From NCBI GenBank assembly GCA_022447065.1, contig JAKUUM010000003.1, positions 1 through 64,000 of the forward strand: a DNA stretch of 64,000 nucleotides, in the 5' to 3' direction. The stretch is from SAR86 cluster bacterium. GTDB taxonomy: Bacteria > Pseudomonadota > Gammaproteobacteria > Magnimaribacterales > Magnimaribacteraceae. Position 1 is the stretch's first letter. Each line of letters starts with the position of its first letter. The position numbers were made by a program, and so were the translations under genes. Below, piece by piece: positions 1 to 64,000 of this stretch. The notes below the pieces were generated by a model, which did no database searches, had not been told where the DNA came from, and saw nothing but the letters and a program-made list of their open reading frames with translations.

Positions 1-65
1 TGTTTTATTAGAATTAACTGTGGGGACTTCAAGCATCAAAAACATTATCTAGTCTCCTTGCAGTA

Positions 66-107
66 AACCTTAGTCTTTCATTACCCAATTTTGTTTAACG
101 AAAGGTT
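66..107. other. Imperfect inverted repeat downstream of metB
   Basis: Arms at 75-83 and 96-104 pair with one mismatch and are extended by AACCT (66-70) and AGGTT (103-107). It lies downstream of the minus-strand metB. No T tract follows, so a standard intrinsic terminator is not supported. I see nothing else in 1-203. Confidence 0.3.
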
Positions 108-203
108 AGTCTTTGTCGTAGACCAGTTCTCCATATCCAGTAACTCCATTTCAATTCCACAACATTGTCTATTTAAGATAGTATTCTCTTAAAATACTGA
201 AAT

Positions 204-1355
204 TCATGATATAGCCACTTGTATGCTCTTTATAAGGTCTTCCTGTTCCTCAATGCCCACTGAAATACGGATCAGATTCTCAGAAATACCTGCTTTTTTC
301 TTATCCTCGGAACTTAATGGTGCGTGTGTCATCGTGTAGGGGTGACAAACTAAACTTTCAACACCACCCAAAGATTCTGCTAATGAAAAATATTCTATAC
401 GTTTAAAAAATTTCTTAACTTCCCGAAGTCCACCCTTAATTTCAAAGCTTAGCATTCCACCGAATCCCGATTGCTGTTTCTTTGCTATTGCATGGCTTGG
501 ATGACTTGAAAGACCAGGATAGTATACTTTCTCAACTGAAGGATGTTCCGAAAGGACCCGTGCCAGAGCATGAGCTGTCTTTTCATGTGCTTTCATTCTT
601 AGCTTTAATGTACGTAATCCCCTGAGTGTCATATAACTGTCAAATGGAGAGCCAGACAAACCGAGGGTATTTGCCCATTCTTGCATTGTTTGATGTAGAG
701 TTTCACTTTTAGCGACCACAATACCTCCCACAACATCACTATGACCATTGATATATTTTGTTGTTGAATGAATCACAATATCTGCACCTAACTTGAATGG
801 TGTTTGGAAGATAGGAGTTAAAAAAGTATTATCTACTACTAATAATGTGTTGCTTTGTTTCAGTATCTTAGATATATCCTGTATATCAACTACACGCAAT
901 AAAGGATTAGATGGGCTTTCTACCCAAACTATTTTGGGTTGATATTGTTTAATTGTTTGTTGAAACAAATTAATATCGCTTTGATCAATAAATTTGACTT
1001 GCAATAATCCCCGTTCTGCAAGTTGTGAAAACAGTCTAAAAGTACCTCCATAACAATCATGAGGAACAATCACGTAGTCATTGGGATTAAGCAATGAAGT
1101 GACAAGGGTTGTGGCTGCCATACCTGAGCTTGTAACCGTGGCTCCGAACCCGCCTTCGAGTACTGAAACTGCTTCTGCCAAGGCATCTCTGGTAGGATTT
1201 GCGGACCTGGTGTAATCATAACGTTGCTCCACTCCAATTTCTTTATAAGCAAATGTTGATGTTAAGTAGATTGGTGGGATTACTGCCCTGTATTGCTCAT
1301 CTGATTCCAAAGCAGTTCTGATAGCAATGGTATTCTTACTTATATTTAATTTCAT
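204..1355 (-). CDS. metB: Cystathionine gamma-synthase (Cys/Met PLP enzyme)
   Basis: 383 aa, a PLP enzyme of the trans-sulfuration family that condenses an activated homoserine with cysteine in methionine synthesis. The YDYTRSANPT motif is at about residues 46-55, the PLP-contacting Asp is at about 175 (VVDNTF), and the Schiff-base lysine is about K200 in HSTTKYINGH, close to the position in E. coli MetB (386 aa). The ATG at 1355 has a clear GGGAG ribosome site about 5 nt upstream. The leader carries a SAM-II riboswitch followed by a terminator, which fits a methionine gene repressed by SAM. A cystathionine beta-lyase or O-acetylhomoserine sulfhydrylase role cannot be fully excluded from sequence alone, but length and riboswitch favour MetB. 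Confidence 0.88.
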   Translation of the reverse strand: MKLNISKNTIAIRTALESDEQYRAVIPPIYLTSTFAYKEIGVEQRYDYTRSANPTRDALAEAVSVLEGGFGATVTSSGMAATTLVTSLLNPNDYVIVPHDCYGGTFRLFSQLAERGLLQVKFIDQSDINLFQQTIKQYQPKIVWVESPSNPLLRVVDIQDISKILKQSNTLLVVDNTFLTPIFQTPFKLGADIVIHSTTKYINGHSDVVGGIVVAKSETLHQTMQEWANTLGLSGSPFDSYMTLRGLRTLKLRMKAHEKTAHALARVLSEHPSVEKVYYPGLSSHPSHAIAKKQQSGFGGMLSFEIKGGLREVKKFFKRIEYFSLAESLGGVESLVCHPYTMTHAPLSSEDKKKAGISENLIRISVGIEEQEDLIKSIQVAIS

Positions 1356-1448
1356 TTTTAACTCCCTAAAAACATAACAAGAAGAGCCAGCTTTTAAAGA
1401 TCGGTTGTCTTTTTGGCAAGGGTTAAACTCTACTCATGATGTCATTAT

Positions 1449-1486
1449 TAAAAAAAAACCTGTCAGCTTTCGCTAAACAGGTTTTC
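1449..1486 (-). terminator. Intrinsic terminator between the SAM-II aptamer and metB
   Basis: On the minus strand a long stem (arms AACCTGTTTAGC and GCTGACAGGTT, loop GAAA) is followed by a run of about eight T. It starts about 12 nt after the aptamer and lies about 95 nt before the metB start, so it is placed to act as a transcription attenuator rather than an end-of-gene terminator. Its 5' arm contains UUUAGC, which could pair with the GCUAAA of the aptamer 3' strand and form a competing structure. Confidence 0.8.
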
Positions 1487-1496
1487 TAATAGAAGT

Positions 1497-1547
1497 TCCT
1501 TTTAGCTGTATTTATAAAGCACCCGCAAGCTAGATACAAATCGGTGC
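1497..1547 (-). ncRNA. SAM-II riboswitch aptamer upstream of metB
   Basis: The RNA starts GCACC-GAUUU and has a 5-bp P1 (GCACC/GGUGC), a 19-nt loop ending in CUUGCG, then UAUAAAUACAGCUAAAAGGA. Both the order and the conserved blocks (GAUUU, UUGC, AUAAAU.NAGCUAAAA.GG) match the known marine metagenome SAM-II aptamer from memory: same 19-nt loop and nearly the same total length (51 versus 52 nt). It begins only a few nt after the predicted transcription start. SAM binding is expected to turn off the downstream metB. Identification is by pattern; no covariance search was run. Confidence 0.88.
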
Positions 1548-1554
1548 TAAGAGG

Positions 1555-1583
1555 ATTATAGTTTCATAAAAAGTTATATACAA
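1555..1583 (-). promoter_or_regulatory. Sigma70-like promoter of the metB leader
   Basis: A perfect TATAAT (-10, 1555-1560) and TTGTAT (-35, 1578-1583) are separated by 17 bp on the minus strand. Transcription would start at about 1548, immediately before the SAM-II aptamer. The block ATGAAACTATAAT is identical in the second leader at about 2468-2480. Confidence 0.75.
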
Positions 1584-1693
1584 CCTATAAAGTTCATCTT
1601 TTCTTTGTTTAAAAAAATAACGGGAGGTTCCAACTTTCCATGCCTAGCTCCACCTAGCACCTATAACTAGAAAAATTATTTTTGCAGTTAAAA

Positions 1694-2353
1694 TTAAGAG
1701 GGATCTTTCACTATCCTTAAATAAGGCTTTGGAGCTTCCCATCCTTCTGGAAATCTTTTTTTAGCTTCTTCGTCATTTACAGCAGGAACAATTATGACGT
1801 CGTCTCCCTTATTCCAATTTACTGGTGTCGCAACTTGGTGTTTTACAGTCAATTGGCATGAATCCAACAGCCTTAATACTTCATCAAAGTTTCTGCCTGT
1901 ACTCATTGGATAGGTAATGATTCCTTTTATTCTTTTATCCGGTCCTATCAGGAATACAGATCTAACAGTCGCATTGTCAACGGCAGTCCTGCCTTCTGAA
2001 GTATCGCTATCATCAGCTGCCAACATGTCAAAAGCTTTCGCAACTTCCAGCTTTGGATCGCCGATTAAAGGATAAGTTACTTTATGCCCTTGTGTTTCCT
2101 CTATGTCTTTAATCCATTCAAGATGGTCTTCAACAGGATCCACACTTATCCCAATTATTTTACAGTTTCTTTTATCAAACTCTCCAGTTAAACCAGCTAC
2201 GTATCCAAGTTCAGTTGTACAAACCGGAGTAAAATCTTTCGGATGTGAAAACAGGATAGCCCAGCTTTCTCCAATCCAATCTCTCAAGGCAAAAGAGCCT
2301 TGGGTAGTTTCAACCACTAAGTTTGGTATTTCAGAATTAATTCTAATTGACAT
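1694..2353 (-). CDS. 1-Cys peroxiredoxin (Prx6 type)
   Basis: 219 aa thiol peroxidase that reduces peroxides in the cytoplasm. The PVCTTE motif places the peroxidatic cysteine at C45, and the C-terminal PVNWNKGDDVIIVP segment is typical of the Prx6/1-Cys group; there is no obvious resolving CXXC. The ATG at 2353 is chosen because GGAG lies directly upstream at good spacing; a longer reading from a TTG at 2365 would run through the terminator and ribosome site. The gene stands alone and is preceded by its own promoter, SAM-II aptamer and terminator hairpin that ends right at the ribosome site. That regulation is unusual for a peroxiredoxin. Confidence 0.9.
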   Translation of the reverse strand: MSIRINSEIPNLVVETTQGSFALRDWIGESWAILFSHPKDFTPVCTTELGYVAGLTGEFDKRNCKIIGISVDPVEDHLEWIKDIEETQGHKVTYPLIGDPKLEVAKAFDMLAADDSDTSEGRTAVDNATVRSVFLIGPDKRIKGIITYPMSTGRNFDEVLRLLDSCQLTVKHQVATPVNWNKGDDVIIVPAVNDEEAKKRFPEGWEAPKPYLRIVKDPS

Positions 2354-2363
2354 AATTTTCTCC

Positions 2364-2399
2364 AAAAAAAAACCCGCCAGCTTTTGCTTAACAGGTTTT
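2364..2399 (-). terminator. Intrinsic terminator abutting the peroxiredoxin ribosome site
   Basis: Minus-strand hairpin with arms AACCUGUUAAGC and GCUGGCGGGUU, loop AAAA, followed by nine T and then GGAGAAAATT-ATG. The terminator is therefore the last element before the ribosome binding site. The 5' arm UUAAGC is complementary to GCUUAA just after P1 of the aptamer, a possible antiterminator pairing. Confidence 0.8.
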
Positions 2400-2408
2400 A
2401 ATATTACT

Positions 2409-2460
2409 TCCTATTTAGCCGCATTTATTAAGCACCCGCAAGTTGGATACAAATCGGTGC
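2409..2460 (-). ncRNA. SAM-II riboswitch aptamer upstream of the peroxiredoxin
   Basis: 52 nt. P1 is GCACC/GGUGC, the loop GAUUUGUAUCCAACUUGCG is 19 nt, and the 3' strand AAUAAAUGCGGCUAAAUAGGA keeps the SAM-II conserved blocks. It shares the loop start, P1 and 3' strand with the metB aptamer but differs at scattered positions (for example AUACAGC versus AUGCGGC), so it is not a recent identical copy. The predicted transcription start is at the first aptamer base. Its target gene, a peroxiredoxin, is not a methionine or SAM pathway gene. Confidence 0.85.
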
Positions 2461-2467
2461 ATTTGGC

Positions 2468-2495
2468 ATTATAGTTTCATCTTAAATATACACAA
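2468..2495 (-). promoter_or_regulatory. Sigma70-like promoter of the peroxiredoxin leader
   Basis: TATAAT at 2468-2473 and TTGTGT at 2490-2495 with a 16-bp spacer on the minus strand. The arrangement is the same as in the metB leader, so promoter, aptamer and terminator seem to have been copied as one unit. Confidence 0.7.
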
Positions 2496-2684
2496 CTTTA
2501 TAAGTTCAGAAGTTAAGCTAGTGCTACCAGCTTGCAGTTCGCCACAGAAAAAACAATTATTTTTACCTGTGTGGGTACCCCAGGTAAATCGGGCAATCGT
2601 ATTTATTACAGCAGTATCTCCTTTCGCAGACCCATAGAAATGCTTATTTGACTAACTTTAAGATGTTTTATTATATACCGGGAA

Positions 2685-2760
2685 TGGAGCGGGAAACCGG
2701 GTTCGAACCGGCGACCTATACCTTGGCAAGGTATCGCTCTACCAACTGAGCTATTCCCGC
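2685..2760 (-). tRNA. tRNA-Gly (GCC)
   Basis: 76 nt with encoded CCA. The acceptor stem GCGGGAA/TTCCCGC, anticodon loop TTGCCAA (anticodon GCC) and T loop TTCGAAC are all intact. A decayed 76-nt copy lies at 17543-17618. The 5' side faces the fragment of a Rieske oxygenase gene at 2836. Confidence 0.95.
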
Positions 2761-2808
2761 TATTTTTTTGAATGCCACTATTATTATAGACATTTTTTTT
2801 AACAGTTC

Positions 2809-2886
2809 TTCACAAAAGTATTAGAATCAACACCTATGCAAAAGGAAGAGCAAGTTCGACTACTGAAAGGATTCATTGTCCAATAA
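2809..2886 (+). pseudogene. 5' fragment of a Rieske oxygenase gene
   Basis: A 17-codon reading frame starts with ATG at 2836 ([16 protein letters not shown], then TAA). Its first 12 codons and about 27 bases upstream match the start of the complete Rieske oxygenase gene at 19026 ([15 protein letters not shown]), with scattered differences. The match begins at about 2809 and is lost near 2875. The rest of the gene is missing; mmsA begins 26 bp later. It is a relic of a duplicated tRNA-Gly/Rieske junction. Confidence 0.8.
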
Positions 2887-2912
2887 AAATTTTTTTAAAT
2901 TAGAAATAGCTT

Positions 2913-4403
2913 ATGACCAGTAAATTACCTTTATTTTTAAATGGTGAGTTTGTAAAAAGTAAATCCAAAAAAACTTTAGAAGTTACAAATCCACTATCTC
3001 AAGAAGTACTTTGCCAAGTTCCCTGTGCAACTAAAGAAGAAATAGATCAAGCGGTTTTAAGTGCTTGTGATGCATTTCTAACCTGGAAAGAAATACCTCC
3101 CCCAGAAAGGGCTAGGTTAATGATGACTTATCACGCTCTTCTTAAAGAACACCAGGAGGAGCTAGCCGAGATTTTAAGTAAAGAAAACGGAAAAACATTT
3201 GAAGACGCTAAAGGAGATGTTTGGAGAGGAATAGAAGTCGTAGAACAAGCAGCTAATATCCCTTCCCTTTTAATGGGAGAAACTCTTGAAAACGTAGCCA
3301 GAGGAATAGATTCTTATAGCTATGTACAACCTTTAGGGGTTTGTGCAGGCATAACCCCTTTTAATTTTCCAGCAATGATCCCTTTGTGGATGTTTCCTAT
3401 GGCTATAGCTTGCGGCAATACTTTTTTATTGAAACCCAGTGAACAAGATCCTATGACCCCCAATCGTCTGGCTGAGTTATTTGTTGAAGCAGGTGCTCCA
3501 AAAGGGGTTTTACAAGTAATACATGGCACCAAACAACAAGTAGATGACATATTGACTCATCCTGATATCAAAACTATTTCGTTCGTTGGCTCGGTACCTG
3601 TTGGTCAGTATATTTATAAAACAGGAACAGAAAATTTAAAGAGGGTTCAAGCCTTCGCGGGAGCTAAAAACCATATGGTTATCATGCCTGATGCAGATAA
3701 ACAAAGAACAGTAGAAAATTTGGTCGGAGCATCTGTAGGAGCTGCAGGTCAAAGATGTATGGCAATAAGTGTGGCTATTTTTGTAGGAAAATCCAAGGAA
3801 TGGATTCAAGATGTTAAACAAGAGATGGAAAAAGTTAAACCCGGTCCATGGGATTCACCCGAATCTGGATACGGACCACTCATAAGTAAAACCGCTAAAG
3901 AAAGAGTTCTTTCTTTAATAGAAACCGGCAAATCTGAAGCCATGTGCCTTCTTGATGGAAGCAACTGTCAGGTTGAAGGATTTCCTGAAGGTAACTGGAT
4001 AGGTCCCACCCTTTTTACAGATGTTCCAACTTCGTCAACCATCTACAAAACTGAAATTTTTGGTCCAGTCTTACTAACTATGAATGTTGATACTCTAGAT
4101 GAAGCTATAAGAGTTGTTAACTTGAACCCTTATGGGAATGGTACTTCTATTTTTACGGGATCGGGTAGAGCAGCTAGAAAATACCGACATGAAGTCGAGG
4201 TCGGCCAAGTGGGCATAAATATCCCCATACCGGTACCTTTGCCCTTCTTTTCATTTACGGGATGGAAGGGTTCCTTTTATGGCGACCTGCATGCCTATGG
4301 AAAACAAGCTGTGCGTTTTTATACTGAAACTAAAACTGTTACAGAGCGTTGGTTTGAAGGAGGCGACAGCGAGGGTGCTAATCTGACTATAAAGCTAAAA
4401 TAA
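2913..4403 (+). CDS. mmsA: CoA-acylating methylmalonate-semialdehyde dehydrogenase
   Basis: 496 aa aldehyde dehydrogenase family member that oxidises methylmalonate semialdehyde to propionyl-CoA with NAD and CoA, the last step of distal valine degradation. The catalytic cysteine is C282 in GAAGQRCMA. The GAKNH segment at about 250-254 has Asn where most aldehyde dehydrogenases have the general-base Glu, which is characteristic of MmsA. It is the first gene of a five-gene operon ending with mmsB. The gap to the next gene is only 4 bp. No strong ribosome site is visible before the ATG. Confidence 0.93.
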
Positions 4404-4407
4404 TAAT

Positions 4408-5568
4408 ATGGATTTTAATCTTTCTGAAGACCAACAGGCTTTTCAAAACATAGCCAAAGAATTTGCAAAGAAGGAACTTGCTCCTAATGCTGCTGAATGG
4501 GATGCGAAAAGTGAGTTTCCTGTTGAAGTCATAAAAAAAGCTGGAGATCTAGGTTTTTGTTCTCTTTATGTAGCTGAAGAAGATGGAGGAATGGGGCTGG
4601 GAAGGCTAGATGCTAGCATTATTATTGAACAACTTTCAACAGGTTGCACCAGTACCACAGCATTTTTAACAATACATAATATGGCGCTTTGGATGATCAG
4701 TGAATTTGGATCTGACGATCTTAAAAAACAATGGTGTCCCTCCTTATGTTCAGGAAAAAAGCTTGTTTCTTATTGTTTAACTGAACCAGGTGCGGGCTCT
4801 GATGCGGCTTCATTGAGGACAACTGCTAAAAAAAATGGTGATAATTATGTTCTCAACGGTAGTAAGTCTTTTATTTCGGGTGCGGGTGAAACTGATTGTC
4901 TTGTCTTAATGGCCAGAACTGGTAAAGAAGGCCCAGGAGGTATTTCGTGTTTCCTCTTACCTGCGGATATCAAGGGCATTGAATATGGAAAAAAAGAAGA
5001 GAAAATGGGTTGGAGAAATCAACCGACAAGAACTGTTAGTTTAAGCGATGTAGAAATCCCGGTTTCTTATCTTATAGGAGAAGAGGGTCAAGGATTTAAG
5101 ATTGCCATGCAAGGACTGGATGGAGGAAGAATAAACATCGCAACCTGTTCCATAGGAACTGCCCAAGCAGCTATAGATGCAGCCCAAAAATACATGAATG
5201 AAAGGGAACAGTTTGGAAAAAAGATAGGGGAATTCCAAGCTCTTCAATTTAAATTAGCTGATATGACTACTGAGTTAGTGGCTGCTAGGCATTTGGTGAG
5301 ATTAGCGGCTACTAAAATAGATAGTAAACATCCTGAAGCAACAGTTTACTCAGCTATGGCTAAAAGGTTTGCAACAGATATTGGATTCAATGTCTGCAAT
5401 GAAGCTCTTCAAATTTTTGGTGGTTATGGATACCTTCAAGAATTTCCTCTGGAACGTTATGTCCGAGACGTGCGAGTCCACCAAATACTAGAAGGCACTA
5501 ATGAAATCATGCGAATGATAATTGGAAGAAGGATGCTCATGGAAGGCGCAACTGAAATTATTCAATAA
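4408..5568 (+). CDS. Acyl-CoA dehydrogenase, probably isobutyryl-CoA dehydrogenase
   Basis: 386 aa FAD enzyme with the full acyl-CoA dehydrogenase layout: N-terminal helical domain, beta domain with YCLTEPGAGSDAAS at about 118-131, and C-terminal helical domain. The catalytic Glu is at about E362 in ILEGTNEIMR. Its position between mmsA and the enoyl-CoA hydratase implies that it oxidises isobutyryl-CoA to methacrylyl-CoA; this substrate is inferred from context. Electrons would go to electron-transfer flavoprotein. The length equals that of typical short-chain members. Confidence 0.88.
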   Translation: MDFNLSEDQQAFQNIAKEFAKKELAPNAAEWDAKSEFPVEVIKKAGDLGFCSLYVAEEDGGMGLGRLDASIIIEQLSTGCTSTTAFLTIHNMALWMISEFGSDDLKKQWCPSLCSGKKLVSYCLTEPGAGSDAASLRTTAKKNGDNYVLNGSKSFISGAGETDCLVLMARTGKEGPGGISCFLLPADIKGIEYGKKEEKMGWRNQPTRTVSLSDVEIPVSYLIGEEGQGFKIAMQGLDGGRINIATCSIGTAQAAIDAAQKYMNEREQFGKKIGEFQALQFKLADMTTELVAARHLVRLAATKIDSKHPEATVYSAMAKRFATDIGFNVCNEALQIFGGYGYLQEFPLERYVRDVRVHQILEGTNEIMRMIIGRRMLMEGATEIIQ

Positions 5569-5578
5569 GAGAGAAATC

Positions 5579-6349
5579 ATGTCTAACAAATTAAAAATAA
5601 CCATAGAAAATAATACTGCTTTAATCACCATCAACAACCCACCAGCTAATACCTGGGACTTAGAAAGTTTAAAATTTCTGAAAGAAACCGTTGAGAAACT
5701 AAATAAGAACAAGGATGTCTACAGTCTGGTTATTACTGGTGAAGGCGAAAGATTTTTTTCCGCTGGAGCTGATTTAAAGGTATTTCATGAAGGTGGCAAA
5801 TCCGCAGCTATTGATATGAGTGATGCTTTTGCTAAAGCTTTTGAAGCTCTAAGCAACTTTAGAGGGTTTTCAATTGCCGCCATTAATGGCTATGCAATGG
5901 GAGGAGGTCTTGAATGTGCTCTTGCTTGTGATGTCAGAATAGCCGAGGAACAAGCTAGACTGGCTTTACCCGAACCTAAAGTGGGCCTTTTACCATGTGG
6001 AGGTGGAACCCATCAACTGCCTAGACTTATTGGCGAAGGTTGGGCAAAAAAAATGATCCTTGGCGGAGAGCAGGTAGATGCAAATACTGCCCATGCCATT
6101 GGCTTGGTGGAAGAAGTAGTTGAAAGTGGGATTAGTCTTGATCGAGCCTTAGAATTAGCTGCTCAAGCTAACAAACAAAGTCCTATAAGCGTTGCAGCTT
6201 GTAAGAAGCTAATCCATGCAGCTCGATCTTCCAAAAAAAGTTACGGTTATGAAAAGGGCCCCTTTGTCGATTTGTTCGATAGCAAAGATCAAGCAGAAGG
6301 AGTAACTGCCTTTTTAGAAAAGCGTTCTCCAGAATGGAAAAATGCCTGA
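5579..6349 (+). CDS. Enoyl-CoA hydratase (methacrylyl-CoA hydration)
   Basis: 256 aa crotonase-fold protein. The oxyanion-hole region SAGADL is at about 61-66, and GGGLE (E112) and LPEPKVGLLP (E132) supply the two catalytic glutamates. The ATG at 5579 is chosen over an upstream in-frame start at 5522 because the latter overlaps the previous gene by 47 bp, while AAGAGAG lies just before 5579. In this operon it should hydrate methacrylyl-CoA to 3-hydroxyisobutyryl-CoA. It overlaps the next gene by 8 bp, suggesting translational coupling. Confidence 0.88.
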   Translation: MSNKLKITIENNTALITINNPPANTWDLESLKFLKETVEKLNKNKDVYSLVITGEGERFFSAGADLKVFHEGGKSAAIDMSDAFAKAFEALSNFRGFSIAAINGYAMGGGLECALACDVRIAEEQARLALPEPKVGLLPCGGGTHQLPRLIGEGWAKKMILGGEQVDANTAHAIGLVEEVVESGISLDRALELAAQANKQSPISVAACKKLIHAARSSKKSYGYEKGPFVDLFDSKDQAEGVTAFLEKRSPEWKNA

Positions 6350-7472
6350 TAAAGATTTAGTTTTAATAAAAGAGCTGAAGGCAAGGAATGGAACAAAGAT
6401 AGGTCACTTAACTTTAAATTCTGAAGAAACTCTCAACTCTCTAACATTATCAATGGTGGATATCATTGATTCTCAGTTAACTGATTGGGAAAAAGAAAGT
6501 AGCGTAGTAGCTGTAATAATAGAAGGAGCAGGTGACAAAGCCTTATGTGCTGGCGGTGACATACGTGCTCTATATGAATCAATGGTTCAAAACCCAAGAG
6601 GTCCAAATCCTTTTGCTGAAGCTTTCTTTGAAAGAGAATACAGGTTGGATTACAAGATACACACATACTCAAAACCCGTAATTTGTTGGGTTGATGGAAT
6701 CACTATGGGCGGAGGTGTTGGATTAATGCTTGGTTGCGATTATAGATTCAGCACCGAGAGAACTCGTTTTGCAATGCCAGAAATAGGGGTAGGGCTATTC
6801 CCAGATGTTGGATTCACTCACTTCATAGATAAATTACCGAAAGGAGTTGGGTTGTATTTGATGCTTACAGCAACACACCTCAATGCCGCTGACACTCAGC
6901 TGGTTGGGTTAACAAATAATTACATATCGATCACAACTAAAGATTCTTTTGAGAAAGAAATAATCCAGCTTGATTGGACGGATAATCTTTTAAAAAACAT
7001 CGAAATACTAGATCTATTCATTATAGACTTTGAAAAAGAAACTCATTCAAAGAAAGGGTTTCCTGAGCCTCAGCTTGAATCAAGATTGAGGCTGGTTCAA
7101 ACCTTAACAAATGAAAACACCCTTGTAGAAGTAACAAAAAACATATTAACTAATTCTTCTGAAGACAAATGGTTTGAAAATGGTATTAAAGGGTTACAAA
7201 ACGGGTGCCCTACTTCGGCTTACATCATCTGGGAACAATGTAATTTTGAAAAAAGTATAGATTTAAAAGAAGTCTTTAAATTTGAATTAGACCTAGCCAT
7301 ACAAGTCACAAGGCATCCAGATTTCACTGAAGGTATTCGTGCGGTCATTATAGAAAAAGATAATCAGCCTCGTTGGAGCTATCCAGAGATTAATAACTTA
7401 CCAAGAGCATGGATTGAAGAGCATCTAGTTCCTGCTTGGGAAAAAAATCCTCTTGATGATTTAGAAAATTAA
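6342..7472 (+). CDS. 3-hydroxyisobutyryl-CoA hydrolase
   Basis: 376 aa crotonase-fold thioesterase longer than a hydratase, as expected for the HIBCH family. CAGGDIRALYE (69-79), the oxyanion-hole GGG at 123-125, E147 in FAMPEIGVGLFPDVG and D155 fit the HIBCH signature. It releases CoA from 3-hydroxyisobutyryl-CoA. The start codon lies within the last codons of the hydratase gene. The C-terminal ARHPDFTEGIRA-like segment (here TRHPDFTEGIRAV) is also typical of the family. Confidence 0.9.
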   Translation: MPDKDLVLIKELKARNGTKIGHLTLNSEETLNSLTLSMVDIIDSQLTDWEKESSVVAVIIEGAGDKALCAGGDIRALYESMVQNPRGPNPFAEAFFEREYRLDYKIHTYSKPVICWVDGITMGGGVGLMLGCDYRFSTERTRFAMPEIGVGLFPDVGFTHFIDKLPKGVGLYLMLTATHLNAADTQLVGLTNNYISITTKDSFEKEIIQLDWTDNLLKNIEILDLFIIDFEKETHSKKGFPEPQLESRLRLVQTLTNENTLVEVTKNILTNSSEDKWFENGIKGLQNGCPTSAYIIWEQCNFEKSIDLKEVFKFELDLAIQVTRHPDFTEGIRAVIIEKDNQPRWSYPEINNLPRAWIEEHLVPAWEKNPLDDLEN

Positions 7473-7485
7473 ATAGGAAAAGAAA

Positions 7486-8370
7486 ATGAAGAAAATAGGT
7501 TTTATAGGTTTGGGCAATATGGGTGGACCTATGGCCACTAACCTCGTGAACGCAGGCTGGGACGTAATTGGATTTGATTTGCTGGCAGAAGCTACAAAGA
7601 AAGCTGAACAGAAAGGAATACAAATAGCTAAGGATGCAGCTTCCACTGTAAAAAATGTGGATGTGCTTATAAGCATGCTCCCAGCAAGCAAGAATGTAGA
7701 GTCATTATATCTAGGAGAAGATGGTCTATTGTCTAAACTAGATACTTCCATATTGATAATTGATTGCTCTACTATTGCTCCTGACACGGCCAGAAAAGTG
7801 GCTAACCAAGCTAAAGTTTTAGGTCTTTCTATGATTGATGCCCCTGTATCAGGTGGTGTTGTAGGTGCTCAAGAAGCCACGCTAACTTTCATAGTTGGAG
7901 GTGCAACAGAGAATGTAGAAAAAGCTAAACCCCTGTTAGAAAATATGGGTAAAAATATTTTTCATGCGGGCGATGTTGGAGCCGGTCAAGTAGCAAAAGT
8001 TTGTAATAATATGTTGCTAGCCATTCACATGTGCGGCACTGCTGAAGCAATAGCTTTAGGGGTTAAAAATGGACTTGATGCAAGTGTTCTTTCAGAGATT
8101 ATGCGAAAAAGCTCAGGGGGGAATTGGTCTCTAGAGGTTTACAATCCATATCCGGGAGTGATGGATACAGCTCCAGCAAGTAGAAATTATGAAGGTGGTT
8201 TCCTTAATAAACTTATGCTTAAAGACCTGGGTTTAGCAAAGGAAGCTTCAGATAGTTCTAATTCAGAGACCCCAATGGGTGATCTAGCAAGACAGCTCTA
8301 CCAAGAATTGATAGAACAAGGTTTGGAGAATCTAGATTTTTCAAGCATTCAAAAGAAATATCTAGATTAA
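7486..8370 (+). CDS. mmsB: 3-hydroxyisobutyrate dehydrogenase
   Basis: 294 aa NAD-dependent beta-hydroxyacid dehydrogenase. The N-terminal GFIGLGNMGGPMA is the nucleotide-binding loop (5-17), DAPVSGG at 118-124 binds substrate, and K171 with N175 (KVCNNML) are the catalytic residues. It oxidises 3-hydroxyisobutyrate to methylmalonate semialdehyde, which feeds MmsA at the start of the same operon. A GGAAAAGAAA ribosome site precedes the ATG. Its last codons overlap the 3' end of an SDR pseudogene on the opposite strand. Confidence 0.93.
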   Translation: MKKIGFIGLGNMGGPMATNLVNAGWDVIGFDLLAEATKKAEQKGIQIAKDAASTVKNVDVLISMLPASKNVESLYLGEDGLLSKLDTSILIIDCSTIAPDTARKVANQAKVLGLSMIDAPVSGGVVGAQEATLTFIVGGATENVEKAKPLLENMGKNIFHAGDVGAGQVAKVCNNMLLAIHMCGTAEAIALGVKNGLDASVLSEIMRKSSGGNWSLEVYNPYPGVMDTAPASRNYEGGFLNKLMLKDLGLAKEASDSSNSETPMGDLARQLYQELIEQGLENLDFSSIQKKYLD

Positions 8371-8580
8371 GCTCCAACTAGCTTCCCAACCTCCATCTAC
8401 CAGTATTTAAGCTCCTGCTATACAGCTAGCTTGACCTGAACACAAGAATAAAGAAGTGGAGGCAATTTCTTTAGTTTCTTCTTCTAATCCACAAGGATGA
8501 AAAACTCCGGAATTATTAACAAATTTCATGTTTACAAAATTTCTGTAACCTCTGTTACTGTAGAGTAGTTTATGATCGTT
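8362..8580 (-). pseudogene. C-terminal remnant of a short-chain dehydrogenase
   Basis: The minus-strand translation gives HPCGLEEETKEIASTSLF, then LFLCSGQASCIAGA, a stop, and ILVDGGWEAS: the usual SDR C-terminal end (region before LFLAS, then ITG.NI.VDGG). An in-frame TAA lies within this block and no start exists. Similarity fades above about 8540. With the N-terminal remnant at 10732-10939 on the same strand it makes the two ends of one broken SDR gene; about 130 middle residues are gone and a dehydrogenase gene lies between. Confidence 0.8.
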
Positions 8581-8622
8581 ACTCTGTTAACTGTATTGTT
8601 AATATTACTTATTAAACTAAAT

Positions 8623-8628
8623 AGGAGG
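8623..8628 (+). promoter_or_regulatory. AGGAGG ribosome site deciding an ATT start
   Basis: A perfect AGGAGG lies 8 nt before the in-frame ATT at 8637. The only ATG nearby (8629) touches the AGGAGG and is in another frame that stops after 11 codons. The dehydrogenase frame is open from the in-frame TAG at 8622. Confidence 0.6.
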
Positions 8629-8636
8629 ATGCACAA

Positions 8637-10676
8637 ATTAAAGTCCTTTATATATCTCTTCTAATAGCTACTCTTCACAATAGCGGATTCACTGAACCAA
8701 TTCTTAATGAGTCTATTAACGAGAATGGAAAGATCAGCTATGAAAAATATTGTTCTGAATGTCATGGTTATAAACTCCAAGGAACCGCTCATGGATCAAG
8801 CTTATCTGATGAGAATTTTTTTAATAATTTAGGACAAAATAAAATAAAACTTTACCAAGAAATAATATCAACAATGCCGCCTGGAAAAATTGGAATTATA
8901 CAAAAAGAAGGTTATTCAAACATAACTGAGTATATTTTAAATTTCAGTAATATAGAAAGTGAAAATAATCAAGATTGGGTTGCTTTTAGTGACCCCAGTA
9001 CAATTGATAAACCCGATGAAAGGAAGTCGCTCTTTAAGAATAAGGTTATTAAGAATTTCAATGATATTAGTGACCAAGATATAAACTACCCATCAGAAAA
9101 TGATTGGACATCGTGGAGGAGAACTCCATTAGGATTTGGATATAGCCCTTTAAAACAAATTAATAAGGAAAATGTTCAAAAATTGAAACTGTCCTGGTCT
9201 TTGACCATGAATGAAGGGAGCAATCAAGGAACCCCGCTTATATCTCAAGGTGTTATGTTTCTAACGCATCCGGGGAATATGATCCAGGCATTAAATGCAG
9301 CAAATGGGAAATTGATGTGGGAATATAAATATCCTTATCCAAAAGATTCGATGCTCTTAGGCGGACCAACAAAAAATATTGCCATATATAAAGACAAAGT
9401 TTACATGGCAACTTACGACGCTGCATTGATAGCCCTTGATATAAGAACAGGAAAGCTTTTGTGGAAGAATATAAAAGCTGACTATAAAGATGGATACACA
9501 CATTCGAGTGGTCCAATTATTGCAAATGGTGTAGTTATCTCGGGTATTAATGGGTGCGAAAGATATATTGAAGATGGTTGTTTCATAACAGGACATGACC
9601 CGGATTCTGGGAAAGAATTATGGAGAACATCAACGGTTGCGCTTTCCGGGGATATTAATGGCTCTTCATGGGGAAATACTCCTGATATATTTCGGGCGGG
9701 ATCAGATACATGGATAGCTGGAAGTTATGATCCTGTGCTTAATATTTTTTACATTGGCACATCGCAAGCAAAACCATGGGTTGCCGCAAGTAGGGGCATG
9801 TCACCAAACGACAAAGCTCTATATACAAACTCGACCTTAGCAATGAATCCCCAAACAGGTAAAATACTTTGGTTTTTTCAGCATATCCAAGGAGAAACTA
9901 TAGACATGGAAGTCGGTTTCGAGAGAATCTTAGCAGATGTTGATGACAAAAAATTATTACTAACAATAGGTAAGGATGGAATCCTTTGGAAGCTCGATAG
10001 GGAAAAAGGAAACTTTATAGACCTCAAGGAAACAATTAATCAGAATATTTACAAAAAAGTTGATAGAAATAAGGGAAAAGTATTTTACAGAGACGATATT
10101 TTATTATCAAAAATTGATACGCCATTCTCTGCTTGCCCAGGAATATATGGCGGACACAATTGGCAGGCTGTATCTTATGACCCTGAAAGCTATCTAATGG
10201 TTATACCTCTTCATCAGCTATGTGCCGATATGATAGGAAGATATGTTGAGCGAAAAGAAGGTGGTGGTGGATATGGTGCAAATTCTAGAAACTATAAAAT
10301 GGATAATACCAATGGCAAGGTGGGTAAGTTAGTAACAATAGATATAAAAAATATGGAAAAGATATGGCAGTATGAACAAGATGCTATGTTTTTGACTGGA
10401 TCTTTAAGTACAGCTGGGGGTTTAACTTTTATAGGGGACTTAGATAGAAAGTTTATGGCCTTTGACACTAAAACAGGAAAACTTTTATGGGATACAACTC
10501 TAGGATCAGCTTTACACGGATTCCCTGTTACATATGCAGAGAAAGGAAAACAGTATATTGCTGTTCAAACAGGAATGGGCGTTTTTCGAGCTATGACTTC
10601 TGTAATTAGCCCAGATATATATCAACCGGAAGGTGGAAATGCCATCTATGTATTTGAATTACAAAACAACTATTGA
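8637..10676 (+). CDS. PQQ-dependent quinohemoprotein dehydrogenase with N-terminal cytochrome c
   Basis: About 679 aa. A weak signal peptide (IKVLYISLLIATLHNSG) precedes a small cytochrome c domain with heme motif C39-SE-C42-H43 and a likely axial Met in STMPPG (M80). From about residue 150 a PQQ beta-propeller follows, with repeated blades of the type ALDIRTGKLLWK, AFDTKTGKLLWD and GGLTFIGDLD. The order cytochrome c then propeller resembles polyvinyl-alcohol-dehydrogenase-like enzymes rather than type II alcohol dehydrogenases (propeller first). It would act in the periplasm on an alcohol or similar substrate. A start at the ATG 8874 would delete the heme site, so ATT at 8637 behind AGGAGG is preferred; a frameshift near 8640 is the alternative. 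It lies inside a broken SDR gene. Confidence 0.82.
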   Translation: MKVLYISLLIATLHNSGFTEPILNESINENGKISYEKYCSECHGYKLQGTAHGSSLSDENFFNNLGQNKIKLYQEIISTMPPGKIGIIQKEGYSNITEYILNFSNIESENNQDWVAFSDPSTIDKPDERKSLFKNKVIKNFNDISDQDINYPSENDWTSWRRTPLGFGYSPLKQINKENVQKLKLSWSLTMNEGSNQGTPLISQGVMFLTHPGNMIQALNAANGKLMWEYKYPYPKDSMLLGGPTKNIAIYKDKVYMATYDAALIALDIRTGKLLWKNIKADYKDGYTHSSGPIIANGVVISGINGCERYIEDGCFITGHDPDSGKELWRTSTVALSGDINGSSWGNTPDIFRAGSDTWIAGSYDPVLNIFYIGTSQAKPWVAASRGMSPNDKALYTNSTLAMNPQTGKILWFFQHIQGETIDMEVGFERILADVDDKKLLLTIGKDGILWKLDREKGNFIDLKETINQNIYKKVDRNKGKVFYRDDILLSKIDTPFSACPGIYGGHNWQAVSYDPESYLMVIPLHQLCADMIGRYVERKEGGGGYGANSRNYKMDNTNGKVGKLVTIDIKNMEKIWQYEQDAMFLTGSLSTAGGLTFIGDLDRKFMAFDTKTGKLLWDTTLGSALHGFPVTYAEKGKQYIAVQTGMGVFRAMTSVISPDIYQPEGGNAIYVFELQNNY

Positions 10677-10731
10677 ATTTATTAGAAGAAAAACGAGTTA
10701 CGGTTCAAACCTATTCCGTTGCAGTTGAGTG

Positions 10732-10939
10732 CTAGGACGTTCTGTCAGTAATACCTAGTCTGATATAGATCGCCTCACCACCTGACTCAGAAATAATATT
10801 TAAAACTCACTTGCTTTCTCTTCCTGAATACCGACCATAATTACCTTAGCACCTTCTAAAGCAAAAAACCTTTGCATAAGCAGAGCCTATGCCACTGGCA
10901 GCTCCTGTGACCAAAGCTACTTTCTCTTTGAGTCTACTA
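10732..10939 (-). pseudogene. N-terminal remnant of a short-chain dehydrogenase
   Basis: Minus-strand frames read RLKEKVALVTGAASGIGSAY, then in a shifted frame ALEGAKVIMVGIQEEKASEF, then in a third frame NIISESGGEAIYIRLGITD and a stop at 10732. Together these are the first 70 or so residues of an SDR (nucleotide loop TGAASGIG), with frameshifts near the A run 10863-10868 and near 10800. No start codon remains. It follows the esterase gene on the same strand by a few bases, so it was the last gene of that operon. Confidence 0.82.
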
Positions 10940-11860
10940 TTAATCCTTATTGATAAAATTTCCTATTGATTCCAGTGCTTCTAAAGCTTCGGGCAAAAAA
11001 GGTGCATATCCCTGCCAAACATGAACCATATCCTCCCATACTTGTAAGTCAACTTGACATCCTTCTTCTTTAGCCTTCTGAGCAACTCTTTTAGAATCAT
11101 CAAGTAACATTTCCCTACTACCAACCTGGATCAATAATTTTGGAAAGTCTTTAAAAGAAGCAAACAGGGGTGAAGCAAGAGGATTTTTTTTCTCTTCTTG
11201 AGAATTTACATAAGCATCAGCCATTCCTGTGATTCCTTCCCTGGACAAGAACGGATCAGTGTCATTATTTTCTTCAAAGGAAGTTGATGTAGGTTCAAGT
11301 TCAGTCCAAGGAGACAAAGCTATCACTCCGCCTGGGAGAGCCAATCCTTCATCTCTCATAGCCAAAGTGGATGCCAAGGCCAAACCTCCTCCAGCAGAGT
11401 CACCTGCAATATAGGTTTTGTCAGCCGGAGAAGAGCCATCAGGTCCATTTTCTAACATCCAGGTAAACGCCGTTTTAACATCTTCGATACCAGCTGGAAA
11501 TTTATCTTCGGGCGCCAAACGATAATCTATTAGTAACACACTCGCCCCAGTTGCACTAGAAAGGTGACTACCTAAGCTTTGATAACCCCTTAAAGATCCT
11601 AAGATGTACCCTCCTCCATGAAGATAAAGAATACGTTTATTGGGATCAGTTCCTTCAGCCGCCAACCAAAGGGCATAAATGCCATCTGCACTGACAGGCA
11701 CTGCTGCACAACAAGGCTTTATAGATTCATCAGCATTAAAAAAATCATCTATGACGTAACGCGAGTGTTTCATACCAATTCTTTCATCTATAACCGAACC
11801 AAATGTTCCTAACAGGTCTTTTTGGTGTTGAATAACTATCTCATTTTCTTTTGAACTCAT
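10940..11860 (-). CDS. Alpha/beta hydrolase, hormone-sensitive-lipase family
   Basis: 306 aa esterase. HGGGYILGS (81-89) forms the oxyanion hole and GDSAGGG at 153-159 carries the nucleophile S155; a late His lies in MVHVW near residue 279. No signal peptide, so it is cytoplasmic. It follows two SDR genes in a minus-strand set headed by a TonB receptor and a luciferase-like monooxygenase, so it may hydrolyse an ester or lactone made by these enzymes (inference). Confidence 0.87.
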   Translation of the reverse strand: MSSKENEIVIQHQKDLLGTFGSVIDERIGMKHSRYVIDDFFNADESIKPCCAAVPVSADGIYALWLAAEGTDPNKRILYLHGGGYILGSLRGYQSLGSHLSSATGASVLLIDYRLAPEDKFPAGIEDVKTAFTWMLENGPDGSSPADKTYIAGDSAGGGLALASTLAMRDEGLALPGGVIALSPWTELEPTSTSFEENNDTDPFLSREGITGMADAYVNSQEEKKNPLASPLFASFKDFPKLLIQVGSREMLLDDSKRVAQKAKEEGCQVDLQVWEDMVHVWQGYAPFLPEALEALESIGNFINKD

Positions 11861-11887
11861 ATTAACTCCTTAACTTAAATTTTAAAT

Positions 11888-12613
11888 CTATGATAAACCT
11901 AATCCTCCGTCTACTGTAATCATTTGACCTGTGATATAGCCAGCTTTTTCACTTGCTAAAAAGCAAGCCGCATGACCAATATCCTCAGGTTCCCCCCATC
12001 TTGCCAAGGGAATGTTTTTCAAAGAAGATGCATATCTATTTTTGTCTTTAAATGTTACTTCAGTCAATTTTGTAGCCACCAATCCTGGTGCTATACCATT
12101 TACCCTAATTCCTTCTCTTGCCCAGGCTTCAGCCAAGGTTTTTACTAAAGTTAAAATTCCTCCTTTAGATGCTGAATAGGCTGGATTGCCTTTGGTTGCC
12201 TTATAACTGGCTCCTGACCCCAGCAACATAATATTTGCTCCGATGTTTGTCATTAGAGGCTTAAATTTCTGGCAGCATGCCATCATGGATGTCAGGTTCA
12301 CGTCCAAAACTTCTCGGAAAACATCCATTTCAAATTCTTTACGTTTGTATTGAACTGTCCCTTGAGAACAGATTAAAACATCAAGAATCTCAAAGGGGAG
12401 CACCAGCTCATCGAGAGCTGCAGGTTTTAGGAAATCCAGTTGCAAATATTCAGACTTTAGAGAAACAGTATCTTCCAATCCGTAATCTTTGATTGATTCT
12501 TTTGTTCCTGTAATACAAACCTGAGCATCCAGATCAAGAAAACATTTGGCAATACCTCTTCCGATGCCGCTGCTTCCACCTATTATTAGAATTCTTTTTT
12601 TGCTAAATTCCAA
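11888..12613 (-). CDS. Short-chain dehydrogenase/reductase (TTG start)
   Basis: 241 aa SDR. The nucleotide loop GGSSGIG is at 12-18 and the catalytic Y146-SAS-K150 with an upstream Ser at about 133-135 is present. C-terminal GQMITVDGG is standard. The start is a TTG that follows directly on the TAA stop of the upstream SDR, in the same reading frame, and no ribosome site is visible. Translation therefore depends on reinitiation after the stop or on read-through giving a double SDR protein. The substrate is unknown. Confidence 0.85.
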   Translation of the reverse strand: MEFSKKRILIIGGSSGIGRGIAKCFLDLDAQVCITGTKESIKDYGLEDTVSLKSEYLQLDFLKPAALDELVLPFEILDVLICSQGTVQYKRKEFEMDVFREVLDVNLTSMMACCQKFKPLMTNIGANIMLLGSGASYKATKGNPAYSASKGGILTLVKTLAEAWAREGIRVNGIAPGLVATKLTEVTFKDKNRYASSLKNIPLARWGEPEDIGHAACFLASEKAGYITGQMITVDGGLGLS

Positions 12614-13378
12614 TTAGGCTGAGTAGCCACCGTCTACAGGAAGAGACTGTCCGCTTATATATCCGGCATTCTCGGAAGCTAGAAATACTACGACATCAGA
12701 TAATTCTTCAGGTGCTCCAGGCCTGTTTAGGGGAACTTGCTGCATCCACTGATCCAAAATACCTCCCGGAGGTGATTCTATCTCCTGGGATAAACCTACC
12801 GCAATGAGCCCAACTGCGACACAGTTAGCGCGTATTCCATGTTCACCTTCCTCTCTTGCAATTGCAGTACATAAATGTTTTACGCCTGCTTTCGGGACAG
12901 AAGAAAGTCCATCTGTGCTTATATATTTATGGATAGCAGCAGTAGTTAAGGCGGTTAGTGAGCCTCCTCCACCTTCACGTAAGAGAGGAATTGTGGCTTT
13001 AATTACATGGTAAAAGCCTTTGATATCAGTATCCAAAGTGGAATAAACGTCTTCGGGATTGGCTTCCATAATAGGTAAGATATGTAAAAAAGGTCCAGTG
13101 GCAAAAATGACCGAGTGAATTCTCTTAAATTTCTTTTTTGCCTCATTCGCAAAAGAGGTAGTTGTCTCTAGATTCAGAAGATCTACCTTTCCAATCATTC
13201 CTTCAACACCCTTCTTTGTTAGATTCTCTAGATTGTTGTTAGCTGCTTCTTCATTAGTTAAATAAGTAAAGGCAACATTTACTCCACAATCTCCTAATAA
13301 TTCAACTACCCCAGTGCCCAATCCACCAGAACCACCAAAAACTATTGCGGCACCATCAGGGAATCGGTAATTACTCAT
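12614..13378 (-). CDS. Short-chain dehydrogenase-like protein lacking the catalytic Tyr
   Basis: 254 aa SDR fold: GGSGGLG at 15-21, the C-terminal SGQSLPVDGGYSA end, and a lysine at K163 in the catalytic helix. Four residues before this lysine, where Tyr is expected in YxxxK, there is S159 (LSSVPKAGV). Enzyme activity by the usual mechanism is therefore doubtful, unless the nearby Y152 or another residue takes its place. The gene is preceded by GGAGAAAG. It ends one codon before the next SDR, in frame with it. Confidence 0.83.
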   Translation of the reverse strand: MSNYRFPDGAAIVFGGSGGLGTGVVELLGDCGVNVAFTYLTNEEAANNNLENLTKKGVEGMIGKVDLLNLETTTSFANEAKKKFKRIHSVIFATGPFLHILPIMEANPEDVYSTLDTDIKGFYHVIKATIPLLREGGGGSLTALTTAAIHKYISTDGLSSVPKAGVKHLCTAIAREEGEHGIRANCVAVGLIAVGLSQEIESPPGGILDQWMQQVPLNRPGAPEELSDVVVFLASENAGYISGQSLPVDGGYSA

Positions 13379-13458
13379 AACTTTCTCCTAGTCTGTTTTA
13401 ATTTATTTATTTTTCTGTCTAAAAAACCTTATATCTAGTTTTTCAACTAACCCGACCA

Positions 13459-13896
13459 CTAATTTAAAAATTGTTCTTCAGCGTTAGAAAAAATAAGTTC
13501 ATAAAAACTTTCTAGCATGGTTTTAACTTCTTTTTCTTCTAGCCCATCAGCTTTCCAGTGACTATACCAACATACTTCACATTCAGAATTAGAGACTTCT
13601 TTAACAGATACACAAGAGACGTAATCCGTAAAAGGTAAACAACTTTTATCTATAACTGAGTAAACGAAGAAATTATCTCCGTAAATTCCTTCCAGTCTTT
13701 CCACAACTTCTCCGGGGTACCCAGTTATTTCCCCCAGGGTTATATATCTTAATGAACCAATTTCATTACCTGTACACTCAACATTGTCGATGTTTTCAGG
13801 AAGAAAAGATTTTATGTCTCCAAAGTCTAGAAGCCTACCCCAAAAATACGCCTTAGGTACGTTAACAACTCTTTCTACTTTAGCTATCGAACTCAA
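13459..13896 (-). CDS. SRPBCC-fold (START/polyketide cyclase-like) protein
   Basis: 145 aa. The pattern of an N-terminal strand (AKVERVVNVPKAYFWGRLLD), a mid segment with glycine turns, and a long C-terminal helix (KTMLESFYELIFSNAEEQ) fits the Bet v1-like SRPBCC fold, which binds hydrophobic ligands. TTG start at 13896 with AAAGG 6 nt upstream. Its place between a flavin monooxygenase and SDRs suggests a role with the same substrate. Function is otherwise unknown. Confidence 0.7.
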   Translation of the reverse strand: MSSIAKVERVVNVPKAYFWGRLLDFGDIKSFLPENIDNVECTGNEIGSLRYITLGEITGYPGEVVERLEGIYGDNFFVYSVIDKSCLPFTDYVSCVSVKEVSNSECEVCWYSHWKADGLEEKEVKTMLESFYELIFSNAEEQFLN

Positions 13897-13965
13897 AATA
13901 TACCTTTAAATAGGATCTCTAGCTTTTTTAAATTAAGAAAGATAAATCTTTCATAATTCCACAAT

Positions 13966-15054
13966 CTAAGCTGCTTTTTCTCCAACTCTTGCCCATGACT
14001 GTACTTCAGGAAGAACTTTCTCAGCAAACAGCCTCATGCTTTTTTCAGCATTTTCTAAGCTCATGCCGCCGTAACTAATTTGTACAGTAAGATCAAAATC
14101 TCCTAAAGCTTGTTTTCTACTTTCAAGTTTTTCAAGTATCTGCTGAGGGGTTCCCCAAGTATTGACGTCTACAAATGCTTCACCTGCAGCTTCCATTCCA
14201 GTCTCACGCAGTACTTCTGCTCCAGTGGCATAATCATCGTAGCCTTTCACATTATCAAAAACATTACTGGCCATCTCATAATGTTCCATCACCGTGACGT
14301 AGTAATTAGCCATATGTACTCTCGCTAATTCCTGAGCTCTATCACCGCTTTCGTCACAACAAAGAAAATCAACACAAATTGGTGGGGGTGCTGGCCTATT
14401 ATGATGTTCCTTATACAAATCACGATAGGTACTAAAATGGTCAGTCATTTCTTCCCAAGGCTTTTGCGCAAAACACATCATAACTGCACCCATTGCAGCA
14501 ACTTTAGGCACTGAATGAGATGACATGGCAACTGCATATAACCGATCTTTAAAGCTAGCAAAAGGACGAGGTCTGACTTCTGTTCGTACCTGTTTGTAAA
14601 ATTTTCCATCGCTTTCCACAAAGCCAGATTCAAGACCTTTAATTATTATTTCGGCAGATTCGTCGAAGCGGTCCCTGGCTTCCCCCATATCAACTCCAAA
14701 TACATCATATTCACGCCTAGCAAGACCGTGGCCTACTCCAAAAAGCGCCCTTCCTTGACACAAATGATCTAAAAGAACCATCTTTTCGGTAACACGTAGA
14801 GGTGAATCCCACCAAGGAAGTATCACAGCGCCAGTCATCAATTCAATAGTCTTTGTTCTGCCTGCCATGTAGGATAAAAATTGCATGCCATCCGGTGCCA
14901 TGGCATAACTGTTAAAATGATGCTCAACCGCCCCAAGAACATCGAATCCCAACGGCTCTGCAAGATCTGCTATATGCATATCCCTCTGATAAGCCTCAGT
15001 ATCGGTGATTTGATCTTTAAAATTCTGAAACACCATTAACATTCCTACTTTCAT
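13966..15054 (-). CDS. LLM-class flavin-dependent oxidoreductase
   Basis: 362 aa bacterial luciferase-like TIM-barrel protein. Typical segments are GFDVLGAVEHHFNSY near 37-51, TGAVILPWWDSPLRVTEK in the 90s-110s, and GRALFGVGHGLARREYDVFG after it, which form the FMN and substrate pocket. Such enzymes use reduced FMN and oxygen to attack alkanes, ketones, sulfonates or terpenoids. It stands next to the TonB receptor and ahead of SRPBCC, SDR and esterase genes on the same strand, so a shared degradation route is likely. Confidence 0.87.
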   Translation of the reverse strand: MKVGMLMVFQNFKDQITDTEAYQRDMHIADLAEPLGFDVLGAVEHHFNSYAMAPDGMQFLSYMAGRTKTIELMTGAVILPWWDSPLRVTEKMVLLDHLCQGRALFGVGHGLARREYDVFGVDMGEARDRFDESAEIIIKGLESGFVESDGKFYKQVRTEVRPRPFASFKDRLYAVAMSSHSVPKVAAMGAVMMCFAQKPWEEMTDHFSTYRDLYKEHHNRPAPPPICVDFLCCDESGDRAQELARVHMANYYVTVMEHYEMASNVFDNVKGYDDYATGAEVLRETGMEAAGEAFVDVNTWGTPQQILEKLESRKQALGDFDLTVQISYGGMSLENAEKSMRLFAEKVLPEVQSWARVGEKAA

Positions 15055-15087
15055 TTTCTTACTCCTTACGAGCTAATTAAGTCTATA

Positions 15088-17316
15088 TTAAAATGAGTGC
15101 GTCAATTCAACACCCCAAGTCCTAGGTGCTCTTGCCATAGCATAACTCCATGCAGCTCCAGCAAAAACGTCATAACCTACAGTGAACCCATCTTCATTGG
15201 TAAGATTACGACCAAAGACACTTATTTTGGTATTGTCAATTTTACGATTGATTGAAACGTCTACTAAAGTTTGCTCTTCGTTAAAGGTTGTAGGTGTATT
15301 TAACTGGGAAACATGGTGTTCACCTATGAAATGAGCACTTGCTCTAACATAAGCTTCTCCTCTGGGTATCGAAGGAAAACTATAAGTACCGCCTAGAGTC
15401 CAAGTTAATTGAGGAGCTCGTAATGGTTCAAGGTAGGAGTAGTCAGCATCGACACCAGAGCCAGTAAAATCTGCAAAAAATTCTCCGAATTCTGCATGCA
15501 AAGAGCCCAGGTTTGCATCAATTGAAAAGTTTTCGGTGACAAGGGCATGAAGCTCTATCTCAACTCCCCTGAAAGTAGCTTCCGCTACGTTTGCAGCTAC
15601 GGTAGACCTACCTAAGGCCGCACTTGCATCCACTACGTCAACATCAATTTGCTTATCCTCATAATCCATGGAAAATACAGTAAAGTTAAAGTGTATTCTG
15701 TTATCCCTAAGGGTTGTCTTAATTCCAAATTCTGTATTTGTAACTGTTTCAGGGCCGTAAGGTACCGTTGCAGAGTTTAAACTTCCCCATCTGCCGTTAA
15801 AGCCTCCACTCCTGTACCCTTGGGAATACAGGGCATATATCATGACATCAGGGTTTACTTGATATTTAAGCGCAGCTTTGGGTGTAAACTTAGTCCAATC
15901 GGCATTTGCATCTGTTTTTAGATTAGGACAAGCCGGATAACCACCATCACAAGCCTGAGACCTTTTTTCCTCGTCTATACTCCTTCCACCTACAGTAAGT
16001 GTCAGATTATCATTCAATTGATAATCCAATTCAAAGAAATAAGCTATAGAATCAGTTTCTTGTTGCGTTGTTGCATAAATCGGAATAACTGTCAAAGGAT
16101 CTGTCGTCGGTATTACACCAAATAAATCATAAAACCCAATAAAACTAACGAGGTCAATTCTATATTCTGAGTCCCATTTATAGACCCCAGCAACGTAGTT
16201 GTAAGGACCGTCTAAATCAGAGGTTACACGAAATTCATGACTGGTTTGTTCGTAAGAAGCGGGACGAGAAGTATGATAGAGAGGTAAAGGAGTACCATCC
16301 CAATCTTGATAAACTTCTTCATCAGTGGTCTTGTGACCTAAGATATAATCAAATTTCATTGTATCTGATATATCCCAACGCAACTCTACAATGCTGGTGT
16401 CACTATCAAAAGAAGCATTTCTTCGGTTTGCTTCATCATTATAAACCTGGTATCTATCTCCACTTTGGGGAATACCAATTCCAGGTGAACATTGACTGTA
16501 AACAGCACACCACCAAGTCGTTGCGCCGCCCAGGTTGAGTGCCGTATGGGCATCTTGATCTTGTTCTTCTATTGTATGAGTTACCTCTATCTCAAGATCG
16601 TCTTGTGGGTTAAATAACACATTAAAAGTAGCTTGAGTATACTCAGAGCGACCTAAATCTTGATTGTCAACAAGATTGGTAAGGAATCCTTCGGCTTGTT
16701 CTCTTCTAGTAAGGCTTACCTTTCCAGCAGCATTATCAGACAATGCGAAATTAAAAACTCCTTCTACATTTGTTGTATCGTAGTCACCAAAGCTAATTCT
16801 CACTTTACCGCCTGTCTCCCCTGTTGGTTTAGACCTAGTAAGGTGAATGACTCCGGCAACAGTGTTTCTACCAAACAGGGTGCCTTGAGGACCTCTTAAT
16901 ATTTCAACTCGCTCCAAATCAATTACTTTGAGCATGGCTCCTGAATTAGCCCCAATAAATACTCCATCTAAGTAAACGCCTGTTGTGGGATCAAAATTCT
17001 TTTCAACATCTGAAACACCGATGCCTCTGATAAAAATAGCAGTCGGGCTACCAGGTCCTTGTTGCAAATCATCTATAAGTAGACTAGGCGAGTCCGCAGC
17101 TAGATCTCTTATATCTACAGCAAATCTATCAGCAACATCAGCTTCAGACAAAGCACTTATTGAAAGGGCTGTATCTTGAATGTTTTCTTCCCTTTTTCTA
17201 GCTGTAACAACTATTTCTTCTAATTCAAAAGCAGATTCAGCTACTGCTGAAACAGCTGGATAATAAAATAACACTAAAGCCAAAGATAAAATTACTTTCA
17301 CAAAATTTTCTTTCAT
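15088..17316 (-). CDS. TonB-dependent outer-membrane receptor
   Basis: 742 aa. A signal peptide (hydrophobic 8-25) is followed by FELEEIVVTARKREENIQDT, the usual proteobacterial start of the plug domain, with GVYLDGVFIGANSGAMLKV and ERVEILRGPQGTLFGRNTVAG in the plug. A long beta-barrel follows, ending in the aromatic F of LTHSF. It imports an unknown ligand. A GGAGA ribosome site lies before the ATG. Immediate linkage to a monooxygenase/SDR/esterase set suggests that it brings in their substrate. Confidence 0.92.
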   Translation of the reverse strand: MKENFVKVILSLALVLFYYPAVSAVAESAFELEEIVVTARKREENIQDTALSISALSEADVADRFAVDIRDLAADSPSLLIDDLQQGPGSPTAIFIRGIGVSDVEKNFDPTTGVYLDGVFIGANSGAMLKVIDLERVEILRGPQGTLFGRNTVAGVIHLTRSKPTGETGGKVRISFGDYDTTNVEGVFNFALSDNAAGKVSLTRREQAEGFLTNLVDNQDLGRSEYTQATFNVLFNPQDDLEIEVTHTIEEQDQDAHTALNLGGATTWWCAVYSQCSPGIGIPQSGDRYQVYNDEANRRNASFDSDTSIVELRWDISDTMKFDYILGHKTTDEEVYQDWDGTPLPLYHTSRPASYEQTSHEFRVTSDLDGPYNYVAGVYKWDSEYRIDLVSFIGFYDLFGVIPTTDPLTVIPIYATTQQETDSIAYFFELDYQLNDNLTLTVGGRSIDEEKRSQACDGGYPACPNLKTDANADWTKFTPKAALKYQVNPDVMIYALYSQGYRSGGFNGRWGSLNSATVPYGPETVTNTEFGIKTTLRDNRIHFNFTVFSMDYEDKQIDVDVVDASAALGRSTVAANVAEATFRGVEIELHALVTENFSIDANLGSLHAEFGEFFADFTGSGVDADYSYLEPLRAPQLTWTLGGTYSFPSIPRGEAYVRASAHFIGEHHVSQLNTPTTFNEEQTLVDVSINRKIDNTKISVFGRNLTNEDGFTVGYDVFAGAAWSYAMARAPRTWGVELTHSF

Positions 17317-17542
17317 ATCTCCTCTCCCCTTGGAACTATAAAACTAAAAATAAAAAACCAAGAGAGGACTATAGAACTACTCAAGAAATAGTGCAAGTAA
17401 ACAAAAACATCCATTATTTATCAGTTACTGAAGTACCTAGAAAATTAACCAATTCTCAATATTTGAAACAGAAATAAGAAGTGTTTCCATCTAAAAAACA
17501 AGTTGTAAAACACTGAAAATCTTACGGGAAAAGGTTAAGGAT

Positions 17543-17618
17543 TGGAGCGGGAAACTGAGTTCGAGCCGGTGACTTATACCTTGGCTCGGTTTCGCTCTAC
17601 CAATTGAGCTATTCTCGC
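17543..17618 (-). pseudogene. Decayed tRNA-Gly copy
   Basis: 76 nt aligning over its whole length, including CCA, with the tRNA-Gly at 2685-2760. Damage: an acceptor-stem A-C mismatch (GCGAGAA against TTTCCCGC), anticodon loop GAGCCAA in which the universal U33 is now A, T loop CTCGAAC in place of TTCGAAC, and mismatches in the T and anticodon stems. It cannot be a normal tRNA. It lies in the 411-bp gap 17317-17727; the rest of that gap shows no other feature to me. Confidence 0.85.
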
Positions 17619-17727
17619 ATGATTACGAAGCAGTATTCTAAAGATTAATTTTAAAAGCTGCACCAGAAGTTACAACATTAAAGAACCAATCAGTTTAGAA
17701 TAAAAAACAAAAAAGTCAGGAAACAAC

Positions 17728-18504
17728 ATGGGTCGTGTTACAAACAAAGTAGCCATTATCACTGGAGCTGCCTCTGGGCTAGGTAAAGCTGATGCCATGT
17801 TACTGTCAGAGGAAGGGGCAAAGTTAGTGCTGTCGGATATCAACGTAGATGAAGGCAAGCGCGTCGCCCGGGAATGTAGAAATGATGCCCTATTTTTTGA
17901 GCAAGATGTTAGCAAAGAATCTTCCTGGCCAGATCTCATCGCAACAACAATAGCTGAGTTTGGCCGATTGGATGTCCTGGTTAATAATGCAGGGATAGCT
18001 ACTATTGGAAATATAGAATCTACTTCCACCGATCAATGGCATGAGGTCCTTAGAGTTAATCTGGATAGTACTTTTTTTGGCTGCCGTACTGCTATTCCAG
18101 CGATGTCTAAATCTGGCGGTGGGTCCATCATTAACATGTCTTCTACTACAGCTCTCGTTGGTTTATCACCTTATCTTGCCTATTCAGCTGCAAAAGGTGG
18201 AATACGTTCAATGACTAAATCAATCGCAATGCATTGCCACGAACAGAAAAATGGCATTCGTTGTAACTCGATTCATCCTGGTAGTATATTAACTCCCATG
18301 GTACACAATGCTCTTGAGACTCTTGCCGGTATCAAATTAAAGGAGCAAGAAGACCCTGAGGCTACACGCAAGGCGATGGGAATTGGTGAACCTCTAGATG
18401 TAGCTAACTTGGTATTGTTTCTAGCTTCAGAAGAATCTAAACACATCAATGGGGCTGAGCTGGTGATCGATAATGCAGCCTCCATCGGAGATATATCCCG
18501 ATGA
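17728..18504 (+). CDS. Short-chain dehydrogenase/reductase
   Basis: 258 aa classical SDR with TGAASGLG at 12-19, NNAG at 86-89, S139, and Y152-SAA-K156. It most resembles cyclohexanol- or hydroxysteroid-type SDRs in general, but the substrate cannot be named. It overlaps the following VOC gene by 4 bp (ATGA), so both are co-translated. GC in its first part is near 52-55%, well above the roughly 38-40% of neighbours, suggesting recent transfer. It sits between the decayed tRNA-Gly and the Rieske gene. Confidence 0.88.
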   Translation: MGRVTNKVAIITGAASGLGKADAMLLSEEGAKLVLSDINVDEGKRVARECRNDALFFEQDVSKESSWPDLIATTIAEFGRLDVLVNNAGIATIGNIESTSTDQWHEVLRVNLDSTFFGCRTAIPAMSKSGGGSIINMSSTTALVGLSPYLAYSAAKGGIRSMTKSIAMHCHEQKNGIRCNSIHPGSILTPMVHNALETLAGIKLKEQEDPEATRKAMGIGEPLDVANLVLFLASEESKHINGAELVIDNAASIGDISR

Positions 18505-18947
18505 ACATAACCGGACTGGTACATGTCAATATTAACTGTAGCGACTTTGATCGCTCTCTGCGGTTCTATGAATTACTGGGCTTCCAGAAAGTAATCGATG
18601 TACCCCCAAAAAATACACTTGAAGTGGCTGCTGCGGTAGGCATGCCACCTTACACTGTAAAGGGTGCGTTGTTAATTTTGCAAAACTCCAAAACTCCTTT
18701 GATGATAGATCTACTTGAATGGCAAGAACCTACTGATAACAGACCGCCTTACCCGAATCTTTATCATTTAGGTATTGCCCGGGTTGCGCTTTCCACTAAT
18801 GACCTTGATTCTGATGTTGCTTTTCTTAAATCAGAAGGAGTTGAGTTTCTCTCAAATCCAGCCACGGTAAAAATTGAAAATCAACCAGAAACACGTTTTG
18901 TCTGCTTCAAAGATCCGGATGGTACAATCCTGGAGTTGGTTGAATAA
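18501..18947 (+). CDS. VOC-superfamily (glyoxalase/dioxygenase-like) protein
   Basis: 148 aa, two beta-alpha-beta-beta-beta modules. Each module begins with the usual pattern: VHVNINCSDFDRSLRFYELLGF at about 6-27 and LGIARVALSTNDLDSDVAFLKSEG further on, ending in FKDPDGTILELVE with the metal-binding Glu. VOC enzymes include glyoxalases, isomerases and extradiol dioxygenases. It overlaps the SDR start-stop and belongs to the same GC-richer pair; the substrate is unknown. Confidence 0.85.
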   Translation: MNITGLVHVNINCSDFDRSLRFYELLGFQKVIDVPPKNTLEVAAAVGMPPYTVKGALLILQNSKTPLMIDLLEWQEPTDNRPPYPNLYHLGIARVALSTNDLDSDVAFLKSEGVEFLSNPATVKIENQPETRFVCFKDPDGTILELVE

Positions 18948-19025
18948 TTTTATATATCTGTTAGGAAGATAGTTATAGCACAGAGATTTGAATAGATCTT
19001 CTTAAAAGTATTAGAATTACTACTC

Positions 19026-20246
19026 ATGCAAAAGAAAGAACAAGTTCGACTACTCAAAGGCCTCATTTCTTATTTGGATTCTGGTGGCAATGTGGATGCG
19101 GGAGGTATTATGCAAAATCCTCCTGATACTTATACCTGTGAAAAGCGGTTTTCAAAAGAATGGAACAAGTTCTTTAGAGATTATCCCCAAATAGTTGGCA
19201 TGACTGGAGATCTGGCAGAACCAGGCACTTTTTTTACTCGCGAAGATTTTGGTATTCCGATATTGGCCACTAGAGATGAGCAAGGCAATTTTAGAGCTTT
19301 TGCTAATGTTTGTGCTCATAGAGGGGTAATTGTTGAAAATGAAAAGAAAGGACAGAAAACTAAGTTCTCTTGTCCATTTCATGGTTGGACCTATGACAAC
19401 TCTGGAAAACTTATTGGGTATCCCAAACCAGATCATTTTGGAGAAATTGATAAGACCTGTTATGGACTGAAAGAATTACCTTCCAAAGAACAATACGGTC
19501 TTTTATGGGTACATCCAAATCCAAAAGGTGAAATAGATTTGAACGTCCTTTTCGGAAGTCAATTGATGGAAGAATTTGAGGCTTGGGGATTTCAAGACTT
19601 AGTTCTAACTCATGAAGAAGATTATATAACTGAGATGAATTGGAAGCTCGCTATAGATACTTTCGGCGAGACTTACCACTTTCCAACTTTACATAAAAAT
19701 AGCCTCTTAAATTCTTTTCATGGGAACGTTCAAATGTTTGATTCTTTTAAAAGAAATGCACGCTTAACGCTATGCAAAAGAGAGATCGATTCCATGAAAA
19801 CCGAACCCGTTGATAACTGGCACATTTGTCGAGGTGCTTTTCCTGTTTATTTCTTATTTCCCAACACTATATTAAATGTAAGTGATACAGGGATTATCTT
19901 GGTTAGAGAGTACCCCTTAGACCTGTCGCCACATAGAAGTGTTTCGAGAGTATCTTTTTACTTCTGGCCACGAGTTATTGAATATCTAAAAGAGGCTAAC
20001 ATTGTTCTTGATGAGATGCATAAAAATGAAACTATGCAAGCTCATGGAGTAGAGAACCCTTATCTAGGTTTTGGAGCAATAATTAGGGATGAAGATTACG
20101 TGGTAGCGGCTGCTTCTCATAAAGGTCTTCGATCTGGAACTATTGATCATATAACTTTTGGTAAAAATGAGCCCGCCCTGCACCATTATCACAATGCTTT
20201 TAGAGAAGCATTGGACATGGAACCTTTACCACTGATTAAGCTTTAA
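19026..20246 (+). CDS. Rieske aromatic-ring-hydroxylating oxygenase, alpha subunit
   Basis: 406 aa. The Rieske [2Fe-2S] site is C96-A-H98 and C116-PF-H119 with W121, and the mononuclear iron site includes H218 and H223 in ETYHFPTLH. It would insert oxygen into an aromatic, sterol or carnitine-like substrate and needs a separate reductase, which is not visible nearby. The first codons and the 27 bp upstream recur at 2809-2875 beside the intact tRNA-Gly. Its 3' end overlaps the convergent glcB by 11 bp. Confidence 0.9.
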
Positions 20247-22401
20247 CCTTTAACCTAGTTTCATGAAGGATAGGCTCGGTATAACCACTAGGTTGTGCTC
20301 TTCCTTTAAAAACTAAATCGCAAGCTGCTTGAAATGCATAGCCATCATAGCCCGGTGCCATGTTGATGTAGTCAGGATCAGCCATATTTTGTTGATCCAC
20401 AACTAAAGCCATTTTCTTCATGGTGTCCATCACTTGGTCCTCTGTGCATAAGCCATGATGTAACCAATTAGCCATGTGTTGGCTGGAAATACGACAAGTG
20501 GCCCTGTCTTCCATAAGACCTACATTGTTTATATCAGGAACCTTTGAACAACCAACTCCCTGATCAATCCACCTCACTACATAGCCCAAAATACCTTGGG
20601 CATTGTTATCCATTTCTTCTTGTTTTTCTTTGTCGGTTAAAGAACTTGGATCTTCTAACAATGGAATAGTCAAAATGTCATCTATGCTAGCTTCAGTCCT
20701 GGATAGAAGTTTTTCTTGAGCTTTTGGAACAGAAATCTGATGATAATGGATAGCGTGCAAAGTAGCTGCGGTGGGAGAAGGTACCCAAGCGCAATTTGCG
20801 CCAGCTTCGGGGTGAACACTTTTACTTTTATACATGCCTAACATTTCGTCTGGCATTGGCCACATTCCTTTTCCTATTTGTGCCTTACCTTTAAAACCGG
20901 CTTCAAGGCCTTTATCGACATTCCAATCTTCATAAGCATTTATCCAAGGTTGTTGTTTCATTAAAGCTTTAGGAATCATAGGACCAGCCTCCATGCTGGT
21001 ATGAATCTCATCTCCAGTTCTATCCAAGAAACCTGTATTAATAAATATTACTCTGTCCTTAGCCACTTTAATGCACTCTTTTAGATTTATGGTTGTTCTG
21101 CGCTCTTCATCCATGATGCCGATCTTTACCGTTAGAGGTTTAAGTTTTAATGCTTTTTCAACAGCTTCAAAAAGGTCGCAAGTAAACTGAACCTCATCGG
21201 GTCCATGCATTTTTGGCTTAACTATATAAACGCTACCCGAACGAGAATTAGTCATAGAGTTATTTCCTTCTAAATCATGTTTAGCAATGCATATGGTGAA
21301 CATAGCGTCCAAAATTCCCTCTGGTATTTCATTTCCATTTTTATCTAAAATTGCTAGATTGGTCATGAGATGACCAACATTTCTGACTAGAAGAAGGCTT
21401 CTCCCTGGTAGTTCAAACTGGCTACCAGAAGGGTCGCTATAATTTCTATCAGGATTCAGTTCTCGAGTCATTTGAGAATCATCCTTAACAAATGTTTCCC
21501 TTAAATCTCCTTTCATAAGTCCAAGCCAATTTCTGTATACAGTTACTTTGTCTTCAGCATCAACAGCTGCGACTGAATCTTCACAGTCTTGAATGGTAGT
21601 AATGGCAGATTCAAGCAAGATATCTTTAATACCAGCAGCATCATCTCTGCCCACATAATCTTCTCTATCTACTTGAATTTCTAAATGTAAGTTATTGTTT
21701 TTTAATAGTATAACTGAAGGGTTATCGGGCTCTCCTTTATAACCAATAAATTTATCATTTTCTCTTAGTTTCACTTTTGATTGGTTAGAAAGAGTTATCT
21801 CTAAAGACCTATCAATTATTTGGAAAGAGGTAACATCTTGGTAACTTCCTTCTGATAAAGGAACTGTTTCATTTAAAAAAGTTTTCGAAAATTCTATTAC
21901 CTTATCTCCTCTGACTGGGTTGTAAGTCCCACCTCTCTCAGCTCCCCCATCTTCAGAAATCATATCTGTGCCATACAGGGCATCATATAAGCTTCCCCAT
22001 CTGGCATTAGCTGCATTTAAAGAAAATCTTGCATTCATAATAGGCACTACCAATTGTGGACCTGCTATTTCGCTTATCTCCGGATCTACTCCTGAAGTTG
22101 TTATTTGAAAGTCATGCGTTTCATCAACCCAATAACCAATTTCCCTTAGAAAAGATTTGTACTCTTGATGGTCATGTATTAGACCTTTTTTACTAAGATG
22201 CCAATTATCAATTTTTTTCTGGAGATTTTCCCTAAAAGTAAGAAGCGACCTATTTTTTTGAGAAAAGTCCTCAACAATTTTATTAAATGTTGCCCAAAAT
22301 TCTTCATGGGTTACATTTAGACCAGGTAAAATCTCATCGACTAAAAGGTTGTCTAATACCTTGGCTACCTGCAAATCACCGTACTGAATTCTTTCAGTCA
22401 T
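20236..22401 (-). CDS. glcB: Malate synthase G
   Basis: 721 aa, the full length of the monomeric G isoform. It condenses glyoxylate with acetyl-CoA to malate. Family segments include [19 protein letters not shown] near 130, [20 protein letters not shown] near 380-400, and the C-terminal [15 protein letters not shown] block. The window has no isocitrate lyase, so the glyoxylate may come from glycolate or other sources. Convergent overlap of 11 bp with the Rieske gene; divergent from the OadA-like gene across about 100 bp. Confidence 0.95.
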
Positions 22402-22504
22402 TGTTTTCTTGTTTTAATTAACTATGGATTGCTATTTTCATATTTTTTTATAGCTTAAAAGAGTATATCCTAGTATTTCAAAATCAAGCTATGACGGAAA
22501 AAAA

Positions 22505-23845
22505 ATGCCAAAAGTAGGTATTACTGAAGTAGTCCTCAGGGACGGTCATCAATCCCTACTGGCAACAAGATTCACTCTTGCTGACATGCTTCCCATCGCT
22601 AAAGAACTTGACCAGGTTGGATACTGGTCAATTGAATCTTGGGGTGGAGCTACCTTTGACTCTTGTATTAGATATCTTGATGAAGACCCTTGGGAGAGAT
22701 TAAGAGCTTTAAAAAAAGCCATGCCCAACACTCAACAACAAATGCTTCTTAGAGGGCAAAATCTTGTTGGCTATAAACATTATTCTAATGAAGTAGTCGC
22801 TTTGTTTATTCAAAAAGCCTCAGAAAATGGCATAGATGTTTTTAGAATTTTTGATGCTCTGAATGATTTTAATAATATTGAATTTTCAATAAAACAAGTA
22901 AAGGAAAATGGAAAGCATGCGCAAGGAGCAATGGCTTACACCACTAGCCCCGTGCATAATTTAACAACTTGGTTAGATTACGCAAAAAAGGTTGAAGATT
23001 CTGGAGCAGATTCCTTTGCTATAAAAGATATGGCGGGCATTCTTAAGCCTTATGACGCCTTTGAGTTGATTACAAGTCTAAAACAAAATATTTCTATACC
23101 CATACATATGCAATGTCACGCAACAACTGGAATGTCTACTGCTTCAAACTTAAAGGCAATTGAAGCGGGGATAGATAACATTGATACGTCTATATCTTCC
23201 ATGAGCATGACCTACGGACATTCTGCCACCGAAACGCTCATCAGCATGTTTCAAGGGAGAGACCAAGATTTTGGCTTGGATATCAGCCTGTTAGGAAAAA
23301 TCTCAGATTATTTTAAAGCCATTAGGGAAAAATATTCAGAATTCGAAGGAACCCTCAAGGGCATCGATTCTTCGATGTTGGTCAAGCAAGTCCCTGGAGG
23401 AATGCTCTCTAACTTAGAATCACAATTAAAGTCTATTAATCAAGAGGATAAATTAGAAGAGATCAAAAATGAGATCCCTAGAGTGAGAGAAGATTTTGGT
23501 TTCCCTCCTCTGGTCACTCCAGTTTCTCAAATTATAGGCGCGCAGTCTCTGCTGAACGTGACTGAAAATAGCAGATATGCAAGCTTGACTTCTGAGACAA
23601 AGAAACTTTTGCTTGGCGCTTATGGGAAATTACCTGGCACTATCAATAAAGAAATTTTAGACAAAGCTTCTAATAGTCCTCCAGAAGAGGAAATAGAAAA
23701 AAATATAAGAGAGATTAAAGAAGAATTTAAAAGTCTTTGCCAAGAAAGTGATTTACCAGATTTATCAGAAGACTTAGAAAGCTTATTAACTTATATCCTC
23801 TTTCCAAACATTGCCATAATTTTTTTTAAAGGAAGAAATTTTTAA
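22505..23845 (+). CDS. OadA/transcarboxylase-5S-like carboxyltransferase without biotin domain
   Basis: 446 aa carboxyltransferase TIM barrel: LRDGHQSLLATR (11-22), the carboxylated lysine region IKDMAG (K174), HMQCHATTGM (201-210) and TYGHSATE, then the conserved post-barrel domain to LTYILFPNIA. OadA and PycB proteins normally continue for about 150 aa to a biotinyl MKM domain; this one stops at that junction. Either the biotin carrier is a separate protein, as for transcarboxylase 5S, or the gene is truncated by the convergent SDR that ends 15 bp later. The first His of the usual HxH metal pair appears as Q203. Confidence 0.8.
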   Translation: MPKVGITEVVLRDGHQSLLATRFTLADMLPIAKELDQVGYWSIESWGGATFDSCIRYLDEDPWERLRALKKAMPNTQQQMLLRGQNLVGYKHYSNEVVALFIQKASENGIDVFRIFDALNDFNNIEFSIKQVKENGKHAQGAMAYTTSPVHNLTTWLDYAKKVEDSGADSFAIKDMAGILKPYDAFELITSLKQNISIPIHMQCHATTGMSTASNLKAIEAGIDNIDTSISSMSMTYGHSATETLISMFQGRDQDFGLDISLLGKISDYFKAIREKYSEFEGTLKGIDSSMLVKQVPGGMLSNLESQLKSINQEDKLEEIKNEIPRVREDFGFPPLVTPVSQIIGAQSLLNVTENSRYASLTSETKKLLLGAYGKLPGTINKEILDKASNSPPEEEIEKNIREIKEEFKSLCQESDLPDLSEDLESLLTYILFPNIAIIFFKGRNF

Positions 23846-23860
23846 ATTTTATCAATTCCC

Positions 23861-24640
23861 TTATCTTGATCCCTGGCCATCATCAATCTTAATAAAAGTT
23901 CCAGTTACACATTCTGAGGAAGGGGACACAAGAAATAATAGGGTCGAGTCCATTTGTGCAGGATCGCATATACGCTTTCTGGGAAATCCCTGACTTATAT
24001 CTCCTATCCTTTCAATCATTCCATCAAGCATCTCTGAAGAAAAACAGCCAGGGGCAATGCAATTAACATTAATATTGTAACTGGCCCATTCGGTTGCTAA
24101 GGCTTCAGTTAACCTAACAATACTAGCTTTAGTAATTGAATAAAGAGAAGCAGCTGAATTAGGTGTAGTATTAAAAGCAGCCATCGAAGCTATATTAACC
24201 ATTCTTCCAGGCATTTTTTTTTCAATGAGCCTTCTTGCTACTTCATTTGAAAGAAGATATGGACCAACTAAATTTGTGTCCACAACGCTATCAATCAGTT
24301 CATCAGACTGTTTGATCGCCCATTGAGCATCTGGTATGCCCGCGTTGTTAATCAAAGTGTTAACAGTACCCAAACTATCTTCAGCCTTTTGGACTGCATT
24401 TCTAATGCTTTGTCGATCTACCATATCTACAGGAATCGGTTCACAAATTCCGCCATCCTCTCTAATTTCTTTTGCAAGTGCTTCTAATCTTTCAACTCTC
24501 CTTGCTGAGATAGCTACCTTGGCACCACATTTCGCTAATACCTTAGCAAAACGATAACCCAAACCTGATGAGGCTCCAGTAACTAGTGCCACTTGGTTAC
24601 TTAGGTCAAGAGAAAAATTAGGATTTGAAAAATTTGTCAT
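23861..24640 (-). CDS. Short-chain dehydrogenase/reductase
   Basis: 259 aa classical SDR: TGASSGLG at 21-28, NNAG at 98-101, Y167-SIT-K171. C-terminal GTFIKIDDGQGSR replaces the usual VDGG. GGAAAAATT before the ATG gives the ribosome site. The substrate is not recognisable. Its stop is 15 bp from the convergent end of the OadA-like gene. Confidence 0.87.
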   Translation of the reverse strand: MTNFSNPNFSLDLSNQVALVTGASSGLGYRFAKVLAKCGAKVAISARRVERLEALAKEIREDGGICEPIPVDMVDRQSIRNAVQKAEDSLGTVNTLINNAGIPDAQWAIKQSDELIDSVVDTNLVGPYLLSNEVARRLIEKKMPGRMVNIASMAAFNTTPNSAASLYSITKASIVRLTEALATEWASYNINVNCIAPGCFSSEMLDGMIERIGDISQGFPRKRICDPAQMDSTLLFLVSPSSECVTGTFIKIDDGQGSR

Positions 24641-24651
24641 ATGAATTTTTC

Positions 24652-25239
24652 CTATTTACGAAATGTTAAAGAAAAGGTTACTGGAACTGATTTACTTATA
24701 CTGGGCAGACCTGCAATTATTCTTAGGGATTCGATTCCTTCCGATAACCCCAACCTCTCAACATTCATAAGTAGAGGTTCGGAACTAGCTACAGAGAAGG
24801 ATTGGTTATTCAATCTAGTAGTTTTAATTTTTACTTCTATAGGAAATTGTTTGCCCTTAAGTTCAAGTTCGCCTCTATATTTATTAACAAAAGAATTTCC
24901 TTCTTCCAGTAATAAAATTTTTTCTAACTCCACCTCCAGTCTAAAAAATGCTGTTGGGTAAATACCTGTTTCAAACAGAAGATTATTCATTCTTTCGTTG
25001 CGAATAGGTATTAGTGTTTCTACACTTCCTAGATTTACCTTAAGGAGAGCTTTTCCTTTATCTGTCACGCTTCCAGAAAGTGTTTTAAAAGTGTGAACCT
25101 CACCAATGTCAGAAGCTTTAATAGAGACAAAATTTAGCTTTGATTCTTCATTAACCAAATTCCAGTCAGAAAAAGAAGATGATGAAAAGAGAAGCAAAAG
25201 CCAGAAATATATTTGAGTCCTTACTGTTTGTTTAAACAT
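24652..25239 (-). CDS. YceI-family periplasmic protein
   Basis: 195 aa. A signal peptide with hydrophobic core IYFWLLLLFSSSSF is followed by the YceI lipocalin-like pattern: W-x-L-x-x-x-x-S-x-L-x-F near residue 26-37, RNERMNNLLFETGIYPTAFF in the centre, and alternating strands to the end. YceI proteins bind isoprenoid or other lipids in the periplasm. It lies 11 bp after the SDR start on the same strand, upstream of it in transcription. Confidence 0.82.
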   Translation of the reverse strand: MFKQTVRTQIYFWLLLLFSSSSFSDWNLVNEESKLNFVSIKASDIGEVHTFKTLSGSVTDKGKALLKVNLGSVETLIPIRNERMNNLLFETGIYPTAFFRLEVELEKILLLEEGNSFVNKYRGELELKGKQFPIEVKIKTTRLNNQSFSVASSEPLLMNVERLGLSEGIESLRIIAGLPSISKSVPVTFSLTFRK

Positions 25240-25324
25240 GTTTATTTAATTAAATTATCATATCTTAAACTCAAAAATAATTGGCAAGTAAATAATATTG
25301 CAAAATAAGATAAGATGTAAATTG

Positions 25325-25669
25325 ATGTTCTTTAAAAAGATATATGTAGCTTTTATCAACTCTTTCAAAGGCATTTATCAAGCTTTGAAGAAAGAATTTG
25401 CCTTTCGGGTTGAATTTTTTCTTTCCCTTTTCTTCATACCTGCCTCCTTTTTTATTGGAGAAAATGCTCTAGAAATAATCTTGTTATCTGCAAGCACCCT
25501 TTTAATACTCATCGTCGAGTTGCTTAATACCGCCATAGAAACCACTTTGAACAGGGTAAGCTTAGAAGAGCATGATCTCACAAGATACGCCAAAGATATG
25601 GGTTCAGGAGCTGTACTTATTTCTCTTTTACTTTGGCTAGTCACCTGGTCGCTCATAGCTATTTACTAG
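25325..25669 (+). CDS. dgkA: Diacylglycerol kinase (prokaryotic, membrane)
   Basis: 114 aa with three membrane segments. The family signature ELLNTAIETTLNRV is present and is followed by the KDMGSGAVL loop. It phosphorylates diacylglycerol in the inner membrane for phospholipid recycling. The ATG at 25325 gives the usual length; a TTG at 25298 would add nine residues with no better ribosome site. It is followed by a sugar-type transporter gene on the same strand. Confidence 0.9.
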   Translation: MFFKKIYVAFINSFKGIYQALKKEFAFRVEFFLSLFFIPASFFIGENALEIILLSASTLLILIVELLNTAIETTLNRVSLEEHDLTRYAKDMGSGAVLISLLLWLVTWSLIAIY

Positions 25670-25721
25670 ACAACAAAGACTAATCATCGTAAAAAGGTTT
25701 GTTTAAAGAGTAATTAATTTT

Positions 25722-27176
25722 ATGCAAGAACTCAGTCCAGTTTCAATGCGAACTAAGTTAGCCTTTGGAGTTGGAGCATCGGGAGAAGCAGGAACCCTAT
25801 GGATGTTCAACGCTCTCACTTTTTTCTTTTATAACCAAGTCTTAGGTCTTCCTCCAGATTTGTCAGGTTATGCGGTTACCATCGCGATTATCTTCGATGC
25901 TATCACAGACCCTGTAATGGGTTCTATTTCAGATCGGTTCAGATCAAAATATGGGAGACGACATCCTTTTATGTTCGCAGCACCAGGACCGATACTAATA
26001 GCTCTATTTTTTATTTTTAATCCTCCGGATTCTATAAATACCGATTTATCTTTGTTTGCCTGGTATACCATTTTTACAATACTTATAAGGGTAAGCCTCA
26101 CTTTATTTACGGTACCTCATTTAGCACTAGGAGCAGAACTCTCAGACGATTACGATGAGCGTTCTAAGGTGATGAGTTACAACACTCTATTTGGTTACGT
26201 GGGTGTTGTTTTTATGCATGTGTTCGTTTGGTTCATTATTTTTGATAACTTTGAAGATGGTCAGAGAAATATAGAAGCCTATACCCCAATTGTTATTTAT
26301 GCTTCTGTTCTAATCGCTGGCTGCATTTTAGCTTCTTCCTGGTTTACCAAAGACCGAATTCCATATCTCAAAAGTCCGCCGGATGATGGAGAAAAAATAA
26401 GTTTTATTAGATTAATTAAAGATATACGAGGAGCCATAACCAACCGCAATTATTTAAATTTGCTGATGGGACTTTTTTTCCTTTCTGTATGTATTGGCAC
26501 TCACGAAACTCTAGGTATATACATGGTTACCTATTTTTGGGAATTAACTCCTTACCAAATAGGGTTTTTAATTATCAATAATATTATTGGTTATGTCTTA
26601 GGGTTTATTCTGGCAGCTAGATTACATAGAAGATTTGATAAAAAAGCTACGATTGTTACCACCTGTTTATTACTTACTATCTTTTGGTCTTCAGCTGTCA
26701 CACTAAGATTATTCGATCTTGCTCCTGGGAACACTACTTGGGAGTTAGTAGTCTTTATAATTTGTTTGGGATCCATCTCATCTGCAAGTGGTGCTATCTT
26801 ACACATAAGTGTTATGTCAGCTCTTGCTGATGTGGCAGATGAGAATGAATTGAAAACTGGTATGAGACAAGAAGGAATTTTCTATTCTGCACGTGCTTTT
26901 TTTGGTAAAGCTTCTAATGCTTTCGGCCATACGGTAGCGGGCTTAGCTCTAAAATTTATTGAATTCCCAGACAAGGCGATACCGGGAGAATTACCTAGCG
27001 ATATGATATTTAGTCTAGGACTAGTTGACGGACCCTTTGCTATGATTTGGGGTTTCATAGCAATCTTTTTTTACTACAGATATCGAATTAATAGAAAATA
27101 TCATGCTCACATACAAGAACAATTAAAACTTAAAAAAGAAGCTAGAAGCTCTTCAGATAAGGTTGAATCTGTATAA
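25722..27176 (+). CDS. GPH-family MFS transporter
   Basis: 484 aa with about 12 membrane segments. The N-terminal AFGVGASGEAGTLWMFNALTFFFYN and FDAITDPVMGSISDRFRSKYGRRHPFMF are the hallmarks of the glycoside-pentoside-hexuronide cation symporter family (MFS_2). It likely imports a sugar-like or other small polar compound with H+ or Na+. The substrate is not deducible. Neighbouring genes (dgkA, folE) give no hint. Confidence 0.88.
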   Translation: MQELSPVSMRTKLAFGVGASGEAGTLWMFNALTFFFYNQVLGLPPDLSGYAVTIAIIFDAITDPVMGSISDRFRSKYGRRHPFMFAAPGPILIALFFIFNPPDSINTDLSLFAWYTIFTILIRVSLTLFTVPHLALGAELSDDYDERSKVMSYNTLFGYVGVVFMHVFVWFIIFDNFEDGQRNIEAYTPIVIYASVLIAGCILASSWFTKDRIPYLKSPPDDGEKISFIRLIKDIRGAITNRNYLNLLMGLFFLSVCIGTHETLGIYMVTYFWELTPYQIGFLIINNIIGYVLGFILAARLHRRFDKKATIVTTCLLLTIFWSSAVTLRLFDLAPGNTTWELVVFIICLGSISSASGAILHISVMSALADVADENELKTGMRQEGIFYSARAFFGKASNAFGHTVAGLALKFIEFPDKAIPGELPSDMIFSLGLVDGPFAMIWGFIAIFFYYRYRINRKYHAHIQEQLKLKKEARSSSDKVESV

Positions 27177-27207
27177 TGCGAGCTGAATTAAACACAAGAA
27201 CATAGAG

Positions 27208-27822
27208 ATGACAAAAGGTTTGCCTAAAAAAATTACAAAAATAAGATCCAAGCCATCAAGAAGAGAGGCTGAAAAAGCAGTTAAAACACTTATAAAGTGG
27301 GCGGGAGATAATCCCAACAGAGAAGGCTTAAAGGAAACTCCCAAAAGAGTGGTAAATGCTTATGAAGAATTCTTTCACGGTTATCACATTAAGCCTGAAG
27401 AGGTTCTTTCTAAAACCTTTGACGAAGTTAAAGGTTATGACGAGATGATAATTGTCAGAGATATTGCAATAGAGTCGCATTGTGAGCATCACATGGTTCC
27501 ATTTATTGGTATAGCTCACATTGGATATATACCAGATAAAAGAGTTGTTGGAATAAGTAAGTTAGCCAGGATAGCGGACGTTTTTGCTAAACGCCTCCAA
27601 ACTCAAGAAACAATGACCGCACAAATTGCAGATACCATTAACGAAGTTCTGAAGCCCAGGGGAGTAGCAGTTGTTATTGATGCCCAGCATCAATGTATGA
27701 CGACTAGAGGAATTCATAAGTCAGAAAGCAGCACTATAACTAGCAGAATGCTTGGTCTATTTAGAACTAACTCCAATACAAGAAATGAATTTATGAACCT
27801 TATAAATTCTGCCAATAATTAA
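27208..27822 (+). CDS. folE: GTP cyclohydrolase I
   Basis: 204 aa. The enzyme converts GTP to dihydroneopterin triphosphate for folate or pterin cofactors. The zinc site is C92 with H95 in ESHCEHHMVPF, and the third ligand is the Cys in QHQCMTTRG near residue 163. RVVGISKLARI and the C-terminal SESSTITSRML segment are family-typical. The maf gene follows 13 bp later. Confidence 0.95.
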   Translation: MTKGLPKKITKIRSKPSRREAEKAVKTLIKWAGDNPNREGLKETPKRVVNAYEEFFHGYHIKPEEVLSKTFDEVKGYDEMIIVRDIAIESHCEHHMVPFIGIAHIGYIPDKRVVGISKLARIADVFAKRLQTQETMTAQIADTINEVLKPRGVAVVIDAQHQCMTTRGIHKSESSTITSRMLGLFRTNSNTRNEFMNLINSANN

Positions 27823-27835
27823 TTATCACTAGCGG

Positions 27836-28441
27836 GTGTCTACCCCTGAAGTAACTCCCCAAAGACCAATTATCCTTGCTTCTGGTTCTGAAATTAGGAA
27901 ACAGATGCTTGGGGATGCTGGTATTGTTTTTTCTGTACAAGCATCTGAGCTAAACGAATCTAAGCTTAAGAAGATTTCTGAAGAAGAACCTTTTCAAGAT
28001 CGGGTCATAAAGTTGGCTTCTGCAAAGGCCAAAGTGATAAGCAAAAAAAATAAAGATTGTTATGTAATAGGATCTGACCAAATGTGCGTTTATAAAGATA
28101 AGTTACTTAATAAACCTGGTAACTTTGAAAATGCAGTAAAACACTTATCCTTGCTTTCCGGTAATACCCATTATCAATACAGTGGTGTATGCATATCTCT
28201 TAACGGAGAATCCGTTTGGTCCTTCTCTGATAAAGCCTCTCTAACCATGCATAATCTTTCTGAAGAAGAGATAGTTTCATACGTAAAAGCTGATGAGCCT
28301 TATCAGTGCTCGGGCTCTTATAAATATGAATCCTTGGGAGTAAACCTTTTTTCAAAAGTTGAAGGCTCTAGTGAAACCATTCAGGGATTGGTTCTCACGC
28401 CACTTCTGAAAGCTCTAAGAGAACTTGGAACTATTCCCTAA
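27836..28441 (+). CDS. Maf-like nucleotide pyrophosphatase
   Basis: 201 aa, GTG start. The Maf signature ILASGSEIRKQML at 13-25, the catalytic region VIGSDQMCVYK and the C-terminal ETIQGLVLTPLL are all present. Maf proteins hydrolyse non-canonical or pyrimidine nucleoside triphosphates; this member most resembles the YceF type, but the substrate cannot be fixed. It follows folE closely, so co-transcription is likely. Confidence 0.87.
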   Translation: MSTPEVTPQRPIILASGSEIRKQMLGDAGIVFSVQASELNESKLKKISEEEPFQDRVIKLASAKAKVISKKNKDCYVIGSDQMCVYKDKLLNKPGNFENAVKHLSLLSGNTHYQYSGVCISLNGESVWSFSDKASLTMHNLSEEEIVSYVKADEPYQCSGSYKYESLGVNLFSKVEGSSETIQGLVLTPLLKALRELGTIP

Positions 28442-28449
28442 GCTGTGTT

Positions 28450-29571
28450 TCATCGAAAAGATGAAATTGGCCTTTTAGATCCTTCCAAGGAAAAAAGTAC
28501 TTGCCAAAGTTGCAAACTCCTAGAACGAAAATTAGCAGCGCTTGTTAATAACCAATAAGTCCACATCCTGTAAAACTGTTTATCGTATGTATCTTTCAAA
28601 ACTTCATAGTTATTTACAAAATTCTCATACCAACACATTAAAGTTTTGTCGTAATGAGGCCCAATGTTTTGCCAATCATCAAAAATAAAAATACCTTCAC
28701 TGGCCTCAGCGATTTGTTCTGCTGAAGGCATCATTCCATTTGGAAAAATATATTTTTCGACCCAAGGGTCTGCAACACTTTCAGATTCATTACCTCCAAT
28801 CGTGTGAAGAAGGAAGGCCCCACCTTGTTTTAAACACCTTCTTACAACTTGGAAAAATTCTCGGTAGTTTTTATACCCAACAGCTTCAAACATTCCAATC
28901 GAGTAAATGGAATCAAACTTTTCGTCTAAATCTCTATAATCCACTAACCTAAATTCTACCTTCAATCCCTTGAGATCTTCTTTCGCGTAATTTAATTGTT
29001 CATTAGAAATAGTTATTCCTACAACACTGACTCCATATTCCTTTGCAAAGTATTTAGCTGCTCCTCCCCATCCACACCCAATATCCAAAACTTTCATTCC
29101 AGCTTTCAGATCTAATTTCTTCGCAACCAAATCCAGTTTTGCAATCTGAGACTGTTCTAGAGTAGAAACATTTTTGGTCCAATACCCACAGGTGTAAGTC
29201 ATGGTTTTATCTAGCATTAAGGAAAAAAGGTCATTACCAATATCATAATGGCGTTCTGCGACTTGAAAAGCTCGTGACACGGACTGTAAATTTTTTATTT
29301 TGCTTTTAATATTGCCCAGAATTCTGGGTACCCCCCCTACTTCCTTATAAATACCACTACTAAGAATTTTGTCAAAAAATATATCTAAGCGATCGCAATC
29401 AAACCACCCTTTCATATAACTTTCCCCAAAGCCTAAACTGCCATTAAATAAAATACTTTTGTATAACTCTGAGTTATGGATTTTGATATCCCAAGGTCGA
29501 TTTCCATCTATTTCTATATCAACCGAAGCCAAGAGATCTTTGTATTTGTTTTCTAAAAATTTTTCAAACAT
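28450..29571 (-). CDS. cfa: Cyclopropane-fatty-acyl-phospholipid synthase
   Basis: 373 aa SAM-dependent enzyme that adds a methylene to unsaturated acyl chains of membrane lipids. An N-terminal lipid-binding domain is followed by HYDIGNDLFSLMLD near 108-121, the SAM loop VLDIGCGWGG at 161-170, and FRLVDYRDL and YSIGMFEAVG downstream. Length matches E. coli Cfa (382 aa). It is divergent from the Baeyer-Villiger monooxygenase gene across 89 bp. Confidence 0.93.
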   Translation of the reverse strand: MFEKFLENKYKDLLASVDIEIDGNRPWDIKIHNSELYKSILFNGSLGFGESYMKGWFDCDRLDIFFDKILSSGIYKEVGGVPRILGNIKSKIKNLQSVSRAFQVAERHYDIGNDLFSLMLDKTMTYTCGYWTKNVSTLEQSQIAKLDLVAKKLDLKAGMKVLDIGCGWGGAAKYFAKEYGVSVVGITISNEQLNYAKEDLKGLKVEFRLVDYRDLDEKFDSIYSIGMFEAVGYKNYREFFQVVRRCLKQGGAFLLHTIGGNESESVADPWVEKYIFPNGMMPSAEQIAEASEGIFIFDDWQNIGPHYDKTLMCWYENFVNNYEVLKDTYDKQFYRMWTYWLLTSAANFRSRSLQLWQVLFSLEGSKRPISSFR

Positions 29572-29614
29572 ATTTATTTAGTTAATTCTAAATGCAAATG
29601 ATCTATTATTTAAA

Positions 29615-29634
29615 TATAATTTCTTTATATAAAG
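29615..29634 (+). promoter_or_regulatory. TATAAT box and palindrome ahead of the monooxygenase
   Basis: TATAAT at 29615-29620 is followed at 29623-29634 by the perfect 12-bp palindrome CTTTATATAAAG, near the expected transcription start. No convincing -35 is seen. The palindrome could be an operator, or chance in AT-rich DNA. Confidence 0.3.
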
Positions 29635-29660
29635 TTAACTAATAATCTACTGGGGGAAAA

Positions 29661-31574
29661 ATGGCATTCGATTCTAAGCACAATCAAGAAAAATCTAACG
29701 CTTTTGATCCTGACGCACTAAGAGCCAAGTACTCTGAAGAAAGAGATAAGAGAGTAAGACCCGACGGTAATGCTCAATATCAGGAAGTTAAAGGAGAATT
29801 CTCTTATTTTGTACAAGATCCTTACATTGAAAATGAGATAAAGAGAGATCCAATAGAAGATGAAGTTGAAGTAGTCATCGTAGGTGGGGGATTTGGCGGA
29901 ATGCTTGCAGGAGCAAGATTAAGAGAAGCTGGTGTAGATGATTTTAGAATCATTGAAAAAGCAGGAGACTTTGGAGGTACTTGGTATTGGAATAGATACC
30001 CAGGAGCATCTTGTGATATAGAGTCTTATATTTATTTTCCTTTATTGGAAGAATTAAATTTTATACCCAAGGAAAAATACACTAATGCTCCTGAGACCCT
30101 AGAATACTGCCAATTAATGGCTAAAAAATACAAACTCCATGAAAGGTCCTGTATGCAAACAGAAGTTATCTCGGCTGAATGGGATGAGTCTATTGGTAGA
30201 TGGATTATCTGTACGGATAGAAAAGACAGAATCAAAGCTCGATTTATAGTTAATTCTAATGGGCCCCTTAATAGACCTAAATTGCCAGATATTACTGGAA
30301 TAAATGACTACAAAGGCCATACTTTTCATACAAGCAGATGGGATTACAGTTACACAGGAGGATCTTCTGCAGGAAATTTAACAAAGTTAAAAGACAAAAA
30401 AGTTGCCGTTATTGGAACAGGTGCAACGGCTGTTCAGTGTGTTCCTCACTTGGGAGAAACCGCAGAGCATTTATACGTCTTTCAACGAACTCCTTCTTCA
30501 ATAGATGTAAGAAATAACACAAAAACTGACCCTGAGTGGGCTTCGAGTCTAGAATCTGGATGGCATGCAAAAAGGAGAAACAATTTTGAATCTTTTTTGG
30601 CCGGAGTTTACCAAAAGGAAGATCTTGTGAATGATGGATGGACTGAATTATTTAGGAATTTGTTCAGTGCCTTTAGAAAGAGAAGACCACCAAAATACAA
30701 AATAGCAACCTGGGCTGTTTCATCTGTTTTTTCACCTAAACTTTATAAATTGGGTTTTGAAAGTTATATGAGAGAAAAATTTCTCAATTTCGTGGGGATG
30801 GACAATCTCATGCAAGAAATGGAAATGGCTGATTTTGAAAAAATGGAACAAGTAAGAGCTAGAGCAGATGCGGTTGTTGAGGATCCAAAAACGGCTGAAT
30901 CACTTAAGCCTTATTATCGTCAATTTTGTAAGAGACCATGTTTCCATGACGAGTACTTACAAACATTCAATAAGCCTAACGTAACTCTAGTGAACACTGA
31001 AGGCAAAGGAATAGATCAAATTACTGATAAGGGAATAATGTTCGATGGCAAAGAATATGAAGTTGATTGCATCATTTTTGCCACCGGATTTGAGGTTGGA
31101 ACTGCTTATACCAGAAGATCTGGTTACGAAATTTACGGGAGGGATGGAATATCTTTAACTGATAAGTGGAAAGATGGCCTGTCAACTTTTCACGGAATGC
31201 ATTCCAGAGGCTTTCCTAATTGTTTTTTCTTTGGTCCTCAACACTCAGCTTTTACTGCTAATTTTACTTATTCTCTTGATGAACAAAGTATACATCTAGC
31301 TTACATTCTAAAAACTGCTTTAGCTAAGGGTATTAACCTAATTGAAGCTTCTCAAGAAGCCGAGGAAGGATGGATTGAAACAATAGTTGAAAAAGCAAGA
31401 TTAACTCAAGACTTTCAAGAAAAATGTACTCCTGGTTATTACAATAACGAAGGTCATCCAAATGTATTGGCTCAAAATACATTTTATGGTGGTGGCCCTA
31501 TTGAATTCTTTGGCCTCATGGATCGGTGGAGATCAGATGGGAATCTGAAAGGATTAGAGTTGTCAAATAAATAA
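29661..31574 (+). CDS. Baeyer-Villiger-type flavin monooxygenase
   Basis: 637 aa class B flavoprotein. The FAD loop VIVGGGFGG (73-81), the fingerprint YKGHTFHTSRWD (217-228; the family pattern is F/YxGxxxHxxxW then P or D) and the NADPH loop VIGTGATA (250-257) are all present, with FATGF near the C-terminus. It would convert a ketone to an ester or lactone with NADPH and O2. The N-terminal 60 residues extend beyond the FAD domain, as in phenylacetone and cyclododecanone monooxygenases. Good ribosome site GGGGGAAAA. Confidence 0.92.
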   Translation: MAFDSKHNQEKSNAFDPDALRAKYSEERDKRVRPDGNAQYQEVKGEFSYFVQDPYIENEIKRDPIEDEVEVVIVGGGFGGMLAGARLREAGVDDFRIIEKAGDFGGTWYWNRYPGASCDIESYIYFPLLEELNFIPKEKYTNAPETLEYCQLMAKKYKLHERSCMQTEVISAEWDESIGRWIICTDRKDRIKARFIVNSNGPLNRPKLPDITGINDYKGHTFHTSRWDYSYTGGSSAGNLTKLKDKKVAVIGTGATAVQCVPHLGETAEHLYVFQRTPSSIDVRNNTKTDPEWASSLESGWHAKRRNNFESFLAGVYQKEDLVNDGWTELFRNLFSAFRKRRPPKYKIATWAVSSVFSPKLYKLGFESYMREKFLNFVGMDNLMQEMEMADFEKMEQVRARADAVVEDPKTAESLKPYYRQFCKRPCFHDEYLQTFNKPNVTLVNTEGKGIDQITDKGIMFDGKEYEVDCIIFATGFEVGTAYTRRSGYEIYGRDGISLTDKWKDGLSTFHGMHSRGFPNCFFFGPQHSAFTANFTYSLDEQSIHLAYILKTALAKGINLIEASQEAEEGWIETIVEKARLTQDFQEKCTPGYYNNEGHPNVLAQNTFYGGGPIEFFGLMDRWRSDGNLKGLELSNK

Positions 31575-31588
31575 CTCATTATTCTTCT

Positions 31589-32080
31589 TTGGATCTTATC
31601 TCTCTAAAAAAACCTTTAAAGGAAGATCAAGTTAATGGTATGCACTCTCTCAATCAGGAAAACATTCCCGAAGTTGGTGATGTTTCTGATTTAGTTGATT
31701 TTCAATTACTTTTAGATTTTTCGGAACACATACTTTGCTTCAAAGATAAAGGTGTTGTAATAGGTTTTGTCTTATGCATGAGAGAGGGTCAATCTTACCA
31801 ATCAGAGAACTACAAATATCTCACATCTAGATTTTCTAATTTTCTATACATAGATCGAATAGCTATTAAAAAAGAGTACAGGAGAAGAGGGTTAGGTGAA
31901 AAAATATATCTAGAACTTGTGTCTATAGCTGAAAAATTAGGATTAGATATTCTATGTGAAGTTAACACTAGGCCAAGAAATGATGCCTCTTTATTATTTC
32001 ATGAAAAAATGGGGTTTGAAGAGATAGGAACAAATGACTTCGAAAAAAATAGTGTGATGTATTTAAGAAAAGAAACTTAA
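31589..32080 (+). CDS. GNAT-family N-acetyltransferase
   Basis: 163 aa. The acetyl-CoA-binding motif IAIKKEYRRRGLGEKIYLELV lies in the middle, with a C-terminal NTRPRNDASLLFHEKMGFEEIG. A TTG start at 31589 is taken because the LN..N.P.VG segment near residues 27-36 needs the preceding strand; an ATG at 31640 would cut it. It starts 14 bp after the monooxygenase, so they may be co-transcribed. The acceptor is unknown. Confidence 0.78.
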   Translation: MDLISLKKPLKEDQVNGMHSLNQENIPEVGDVSDLVDFQLLLDFSEHILCFKDKGVVIGFVLCMREGQSYQSENYKYLTSRFSNFLYIDRIAIKKEYRRRGLGEKIYLELVSIAEKLGLDILCEVNTRPRNDASLLFHEKMGFEEIGTNDFEKNSVMYLRKET

Positions 32081-33082
32081 TTAGTGTTTTAATTTTTTTG
32101 GAAAGAGCTCCCCTATTCTTTTTGGTTCCGGTTCTATCATTTCTTCAACACTACTTTCTATCCTTCCATAAGCATTCCAGACTTTAAAACCTAGTCTGGA
32201 TCTCAATTTGTTGGAACAAGAATCCCACAACTTCCTATCTAGGCCAATAGTCTGGTTTTCCTGTTGTCGGAATTGAGGAGCACAAAAAGTAGTTAAGACT
32301 CCTAATCTATCTGTATTGCCTGTATTTGCTCCTGTGCCATGCCACAACCTTCCATCAAGAACCATCAATGTACCCTCCTTAGAAACAGCTTGTTTGACAG
32401 GATATATGCTCTGATCTTCTTGATTTGGGTGAGCCCCGGTTAAATGAGAACCTGGAACCACCTCAGTGGCACCATTTGTTTCGGTAAAATCTGAGAGCAT
32501 CCACATGCAATTAGCTACTACGGGAGGAGAAATACCTAAATCAGTATCAGGTTTTAAAAAAGAATCAGAAGCTTTCCTGGAAATTTCTGAAGCTCGAATG
32601 AAATCGTCTCCCGGTTTTATAGGTTGAGGCATCCACCATTGATCAGTATGCAGCCCCATCCTGACTCCACCCGGTTTAGTAATGTTTGCTGAATGGGTAG
32701 ATAAAATAAAATCTTTTCCTAATATATGACCAACCAACTCATCAACATAAGGATGGACTACCATATCCCTAAAGCATTGACCCTTATTAGCTAACATCCA
32801 TAAACGTTGATTAATACCACCGTTTGAAAGAGTAAATGCACCTTTATTAACTTTATTTCCTGAAAGATAAATGTTTTGGTTAACCCCCCCATCTCGAAAA
32901 GAAACCCCCTGCTCTTCTTCGGCTTCTGCTTGATCGACCAACCTTTTCTTAGCCTGTTCTAAATCTTTTTCTATCAATACATTCGGAATAAAACAGAAGC
33001 CAAATTTGTCTAGGTCTTTTTTTGCTAATTCAAGGTCTCTAGTGGGTTTGGGACTAGTATCAAGTAAAGAATTATTATCCAT
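32081..33082 (-). CDS. PhyH-family Fe(II)/2-oxoglutarate dioxygenase
   Basis: 333 aa. The metal site is H145-x-D147 (LHTDQWW) and a distal H248 (LWHGTG), with R259 placed to bind 2-oxoglutarate. It belongs to the phytanoyl-CoA dioxygenase-like group that hydroxylates lipids or small molecules. It is the last gene of an eight-gene minus-strand set starting at 39837. The stop is adjacent to the convergent GNAT gene. Confidence 0.85.
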   Translation of the reverse strand: MDNNSLLDTSPKPTRDLELAKKDLDKFGFCFIPNVLIEKDLEQAKKRLVDQAEAEEEQGVSFRDGGVNQNIYLSGNKVNKGAFTLSNGGINQRLWMLANKGQCFRDMVVHPYVDELVGHILGKDFILSTHSANITKPGGVRMGLHTDQWWMPQPIKPGDDFIRASEISRKASDSFLKPDTDLGISPPVVANCMWMLSDFTETNGATEVVPGSHLTGAHPNQEDQSIYPVKQAVSKEGTLMVLDGRLWHGTGANTGNTDRLGVLTTFCAPQFRQQENQTIGLDRKLWDSCSNKLRSRLGFKVWNAYGRIESSVEEMIEPEPKRIGELFPKKLKH

Positions 33083-33096
33083 CGATATTTACCAAA

Positions 33097-34008
33097 CTAG
33101 TTGCTTAAGAATTTAACCATCCGATCGATAGCCTGCCTTGCCTCAGGAAAAAACTCTTCAAAGTGTAAGAACCCGTGAGGCATATTCTCATAGTAAAACT
33201 CCTCATTTTGTATTCCATGTTCCGATAATTTCTTGGCAAGTAATTTGGAGCCAGTGATAAGTCCATCTAGAGTTCCACAAAGTATATGTGCAGGTGGAAG
33301 TTTTTCCGCTACATGTATAGGACTTATTCTAGAATCAGAAAGAGTATTCTCATCACGATCAGCTCCTAAGTATGAGCCAACCATCATTTCCACCATTAAA
33401 TCCGCTTCTTGCATTTTACCGTCCCCCTCTATAGATTCAGCCATGGTAGCAAAATCAAAAACTCCATAAATAAGAAGGATTTTCTTTATATCAACCTTAA
33501 TATCACCAGTTAAGGTGGCAGCACAGGCGGCGGCTAGATTTCCTCCAGCTGAATCGCCTCCTACTGATAGTCTATCTACATCACCTTCATATTCTAAAGC
33601 GTTGTCTACAACCCATCTAATAGCCTCTAAACATTCATCAAACCCCTCAGGAAAAGGGTTTTCAGGAGCTAAAGCGTAATCAACGTTAAAAACCAAGTGA
33701 CCAGCCTCAGCGAACCTATGACAAATTTTCCTGTGGGTTTTTGGACTTCCAGAAATCCAACCTCCTCCGTGCATATAAACAAGTATAGGAAAAGGTCCTT
33801 CGCCTTTAGGAACGTGAATGTCAGTTGTTAAACTGTGGTCATCCTTTTTGGAAATTTCTACTTCGGTAAGAAAGTTTCCTATCTCAGGAAGGTTTTTGTT
33901 AGCTCCTGTTACCTCAACAGCTTCCTCTAAGATATTTCTGAAATCATGTACGTTTTTAGGACTTCTGACATTAAAAATATTTGCTAAAGGGTCTTTATTT
34001 TCACTCAT
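33097..34008 (-). CDS. Alpha/beta hydrolase, hormone-sensitive-lipase family
   Basis: 303 aa esterase-like protein: oxyanion-hole HGGGW in VYMHGGGWISGSP, nucleophile Ser in GGDSAGGNLA, and a late His in MPHGFLHF. No signal peptide. It is spaced 14 bp from both the preceding acyl-CoA dehydrogenase and the following PhyH gene, so it is clearly part of the operon. It is distinct in sequence from the esterase at 10940-11860. Confidence 0.87.
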   Translation of the reverse strand: MSENKDPLANIFNVRSPKNVHDFRNILEEAVEVTGANKNLPEIGNFLTEVEISKKDDHSLTTDIHVPKGEGPFPILVYMHGGGWISGSPKTHRKICHRFAEAGHLVFNVDYALAPENPFPEGFDECLEAIRWVVDNALEYEGDVDRLSVGGDSAGGNLAAACAATLTGDIKVDIKKILLIYGVFDFATMAESIEGDGKMQEADLMVEMMVGSYLGADRDENTLSDSRISPIHVAEKLPPAHILCGTLDGLITGSKLLAKKLSEHGIQNEEFYYENMPHGFLHFEEFFPEARQAIDRMVKFLSN

Positions 34009-34022
34009 TCCATTTCTCTCCC

Positions 34023-35231
34023 TTATTTTGAATCCAAGGTAGCGTCACGTTCACCAAAATCCCAACCAGCACCATTATTTTCATAGTTTCTTAGAATTCT
34101 TTTGGCTACAGACTGGATATGAACTTCGTCGGGTCCATCATAAATTCTTGCTTCCCTGGCGTGCCTATACATTAAGCTTAAAGGTGTGTCATCTGTAAGC
34201 CCTTTTGCTCCGTGAACCTGAATAGCACGATCAATGACATTATGGACCATCTGTGCACCTACCACCTTAATCATACCAATCTCAATCCTGGCATCATCCC
34301 CTTGATCAATTCGTTTTGCAGCATCTAAAGTAAGTTGTCTACTGGCTTGAATTTCACAAGCGCTATCAAAAACAAATTTTTGCATGAGTTGTTTTTTAGC
34401 CAGAGATGACCCAAAAGTTTCTCTTTCATGCAAACGTCTGCACATTAAGTCAAAGGCTCTTTGAGCTTGACCTAGCCATCTCATGCAATGAAAAATTCTC
34501 CCAGGTCCAAGTCTTCTTTGGGCAATAATAAAACCATGACCGCGTGGACCTAATAGGTTTTCTTCTGGCACCCTGACATTGTCATATTCAACTTCATAGT
34601 GCCCACCATGTATTCCTAAAACCGGCGTTTCCCTAATAATCTTGTAACCAGGATTGTCTGTGGGAACAATAATCATACTGAATGCTCCATGCCCTTGAAC
34701 GTCTAATTCAGTTCGGCACATTACTGTCGTATAAGTTGCATTTGCTGCACCACTAGTAAACCACTTTCTTCCATTTATTACCCACTCTCCATCTTCAAGA
34801 ACAGCTGCTGTTTGAAGTTGCGTGGGATCAGAACTAGCAATGTCAGGTTCAGTCATCCCAAAACTGGGGAAGATTTCTCCTGCCACTAAAGGTTCTAAAT
34901 AAGCATCTCTCCATCTATCAGAAGCGAATTCTCTTAGCATGATTGAGTCTTGTAATGAATGGGTTCCTAGAGCCACCGTAGCACCAGAAGACCTCCCCAC
35001 CACTTCGTTCACGTAAACGTATTCCATAAAAGGCATTCCCTGCCCACCTATATCTTTAGGATGTCCAAGTGCCCAAAGATTCTTCTTTTTGGCCTTATCC
35101 ATCAACTCCTTCATCTTGTTTTTGGAAGCATCATTCTTCTCATTCAAAATAGACTCAGCTGGATAAACCTCATTCTCAACAAAGTCTTTTACTTCTGATC
35201 TGACTTGCCGCCAATCTCTGTCCTTACTCAT
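34023..35231 (-). CDS. Acyl-CoA dehydrogenase, ACAD10/11-like
   Basis: 402 aa. The ATG at 35231 has GGAG at good distance; a start at 35261 would add ten unlikely residues. FGMTEPDIASSDPTQLQ is the flavin/substrate segment. Near the C-terminus the usual EGT is replaced by DGPDEVHIQSVAKRIL, as in the ACAD10/11 branch, which often handles long or hydroxylated acyl chains. It is part of the eight-gene set with acyl-CoA synthetase and two 2-oxoglutarate dioxygenases. Confidence 0.87.
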   Translation of the reverse strand: MSKDRDWRQVRSEVKDFVENEVYPAESILNEKNDASKNKMKELMDKAKKKNLWALGHPKDIGGQGMPFMEYVYVNEVVGRSSGATVALGTHSLQDSIMLREFASDRWRDAYLEPLVAGEIFPSFGMTEPDIASSDPTQLQTAAVLEDGEWVINGRKWFTSGAANATYTTVMCRTELDVQGHGAFSMIIVPTDNPGYKIIRETPVLGIHGGHYEVEYDNVRVPEENLLGPRGHGFIIAQRRLGPGRIFHCMRWLGQAQRAFDLMCRRLHERETFGSSLAKKQLMQKFVFDSACEIQASRQLTLDAAKRIDQGDDARIEIGMIKVVGAQMVHNVIDRAIQVHGAKGLTDDTPLSLMYRHAREARIYDGPDEVHIQSVAKRILRNYENNGAGWDFGERDATLDSK

Positions 35232-35282
35232 ATTAATTCTCCTCAAAATTGATTGCATCAATGTATCTAAATTCTTGCAGAT

Positions 35283-36167
35283 TTACAATTTATCTTCAGG
35301 TAATTCTGGGCTGAAGAAATTAGTCATTCCCACTCCAATAAGTAACAAAGAACAGCCTGCAATCATCGTTAAAGTTATAGCTTCATTAAGAAATATGTAA
35401 CCCCAAATCATTCCTGCAACAGGAACGATAAATAAAACTGAAGATGCTCCCACTGGACCCAGTCTCCTGATTAAGATAACAAAAGCTACATAAGCTAATC
35501 CTGTGCAAAGGAAACCGAGCAAAAGAATGCTTATCAAGACTTCTTGGGATAAATCAAAACTCATACCTCCTTCGTAATAAGAAATTGGTAAGAACATAAT
35601 AGACCCTACAATCAATGTCATAGAAGCTAGATAAGTAGGCTCTATGTGTGACAATTTATACAAATAATTTGAACAAACAGCATACATAAAGGCGCCTAAG
35701 AGACAGCAGATAATAGGAATCCATGAAAATTGGAAAGACTCATACCCTATAAACACTATCAATCCCGCCACCCCGACAATTAATCCACTTAGTTGTGTCC
35801 AACTAAAAGCAAATCTCAACCATAAAATTGAGATAACAAATGCAAAAAGAGGAGAAGTAGCATTTAGGACTGAAAGTGTTCCAGCATTGATTGAGAGGGC
35901 TGCATAGGCAAAAAGAAAGAAAGGTAAAGTGGCATTAAATATTCCGAAAAAAATTAACGGTCCCAAGTGACTCCGAATTCCCTTAAAGTGATGTTTTCTT
36001 AAAAATAAAGGAGCTATTAAAACCGAAGCAATCAATAAACGTGAGGTTACTAGATCGACTGGCCCCACCACGGGAGCAGCAATTCTGGTAAAAAGAAAAG
36101 AAGCTCCCCAGGTTACTCCAATAGAGATAATTAGAAGAAAGTTTACAAAAAACTTACCGGTTTTCAT
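35283..36167 (-). CDS. EamA/DMT-family transporter
   Basis: 294 aa with about ten membrane segments arranged as two EamA repeats; the first starts GVTWGASFLFTRIAAP and the second YVAFVILIRRLGP. Drug/metabolite transporters move amino acids, metabolites or drugs across the inner membrane, often outward. It lies within the eight-gene operon, where it may export or import the pathway compound. Confidence 0.85.
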   Translation of the reverse strand: MKTGKFFVNFLLIISIGVTWGASFLFTRIAAPVVGPVDLVTSRLLIASVLIAPLFLRKHHFKGIRSHLGPLIFFGIFNATLPFFLFAYAALSINAGTLSVLNATSPLFAFVISILWLRFAFSWTQLSGLIVGVAGLIVFIGYESFQFSWIPIICCLLGAFMYAVCSNYLYKLSHIEPTYLASMTLIVGSIMFLPISYYEGGMSFDLSQEVLISILLLGFLCTGLAYVAFVILIRRLGPVGASSVLFIVPVAGMIWGYIFLNEAITLTMIAGCSLLLIGVGMTNFFSPELPEDKL

Positions 36168-36208
36168 TTAAACGCCTAATGTGGCGCATGATATAGATTG
36201 TGAACTAA

Positions 36209-37078
36209 TTATCTAGGACGATCCCCAATAATGGTTACTCTTTCAACTTTCCTAACTTGGGGCCAATAGTCAGAAGCCGCGTAATGTTGACAAGACCTAT
36301 TATCCCAAAAAGCCATTGAATTATCTTCCCAAGCAAACCTACATTGATACTCAGGAGTAGCCGCTCTGGAGTATAAAAATTTCAACATTTTAGCTGATTC
36401 ATCGGGCTTCCAGTCTTTGATGTATTGAGTAAAAGCCACGTTGACATAAATCAATTTTTTACCTGTATCAGGATGTGTTCTTATGACCGGGTGTTCTGGC
36501 ATTGGATATTTTTTATTGTAGGCTTCAATTTCTTCTTTGCTTGCACCCCGTTTTTCGAGTCCTTTCCTAAAATTAGCAAAGTCATGGATAGCTATTGCTC
36601 CTTCAAGCCTTTTTTTTACTTCTTCAGGCAAATCATCGTACGCAGCATACATATCAGAAAATAAGGTATCTCCACCAAATTTTGGTGCTTGTTTCATTCT
36701 CAGTATAGAACCCAAAGAAGGTTCTAATCTCCAAGTTACATCAGAATGCCAGGCGTTTTCTCTTCCTTTGTTATTTTCATCATGAGTAATCTTTAATACC
36801 TCAGGATATTTTTTGTCATTGTATGTAAAAGGATGGATTTCTAGATCTCCAAAATTCCTGCCAAAATCTAAATGCTCTTCAATGGTTAAATCCTGATCTC
36901 TAAAAAAAACGACTTTGTAAACTAGAAGAGCTTGATATACCTCATCACTTAATTCTTTTGTTAAGGGTTTTTTTAAATCTATATCAAGAAGTTCAGCGCC
37001 TATAGTAGGACTCAGACGATTAATTGAATAAGGATGTTGTTTTTGTTCAAATTCGTTTGGATCAAAATCTTTTACCAT
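36209..37078 (-). CDS. TauD/TfdA-family Fe(II)/2-oxoglutarate dioxygenase
   Basis: 289 aa. H111-x-D113 (WHSDVTW) and distal H265 (QHYAASDY) bind iron; R276 is placed to bind 2-oxoglutarate. The N-terminal LSPTIGAELLDIDLKKPL is family-typical. TauD-like enzymes release sulfite from sulfonates or cleave ethers such as 2,4-D; the exact substrate here is unknown. Its stop is 1 bp from the start side of the acyl-CoA synthetase gene, so the two are tightly coupled. Confidence 0.88.
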   Translation of the reverse strand: MVKDFDPNEFEQKQHPYSINRLSPTIGAELLDIDLKKPLTKELSDEVYQALLVYKVVFFRDQDLTIEEHLDFGRNFGDLEIHPFTYNDKKYPEVLKITHDENNKGRENAWHSDVTWRLEPSLGSILRMKQAPKFGGDTLFSDMYAAYDDLPEEVKKRLEGAIAIHDFANFRKGLEKRGASKEEIEAYNKKYPMPEHPVIRTHPDTGKKLIYVNVAFTQYIKDWKPDESAKMLKFLYSRAATPEYQCRFAWEDNSMAFWDNRSCQHYAASDYWPQVRKVERVTIIGDRPR

Positions 37079-37079
37079 G

Positions 37080-38651
37080 CTAGTTCCCAGAAATATTTCT
37101 GTCTTTACCTTCCCAGAAAGGAGCCCTTATTTCTCTCCTGAGAATCTTACCTGAGGGATTCCGTGGGAGTTCTTCAACATAATTAATTGATTTAGGACAT
37201 TTATATCCAGCTATTTGTGTTCTAACGTATGAAATAATTTCATCATCTTTCAAATCAGCTCCCTCTTTTAATACAACAAACGCCTTAACTGCTTCGCCCC
37301 ATTTATCATCTGGTATTCCAACTACAGCTGCATCAAGAATATCTTCATGATTCATTAAAGCATTTTCTACTTCAGCGGGATAAATATTCTCTCCGCCAGA
37401 GACGATCATATCTTTTACTCTATCGTGTATAAACAAAAAACCATCTTTATCAAAATAGCCTGCATCCCCTGAGTAGAGCCAGCCATCTACGACAGATTCT
37501 TCAGTGGCTTCAGGATTATTCCAATAACCCTTCATATTGTTGCCACATTTTATAATTATCTCTCCAACTTCCCTCACAGGTAATTCCTTTCCATCTTCAT
37601 CAACTACCCTTATTTCTGCACCGTACCCTGGCTTCCCACATGACCTAAGCTTTCCTTTTGAAGGTTCGTGATCTTCAGGTGATAAAAATGTAACTGCTCC
37701 ATTAGTCTCGGTCAGACCATATACTTGCCAAAAATTGCAATCCATAATTTTGATTGCCTTTTCAAGGGTATCCTGCGCTATGGGTGATGCTCCATATATA
37801 ACCGTCTTCATCGAAGACCAATCTGTATTCTCAACTTCTGGGTGCTGAATTAAGAAAAGAATCACAGCAGGCACAAAAATGGTATTTTCAATTCCTTCTC
37901 TCTCGACCAATTCCAAAATTAAAGTGGGGTCTACTTCAGGAATGATGATACTTTTACAACCAAAAACATAGCCTCCCAAGCCCATGTTGGTTCCAGCAAC
38001 ATGAAAAACAGGCATGCAAACTAAATTTACAGAACCTTCTTCAAAATGTTCAAAGTAACCATGAGTAGCCATAATATTGGCACTTGAAAAGTTCGAGTTT
38101 GTCAATTGAACCCCTTTTGGATGACCCGTTGTACCAGAAGTATATAGTTGGATGACGTCATCATCTGGTAAGGTTTCTATAAGAGGATCTTCATCCTTTT
38201 GAAGATCTCTCCAGTCAACAAAGTTCTCCCATTCTTCATGATTCTCCCCTACGGCAATGATTTTCTTAACATACGGTAGTTCATCTTTAATTTGTTCTAT
38301 CAATCCAAAAAATTCAGACCCAACGAAAAGAACTTCGCTCTTTGAGTCGTTAACTATAAAAGCGACCTCTGGAGGGGCTAATCTCCAATTAACTCCTACT
38401 GCAACAGTCCTTGACTTTAATGTTCCATATAAAAATTCAAAAAAGTAATCTGAGTTCTTTGCTAGGAAAGCTACTCTTGTATCAGGACCACACTCTAAGG
38501 CTATTAAACCTTGAGCAATCTTATTTGCGAACGAATCAAACTCTCTGTAGGTGGTTTCTCTATCACCAAATTTATGCGCAATAGAGTCAGGATCTTTATT
38601 AACTCTCCATCTAATGATCTCAGCTAAAGTCTTTTCAAAAGGTATCTCCAT
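37080..38651 (-). CDS. AMP-binding acyl-CoA synthetase
   Basis: 523 aa adenylate-forming enzyme. The phosphate loop YTSGTTGHPKGV, the YGLTETNGAVTFL motif, GWLYSGDAGYFDKDGFL and the C-terminal lysine motif PRNPSGKILRREIR are all visible. It activates a carboxylic acid as its CoA thioester. In this operon it would start CoA-dependent degradation. Long-chain, medium-chain or aryl preference cannot be told from sequence alone. Confidence 0.9.
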   Translation of the reverse strand: MEIPFEKTLAEIIRWRVNKDPDSIAHKFGDRETTYREFDSFANKIAQGLIALECGPDTRVAFLAKNSDYFFEFLYGTLKSRTVAVGVNWRLAPPEVAFIVNDSKSEVLFVGSEFFGLIEQIKDELPYVKKIIAVGENHEEWENFVDWRDLQKDEDPLIETLPDDDVIQLYTSGTTGHPKGVQLTNSNFSSANIMATHGYFEHFEEGSVNLVCMPVFHVAGTNMGLGGYVFGCKSIIIPEVDPTLILELVEREGIENTIFVPAVILFLIQHPEVENTDWSSMKTVIYGASPIAQDTLEKAIKIMDCNFWQVYGLTETNGAVTFLSPEDHEPSKGKLRSCGKPGYGAEIRVVDEDGKELPVREVGEIIIKCGNNMKGYWNNPEATEESVVDGWLYSGDAGYFDKDGFLFIHDRVKDMIVSGGENIYPAEVENALMNHEDILDAAVVGIPDDKWGEAVKAFVVLKEGADLKDDEIISYVRTQIAGYKCPKSINYVEELPRNPSGKILRREIRAPFWEGKDRNISGN

Positions 38652-38660
38652 TTTTAACCC

Positions 38661-39242
38661 CTAATTATTCCATCCCAAAGGAAAAAGCTTCTGTTCTACA
38701 AACTCTTTAGGTACATCTTCTAGAACTGTACCGAATGTATCATTCCATCTATTCAACCAACCAAAAAGGGAAATTACAGAAACTATATCTATCATTGCTT
38801 CTTTAGAAAAATATTTTTCTAATTCTTCAAAGTGCTTCTTTTCAACTTGATTTGGTGTAAAGCCGGAAGCAAAAGCTAAATCTAGAGCAGCTTTTTCACT
38901 ATCATCAAAATAGTTACTTTCCTGATATTTTAATATTTCGTTTATCTTTTCTTCACTTACTCCAGCTTTACCAGCTCCATGGGAGGTGTGAGCCTGACAA
39001 TATTTACAGCCTGAAGAAAGGCTAGAAGCTAGGGCAATAAGTTGAATAAGGTCTGGTTTAAGGTGCTTGCTTGAGAAAACTACACCTGCCAATGTTTGGA
39101 ATGCTTTCACTAAGTCAGGATTTTTTGACATGGTCAAAAGGCTATTCGGAAAAAACCCCATAAATGATTCTATCATTTGAAAAAAAGGCTCTAATTCTGG
39201 AAACGAATCTCTTGAATCTCCTCCTAAATGGCTATAACTCAT
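38661..39242 (-). CDS. Carboxymuconolactone decarboxylase/AhpD-like protein
   Basis: 193 aa all-helical protein with C79-KY-C82 and H85 in SGCKYCQAHTSHG, the redox motif of AhpD-like proteins. It may be a thiol peroxidase or a redox partner of the adjacent thioredoxin-like protein. Gaps to neighbours are 9 and 13 bp, so it belongs to the operon. Confidence 0.83.
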   Translation of the reverse strand: MSYSHLGGDSRDSFPELEPFFQMIESFMGFFPNSLLTMSKNPDLVKAFQTLAGVVFSSKHLKPDLIQLIALASSLSSGCKYCQAHTSHGAGKAGVSEEKINEILKYQESNYFDDSEKAALDLAFASGFTPNQVEKKHFEELEKYFSKEAMIDIVSVISLFGWLNRWNDTFGTVLEDVPKEFVEQKLFPLGWNN

Positions 39243-39255
39243 TATTTCTCTACTA

Positions 39256-39837
39256 TTAAACTAAATCGCACGCCTCGGCAGGCATCCAGTGAGCAGGTTT
39301 TCCATCCCATTTAATATTACAACCTATCGGATTGGTAACAGGAACTGAAATTTCTTTCCCATCCATTGCTTCTTGCAATGCGTCATGAAGATCATTGGTA
39401 CTCCTTCGAGTAGTTTCTCTAGGATTGTCTGTATTTCTTCCTGTGTAAAGAAGTTTCCATGATGCGTCAAAAAGAAAAAAGTGAGGAGTTTTTAAAGCAC
39501 CATATTCCTGGGCTACCTTTTGAGATTCATCATGGAGATATAACCAGGGGAAATTAAATTCCTCCATTCTCAAAACCATGTTCTCATAAGAGTCCTCTTC
39601 ATAAGTATTCTTACTATTTGAATTGATTGCCACAAACTCTACTTCTTTTTGAAATTTTTCAGCCACTTTTCTAGTAAGTTCATCCGATCCAGTCACATAA
39701 GGGCAATGATTACAAGTAAAGAAAATAACTCTAAATTGATTCAAACCAATGTCATTCAAGCCGTATAGATTTCCATCTGTTCCTTTAAGGCCTTCAAAAT
39801 TTGGAGCTTTTTCTCCTGGTAAAATTGTATAAGTCAT
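39256..39837 (-). CDS. Thioredoxin-family (redoxin) protein
   Basis: 193 aa thioredoxin-fold protein with C42-NH-C45 in FFTCNHCPYV. The N-terminal PGEKAPNFEGLKGTDG is the redoxin start and ALKTPHFFLFD carries the cis-proline. No signal peptide. First gene of the eight-gene minus-strand set, with about 100 bp of AT-rich DNA to the divergent fusion gene at 39941, where the operon promoter should lie. Confidence 0.83.
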   Translation of the reverse strand: MTYTILPGEKAPNFEGLKGTDGNLYGLNDIGLNQFRVIFFTCNHCPYVTGSDELTRKVAEKFQKEVEFVAINSNSKNTYEEDSYENMVLRMEEFNFPWLYLHDESQKVAQEYGALKTPHFFLFDASWKLLYTGRNTDNPRETTRRSTNDLHDALQEAMDGKEISVPVTNPIGCNIKWDGKPAHWMPAEACDLV

Positions 39838-39940
39838 TTAATTTCTTGTTTTAATAACTTTTAAAAAATATATTAACAATAGGTACAATAAAAGCTACTT
39901 TAAAATGTTTAAGCCTTAAGTTAAATATTTAGGGGAGAAA

Positions 39941-42217
39941 ATGATTGAAATAGACAGTTTATTTAATAAATTAAAGCAAAGTACCTTATTCAAAGCTGTT
40001 GCAGCTTATGCTGTGTTTTCTTTTATAGTTGTCCAAGTAGCAAGCCTAGTTAGCGATATCTTTGGATTTAACCAAGAATTTATGCAGAACCTAATATGGA
40101 TTTTTGTTATAGGTTTCCCCTTTCTAGCTTTAGCAGCTTGGGCGGCATCTTCCAAATTTAGTACATTTAAAATCTTAGGAATTTTTCTTTTTGTCTTAGT
40201 AACAGGATACGGTTCAGGAAGTTATATTTGGGTTAACAATTTTGTTTTGCCAGAGTTGAAAAAAGAGCTAGAGAAAGATGATTATGTTGGTGCCTGGGAT
40301 AAGGTTAATCAATTAAATTCATTCGCACCTTTTTTCTATAATTCGAACTCACTAGATCAAGAGATAAGTTCAGCTATATCTCTTAATATAGCCGAACCTG
40401 GTGTGACAGTTTCCTGGCAACCTTACACTACAGAAAAAGATTATGAGTGGCGTTATCTTGGTACATCTCCCTTATCTCCTTCTAGACTTCCACTTGGAGT
40501 ACTAAAATTAAAATTAGAAAAAGAAGGCTACAAGACAAAATTTATTGTTGACAGAAATCCCAGTTTTATTTTTGAAAATCACCCCATAGATCTTGGTTGG
40601 GCTTTATCTCCAGTCCAAATGTATCCAAAGAGCGAGATACCAGAAGGAATGATTCCAATTGATGGTGGAAGATTTATACCTGCTCTTATAGGAGAAGGAG
40701 TAACTGAATACCACTTGAGTACCTACTATATAGACCAATACGAAGTAACAAATAAAAAATTCCAAGAATTTGTGGATGCTAAAGGTTATGAGATTTTTCA
40801 GAATTGGACTGATATGGAATTCATACTTAAAGGAGAATCACTTTCTTGGGAAGAAGCAAGGGATTTGATGATTGATACTACTGGGAATTATGGACCTGCC
40901 AACTGGGAGTTGGGTTCTTTCAGAGATGGTGAAGGAGATTATCCTGTAACAGGAATCAGCTGGTATGAAGCTCAGGCTTATGCTCGTTTTAAAGGAAATA
41001 TTCTACCTCCAATGTACCATTGGGCTAAAGCGGCTTTTCCTCCTACTGAGATTGGTGCTCCAATTTCACCAGTTTTGTTGAAAAAAAGTAATTTTTCTAA
41101 TCAATCTGTTAAAAAAGTTGGTACAAATGGTATTGGGGCTCATGGAACTTATGACATGGCTGGCAATGTAAGAGAATGGTCTTGGAATATATTTGGAGGC
41201 AGAGGATTGACTCTTGGGGGAGCCTTTTCTGACCCAGCTTATTCAGCCTCTTCCGCCACACCCTCTCCAAGATTTGTGAGATCTGAATTAATAGGTTTTA
41301 GAACAATACGACTTCTCAACCCAAGAGATATGAATCCATTTGGAGACCCAATTAACAGAGCCCCGCCTAAACCTCAAGAGTTTTACAAACCCTTTACCGA
41401 TGATCAATTTAGAATTTATTCGAAAAATTTTGAGGTTGGTTACATGGAACAAATCCCAAAAATAATTTATGTGGATGAGTCACATCCTACTTGGATAAAA
41501 GAAAGGATTAAAATTAAAGTTGGCTATGATAATGAGGAAATGGATATTCTTATTTTCAAACCGAAAAAATCTTTCAATAAGTTAGAGTCTGTAATAATTT
41601 ACCCAGGAGCAAATTACTATCGCACACCACCAGATATAGATGATGTAAATCCTGGTGAATATGGATTGGACTTCATCATAAAATCTGGCAGAGCGTTAGT
41701 TTGGCCTGCCTACAAGGGTTCTATGAATAGAATTACTGACTTAAATATTTCTTTTCCTAGTACTCAAGACCAATTTAGACTGTTTAGACAACTATTAACT
41801 GCTTGGACAGTAGACACATCAAGAACCATTGACTATCTGCAATCAAGAGAGGATATGGATCCTGATAACTTATTTTATGTGGGAATGAGTTATGGAAGCT
41901 TGTTTACCACACATGTCCTTCTATTCGAAAAAAGATTCAATGCAGCAATTCTGTATGTCGGTGGAGCCTTATCCTCTATTCCTCCTATGTCCGATGGCAT
42001 CAATCATTATCCAAGAATTACTTCTCCAATCCTGATGTTAAATGGTGAGCAGGACTACTTGGTACCTCCATCAGCTCCGAGAGCTATGTACAGTCTAATC
42101 GGGACTCCAGAAGATGATAAACGTTTAGTTTTTTACGATTCAGGACATTGGCCCCTACCTAGAAACCAAATGATTAAAGAAACTTTGGCTTGGATGGATA
42201 AATATTCAACCAATTAA
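39941..42217 (+). CDS. Membrane-anchored formylglycine-generating-enzyme-like/hydrolase fusion
   Basis: 758 aa. Three N-terminal membrane segments (about 16-40, 48-68, 76-96) are followed by a PEGA-like strand module (about 150-200), an FGE-sulfatase (SUMF1/EgtB-like) domain (about 215-455, with IDQYEVTNKKFQEFVDA, GISWYEAQAYARFKG and GTYDMAGNVREW), and an alpha/beta hydrolase domain (about 520-758) with nucleophile Ser near 650 in GMSYGS and a late His in SGHWPL. In other bacteria such PEGA and FGE parts are joined to a Ser/Thr kinase, which is absent here. Good GGGGAG ribosome site. Function is unknown; a secreted or periplasmic enzyme is likely. Confidence 0.8.
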   Translation: MIEIDSLFNKLKQSTLFKAVAAYAVFSFIVVQVASLVSDIFGFNQEFMQNLIWIFVIGFPFLALAAWAASSKFSTFKILGIFLFVLVTGYGSGSYIWVNNFVLPELKKELEKDDYVGAWDKVNQLNSFAPFFYNSNSLDQEISSAISLNIAEPGVTVSWQPYTTEKDYEWRYLGTSPLSPSRLPLGVLKLKLEKEGYKTKFIVDRNPSFIFENHPIDLGWALSPVQMYPKSEIPEGMIPIDGGRFIPALIGEGVTEYHLSTYYIDQYEVTNKKFQEFVDAKGYEIFQNWTDMEFILKGESLSWEEARDLMIDTTGNYGPANWELGSFRDGEGDYPVTGISWYEAQAYARFKGNILPPMYHWAKAAFPPTEIGAPISPVLLKKSNFSNQSVKKVGTNGIGAHGTYDMAGNVREWSWNIFGGRGLTLGGAFSDPAYSASSATPSPRFVRSELIGFRTIRLLNPRDMNPFGDPINRAPPKPQEFYKPFTDDQFRIYSKNFEVGYMEQIPKIIYVDESHPTWIKERIKIKVGYDNEEMDILIFKPKKSFNKLESVIIYPGANYYRTPPDIDDVNPGEYGLDFIIKSGRALVWPAYKGSMNRITDLNISFPSTQDQFRLFRQLLTAWTVDTSRTIDYLQSREDMDPDNLFYVGMSYGSLFTTHVLLFEKRFNAAILYVGGALSSIPPMSDGINHYPRITSPILMLNGEQDYLVPPSAPRAMYSLIGTPEDDKRLVFYDSGHWPLPRNQMIKETLAWMDKYSTN

Positions 42218-42254
42218 GTCAACATAAGAAAAACAGGTTTTCCGAAAATGTTGA

Positions 42255-42280
42255 AGGTGTTATAGTTAGGTATAACACCT
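42255..42280. promoter_or_regulatory. Perfect inverted repeat ahead of the MacAB-like operon
   Basis: Arms AGGTGTTATA and TATAACACCT are perfect 10-bp complements with a 6-nt spacer, centred about 45 bp before the ABC ATPase start. No T tract follows, so it is more like an operator than a terminator. Confidence 0.5.
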
Positions 42281-42312
42281 ATTAAGCCCCTATTCCTAAA
42301 GGTATTCTTAAA

Positions 42313-42987
42313 ATGATTAATGTAGATAGTGTTCACAAATCCTATGATTTAGGAGAAACGTCAGTGCATGCACTTAGAGGAGTTACCTTTAGTATAGAAA
42401 AGGGAGAGTTTGTTTCTATTATGGGTCCCTCAGGTTCTGGAAAATCAACCCTAATGAACATTATTGGTTGTTTGGATACACCTTCTGAAGGAACTTATTT
42501 TTTAAATCAAAGAAACGTTGGACAATTAGACGAAGAACAACTAGCTGGCATTAGAAATAAAGAAATAGGATTTATTTTTCAACAGTTTCATCTCCTTCCT
42601 CGAAGTACAGCACTTGAAAACGTCGCTTTACCTTTGAAATATGCTTCAGTACAACGAACAGAACAACTTTCAAGGGCAGAAGAGGTCCTGAATAAGGTTG
42701 GATTAAGTGATCGTTTAAGTCACAAACCTACTGAATTATCTGGAGGGGAGCAACAAAGAGTGGCAATAGCCAGAGCTTTAGTTAACTCTCCATCCATTCT
42801 CTTTGCAGATGAACCAACAGGAAATTTAGATTCAAAGACAGGAAGCGAAGTGCTCGAGATATTCAAAGAGCTAAATGAGAAAGGTCAAACTATAGTAGTT
42901 ATCACTCATGAACGTGACATTGCCAAACAATCACATAGAACCATAACTATCAAGGATGGAGAAATTGAATCTGATTCAATGAATTAA
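42313..42987 (+). CDS. ABC transporter ATPase, MacB/LolD type
   Basis: 224 aa. Walker A GPSGSGKST, signature LSGGEQQR, Walker B LFADEPTGNLD and the H-loop VVITHE are intact. It powers the adjacent permease. The three genes 42313-45394 are separated by 2 bp or overlap by 4 bp, forming one operon. In E. coli MacB the ATPase and permease are fused; here they are separate. Confidence 0.93.
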   Translation: MINVDSVHKSYDLGETSVHALRGVTFSIEKGEFVSIMGPSGSGKSTLMNIIGCLDTPSEGTYFLNQRNVGQLDEEQLAGIRNKEIGFIFQQFHLLPRSTALENVALPLKYASVQRTEQLSRAEEVLNKVGLSDRLSHKPTELSGGEQQRVAIARALVNSPSILFADEPTGNLDSKTGSEVLEIFKELNEKGQTIVVITHERDIAKQSHRTITIKDGEIESDSMN

Positions 42988-42989
42988 TC

Positions 42990-44186
42990 ATGGTTAACAT
43001 TATTAGATATTCTTTAGCTTTCTTACTTTTACTAGCACTCGCCTATACCTGCAGTGGGGAAAAAAAGAAAGATTTTGATTTTTTCACTATAGAAGAGATT
43101 GGCCCAAAACAACTTGAACTTATAGTTGAAGCCTCAGGAACCATAGAAGCTATTTCTGCTGTGGAAATTAAATCCAAAGCTTCAGGTGAGATCTTGTTTC
43201 TTGGTGCAGAAGTAGGAGACTATATTCACAAAGGAGACGTCCTAGCCAGAATTGACCAAAGAATTCCATCTAATACTTTATCTCAAGCCCAAGCTGGTTT
43301 AGATGTAGCAAAAGTAAGACTGAAAAATGCCGAATCTCAGCTTAGACGAGGTGAGGAATTATTTAAGGGGGAAAGTATTTCTGAAAAAGCATTTGAAGAT
43401 ATTGAGGAACTGCATGCTATAGCTAATCAGTTGTTGGTTAACGCACAAGTTTCTCTGGAAAATGCAAAAATTGCATTGGATGATACTTTGGTTCGATCTC
43501 CTATAACTGGAACAGTGATTTATAGACCAGTAGAAACTGGACAAGTTATAACCTCACCTATTGCAACAGTCGGCGGAGGCACCTTGCTGATGACCATGGC
43601 AGACTTGAATCAAGTAAGGGTAAGAGCAGTAGTAGATGAAATTGATGTGGGAAAGATATCCCTTGATCAAGAGGTAATTTTAAGAGTGTCCGCTTTTAGA
43701 GATAAGAAATTTACTGGCATAGTCTCTAAGATAGAACCCCTAGGACAGGAAGTTCAGAACGTTACCACTTTTCCAGTCCTTATCGATATAGAAAACAAAG
43801 ACAATCTTCTTTTATTGAAGATGAATACAGAAGTTGAAATAGAAATCTTGAATGAAAACGTTACTTTGGCTGTCCCTGCAGGTGCATTACGAACTAGAAA
43901 AGATATCGCTTTTGTAGCATCACTAGTTGGCGTTTCTAAAGAAGAAATTAAAGATTTTCTAAGTATCAGACCAGAAGATGAAGGGTTCACGAAATTTGTA
44001 GTTATAAAGGAAACTAATAAAGGACCAAAACTGACGTGGGTTAAGGTAGGTTCTACGGATTTTCAAAACGTAGAAGTTCATGAAGGATTGTCTCAAGAAG
44101 ATAAAGTTTATGTTTTACCCAGTGAAGGTTTAATTAGAAGCCAAGAGGAATTTGGTGAAAGAATGAACATAAGGATTAGAAGATGA
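42990..44186 (+). CDS. Periplasmic adaptor (MacA/HlyD family)
   Basis: 398 aa. An N-terminal membrane segment (5-20) is followed by a lipoyl/barrel-sandwich segment beginning VEASGTIEAISAVEIKSKASGEI, an alpha-helical hairpin (about 95-155), the second lipoyl half DDTLVRSPITGTVIYRPVETGQVI, and beta-barrel domains. It would link the inner-membrane ABC pump to an outer-membrane TolC-like channel, which is not in the window. It overlaps the permease gene by 4 bp. Confidence 0.92.
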   Translation: MVNIIRYSLAFLLLLALAYTCSGEKKKDFDFFTIEEIGPKQLELIVEASGTIEAISAVEIKSKASGEILFLGAEVGDYIHKGDVLARIDQRIPSNTLSQAQAGLDVAKVRLKNAESQLRRGEELFKGESISEKAFEDIEELHAIANQLLVNAQVSLENAKIALDDTLVRSPITGTVIYRPVETGQVITSPIATVGGGTLLMTMADLNQVRVRAVVDEIDVGKISLDQEVILRVSAFRDKKFTGIVSKIEPLGQEVQNVTTFPVLIDIENKDNLLLLKMNTEVEIEILNENVTLAVPAGALRTRKDIAFVASLVGVSKEEIKDFLSIRPEDEGFTKFVVIKETNKGPKLTWVKVGSTDFQNVEVHEGLSQEDKVYVLPSEGLIRSQEEFGERMNIRIRR

Positions 44187-45394
44187 TCATTGAAGAATCA
44201 GTTAACTCTGCTTTAGACTCCATAAAAACTAACTTACTTAGATCTTTATTAACTGCTTTAGCCATAATCATTGGAACTGCAGCTGTAATAGCAATGGTCG
44301 GAATTGGCACAGGGGCTCAGCAGGCAATTGAAGATTCAATATCTAGCCTTGGAGCTAAAACGGTTTCTGTTTTTCCAGGACAAAAAAAGAAAAGAGGCAT
44401 TAGAAGTAGCTGGGTTGCCCTTTGGTTAAATGATGCAGAAGCATTGTCAAAAGATTCAGAGATAGCCTGGCGAATTTCTCCTGAAATGCATGGAAATAAA
44501 CAGGTTAAGTTTGGAGACAAAAATGCAAATTTCTCAGTAAATGGGGTTCAACCCAACTTTTTTTCAGTTAATTCATTCATTCTTACAAAAGGCAAACTTT
44601 TTAGTGAAAACGATAACTTTTCCCGCAAAAGAGTTGCTGTTTTAGGAAATGCCGTACAAGAAGAACTAAAAATTCCAGAGGAGATGCTGCTTAACAAAGA
44701 GATACAAATAGGAGGTATATCTTTCAAAGTTATTGGGTTCTTAGGGGAAAAAGGATCAGGTGGTTGGGAAAATACTGATGAAAAAATATACATACCTATG
44801 ATGACTGCTTCTACAAGGGTTTACGGCAGAAAGTGGATTAACACCGTAAGAATTCAAATACCCGAGGGAACTTCAATTAATAAAGCTATGATGTCCATAG
44901 AAAGAGTTCTTCGTAGAGAACACGATATCGGTCCTGGAGAAGATAATGATTTTAGAATTATTGACTGGTCTCAAATACAGCAAATACAAAAAGACGCTAC
45001 CGCTATATTCACTACTCTTATAGCTGGAATAGCAGGCATAAGCCTCCTGGTAGGAGGTATAGGAGTAATGAATATCATGCTTGTGTCGGTGACAGAAAGA
45101 ACTAAGGAAATAGGTTTGAGGAAAGCTTTAGGAGCTACTCCAAGGGCTATATTGTTCCAATTTATAATCGAAGCAATTATTTTATGCATGATAGGTGGAA
45201 TAATTGGGGCTTTACTTGGAACTTTTCTTTACTTCCTAGCCGCATCATTCTCTGAACAATTGCCTTTCGTTCTTCCTATATTAGCTATTTTTGGTTCAAT
45301 TACCTTCTCTGCTTGTGTGGGTTTATTTTTTGGTATCTGGCCTGCAAAAAGAGCTGCTAGATTAGATCCAGCAGTAGCTCTTCAATATGAATAA
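44183..45394 (+). CDS. ABC permease, MacB/FtsX type
   Basis: 403 aa. One N-terminal membrane helix, a large periplasmic MacB-PCD domain (about 45-260), then three C-terminal helices of the FtsX fold, with VTERTKEIGLRKALGATPRAILFQF between the second and third. It pumps peptides, lipoproteins or macrolide-like compounds by the mechanotransmission mechanism known for MacB. It ends 4 bp before the convergent small membrane protein. Confidence 0.92.
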   Translation: MIIEESVNSALDSIKTNLLRSLLTALAIIIGTAAVIAMVGIGTGAQQAIEDSISSLGAKTVSVFPGQKKKRGIRSSWVALWLNDAEALSKDSEIAWRISPEMHGNKQVKFGDKNANFSVNGVQPNFFSVNSFILTKGKLFSENDNFSRKRVAVLGNAVQEELKIPEEMLLNKEIQIGGISFKVIGFLGEKGSGGWENTDEKIYIPMMTASTRVYGRKWINTVRIQIPEGTSINKAMMSIERVLRREHDIGPGEDNDFRIIDWSQIQQIQKDATAIFTTLIAGIAGISLLVGGIGVMNIMLVSVTERTKEIGLRKALGATPRAILFQFIIEAIILCMIGGIIGALLGTFLYFLAASFSEQLPFVLPILAIFGSITFSACVGLFFGIWPAKRAARLDPAVALQYE

Positions 45395-45398
45395 GTTG

Positions 45399-45614
45399 TT
45401 ATTTCTTATATAGAGAAAAATAGGCCATAAACATCGAAGCAAATATAAGAAGAACTAGAAGTAAACGATGATCCAGAATTTTGTTAGTTGCTTCTTCTGA
45501 AACCCCAAAACCTTCCACTATTAGAAGAATTATAAAAAGTACAAAAACACAAGCTACAAGACTTAAAACTCCTAAGGCTAACAACTTAAAATATTTTTTT
45601 AGAAAAGTCTGCAT
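45399..45614 (-). CDS. Small two-helix membrane protein
   Basis: 71 aa, with hydrophobic helices at about 12-34 and 50-66 and a short polar stretch between. No family recognised. It starts 12 bp after the stop of the nuclease gene on the same strand, which supports a real gene, but coding signal in so short a frame is limited. Confidence 0.5.
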   Translation of the reverse strand: MQTFLKKYFKLLALGVLSLVACVFVLFIILLIVEGFGVSEEATNKILDHRLLLVLLIFASMFMAYFSLYKK

Positions 45615-45626
45615 TGAGAAAGAATA

Positions 45627-46097
45627 TTACCTTGCTCTTCTCCATTCCCAAGGAGGAGCGGGGTAACGTTTAGACCAAATTCCCTTTTTCAGTTTCTGAG
45701 CGGATAACTGATTTTTATAGAATGTCTTGTCGGTAACATAAAAGTCATAAACCCAGGCCATGCCTTCGTTAACCATTTTTCTATTAATATCTACCCCATT
45801 GTCATAAAGTCTAGCTAAATATCGACCATACTGATCCTTACCAGAAATGTCAGCATCAAATTCTCCATCTTTTAAAAGTTCTCTAAGGAATACTTTTGAC
45901 TGTCTACCAAAAGGTTGGTCCCTCTCTGGAGCATCTATCTCGGTTAGCCTCAACTTATAAGGTTTTCCTTCCAGAGTGGCATAGACTGTATCTCCATCTA
46001 TTATTTTCTCTACCTTCAAGTTTTGTATGAGTTCAGAAGAAGCATCAAAACTTAAAAAAACTAGGAAACTAAAACTAAAGTAAATAAAACACTTCAT
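45627..46097 (-). CDS. Secreted staphylococcal-nuclease-like protein
   Basis: 156 aa. A signal peptide (FIYFSFSFLVFLSFDASS) is followed by the SNase fold: VEKIIDGDTVYA, YKLRLTEIDAPERDQPFG and YGRYLARLY contain the catalytic Asp, Arg and Glu positions. It likely cleaves nucleic acids outside the cytoplasm. It ends in PPWEWRR, common in short bacterial members. Confidence 0.87.
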   Translation of the reverse strand: MKCFIYFSFSFLVFLSFDASSELIQNLKVEKIIDGDTVYATLEGKPYKLRLTEIDAPERDQPFGRQSKVFLRELLKDGEFDADISGKDQYGRYLARLYDNGVDINRKMVNEGMAWVYDFYVTDKTFYKNQLSAQKLKKGIWSKRYPAPPWEWRRAR

Positions 46098-46134
46098 TTA
46101 TTGATTATATTGGAACAGTAAAGCGAATAAGTAA

Positions 46135-46380
46135 TTAAACTTTAGATATCAATTCTAGTTTTTCAGAAAGATTAAGCTTCTTAATATCCTTTTCTCTTAA
46201 TGATGCTTCACTCCTGTTAACGCATTTAGCCTGATAAACAACTTCAAAGGGTCCTCTTCCTCTTGTGTATTTAGCTCCTCTGCCCTGTCGATGGGCCGTG
46301 ACTCTCGACTCTAGATTATTGGTTATACCTGTATACAGAGAATCATCTCCGCATTTCAAGATGTAAACATACCAAGTCAA
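46135..46380 (-). CDS. GIY-YIG nuclease-family protein (UPF0213 type)
   Basis: 81 aa. WYVYILKCGDDSLYTGITNN carries the GIY-YIG pair, RVTAHRQGRGAKYTRGRGP the conserved Arg/His, and EASLREKDIKKL the C-terminal Glu. Such single-domain proteins are widespread and mostly uncharacterised; a DNA structure nuclease role is likely. It lies between nuclease and Msr genes on the same strand. Confidence 0.88.
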   Translation of the reverse strand: MTWYVYILKCGDDSLYTGITNNLESRVTAHRQGRGAKYTRGRGPFEVVYQAKCVNRSEASLREKDIKKLNLSEKLELISKV

Positions 46381-46389
46381 GGGAAATTC

Positions 46390-47667
46390 TTATCCAGAGC
46401 TTGCTGATAAAAAGTCTTCTCTGGGTTTAAAATCTAAAACGGTGGCGTTAACACAGTACCTGGGTTGTCCTTTTGGACCATCTGGAAACACATGTCCCAA
46501 GTGAATCCCTGAACTTTTAGATCTAATTTCAGTTCTAATCATGCCAAAACTGGTGTCTAAATGTTCTGTTACCGAACCTTCAACTGGTTTAGTAAAAGAA
46601 AGCCAACCAGTACTAGAGTTAAATCTATCTTTGGTATCAAATAACACTGCTCCGCTTAGCTTGTCCAAAAACACACCGTCAGGAGTATTTTTAAAAATTT
46701 CATACTGTCTACAGTATCTAGCGTCAGTGCCTTCATTAAATGCCACCTTAAAGGCTTCTGTCTTTCCTAATTTAAATAAGCCTAATATTTTATAGAAGGC
46801 TTCAGTGTCCATGTAACCCTGTTTGCCGTAGATCTCATTTCCATTTTCTAGAAATAGAACAGTGGGGGTCGCCCAAGTTTCTGTTTTGATATTGAGTCCT
46901 GTTAGTTGAGAAGCGAAGCGGTAAGTTAATGGAACTGTCCCTTTATAACTAGACAGAACAGTTTCTCTAAACTTTGCACAGTAAGGGCAAGATTCAGACT
47001 CAATTACAATAATTTGTTTACCTTTTAGAAGTAATGAGTTGTCTATTTCAACTAAATTCTTATTTTTTTTAAATACAACTCCTGTGGAATAATCAGGACA
47101 ATATCCATTCGGGTTTTTGGCCAAATAATCTTGATGATATTCTTCAGCATAGTAAAACTTTTCTAATGGTTTTATCTTTGTGACAATCTTTCCATAACCT
47201 TGCCTGCTCATAAGCCCCTGGAATTCATTTAAGAGTTTCTTGGCTATTTCATTTTGCTGATCATTAGTGGTCAGTATTACGGATCGATATTGTGTGCCGA
47301 TATCATTACCCTGGCGATTTACTTGAGTAGGGTCATGCCCCTCAAAATAGTTTTTTAATATATCCTCAGCTGACACAACATTTCTATTAAAGACTACAAG
47401 CACAACTTCGGCATGATTATTGGAATTAAATCTGTTTTTAGCCTTTGTTATTTCTCGATAATTTGGAGGCACCCCTCTCCCGTCTGCATAACCGGATACC
47501 GCATCAACCACACCGGGTATGGCTTCGAATCTTTTTTCTTCTCCCCAAAAACAACCAGAACCTAAAACGATACTTTCTAAATGTTTAGTTGCTTGCATCT
47601 CTTCTTGAGCTCCAACACTGAAGGCCAGGGCTAGAAAGAAAATTATGAGAGTGAATATTTTTTTCAT
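46390..47667 (-). CDS. Periplasmic MsrA-thioredoxin-like-MsrB fusion
   Basis: 425 aa methionine sulfoxide reductase fusion with a signal peptide. Domains in order: MsrA (about 30-200; catalytic C39 in GCFWG), a thioredoxin/glutaredoxin-like domain (about 210-300; SESCPYC), and MsrB (about 305-420; catalytic Cys in RYCVNATVL, HLGHVFPDGP). The MsrB part has Ser where zinc-binding MsrBs have the first CxxC Cys (SGAVLF), so it is probably zinc-free. Neisseria PilB has thioredoxin first; here it is in the middle. It would repair oxidised periplasmic proteins. Confidence 0.88.
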   Translation of the reverse strand: MKKIFTLIIFFLALAFSVGAQEEMQATKHLESIVLGSGCFWGEEKRFEAIPGVVDAVSGYADGRGVPPNYREITKAKNRFNSNNHAEVVLVVFNRNVVSAEDILKNYFEGHDPTQVNRQGNDIGTQYRSVILTTNDQQNEIAKKLLNEFQGLMSRQGYGKIVTKIKPLEKFYYAEEYHQDYLAKNPNGYCPDYSTGVVFKKNKNLVEIDNSLLLKGKQIIVIESESCPYCAKFRETVLSSYKGTVPLTYRFASQLTGLNIKTETWATPTVLFLENGNEIYGKQGYMDTEAFYKILGLFKLGKTEAFKVAFNEGTDARYCRQYEIFKNTPDGVFLDKLSGAVLFDTKDRFNSSTGWLSFTKPVEGSVTEHLDTSFGMIRTEIRSKSSGIHLGHVFPDGPKGQPRYCVNATVLDFKPREDFLSASSG

Positions 47668-47690
47668 TATGTAATTATAAAGTCTAAATC

Positions 47691-49472
47691 TTAATTCTTG
47701 GTTAAAAGAGCTCTATGGGAAGAGTCTAGTTCTTCATCTGCTTCTAAATAACGCATCAAATATGCTCCAAACAACATTTCTTCAAAAGACTGGTCTCCCC
47801 AAGTAACTTCAACTGTTGGGTCAGGATTAGCTAGGTTTTGAGCAGAATTATCCCACCATTGGTGTTGAATTAAGGTAGTCCCAGCGGGTAAAAATTTTGG
47901 CTCTTCTAGATCATAGGAAGTTTGCCAATTAAAATCATAATTTGGAACCGAAAGAAGAACTTCAGTTGTGCCATTAGGATAATAAGCAGCTACAACCATC
48001 TTCTTGCCTCGATAATGGGCATGAACCAGAATGCTATAGAGAAGAGCATCTTTAGAAACAACTCTGGAAGCAGACTCTTTATGTTCTTTAACTCCTGCAG
48101 GAATTCGAATCCTAGGGTTAAGTATCATCAGTGAAAAAATCTCATGTTTAGGTTTTTCTTCTGCAACCCAAATACCCATTCTGGTTTCATCTACAGTAGC
48201 CCTCCCGACTGGTGTGTAGTGCATTTGAAATTCAAAAGCCACATCAGCTGGAAGAAAAATACCTCCCCCGTCTGGGTAAGGGTTGCTATTAATGCCTGGT
48301 GCATAACCCCTCAGTCCCTTGCGTTCTCGGTACTTTAATCTTCCCTTTCGTGGCCCCCGAGTTTCTAATTGTCCAAAACTAGTGATTACATGGTGTAAAA
48401 CGGCTTTATCACCAGGTAAAACTTCTGCTGCCTTTACCCATACATCTTTTCCTACTGTATTTTTAACAAACTTATATTGATAGTCGACTACACCGGTGGC
48501 AGGTATGTCCGTCGCAGGTATGTTTATTACATAATCTGGAGGACCCAGCTCTTCTTCATTGGCCCATTCTGATTGGCTGATGGTAGCTCCCAGCAGCGGA
48601 TCAGCTCCCTCCCCCTTAGGGGCTCCTGCTTCAATCCAATGAACTAAGGTCTGAATCTCTTCATTATTTAAAGACCTGTCATTGCTAAATTGTCCAATGA
48701 AAGGATCGGCATGCCAAGGAGGCATTCTTTTAGTTCGAATCACTTCCCGCATCATCAATGAAAACCCTTTTACCATGTTGTAATCCGTCATTGCCCAAGG
48801 TCCAACTCCCCCTTTTCTGTGACAAACAGTACAATTTTCCAGTAATATTGGCGCTACCTGTTGAGAGTAAGAAATAGATTTTTTGTTATCCTTATTAGGG
48901 AAGTTAATTAAACATCCTAAAGATTCTGTTCTAGGAACAGCCACAACCTCTCCTGCTAACAGATCATCTATTGCATCTTTGAGGTAATGTTCAGAAGCTT
49001 CTTTCTTTTGATTTTCATAGGTTAGTCTGTCGTCAATGGCTCCAATATAGGCCACTGACCAATTTTTCGGATTTACTATAAATACTTCCCCGGTCCTACT
49101 TAACTCTAAAGATTCACCAATAATCTGAGTTTCGTCAATGAGAATGTTGAGATCATATCCATATTCCTTAGCTTCTTCTCTGATAGAAAGCCTATCATCC
49201 TGAAGATTTGAATTAAGCATGAAGAATTCAACCTCTTTATCAGAATAAATATCTCTGAGTTCTTGGAATCTAGGAGCCGCGTTTCTTGCAAAAGGACAAC
49301 CATTTCCTTGAACTAAAAAAACTAGGGCTTTTTGATCGTCGTAATAAAAAAGCTCATGCGAACCACCCTTGTGATCTAATAATCTGAAGTTCTCTACCTT
49401 GTCTCCTGGCTCAATGGCTGAAACCCCAATAGAAAGGAACAAAATCAAGAAAAAGGTTATTTTTTTTACCAT
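47691..49472 (-). CDS. Redoxin-cytochrome c-copper monooxygenase-like fusion
   Basis: 593 aa. A signal peptide precedes a redoxin domain (about 22-175; C59 in GNGCPFARN), a cytochrome c-type heme site C214-TV-C217-H218 with RMPPWHADP, and a C-terminal domain with the residue pattern of copper type II ascorbate-dependent (PHM-like) monooxygenases: HH at 360-361, QMHY H418, HAH at 484-486 and a late Met (EEMLFGAYLM). The three parts together suggest a periplasmic redox enzyme in which heme and thiol groups feed the copper centre; this is inferred. Substrate unknown. Confidence 0.8.
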   Translation of the reverse strand: MVKKITFFLILFLSIGVSAIEPGDKVENFRLLDHKGGSHELFYYDDQKALVFLVQGNGCPFARNAAPRFQELRDIYSDKEVEFFMLNSNLQDDRLSIREEAKEYGYDLNILIDETQIIGESLELSRTGEVFIVNPKNWSVAYIGAIDDRLTYENQKKEASEHYLKDAIDDLLAGEVVAVPRTESLGCLINFPNKDNKKSISYSQQVAPILLENCTVCHRKGGVGPWAMTDYNMVKGFSLMMREVIRTKRMPPWHADPFIGQFSNDRSLNNEEIQTLVHWIEAGAPKGEGADPLLGATISQSEWANEEELGPPDYVINIPATDIPATGVVDYQYKFVKNTVGKDVWVKAAEVLPGDKAVLHHVITSFGQLETRGPRKGRLKYRERKGLRGYAPGINSNPYPDGGGIFLPADVAFEFQMHYTPVGRATVDETRMGIWVAEEKPKHEIFSLMILNPRIRIPAGVKEHKESASRVVSKDALLYSILVHAHYRGKKMVVAAYYPNGTTEVLLSVPNYDFNWQTSYDLEEPKFLPAGTTLIQHQWWDNSAQNLANPDPTVEVTWGDQSFEEMLFGAYLMRYLEADEELDSSHRALLTKN

Positions 49473-49522
49473 CTAAAACTTTTTTGGAACACTTACTTGT
49501 TCTATTTTATTACAATTGCAGA

Positions 49523-50239
49523 CTATTCTCCGTAGTAGAATTGCTCACAAATTTCTATATTGTCACTAACAACACCATCTATCAGTGCAACGCCTTCTTG
49601 GTAGATACTTCCCCAGGCAGCTCCGCTGAAATAATCGTCAAAAATTGCTCCTGCTTGAGCTCCATCAGGAGTTATGGAACGAACCATATAGGTTCCTGTT
49701 TCATGAACCCCTCCTCCAATGGGCGTAAATATGCCATTAAAGAAATTTTTATGCCCAGCATCTTGGATTGCTTTCTCTAATCTGGTTAAGACTTCAGTAA
49801 AGGCAGTTACATTAGCTGCAGGCACTTTAATTCTCTGAACTCTTTCATAACCAGGCTCAAGTCTGAATGCTTTAAGTGGCTTCCAAGACACAGAATATTT
49901 AACTTCCCTCAAGCGTGCTAAAGAACTTGGGGCTTTACTTGGGTCGTACTTAGCAGCACCCCCCAAAGCGGCTTCGAAGTTAGGAAAGGCATTCCAAACT
50001 AACATTTGGCCTGGATAGTCATTGCCTGAGTTGGTTACACACACTCCTGCTCCAGTTGAGCCTATAGTTTTAAATAAAGAAGTATCTGCTTTTAGATAGT
50101 CAACATACCTATCAACATTCGGTGCAGCAACCATTAAGGTTGTAAATGCCCCTTCTTCAGAACTTGGTACTTCGTGATGATCTGAAAAAGCAAAGAATGA
50201 CAAAGCCATTGTCATTAATAAGAAAAGTAGTTTATGCAT
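49523..50239 (-). CDS. Secreted protein of unknown function with two related halves
   Basis: 238 aa with a signal peptide (LLFLLMTMALSFFAFS). The halves start with related segments, APNVDRYVDYLKAD near 35 and PAANVTAFTEVLTRLEKA near 125, each followed by a glycine-rich strand (STGAGVC; TPIGGGVHETGTYM), suggesting a two-fold ferredoxin-like (dimeric alpha-beta barrel) protein. I do not recognise a named family. Stands alone between acyl-CoA dehydrogenase and redoxin-fusion genes on the same strand. Confidence 0.65.
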   Translation of the reverse strand: MHKLLFLLMTMALSFFAFSDHHEVPSSEEGAFTTLMVAAPNVDRYVDYLKADTSLFKTIGSTGAGVCVTNSGNDYPGQMLVWNAFPNFEAALGGAAKYDPSKAPSSLARLREVKYSVSWKPLKAFRLEPGYERVQRIKVPAANVTAFTEVLTRLEKAIQDAGHKNFFNGIFTPIGGGVHETGTYMVRSITPDGAQAGAIFDDYFSGAAWGSIYQEGVALIDGVVSDNIEICEQFYYGE

Positions 50240-50343
50240 AGTATTTTCCTTAATCTAATTATTAGTACACTAATCCTATACCAATTTTAATAATTACTCT
50301 TTACATTGTAGTGAAAAAGTAGAAATTTCAATCAGGCAACTTA

Positions 50344-51504
50344 TCAATCATCAAATACTTTAATTATTTTTCTCGCTATATTCCTTTGTTGTATTTGTGA
50401 AGTTCCTTCATAAAGCCTGAATAGTCTAGTATCTCTATAAAATCTTGTTATGACGTTATCGTCTATAAACCCAGCTCCTCCCATTATCTGCACGCTATTG
50501 TCTGCAACTCTAGTCACCATCTCAGAAGCGAAATACTTAGCTGCAGAAATTTCCACTTCAGGTATCTCTCCTTTATCAAAATTCCGGGCTGCTTCTAGGG
50601 TCATGGCTTTTGCGGCTACCATCTCAGTGAAACTGTCCGCTAACATATTCTGGATAGAAGGCATTTCTGATATAGGCATATTGAATTGGTTTCGAGACTT
50701 AGCAAATTTTATAGCCTCTTCAATTAATCTTTGAGCTTGTCCCACACAGGTTGCAGCGACATGTAATCTAGCATGATTTATACCTCTTAGTGCAGGCTTT
50801 AATCCGCCACCTTCCTGGCCTCCCAGCAAACTATCAGAAGGAACAACACAGTCTGTAAAATTAATATCTGTGGGGGCAGATCCTCTTTGTCCAAGTAACT
50901 TAGGTATCTTTCCTACCTGTATTCCAGGAAGTTTCGCATCAACTAAGAATGAAGAAATTCCTTTGCTGCCTTTAAAACTATTGTCAGTCTTTGCCATTAC
51001 CAAAAAAATATCGGCATAAGGAGCATTAGTAATATATTTCTTTGTTCCATTCAGAACATAATTGTCATTCTCTTTAATTGCTGTAGTTTCTATGGCATTA
51101 GCATCACTACCAGCATTAGGTTCTGTTAGGGCAAAAGCACCCACAAGATCCCCTCTAGCCATGGAAGGTAATATATTTTCTTTTTGCTTAGTTGTTCCAA
51201 AATCTAGGAGTGCTTGTGAACACAGACCTATAGTGGTGGAAAACCTAGATCTATAAACAGAAGAGGCTCTAGTAAATTCAAAAGTAAGAAGAACTTGCTC
51301 TTCCATATCAAAACCTAAGCCACCATATTTTTCAGGTATCGATATCCCAAACAAGCCTAATTCTTTTATTTTTAACATTATCTCTTTGCCAACCATCCCT
51401 TGTTCTTCAAGAATCTCCTCGTTGGGTATTAGAATCTTATTGGTAAAATCTCTTACCAAGATTAAGTAATCTTCAAACTTCTTGTCCTTATTTTCTGACT
51501 TCAT
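50344..51504 (-). CDS. Acyl-CoA dehydrogenase
   Basis: 386 aa with full family layout: FALTEPNAGSDANAIETT (flavin site), RNQFNMPISEMPSIQ, and YEGTSQIQQRNIARKI with the catalytic Glu. Short- to medium-chain type; substrate unknown. It lies about 20 bp downstream of the metallo-hydrolase gene on the same strand. Confidence 0.9.
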   Translation of the reverse strand: MKSENKDKKFEDYLILVRDFTNKILIPNEEILEEQGMVGKEIMLKIKELGLFGISIPEKYGGLGFDMEEQVLLTFEFTRASSVYRSRFSTTIGLCSQALLDFGTTKQKENILPSMARGDLVGAFALTEPNAGSDANAIETTAIKENDNYVLNGTKKYITNAPYADIFLVMAKTDNSFKGSKGISSFLVDAKLPGIQVGKIPKLLGQRGSAPTDINFTDCVVPSDSLLGGQEGGGLKPALRGINHARLHVAATCVGQAQRLIEEAIKFAKSRNQFNMPISEMPSIQNMLADSFTEMVAAKAMTLEAARNFDKGEIPEVEISAAKYFASEMVTRVADNSVQIMGGAGFIDDNVITRFYRDTRLFRLYEGTSQIQQRNIARKIIKVFDD

Positions 51505-51524
51505 AATTTCTTATCCATCATTGT

Positions 51525-52502
51525 CTATAAAGGAAGTATCTCTCCGGGCTTCACAGTTCTAAAGAAATCATCTGCTAGGTTTAATTTTTTCAATTCTTGA
51601 TCAATCAATTGAGCGGGCTCAAGAATATCTTCATCAGTCAATCTAAAAGTTCCCCAATGCATTCCAAAAGATTTAGAAACTCCTAGGTCTAATGCAATCT
51701 GAATTGATTCTGAAGGATTCACATGGTGATAATTCATAAACCAACGAGGGTTATAACCTCCTATGGGAATCATAGCAAAATCTGGAGATCCCAACCTTGA
51801 TCTAGTTTCCTTAAAATCATCTGAGTACCCTGTATCACCAGCATGGTAAATAGTGTGATTAGATGATTGCATAAACCAACCTCCCCAAAGACTTTTATTA
51901 CGATCCCTAAAGCCTCTAGCAGACCAATGTTGATTAGGAGTAAAGGTAAACATTGTATTCTTCACTTCAATGTTTTCCCACCAAAGAAATTCTGTAACAT
52001 TTTTAATTCCCGATCTAACCAAAAGGTCCATATCTCCTTTTGAAACAAGAAATAAAGCCTTGGGGTTGAGCTTATGCAAAGTTTTTAAGCTAGCTATATC
52101 TAAATGATCGTAGTGGTTGTGACTAACAGTAATTACATCTATATCCGGTAACTCTTCTAAGGAAATAGCTGGTGCAATAAGCCGTTTGGGACCCGCCCAA
52201 GAAAAAGGGGAAGCTCTTTTAGAAAAGACAGGGTCAGTCACAATGGTTAAATCTCCATTATTTAATAGATAAGTAGAGTGTCCAATCCACACGGCATAAT
52301 TTTTTGATTGTTCCCCCAGCTGCTTCCATTGATCCGAAGTTTCTATTTGAACTGCTTTAGGTTCTTTTCTAGTCAACCTCCATTTCAAAAAATCCCCGAA
52401 AGATCTTTCACTGTCAAAAGAGGTTTGATTGGTGTTACTAAACGTTTCGCCTGACATTACAAAATTAGAAATTAACAGTAAAACTATAAGAAAATTTCTC
52501 AC
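51525..52502 (-). CDS. Exported MBL-fold hydrolase (NAPE-PLD/UlaG-like)
   Basis: 325 aa. The metal motif H128-N-H130-Y-D132-H133 (VSHNHYDHLD), IYHAGDTGYSDDF and FGMHWGTFRLTDE match the NAPE-PLD-like branch of metallo-beta-lactamase-fold enzymes, which act on phosphoesters of lipids. A short N-terminal hydrophobic segment suggests export or membrane anchoring. It follows the aldo/keto reductase gene by 3 bp. Confidence 0.83.
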   Translation of the reverse strand: MRNFLIVLLLISNFVMSGETFSNTNQTSFDSERSFGDFLKWRLTRKEPKAVQIETSDQWKQLGEQSKNYAVWIGHSTYLLNNGDLTIVTDPVFSKRASPFSWAGPKRLIAPAISLEELPDIDVITVSHNHYDHLDIASLKTLHKLNPKALFLVSKGDMDLLVRSGIKNVTEFLWWENIEVKNTMFTFTPNQHWSARGFRDRNKSLWGGWFMQSSNHTIYHAGDTGYSDDFKETRSRLGSPDFAMIPIGGYNPRWFMNYHHVNPSESIQIALDLGVSKSFGMHWGTFRLTDEDILEPAQLIDQELKKLNLADDFFRTVKPGEILPL

Positions 52503-52505
52503 GTA

Positions 52506-53483
52506 TTAAAATAAATTTTTTAGGGCACTAAATTGCTCAGTTGCAAGTTCCCCTTTTTCCTCTGCCTTAATACATTCTTTCAATTCAATTCTATTTTTAA
52601 CCCCTAAAATAACCGACCCAACCTTTGAGACACTTAATGCATACCTATGCGCCAAACTGGCAGGAGACTCGTCCCATTTAGATGCTAACTCTCTAAAAGG
52701 GGCTGCTCGCACATAATCATCAAAATCTTTATGATCAAAACCTGAAGAGTGTGGCTCTCTATCCATACTTCCTGTTAAAGCCCCTGCCTGGACCGCCCTG
52801 ATAGACAAGATAGGCAGATTGTTTTTTTGACTCTCTTTCAGGATTGCGGTGGGATCAAAATTTTCATCGACATAAGCTATTGCCCCAGCTGAATTCAATG
52901 GGTTTAAAACGCACTGAATAGCTTCGGGGGGAATTTCATGATTTATGGCTTTTACTAAAGCTTCATTCTGACCCAAGCCTCCAATACCCCAATGATCAAT
53001 TTTTCCCTCTTGCTTCAATTTTTCAAAAGCCGGTATAACTGCATTGAAGTAGGAGCTTAATGACGTTGAATTCTTTTCCCTCATTTCATTGAAATTGGAG
53101 AGTTTAAAATCATCTTCTCGTAACTGAGAGTGCAAAAGAAAAAGATTTACCTTTTCCATATTCATGTTTTCAAGGCTTTTGGTTAAAGATAAATTTAAAC
53201 GATCATAAACCTGTTCATCGGCTAAAGTTCCAAGGCTACATTTAGTTGTAAAATTCAAACCATCTAGTTTCTTGCCCTTAAACGCCTCACCCAAAACTCT
53301 CTCCGCCTCCCCATTTCCATACATAGGAGCAACATCGAAGTGATTAATACCTTCTTGGACTGCCAATCTTACAGTTTCTACTGCCTCCTCTCTGGTAGTC
53401 TTTCCCCAAACCTGTCCCAAGCCGCCGCCCCCTAAAGTGAGGGCACTTACTTCTCCAAATGGCTTAAATTTTCTCTTGTTCAT
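52506..53483 (-). CDS. Aldo/keto reductase
   Basis: 325 aa TIM-barrel NADPH enzyme. HFDVAPMYGNGEAERVLGEA carries the catalytic Asp and Tyr, FTTKCS the Lys, and LLHSQ the position usually His. GVKNRIELKE near the end binds NADPH. Probably reduces an aldehyde, or is related to L-fucose/galactose dehydrogenase-type members. Confidence 0.85.
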   Translation of the reverse strand: MNKRKFKPFGEVSALTLGGGGLGQVWGKTTREEAVETVRLAVQEGINHFDVAPMYGNGEAERVLGEAFKGKKLDGLNFTTKCSLGTLADEQVYDRLNLSLTKSLENMNMEKVNLFLLHSQLREDDFKLSNFNEMREKNSTSLSSYFNAVIPAFEKLKQEGKIDHWGIGGLGQNEALVKAINHEIPPEAIQCVLNPLNSAGAIAYVDENFDPTAILKESQKNNLPILSIRAVQAGALTGSMDREPHSSGFDHKDFDDYVRAAPFRELASKWDESPASLAHRYALSVSKVGSVILGVKNRIELKECIKAEEKGELATEQFSALKNLF

Positions 53484-53525
53484 GATTTAAACAGCAGCAG
53501 AATGGATAGGATTAGGATAGATTTT

Positions 53526-54050
53526 TTAATTTCCTTCAATTAACCCTGACCACTTAATTCGTTTTATATCTCTTTCTTCTGGGGTCAGAATACTTACGCC
53601 GTATTCTTCTCTTAATTCTGAAACTTTATTACTTAAAAGTTCCTTAGGGAAAGTAAATGGCCATTTTCTTTTCATTTTTCTTGTTCTTATAAGTATTCTG
53701 AAAAGATTAGGCATAGCTCGAACTTGGGCTTTAGCAGTAGTTAGATAACCAATTTCTTTTATTAAGTCTTGGGTGAATTCTGCCACTTCTTCTCTACCAC
53801 TGTAAGCAAAGAGCTCTTTCCAAGTATAGGTGCACCCAAACAGAACCCAGTAATTCAAGAAAATTTCCTCTTCAAAAGAAGTATCTACACCAAAGATTAC
53901 GTGTGTTGCATCATGGTCTAAAACCGTTGTAAAGCCTTCTTGATCTGAAAGAACTTTTTTGTCGTTGAATTTTAGATACTCTCTATAAGCTTCTACGCCT
54001 TCAGCTAAAGTCAAATCACAATCTTGGTTTTGAAAAGGTAATGGACTCAT
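53526..54050 (-). CDS. Coq4-like protein
   Basis: 174 aa. The HDATH motif at 46-50 followed by a Glu cluster (FEEEIF) matches the HDxxH...E signature of Coq4, which takes part in ubiquinone synthesis. The rest is helix-rich, as expected. No other ubiquinone gene is nearby. The assignment rests mainly on the motif and length, so it is moderate. Confidence 0.55.
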   Translation of the reverse strand: MSPLPFQNQDCDLTLAEGVEAYREYLKFNDKKVLSDQEGFTTVLDHDATHVIFGVDTSFEEEIFLNYWVLFGCTYTWKELFAYSGREEVAEFTQDLIKEIGYLTTAKAQVRAMPNLFRILIRTRKMKRKWPFTFPKELLSNKVSELREEYGVSILTPEERDIKRIKWSGLIEGN

Positions 54051-54064
54051 TTTTACTCCAAGTA

Positions 54065-54499
54065 TTATTTTACAACGGGATCTAGGCGGAGAATATGTCG
54101 CTTCGGTGGAAATCCCATTAAGAACCTTGCTGGAAGCGGCAATGGGTGTTCAAAAGCAACCCTTTCAAACTCTTCACCTTCCACCGGCACCGCAATGTAA
54201 TCCACCACCTTTCCATGGATTTCTATGCTTACATTAGGATTCTTGCGTGCTGCTTTGTACCAGCCTCTAGTCCAATGGTGGGCAGAAACATAAAGTTTTC
54301 CATCAGTTTCAAAGCGTGCAAGCATTCTGTCACGAGATTCCCCCTTATCATCCGTCGTTGTGATCACAAGCATTGGTATACCGCCACCGTCGGAATCCTC
54401 AAAAGAAGGTTGGTTCATGCCGAGAAATACGGACTCGAATAGCACAACAAAGATGACATAGACTACACCTACAATTCCTAACCATTTGAATGCTTTCAT
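54065..54499 (-). CDS. Nitroreductase/deazaflavin-type flavin-binding protein (DUF385-like)
   Basis: 144 aa with an N-terminal membrane segment (9-28), then PMLVITTTDDKGESRDRML, YVSAHHWTRGWYKAARKNPNV and VDYIAVPVEGEEFERV, a split-barrel pattern typical of F420/FMN-binding DUF385 proteins. The DNA has more G and C than its neighbours, which may mean later acquisition. Function unknown. Confidence 0.7.
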   Translation of the reverse strand: MKAFKWLGIVGVVYVIFVVLFESVFLGMNQPSFEDSDGGGIPMLVITTTDDKGESRDRMLARFETDGKLYVSAHHWTRGWYKAARKNPNVSIEIHGKVVDYIAVPVEGEEFERVAFEHPLPLPARFLMGFPPKRHILRLDPVVK

Positions 54500-54586
54500 T
54501 TATTTTCTAACTATACCAAACTCAACGACTCAAGTTTTCCCCCAAACAGCAACAGCAGGGCAACATTACAGGGACGATATGGCAAT

Positions 54587-54657
54587 ATTTTGGAAACCAA
54601 GCCTCTGAAAGCCCTATTATATAAGGGTTTCAGAAATATGGCTTCCCCCCTAGGGGA
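54587..54657 (-). repeat. Degenerate copy of the tRNA-Glu 3' end and trailing hairpin
   Basis: 71 bp matching 56603-56671 at most positions: ATTTTGGAAA..AGCCTCTGAAAGCC, a hairpin, and CCCCTAGGGGA, the last of which in the intact copy is the 3' end of tRNA-Glu. The T-arm sequence is not kept, so no tRNA is made. It lies just downstream of the stop of the ABC-2 permease. Confidence 0.75.
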
Positions 54658-54677
54658 GTTGATGCTTCTTACTAAGT

Positions 54678-55766
54678 CTAGCTGGCTACTTCTTTCCAAA
54701 CAAAAAACTTCGTTACAATAATAAAACTTAAAATTAACCATATACCGACTCCTAGAGTTGTTGTGTTTAAAACTAGCAAAGAAGTTCCATCATTAGCAAT
54801 ATCACGCAAACCAGTAGCAATAACACTCAAGGGAAGAGCATGAGCAAGTGGTTGGATAAGTTCAGGCATAGAGCTAATTGGGAAAAAAACACCTGATAAT
54901 ATTAATTGAGGAAAAACAAACACACTAACCATAGGCCTAATAGCTTCTTGAGTTTTTGCGATACTTCCCAAAAAAAATCCTAGACAAAGAAAAATAATAG
55001 TACCAAGTATGACCATGCCGTAGAGTGAGAAGAAACTACCTACAATTTTTATATCTAAAAGAGCTATTGCAAGACCAAGAACAACTGAGATTTGCATTAG
55101 GACAATTGCCATTCGAGCTAGAACAATTGAAATAATAAAATCTTTCGGTTGAATGGGGGTTACAAAAAGTCTTTTTAAAATTCCTCGACGTCTGTATTCA
55201 ACTATATTGAAACCACTACCAGCAATACTTAGATTCATCAACATGAAAGCCAATAGTCCAGGAAGTAAGAAATCGATATAACGTTGAGGCCTTGACTTAA
55301 CATCTTCAATCTTAACACTAAACATAGGCTCAGCATTTCTTAACTCTCGCTCGATAGAAAGCAAACTTGTGTTAAGAGCTTCTTTAATTGCCCCTAATTG
55401 TCTTACTTGTGAAGCATCCAACAACAGTCTTAATTCACCTGTTTTCTCAAGATAATCAAAGTTTTCAGGTATAACGATAATGGCTGTTTGATCACCCAAG
55501 AATAACTGTTCTTTAAGATCAGATTCCTCTCCTTCTGTAACATTAAAGAGTGGATCACCTGTAACTAGTTCAGAGAAGTTCTTTGATATGGTATTGGTGG
55601 AATTATTCACTAGACCTAAATTTATGGGATCTGGTTCTCCTCCTGAGAACAGAAAAACTCCTATAAAGACTAGTGGGAAAAAAAGACTAAACATGATTGA
55701 TTGACGATCTCTTAAGAAAATCTTTAGAAATACTTTTGCTAGATGGAGTTGTAAACTTGTAAACAT
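54678..55766 (-). CDS. ABC-2 type permease
   Basis: 362 aa. One N-terminal helix, a large extracytoplasmic region (about 55-190), then five helices, the ABC2_membrane_3 layout, with PQRYIDFLLPGLLAFMLMNLSIAG at its centre. The ATG at 55766 is chosen because it follows the ATPase stop by one base; an upstream in-frame start at 55808 would overlap the ATPase. It exports an unknown substrate (drug, lipid or polymer) with the adjacent ATPase. Confidence 0.88.
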   Translation of the reverse strand: MFTSLQLHLAKVFLKIFLRDRQSIMFSLFFPLVFIGVFLFSGGEPDPINLGLVNNSTNTISKNFSELVTGDPLFNVTEGEESDLKEQLFLGDQTAIIVIPENFDYLEKTGELRLLLDASQVRQLGAIKEALNTSLLSIERELRNAEPMFSVKIEDVKSRPQRYIDFLLPGLLAFMLMNLSIAGSGFNIVEYRRRGILKRLFVTPIQPKDFIISIVLARMAIVLMQISVVLGLAIALLDIKIVGSFFSLYGMVILGTIIFLCLGFFLGSIAKTQEAIRPMVSVFVFPQLILSGVFFPISSMPELIQPLAHALPLSVIATGLRDIANDGTSLLVLNTTTLGVGIWLILSFIIVTKFFVWKEVAS

Positions 55767-55767
55767 C

Positions 55768-56532
55768 TTAATCCCTAAGTTTATGACCCGTAAGAGCAAG
55801 GAATACATCTTCTATATTCCCATGCAAAGGTACTTGCAGTGGTTCTGAAGCATATTTCTGAATTAAGCCAAGTGGAGTGTCTTCCGCCACTAATTTTCCT
55901 TGATCCATAATTGCAATGCGGTGGCATAAGTTTTCTGCCTCCTCCATGTTATGAGTAGTTAGTACTATGGTCATACCTGCAGCATTAAGTTCTTTTACTA
56001 GGTTCCAGAGATTACGTTTTGCTTGAGGGTCTAAACCTGTAGTAGGTTCATCTAAAAATAGAATCTTGGGATTGTTAACAAGAGCACATGCAATTGAGAA
56101 GCGTTGCTTTTGGCCACCGGAAAGCTCTTCAGGTTTGGCCTTTGATTTATCAAAAAGGTCTACTTTTTTTAATAAGTTTTCAGAATCAATTTCTTGAGAA
56201 TAAAGCTTACCAAAAAGAATTAGTAGTTCCGTTAAATCAAGTCTGTCAAAGTATTCGTTAGCTTGGAGTTGAACACCAATAATTTCTTTTACCTTAAAGG
56301 CATTGCTACTTACATCCAGACCATCGATTAAAGCCGAGCCACCATCAATATCGTTAAGACCTTCAAGCATTTCAAGTGTTGTAGTTTTACCTGCTCCATT
56401 TGGACCAAGGATTCCATACACCTCACCAACTTTTATGTTAAAAGTAATTCCATCAACAGCATTGAACGATTCATTTTTATTTCCTGGTTGAGGGTAAGAT
56501 TTGAGAAGATTTCTAACTTCAATAATATTCAT
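55768..56532 (-). CDS. ABC transporter ATPase (ABC-2 exporter)
   Basis: 254 aa. Walker A GPNGAGKTT, signature LSGGQKQR, Walker B ILFLDEPTTGLD and H-loop LTTHN are intact. The C-terminal segment ending LHGNIEDVFLALTGH is typical of exporter ATPases of the CcmA/DrrA type. Paired with the permease downstream by 1 bp. The pair lies between tRNA-Glu and the degenerate tRNA-Glu copy. Confidence 0.92.
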   Translation of the reverse strand: MNIIEVRNLLKSYPQPGNKNESFNAVDGITFNIKVGEVYGILGPNGAGKTTTLEMLEGLNDIDGGSALIDGLDVSSNAFKVKEIIGVQLQANEYFDRLDLTELLILFGKLYSQEIDSENLLKKVDLFDKSKAKPEELSGGQKQRFSIACALVNNPKILFLDEPTTGLDPQAKRNLWNLVKELNAAGMTIVLTTHNMEEAENLCHRIAIMDQGKLVAEDTPLGLIQKYASEPLQVPLHGNIEDVFLALTGHKLRD

Positions 56533-56602
56533 AAAAATTTTTTTAATTGTACTTTGTTTTGAGCTTTAAGTTCGGGTACTATCAAATTTTATAAAAATCT
56601 AC

Positions 56603-56671
56603 ATTTTGGAAACTGAGCCTCTGAAAGCCTTATTCTATAAAGGTTTAAGAAAGCTGGCGTCCCCTAGGGGA
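56603..56671 (-). repeat. Second copy of the repeat, overlapping the tRNA-Glu 3' end
   Basis: 69 bp related to 54587-54657. Positions 56655-56671 are the last bases of tRNA-Glu; the rest is the region after it, with an AAACCTTTAT/ATAAGGCTTT hairpin that could end tRNA transcription. The two copies bound the ABC-2 operon. Confidence 0.75.
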
Positions 56672-56732
56672 TTCGAACCCCTGTTGCCAGGATGAAAACC
56701 TGGTGTCCTGGACCAGACTAGACGAAGGGGAC
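56655..56732 (-). tRNA. tRNA-Glu (TTC)
   Basis: 78 nt with encoded CCA. Acceptor stem GTCCCCT/AGGGGAC, anticodon loop TTTTCAT (anticodon TTC) and T loop TTCGAAT are intact. The D loop is two bases longer than in E. coli tRNA-Glu. Confidence 0.95.
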
Positions 56733-56781
56733 ACTTCATTTGAAGCGGCATTGTAAGAAGCAAGCCTTAGAAGGTCAAACC

Positions 56782-57696
56782 TTATTCTACTGAAGCGTAG
56801 TCACTTTTACTTCTAAAGTAGATAGTCAAATAAATAAAAATACCACTGATTAAAATTCCCATCCAAAATTCGAGCGTTCCAAATAACAAAGGAATGTCAC
56901 TAATTTCAGAGACTGCCAGATTTTCATACTCCTTAGGGAAAGAACTTGCTCTAGACCAGGGTTGTAATCTTTCTATTAATGCATCAAAAAATAAAGTTGA
57001 AGCAAAGGCCACCCTCTCAACTAATACAAAAACCACGGGAGGTAATATCGCAGCTACTACAGGTTTGCGTGAATAAGCTCCTGCCAGCATGATCCAAGTC
57101 AGAATAGGTAATGTCCACAAAGTCTGCAGCCACAAACTAAAAATAATTCTAATCCAATCAAACCAGGGATAGGCATTCCAAGCCCAAGTAAATGGAACTA
57201 TGTCTGAAATTGCAAAAAAGGTTGAACCTGCGGTCACAGATACTAAGTGTAAAAACACTAAAGCGGGAATGATTAATAAAGGCGCAACAATAGTAGCTAC
57301 TATTAATTTAGAAAACACAGTATAGGTATCGGATACGGGTAGTGATCTCCAAAAAATTATACTTTTGTCTTTCCTTTCATCAAAAAAAGTACTTAGACTA
57401 AAGGCAAGCAATGCAAATCCCAATGCTATTACCAAAGGAGATCCCAAAACTAAAAGGCCTGCTCTTATTGCCCCCTTTCTTTCTTCAAGGGTAGATTCTT
57501 GCATCGATTTTATGATATCAGGATCAGTATAAATTTCTGTTGAGAAACTGAAATTCTCAGTATTTACCTCTGTTAAACCTACAAAAACCAAAACTACGAC
57601 TAAAAACATAAAGCTAGCAACTATCCAAGGCAAATAAATAAATGCCCACTTGTGCTCTTGGAGTTCTCTTCGAATCAAAGCTTTTAGGGATTTCAT
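56782..57696 (-). CDS. ABC permease of a YtrBC-like system
   Basis: 304 aa with about six membrane helices; one N-terminal helix is followed by an extracytoplasmic stretch, and then ALLAFSLSTFFDERKDKSIIFWRSLPVSD, a pattern of ABC-2 permeases in GntR-linked operons. It overlaps the ATPase gene by 4 bp (ATGA). Substrate unknown; related systems answer to cell-envelope stress. Confidence 0.83.
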   Translation of the reverse strand: MKSLKALIRRELQEHKWAFIYLPWIVASFMFLVVVLVFVGLTEVNTENFSFSTEIYTDPDIIKSMQESTLEERKGAIRAGLLVLGSPLVIALGFALLAFSLSTFFDERKDKSIIFWRSLPVSDTYTVFSKLIVATIVAPLLIIPALVFLHLVSVTAGSTFFAISDIVPFTWAWNAYPWFDWIRIIFSLWLQTLWTLPILTWIMLAGAYSRKPVVAAILPPVVFVLVERVAFASTLFFDALIERLQPWSRASSFPKEYENLAVSEISDIPLLFGTLEFWMGILISGIFIYLTIYFRSKSDYASVE

Positions 57697-58574
57697 TTAG
57701 CTTCTCCCTCTTCAGTATTCTTCTTCATGACAGCAAGAAAAAGATCTGCGATAGCTGGAGGATAAACTTCACCAAAATCTTTCAATTTCTCTATATCAAC
57801 TCCATCATAAAGATAAACGGGGCGTCCTAGTTCAGTTTTAATTAAAAGCGGATTAAGGGCTTTGGCTTTTTCTAAATTATCAGCTTTAGGCCTAAGTTCT
57901 AAAAATCTTTGATTTAAATCTTCAATAGAACCACTCAAAACTTCTTTACCTTGATCTAAAAAGACAATGTCAGAAAGCACACCTTCAATTTCTTCAATCT
58001 GATGCGTACTTATGATAATTGTCTTATTGCCATCAAAGTAATCTTCAATTAGTTGGGAGTAGAATTCTTTTCGGTAAGATAAATCCAAGCCTAAAGTTGG
58101 TTCGTCTAAAACCAATAATTCAGCATCTATTGCCATGACTATAGATAGATGTAGTTGTACTACCATTCCCCTTGAAAGAGCCCTTATTCGCGAACTTCTT
58201 TTAATATTTGTCTTAGAAAGAATTTTTCTAGCTTTGGTTAAATCAAAATTTGGGTGAACACCATCAACATACTTAAGAACCTGCCCTACAGTCATCCATC
58301 TTGGCATCACAGCAACATCTGTAATGGAACAAACTCTAGTTAGTAATTCATGACGATCTTTTTTAGGTGATAGACCAAGAACCTCGAGCTCTCCCTTAAT
58401 ATCGACCAGGCCTAAAACGGCCTGTAAAAAAGTCGATTTACCTGCACCATTTGGTCCAACTAGACCCATTATTTGACCCTGGTAGACATCCAAATCAAAA
58501 CCTGCCAGAGCAGAACCATCGGCATACTTTTTCTCAATGTTTCTTGCTTTAATTACTATTTGAGATTCCATCAT
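57693..58574 (-). CDS. ABC ATPase of a YtrBC-like system
   Basis: 293 aa. Walker A GPNGAGKST and Walker B LLVLDEPTLGLD are present; the signature region reads LSRGMVVQ in place of LSGGQ, which is common in this YtrB-type subfamily. The C-terminal extension (about 220-293) is also usual. Its start codon overlaps the stop of the GntR regulator by one base (TAATG). Confidence 0.88.
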   Translation of the reverse strand: MMESQIVIKARNIEKKYADGSALAGFDLDVYQGQIMGLVGPNGAGKSTFLQAVLGLVDIKGELEVLGLSPKKDRHELLTRVCSITDVAVMPRWMTVGQVLKYVDGVHPNFDLTKARKILSKTNIKRSSRIRALSRGMVVQLHLSIVMAIDAELLVLDEPTLGLDLSYRKEFYSQLIEDYFDGNKTIIISTHQIEEIEGVLSDIVFLDQGKEVLSGSIEDLNQRFLELRPKADNLEKAKALNPLLIKTELGRPVYLYDGVDIEKLKDFGEVYPPAIADLFLAVMKKNTEEGEAK

Positions 58575-58918
58575 TAGCTCTTCTTAACTAATTCAACTAA
58601 ATCTATATCTAGTTGTTGTGCTTTTCTTAAAATTGTAGGCCAGTCCCCTTTTAGAAACTTTTCCTTTTCTATTTTAAGTAATTGCTTTTTAGCTGGTTCA
58701 GTTACAAACATGCCTAAACCTCTGCGTTTTTCAACGATCTTTAAATCTACAAGTTCTTGATAAGCTTTAGAAACCGTTAATGGATTAACCCCTCCTTCAA
58801 CGGCCATCTGTCTTACGGAAGGTATAGAATCACCAACATCCAAAACACCGTCAATAATCAAAGAAACAACGTGATTGCGAACCTGCTTATAGATCGGTTT
58901 GTCGCTAGTCCACTGCAT
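58574..58918 (-). CDS. GntR-family regulator, YtrA type
   Basis: 114 aa: a winged-helix DNA-binding domain (about 1-75; YKQVRNHVVSLIIDGVLDVGDSIPSVRQMA, then NPLTVSKAYQEL) and a short C-terminal tail, the size of the YtrA subgroup, which has no effector domain and represses linked ABC genes. It is the first gene of the regulator-ATPase-permease operon. A dyad at 58936-58961 upstream is its probable binding site. Confidence 0.9.
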   Translation of the reverse strand: MQWTSDKPIYKQVRNHVVSLIIDGVLDVGDSIPSVRQMAVEGGVNPLTVSKAYQELVDLKIVEKRRGLGMFVTEPAKKQLLKIEKEKFLKGDWPTILRKAQQLDIDLVELVKKS

Positions 58919-58935
58919 GGGTTAAGTTTTTAAAC

Positions 58936-58961
58936 AAGTGTATTAGTAAAGTAACACACTT
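58936..58961. promoter_or_regulatory. Candidate operator for the GntR/YtrA regulator
   Basis: A 26-bp interrupted palindrome, AAGTGTATTA...AACACACTT with arms matching at 10 of 12 positions (AAGTGT.TTA.T), lies 18-43 bp before the regulator start, where the promoter should be. Size and place fit YtrA-type autoregulation. Confidence 0.6.
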
Positions 58962-58971
58962 ACAAGGAAAA

Positions 58972-59733
58972 CTATTTTTTTAATTGCTTTTGAATGGCAG
59001 CAAAAACTCCTCTAAAAATATTTGCTTCCATATGATCTAATTTAGATCTTCTAAAGAACCTGCTTACTCTAGTTAATAATTGTCTAGGATTATCAACTTC
59101 GTAAAAGTCTACTTCTTGCATAACTTGATCAAAATGCTCTATCAATCTCTCAATTTCAGCATTATTGGCTAACGGCACATCCCACTCTTGTTTTTCCAAT
59201 TTACCTTCTGTAGACAAACCGCTTAGCCTTATTTCATAGGCAAGAATCTGGATTGCTTGTGAGAGATTTAAGGAAGGGTATTCTTGGCTAGAAGGTATGT
59301 GTACATGAAGATTACACAATCTAAGCTCTTCATTTGTTAAACCTCTGTCTTCCCGACCAAAAATGACTGCTATTTTCCCTTCGCCTTTCTGGCTTAAAGA
59401 TACTATCTCTTCTGCCGCTTCTTTTGGACTTACTATAGGCCAAGGTACTTTACGATTTCGAGCACTGGTTCCAACCACAAATATTGAATCCGCAACAGCT
59501 TCTTTAAGGTTCTCATGGACAACTGCCTCTTCAAGCACATCTACAGCAGCTTTAGCTCTGTAAAAAGCCTGCTCGTGAGGAAATTCTTTAGGAGATACAA
59601 GTCCTAATTGCTTGATACCCATATTCTTCATAGCTCTAGCAGCTGCACCTATGTTCCCAGGGTGTGTGGTTCCTACTAGAATAAACTTTACAGACTCTTC
59701 AATCAGATTCAATGAATTATGTTTTCCAGACAT
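58972..59733 (-). CDS. trmJ: tRNA (cytidine/uridine-2'-O-)-methyltransferase TrmJ
   Basis: 253 aa SPOUT methyltransferase that modifies position 32 of tRNAs. FILVGTTHPGNIGAAARAMKNMG at the N-terminus, IFGREDRGLTNEEL in the centre and the knot SQEYPSLNLSQAIQILAYE are the family signatures. It is divergent from suhB, an arrangement known in Gammaproteobacteria. Confidence 0.93.
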   Translation of the reverse strand: MSGKHNSLNLIEESVKFILVGTTHPGNIGAAARAMKNMGIKQLGLVSPKEFPHEQAFYRAKAAVDVLEEAVVHENLKEAVADSIFVVGTSARNRKVPWPIVSPKEAAEEIVSLSQKGEGKIAVIFGREDRGLTNEELRLCNLHVHIPSSQEYPSLNLSQAIQILAYEIRLSGLSTEGKLEKQEWDVPLANNAEIERLIEHFDQVMQEVDFYEVDNPRQLLTRVSRFFRRSKLDHMEANIFRGVFAAIQKQLKK

Positions 59734-59796
59734 AGCTATATTCTATCAGGCCACTTCCTTGCTTCTGATAGAATACGCAGCCTTCAAAAATTAGTT

Positions 59797-60606
59797 ATGG
59801 AACCAAAAGTAAATATAGCTCTCGAAGCAGCTAGAAAAGCAAGCAAGGAACTTCTTAGGTTTGCTGACGAAGTAGATAAGATGGACGCAATAGAAAAGGG
59901 TCCTACAAATTACGTTACAGAATTAGATAAACGGTCTGAAGAAATCATCATTAGTTCACTCAAAAAAACTTATCCCAAACACACATATTTATCAGAAGAA
60001 GTAGGCGAACTTAAGGGCTCAGGTAAAGACATAGAATCAGTTTGGATAATTGACCCTCTTGATGGCACCACCAATTATATTCATGGTTTTCCTTATTACG
60101 CCATTTCTATTGCTTATATAGAAAAGGGAAAAACTCTTCACGCCATAACTCTTGATGTTTCGCGCCAAGATGAATTTACTGCCAGTCTAGGAAAAGGCGC
60201 CTATTTAAATAATAGACGTATCAGAGTTAGCAAAAGAAAGGGGATTAAAGGAGCTCTTCTAAGTAACTCTTCGCACGACACCGAATCTGGAAAAATTAGG
60301 CATGACAATATAGCTACTTTTAGATCGCTTTATGCTCATGGTTTGACCATTAGAAGAACTGGCTCTACGGCTTTAGATTTAGCCAATGTTGCTGCAGGAA
60401 GACTTGATGGGTTTTGGGGGAGCGGTCTTGAAGACTGGGATATAGCTGCAGGAGGCTTATTGGTACAAGAAGCTGGCGGTCTAGTTAGTAATTACTTTGG
60501 TGAATTGGAGTATCTGGATGGAGGAAATATTCTTGCTTCCACTACTAAGTGCTTCAAACCAATGCTAAAGGCTATACAACCTTTTGCGTACGTAGCTAAC
60601 GATTAG
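59797..60606 (+). CDS. suhB: Inositol-1-monophosphatase family protein SuhB
   Basis: 269 aa. Metal-binding motifs are EE in LSEEVGE, then [15 protein letters not shown] and [17 protein letters not shown]. The start at 59797 gives the length of E. coli SuhB (267 aa); an upstream in-frame start at 59719 would overlap trmJ. SuhB also takes part in ribosomal RNA transcription antitermination in E. coli. Convergent overlap of 4 bp with secF. Confidence 0.93.
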
Positions 60607-61517
60607 GGTAAATCATTAAAGTCTTCTTTTTCCTTTTCGTGAACAACTAAGTGCTCACTGGTTAGGCCCATCATAACCAATGCATTTGAAGCTATGTATA
60701 TGGAAGAATATGTTCCCACAATAACTCCAAGTATTAATGCAAAAGCAAAATTCTTTATTAACTCCCCTCCGAAAAGATAGAGAGAAATTAATACCAATAA
60801 AGTTGTTAAAGAAGTGATTATGGTTCTACTTAACATTTGATTAAGCGAAAGGTTAATTACTTCTTCTATCTCAGATCGTCTCTGACTTCTTAAGTTTTCC
60901 CTTATCCGGTCAGAAACTACAATCGTATCGTTTAAGGAATATCCAATTACCGCTAATAAAGCAGCCAATACGGTTAAATCAAAATCAAGTTCGAACAAAG
61001 AAAAAATTCCTAAAACGATAATTACATCATGGATTAAAGCTAACACAGCAGCACCTGCAAACCTAGACTGAAATCTAAAAGCAATGTAGAGCATCATAAG
61101 TCCTAAAGCGAGTAACATTGCTAGGCCACCATCATCTCTTAACTCACTGCCAATTTGAGGTCCTACATATTCAACTCTCCTCAAAAGAATTTCATCAGAA
61201 GTCTCTTGTCTTAAAACTTGAATAATTTCTGCTCCTAAGGTGTCACTAACACTACCTGGAAGTTTGATTAAAACATCTTGAGTTGATCCAAAAAGAACAA
61301 CTTGAGCACCTTTGAAACCTGCGTTTGTTAGGCTTTCTCTAACTTCACCTACTTGTACTTCTTGAGGATAATGGAGCTCAACTAAGGAGCCACCGGTGAA
61401 GTCCAATCCCCAATTCAATTGCTTTAATACAATAGAAGTAACGGAAACAACTACCAACAAAAGAGAAATTCCTAGAGCAGCTTTTCTCCAGGACATAAAG
61501 TCTATTTGGAAATTCAT
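60603..61517 (-). CDS. secF: Protein translocase subunit SecF
   Basis: 304 aa with six membrane helices. The N-terminal [17 protein letters not shown] and the [18 protein letters not shown] motif are SecF signatures. With SecD it uses the proton motive force to aid export through SecYEG. It overlaps secD by 4 bp. Confidence 0.95.
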
Positions 61518-63370
61518 ATCGCTAACCTACTTAAATTCTTCTTTTTCCTGTAGACCAGGTAAATAAACCCTCTGGTTCCAACAATAGCTGTGAACATAGA
61601 AGTAAGGATTCCAATAGAAAGAGTTATTGAAAATCCTTTGATCGGACCAGTGCCAAGTGAGTAAAGAATAACGGCAACTATAAGAGTTGTTATGTTCGCA
61701 TCTAAAATAGTTGAGAAAGCTTTATCGTAACCTTGATCAATTGCTTGTAAAGGGTCTGTCCCTTGCTTTAGTTCCTCTTTAATCCTAGAAAAGATCAACA
61801 CATTAGCATCAATAGCCATACCAACAGTTAGAACAATCCCTGCAATTCCAGGCAGAGTCAAGCTAGCTGATAAAATTGACATAATAGCCACTAAGAGAAG
61901 AATATTAGTACCAAGAGCCAAGCCAGCGGCTACACCAAAAATTCGATAATAAAAAACGGTAAAGATTAGTACCAAAGCCATGCCTATCTCCATGGAAAGA
62001 ATCCCTGCGTTTATATTATCTTCTCCTAAACTAGGCCCAACTGTTCTTTCTTCAACGAATCTCATGGGAGCTGCCAAAGCCCCAGCTCTCAGGAGTAAAG
62101 CTAGTTCTGAAGACTCTTGAGGGCTGTCCAGTCCTGTGATTCTAAACTGAGTTCCAAGAGCAGCTTGAATGGTTGCCAAGCTTATAATCTCCCTGATCTC
62201 AAAAGTTTGTTGAACTGCAATTTGGTTTCCTTGGGAATCTCTCTTGTAAGAAGTCTTATTTTTTTGTTCTACAAATACAACACCTAGTCTTTTTCCAATA
62301 TTCCCCCTTGTAGCTCGATGCATGCGAGCTCCACCTTGACCGTCTAGAGTTATGTTAACTTGAGGCATCCCATTCTCATCAAAACTGGCTTGGGCTGTAG
62401 CTACTTGATCTCCGCCTATAATAATCTGATCTTGTAACTCACTTTCTCCCATTCTCTTATCTCTATGAGGATAAGAAGTCTTTCTTGTTCTTGGTGTATC
62501 GTATTCAGCTTCTAGATGGAATTCCAAGGTAGCAGTTTTACCCAGTATCTTCTTTGCTTCTGCAGTGTCCTGAATGCCAGGCAATTGAACCACTATTCTT
62601 TTTTTACCTTGTCTTTGAACTATAGGTTCAGAAACTCCCAGTTCGTTTACTCTGTTGCGGAGCGTTGTTAAATTCTGGTCTATGGCATCAGCTTCTATTT
62701 GTTCAATTTCTTCCTCATTCAATCGTAAAAAAATATTAAATTCACTACCTTCTGTATAACTTACAGAAAATTGAGGGTAATTGTCTTCAATTAGATCAAT
62801 TGAAGAATCAAAATCTGACTCTTCTTTAACTTTTAATGTTATAGACTGATCTTTTTCAACAAATAAAGAGGAGTAACGTATCTTTTCTTCTCTAAGTTTT
62901 CTTTTTAAATCTTGTAAAGTCCCATTCTGTCTATTTTTTAAAGCTGCCTGTGTATCTACTTCCATTAGGAAATGAACTCCCCCTCTTAAATCTAGACCCA
63001 GTTTCATGGGTTCAGCGCCTATATTTTTAAGCCATTGTGGTGTTGTGGGAGCCAAATTAAGAGCAACTATGAGGTCATCGCCTGCAGTTGAGAGAAGAGA
63101 TTTAATCCTAAGTTGTTCTTCAGTTGAAAAGAGCCTGATCAATGCATAATTATTATGAAGCTCTACCTCCGGAACATTTTCATTATCTAGACTATTTTCC
63201 AGAATCTTTTCTAGTCTCTTTTGAAGCTTTAAGTCTGGTGATAGAGCGCTATCGTTATAAGATATCTGAACTGCAGGGTCAGGTGCATAGAGATTCGGTA
63301 AAGAATAAACGATACCAAAACCTAATACTATTAAGATAAGAAGATATTTCCAAATACCAAAAGGTCTCAC
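61514..63370 (-). CDS. secD: Protein translocase subunit SecD
   Basis: 618 aa. Membrane helix 1, the periplasmic P1 domain starting at [19 protein letters not shown]1 head with [22 protein letters not shown], then five helices including [27 protein letters not shown]. Length matches gammaproteobacterial SecD. It lies 8 bp after yajC. Confidence 0.95.
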
Positions 63371-63378
63371 AGTATTAG

Positions 63379-63672
63379 CTAAATTGAGTTGATGGTTCCT
63401 TTTGGAAGAACATTTGTAATAGAAGCCCTTTGTATCTTTACCTTTGTATTATCACCAAGATTGACTTCAAAAAATTGGTCACTAATTTTTGTAACTCTTC
63501 CAAGCAACCCTCCAGAAGATACAACTTCATCTCCTACTTCAATGCCATTAACCATTTCCTCATGTGCTTTTTTTGCCTTATTTTGAGGTCTAATCATCAA
63601 AAAATAGATCAAGACAAAAAAGCCAATTAAAAGCAGAAAAGTAGGGTTAAAAAAAGTTGTTACTCCATTCAT
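63379..63672 (-). CDS. yajC: Sec translocon accessory protein YajC
   Basis: 97 aa with one N-terminal membrane helix (FLLLIGFFVLIYFLMIRPQNK) and a soluble domain with EVGDEVVSSGGLLGRVTKI. It associates with SecDF. Its start abuts the tgt stop (one base between), giving the usual tgt-yajC-secD-secF operon. Confidence 0.95.
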   Translation of the reverse strand: MNGVTTFFNPTFLLLIGFFVLIYFLMIRPQNKAKKAHEEMVNGIEVGDEVVSSGGLLGRVTKISDQFFEVNLGDNTKVKIQRASITNVLPKGTINSI

Positions 63673-63673
63673 A

Positions 63674-64000
<327 letters not shown>

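Follow-up and report, generated by a model that had tools for sequence, protein, structure and literature searches.

The locus described here raises the question of whether a peroxiredoxin gene of a SAR86 cluster bacterium is controlled by a SAM-II riboswitch and, if so, what role such control would serve. It was studied within a 64,000 nt stretch of DNA (contig JAKUUM010000003.1, positions 1 to 64,000; hereafter the window) from a species-level metagenome-assembled genome (MAG) of 1.55 Mb, 93% complete and in 50 contigs, whose 16S matches that of E. coli at 79% over 838 bases. The first-pass annotation had assigned a promoter, a SAM-II element and a terminator ending at the ribosome site to the leader of a 1-Cys peroxiredoxin gene (Prx), and all of these parts were recovered, in the following arrangement.

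2468..2495, minus strand: Prx leader promoter, from sequence (-35-like TTGTGT 2495-2490; -10 TATAAT 2473-2468)
2406..2465, minus strand: SAM-II aptamer before Prx (66.7 bits with the clade model R1, described below; 26.9 bits with Rfam RF00521)
2460-2456/2436-2432, minus strand: P1 of the Prx aptamer
2446-2445/2411-2410, minus strand: pseudoknot P2a of the Prx aptamer
2439-2438/2419-2418, minus strand: P2b of the Prx aptamer
2419-2414, minus strand: core GCUAAA of the Prx aptamer
2386..2419, minus strand: predicted antiterminator, formed between GCUAAAUAGG (2419-2410, in the aptamer) and CCUGUUAAGC (2395-2386, the terminator's 5' arm)
2364..2399, minus strand: Prx intrinsic terminator (bulged hairpin 2399-2369; nine-T run 2372-2364; kept in relatives)
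2363-2360, minus strand: Prx Shine-Dalgarno sequence GGAG, adjoining the terminator end (ATG at 2353)
1694..2353, minus strand: 1-Cys peroxiredoxin (Prx6 type), 219 aa, Pfam AhpC-TSA and 1-cysPrx_C, with Cys45

The -10 hexamer of the promoter is perfect and the -35 weak (3/6), with a spacer of 16 nt; its score fell under the cut-off of a generic promoter scan, which did not list it, and a comparable -35/-10 pair stands at the same offset in the leaders of relatives and of metB. Transcription would start at about 2461. The terminator has an MFE of -13.3 kcal/mol (z -2.97), and the Prx ATG lies 53 nt beyond the end of the aptamer on the same strand, placing the element in the 5' leader. The predicted peroxidatic Cys45 sits in FTPVCTTE, Cys64 and Cys166 are also present, and the closest solved chains are 6p0w, 7kuu and Prx6 1prx. 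A near-perfect palindrome, TTTACCTGGGGTACCCACACAGGTAAA, was also seen at about 2559-2588, between a tRNA gene (2688-2760, minus strand) and the Prx promoter; it may be a terminator or a protein site.

Assignment to the SAM-II class could not be made with Rfam alone, since at the gathering threshold the window returned only tRNAs, and a clade model was therefore required. The Rfam SAM_alpha model (RF00521) scored the Prx element at 26.9 bits, under its gathering score of 36 bits (E 7e-4 on 801 bases; 3.1e-4 over the 1.55 Mb genome), and matched in 47 of the 61 nearest genomes, mostly likewise under threshold. We extracted 74 elements together with their downstream genes and built the model R1 from an alignment of 40 distinct type-A sequences, none of them from the window genome, the elements having been seeded by RF00521. 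Searched genome-wide, R1 gave 66.7 bits for the Prx element (E 2e-14 over 1.55 Mb), 67.0 bits for an element before metB (E 1.7e-14) and 73.6 bits for one before metX, with the best non-SAM-II match at just 19.1 bits, so that the window genome holds three SAM-II elements. The Rfam check suggested in the first-pass annotation thus fell short of the gathering score, whilst the class itself was borne out by the independent clade model. The Prx element retains every one of the 16 invariant columns and of the nine pairs of P1 and the pseudoknot; the metB element keeps the invariant columns with P2a displaced by one base. Within the 40 distinct sequences P1 and P2a covary through two-sided pair changes, 96.9% of their cells being paired vs 27.9-48.2% with the partners slid; P2b is invariant, and the number of further pair types in the alignment showed no excess over shuffles. 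An extra loop base (GUAUCC) is common to the Prx and metB elements and has a same-length counterpart in the OmpW leader of one relative. No Rfam match to SAM-V was found in the window leaders at E values up to 10. The Prx element resembles RF00521 in its P1, H-type pseudoknot and core (GAUUUG / UUGC / AUAAAU / GCUAAA), and differs from RF00521 members in its target and in belonging to a sequence subtype of the order's own, sub-gathering in Rfam and strong on the clade model.

How the leader would switch can be read from its pairing alternatives. The two strands GCUAAAUAGG and CCUGUUAAGC pair at nine of 10 positions in the Prx leader (eight of the nine scored), the exception being one A-A mismatch that most relatives lack; the pairing arm is present in 40 of 50 type-A elements, 31 of which are paired at all nine scored positions. 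In constrained folding the terminator forms when the pseudoknot strand is out of reach, and GCUAAAUAGG pairs with CCUGUUAAGC when the 3' arm of the terminator is not yet made. Terminator and antiterminator have one 10 nt arm in common, and the expression platform is thus coupled to the pseudoknot strand. This shared arm, conserved in 40/50 elements, leads to the predicted logic that transcription is off at high SAM. At high SAM the nascent leader would fold P1 and the pseudoknot and hold GCUAAAUAGG inside the aptamer, leaving the terminator arm CCUGUUAAGC free to form the hairpin and stop transcription before the Prx start codon; at low SAM GCUAAAUAGG would pair with CCUGUUAAGC, the terminator would be blocked, and Prx would be made at the same time as MetB and MetX, the same switch being present in the leaders of both. 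The metabolic logic given earlier, SAM bound for gene off and SAM absent for gene on, is therefore also what the conserved pairing predicts, and we infer both SAM binding and termination by the Prx leader. A terminator-type platform has been predicted for the SAM-II riboswitch of S. meliloti metZ (PMC9373788), and that of the Prx leader is of the same type.

The second SAM-II element of the window lies 913 nt downstream of the Prx element, before metB and with a promoter and terminator of its own, and was missed in the first-pass annotation. Prx and metB are accordingly two tandemly arranged SAM-II transcription units, the second of which comprises the following features.

1555..1583, minus strand: metB leader promoter, from sequence (TTGTAT 1583-1578; TATAAT 1560-1555)
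1493..1552, minus strand: SAM-II aptamer before metB (R1 67.0 bits; Rfam 30.9 bits, match 1481-1557)
1450..1485, minus strand: metB SAM-II terminator (MFE -16.8 kcal/mol, z -6.01)
1341..1447, minus strand: SAM-I/IV-like stretch, probably decayed, between the metB SAM-II terminator and metB (19.1 bits vs a gathering score of 41.1)
204..1355, minus strand: metB, of the cystathionine gamma-synthase / O-succinylhomoserine (thiol)-lyase type (TIGR02080 553.5 bits, cut-off 504.6)

The SAM-I/IV-like stretch occupies the same place as the intact SAM-I/IV of the tandem OmpW leaders of relatives, in which SAM-II is followed by a full SAM-I/IV scoring 51.6-69.2 bits, above threshold (L122 824-1023, and the equivalent place in L125, L118, L117 and L116); this is a rarely listed tandem order. 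Seven tandem SAM-II / SAM-I/IV riboswitches have been listed (PMC9481103). The OmpW leaders of the relatives are like these, as is the metB leader, where a degenerate SAM-I/IV-like stretch comes after SAM-II; unlike them, the second aptamer in the window is probably decayed, and in the Prx leader SAM-II stands alone. Contig C1 carries the third SAM-II element of the genome, in front of a metX-like gene for an acyltransferase.

Across the order SAM-II elements precede mainly metX, metY, metB and homocysteine methyltransferase genes, and further targets are OmpW, TonB receptors, a fatty acid desaturase-like protein and carbonic anhydrase. Leaders of the same kind stand before metX and metB in the window genome and before metX, metY or metB in relatives. 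We also observed a type-B SAM-II-like subtype, UCGUGAUUUGAUCCUAUUGC...GCUAAAACGGAA, without the terminator arm of type A, before genes for TonB-dependent receptors (L017, L026, L119, L145, L152 and L155), desaturase-like proteins (L027, L028 and L130), carbonic anhydrase (L264) and homocysteine methyltransferases; identity with SAM-V was rejected, 12 type-B loci giving no Rfam match at the gathering score. At one further locus (L160; G009:C16:38805-38876) SAM-II precedes the gene for a 301-aa protein that is ATP-grasp-like by eye and has no Pfam match at 1e-6, and the metY leader of that genome is almost identical to its own, another case of recent cassette re-use.

In contrast to these leaders the Prx gene itself is rare. 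It occurs in one of the 61 nearest genomes, that of the window, three congeners being without it, and in two of 203 genomes of the order; the second copy, in G106 (L264), is 62% identical and has no SAM-II in front. Conservation of the element before the same gene, proposed earlier as a check, could not be found in close relatives because they lack Prx, and as a SAM-II target Prx is private to one species, represented by a single species-level MAG. The 80 nearest named homologues had no SAM-II within the fetched flanks, none of their loci had metB adjacent to Prx, and no Prx was found in viral contigs. The Prx leader is 85% identical at the DNA level to the metX leader of a congener and groups with the metX leaders of the genus in a leader tree (SH support 0.937); the metB leader is 87% identical to a congener's metY leader, and metB clusters with the SAM-II-preceded metB genes of seven relatives (support 100). 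Neither Prx nor metB differs from its flanking genes in GC or GC3. Leader kinship, the metB clade and the distribution of Prx together indicate that the leaders belong to the lineage itself and the Prx gene was probably acquired. A rare Prx, probably gained by horizontal transfer, would thereby have come to lie behind a leader kin to the metX leader of the genus and so have been placed in the methionine regulon.

The other Prx of the order has a different setting (L264 463-5307, G106:C59). A divergent HxlR-type regulator lies beside it, and the gene is followed by cysE, which overlaps the longest Prx ORF, and then by a cysteine synthase gene (cysK); beyond cysK the opposite strand carries a broken copy of OmpW and a carbonic anhydrase gene with a type-B SAM-II-like element in front. 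The HxlR family has redox-sensing members. The window genome encodes no HxlR protein, and with the G106 protein as query none was found beside the named Prx genes. In two of the 80 named loci (L080, 54%; L115, 30%) Prx is directly followed by a cysK-like gene, and in most of the 80 no sulfur genes are adjacent.

On this evidence the 1-Cys peroxiredoxin gene is very probably controlled by a true SAM-II riboswitch, one that acts by terminating transcription. That the element is related to the aptamer but binds a different ligand (SAH, for instance), and so is no SAM switch, would accord with the Rfam score below the gathering threshold, but the same element family stands before metX, metY and metB across the order and the invariant core agrees with the Rfam SAM-II consensus, making this reading highly improbable. 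We consider it scarcely less improbable that the Prx-metB contig end comes from another organism through an assembly or binning error. The locus does lie at a contig edge, the contig starting about 200 bases past metB, in a MAG whose congeners are without Prx; however, the two leaders resemble those of metX and metY in congeners, as given above, neighbouring genes are 79-81% identical to those of congeners, base composition is that of the flanking genes, and metB falls within the order's own SAM-II metB clade.

As to the physiological role, we infer that Prx most likely supplies peroxidase under sulfur or methionine shortage. A fall in methionine or SAM would signal that sulfur is limiting or that methionine synthesis has been damaged by oxidation, and at such times thiol reserves would be low and a peroxidase worth making. 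The main rival is that Prx landed behind a copied methionine leader supplying mainly a promoter and Shine-Dalgarno sequence, SAM control, though real, being incidental to physiology and the arrangement maybe short-lived; this is conceivable, if somewhat unlikely. The confinement of the SAM-II-Prx arrangement to one of 203 genomes would fit it, as would the rarity and probable acquisition of the gene and the repeated re-use of the leader type in the order (metX, metY, metB, OmpW and TonB receptors), whilst the invariant columns and alternative pairing have remained intact despite many other differences from the metB leader, a terminator would be wasteful for a merely constitutive promoter, SAR11 also has a peroxidase within a SAM regulon, and in the order's other Prx-bearing genome cysE-cysK lie next to Prx. 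The tie of Prx to cysteine and methionine genes at two loci of the order, a small sample, favours function. Prx might also serve sulfur amino acid synthesis directly, shielding peroxide-sensitive methionine and cysteine enzymes or handling oxidised sulfur intermediates, in which case co-regulation with metB would be a pathway grouping with no stress sensing. This we entertain only tentatively: it agrees with the cysE and cysteine synthase genes that follow Prx in G106, the cysK-like genes behind Prx in two of 80 named loci and the adjacency of Prx and metB under the same switch, but most named loci have no sulfur genes next to Prx, and we know of no biochemical link between Prx and sulfur amino acid synthesis. 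Hydrogen peroxide from methanethiol oxidase is an unlikely source of substrate, the genome being without SBP56.

Peroxidase supply under SAM control has a described counterpart, which the first-pass annotation, knowing of no such case, had overlooked: in 'Ca. Pelagibacter ubique' the peroxidase gene osmC lies downstream of a SAM riboswitch and was the gene most strongly induced under sulfur limitation (PMC5069961). Both are peroxidase genes of streamlined marine bacteria and belong to a SAM-riboswitch regulon, and we count it as a further likeness to the Prx locus that the sulfur-limitation-induced osmC of SAR11 lies in a variable genome region (PMC5069961). They differ in that osmC encodes an OsmC family protein under a SAM-V riboswitch acting on translation, whereas Prx is of the Prx6 type and has a dedicated leader of its own with a SAM-II riboswitch and predicted transcription termination. 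Another structured RNA, the PBC-28-3 motif, is found upstream of AhpC-type peroxiredoxin genes (PMC8632094); it likewise precedes a peroxiredoxin gene, but it is built of a long stem and a loop rich in pyrimidines, is not an aptamer of known ligand and is structurally unrelated to the Prx SAM-II element.

Both the riboswitch class and the platform are thus known, and the target gene is new, in one genome only. With it a peroxide-defence gene joins the targets of a switch otherwise mostly tied to methionine synthesis, whose leaders are re-used as ready-made regulatory cassettes, and the intact terminator and antiterminator make the switch assayable in the tube. One possible but doubtful generalization is that streamlined genomes have, on at least two independent occasions (osmC in SAR11 and a Prx6-type gene here), put SAM riboswitches in the place of redox regulators, with a drop in SAM reporting that sulfur is limiting or that methionine synthesis has suffered oxidative damage, and turning on a peroxidase. 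Together with osmC of SAR11, Prx would be the second, unrelated peroxidase under SAM control, here predicted, in a small-genome lineage, and the role of SAM level as a stress signal thereby becomes testable.
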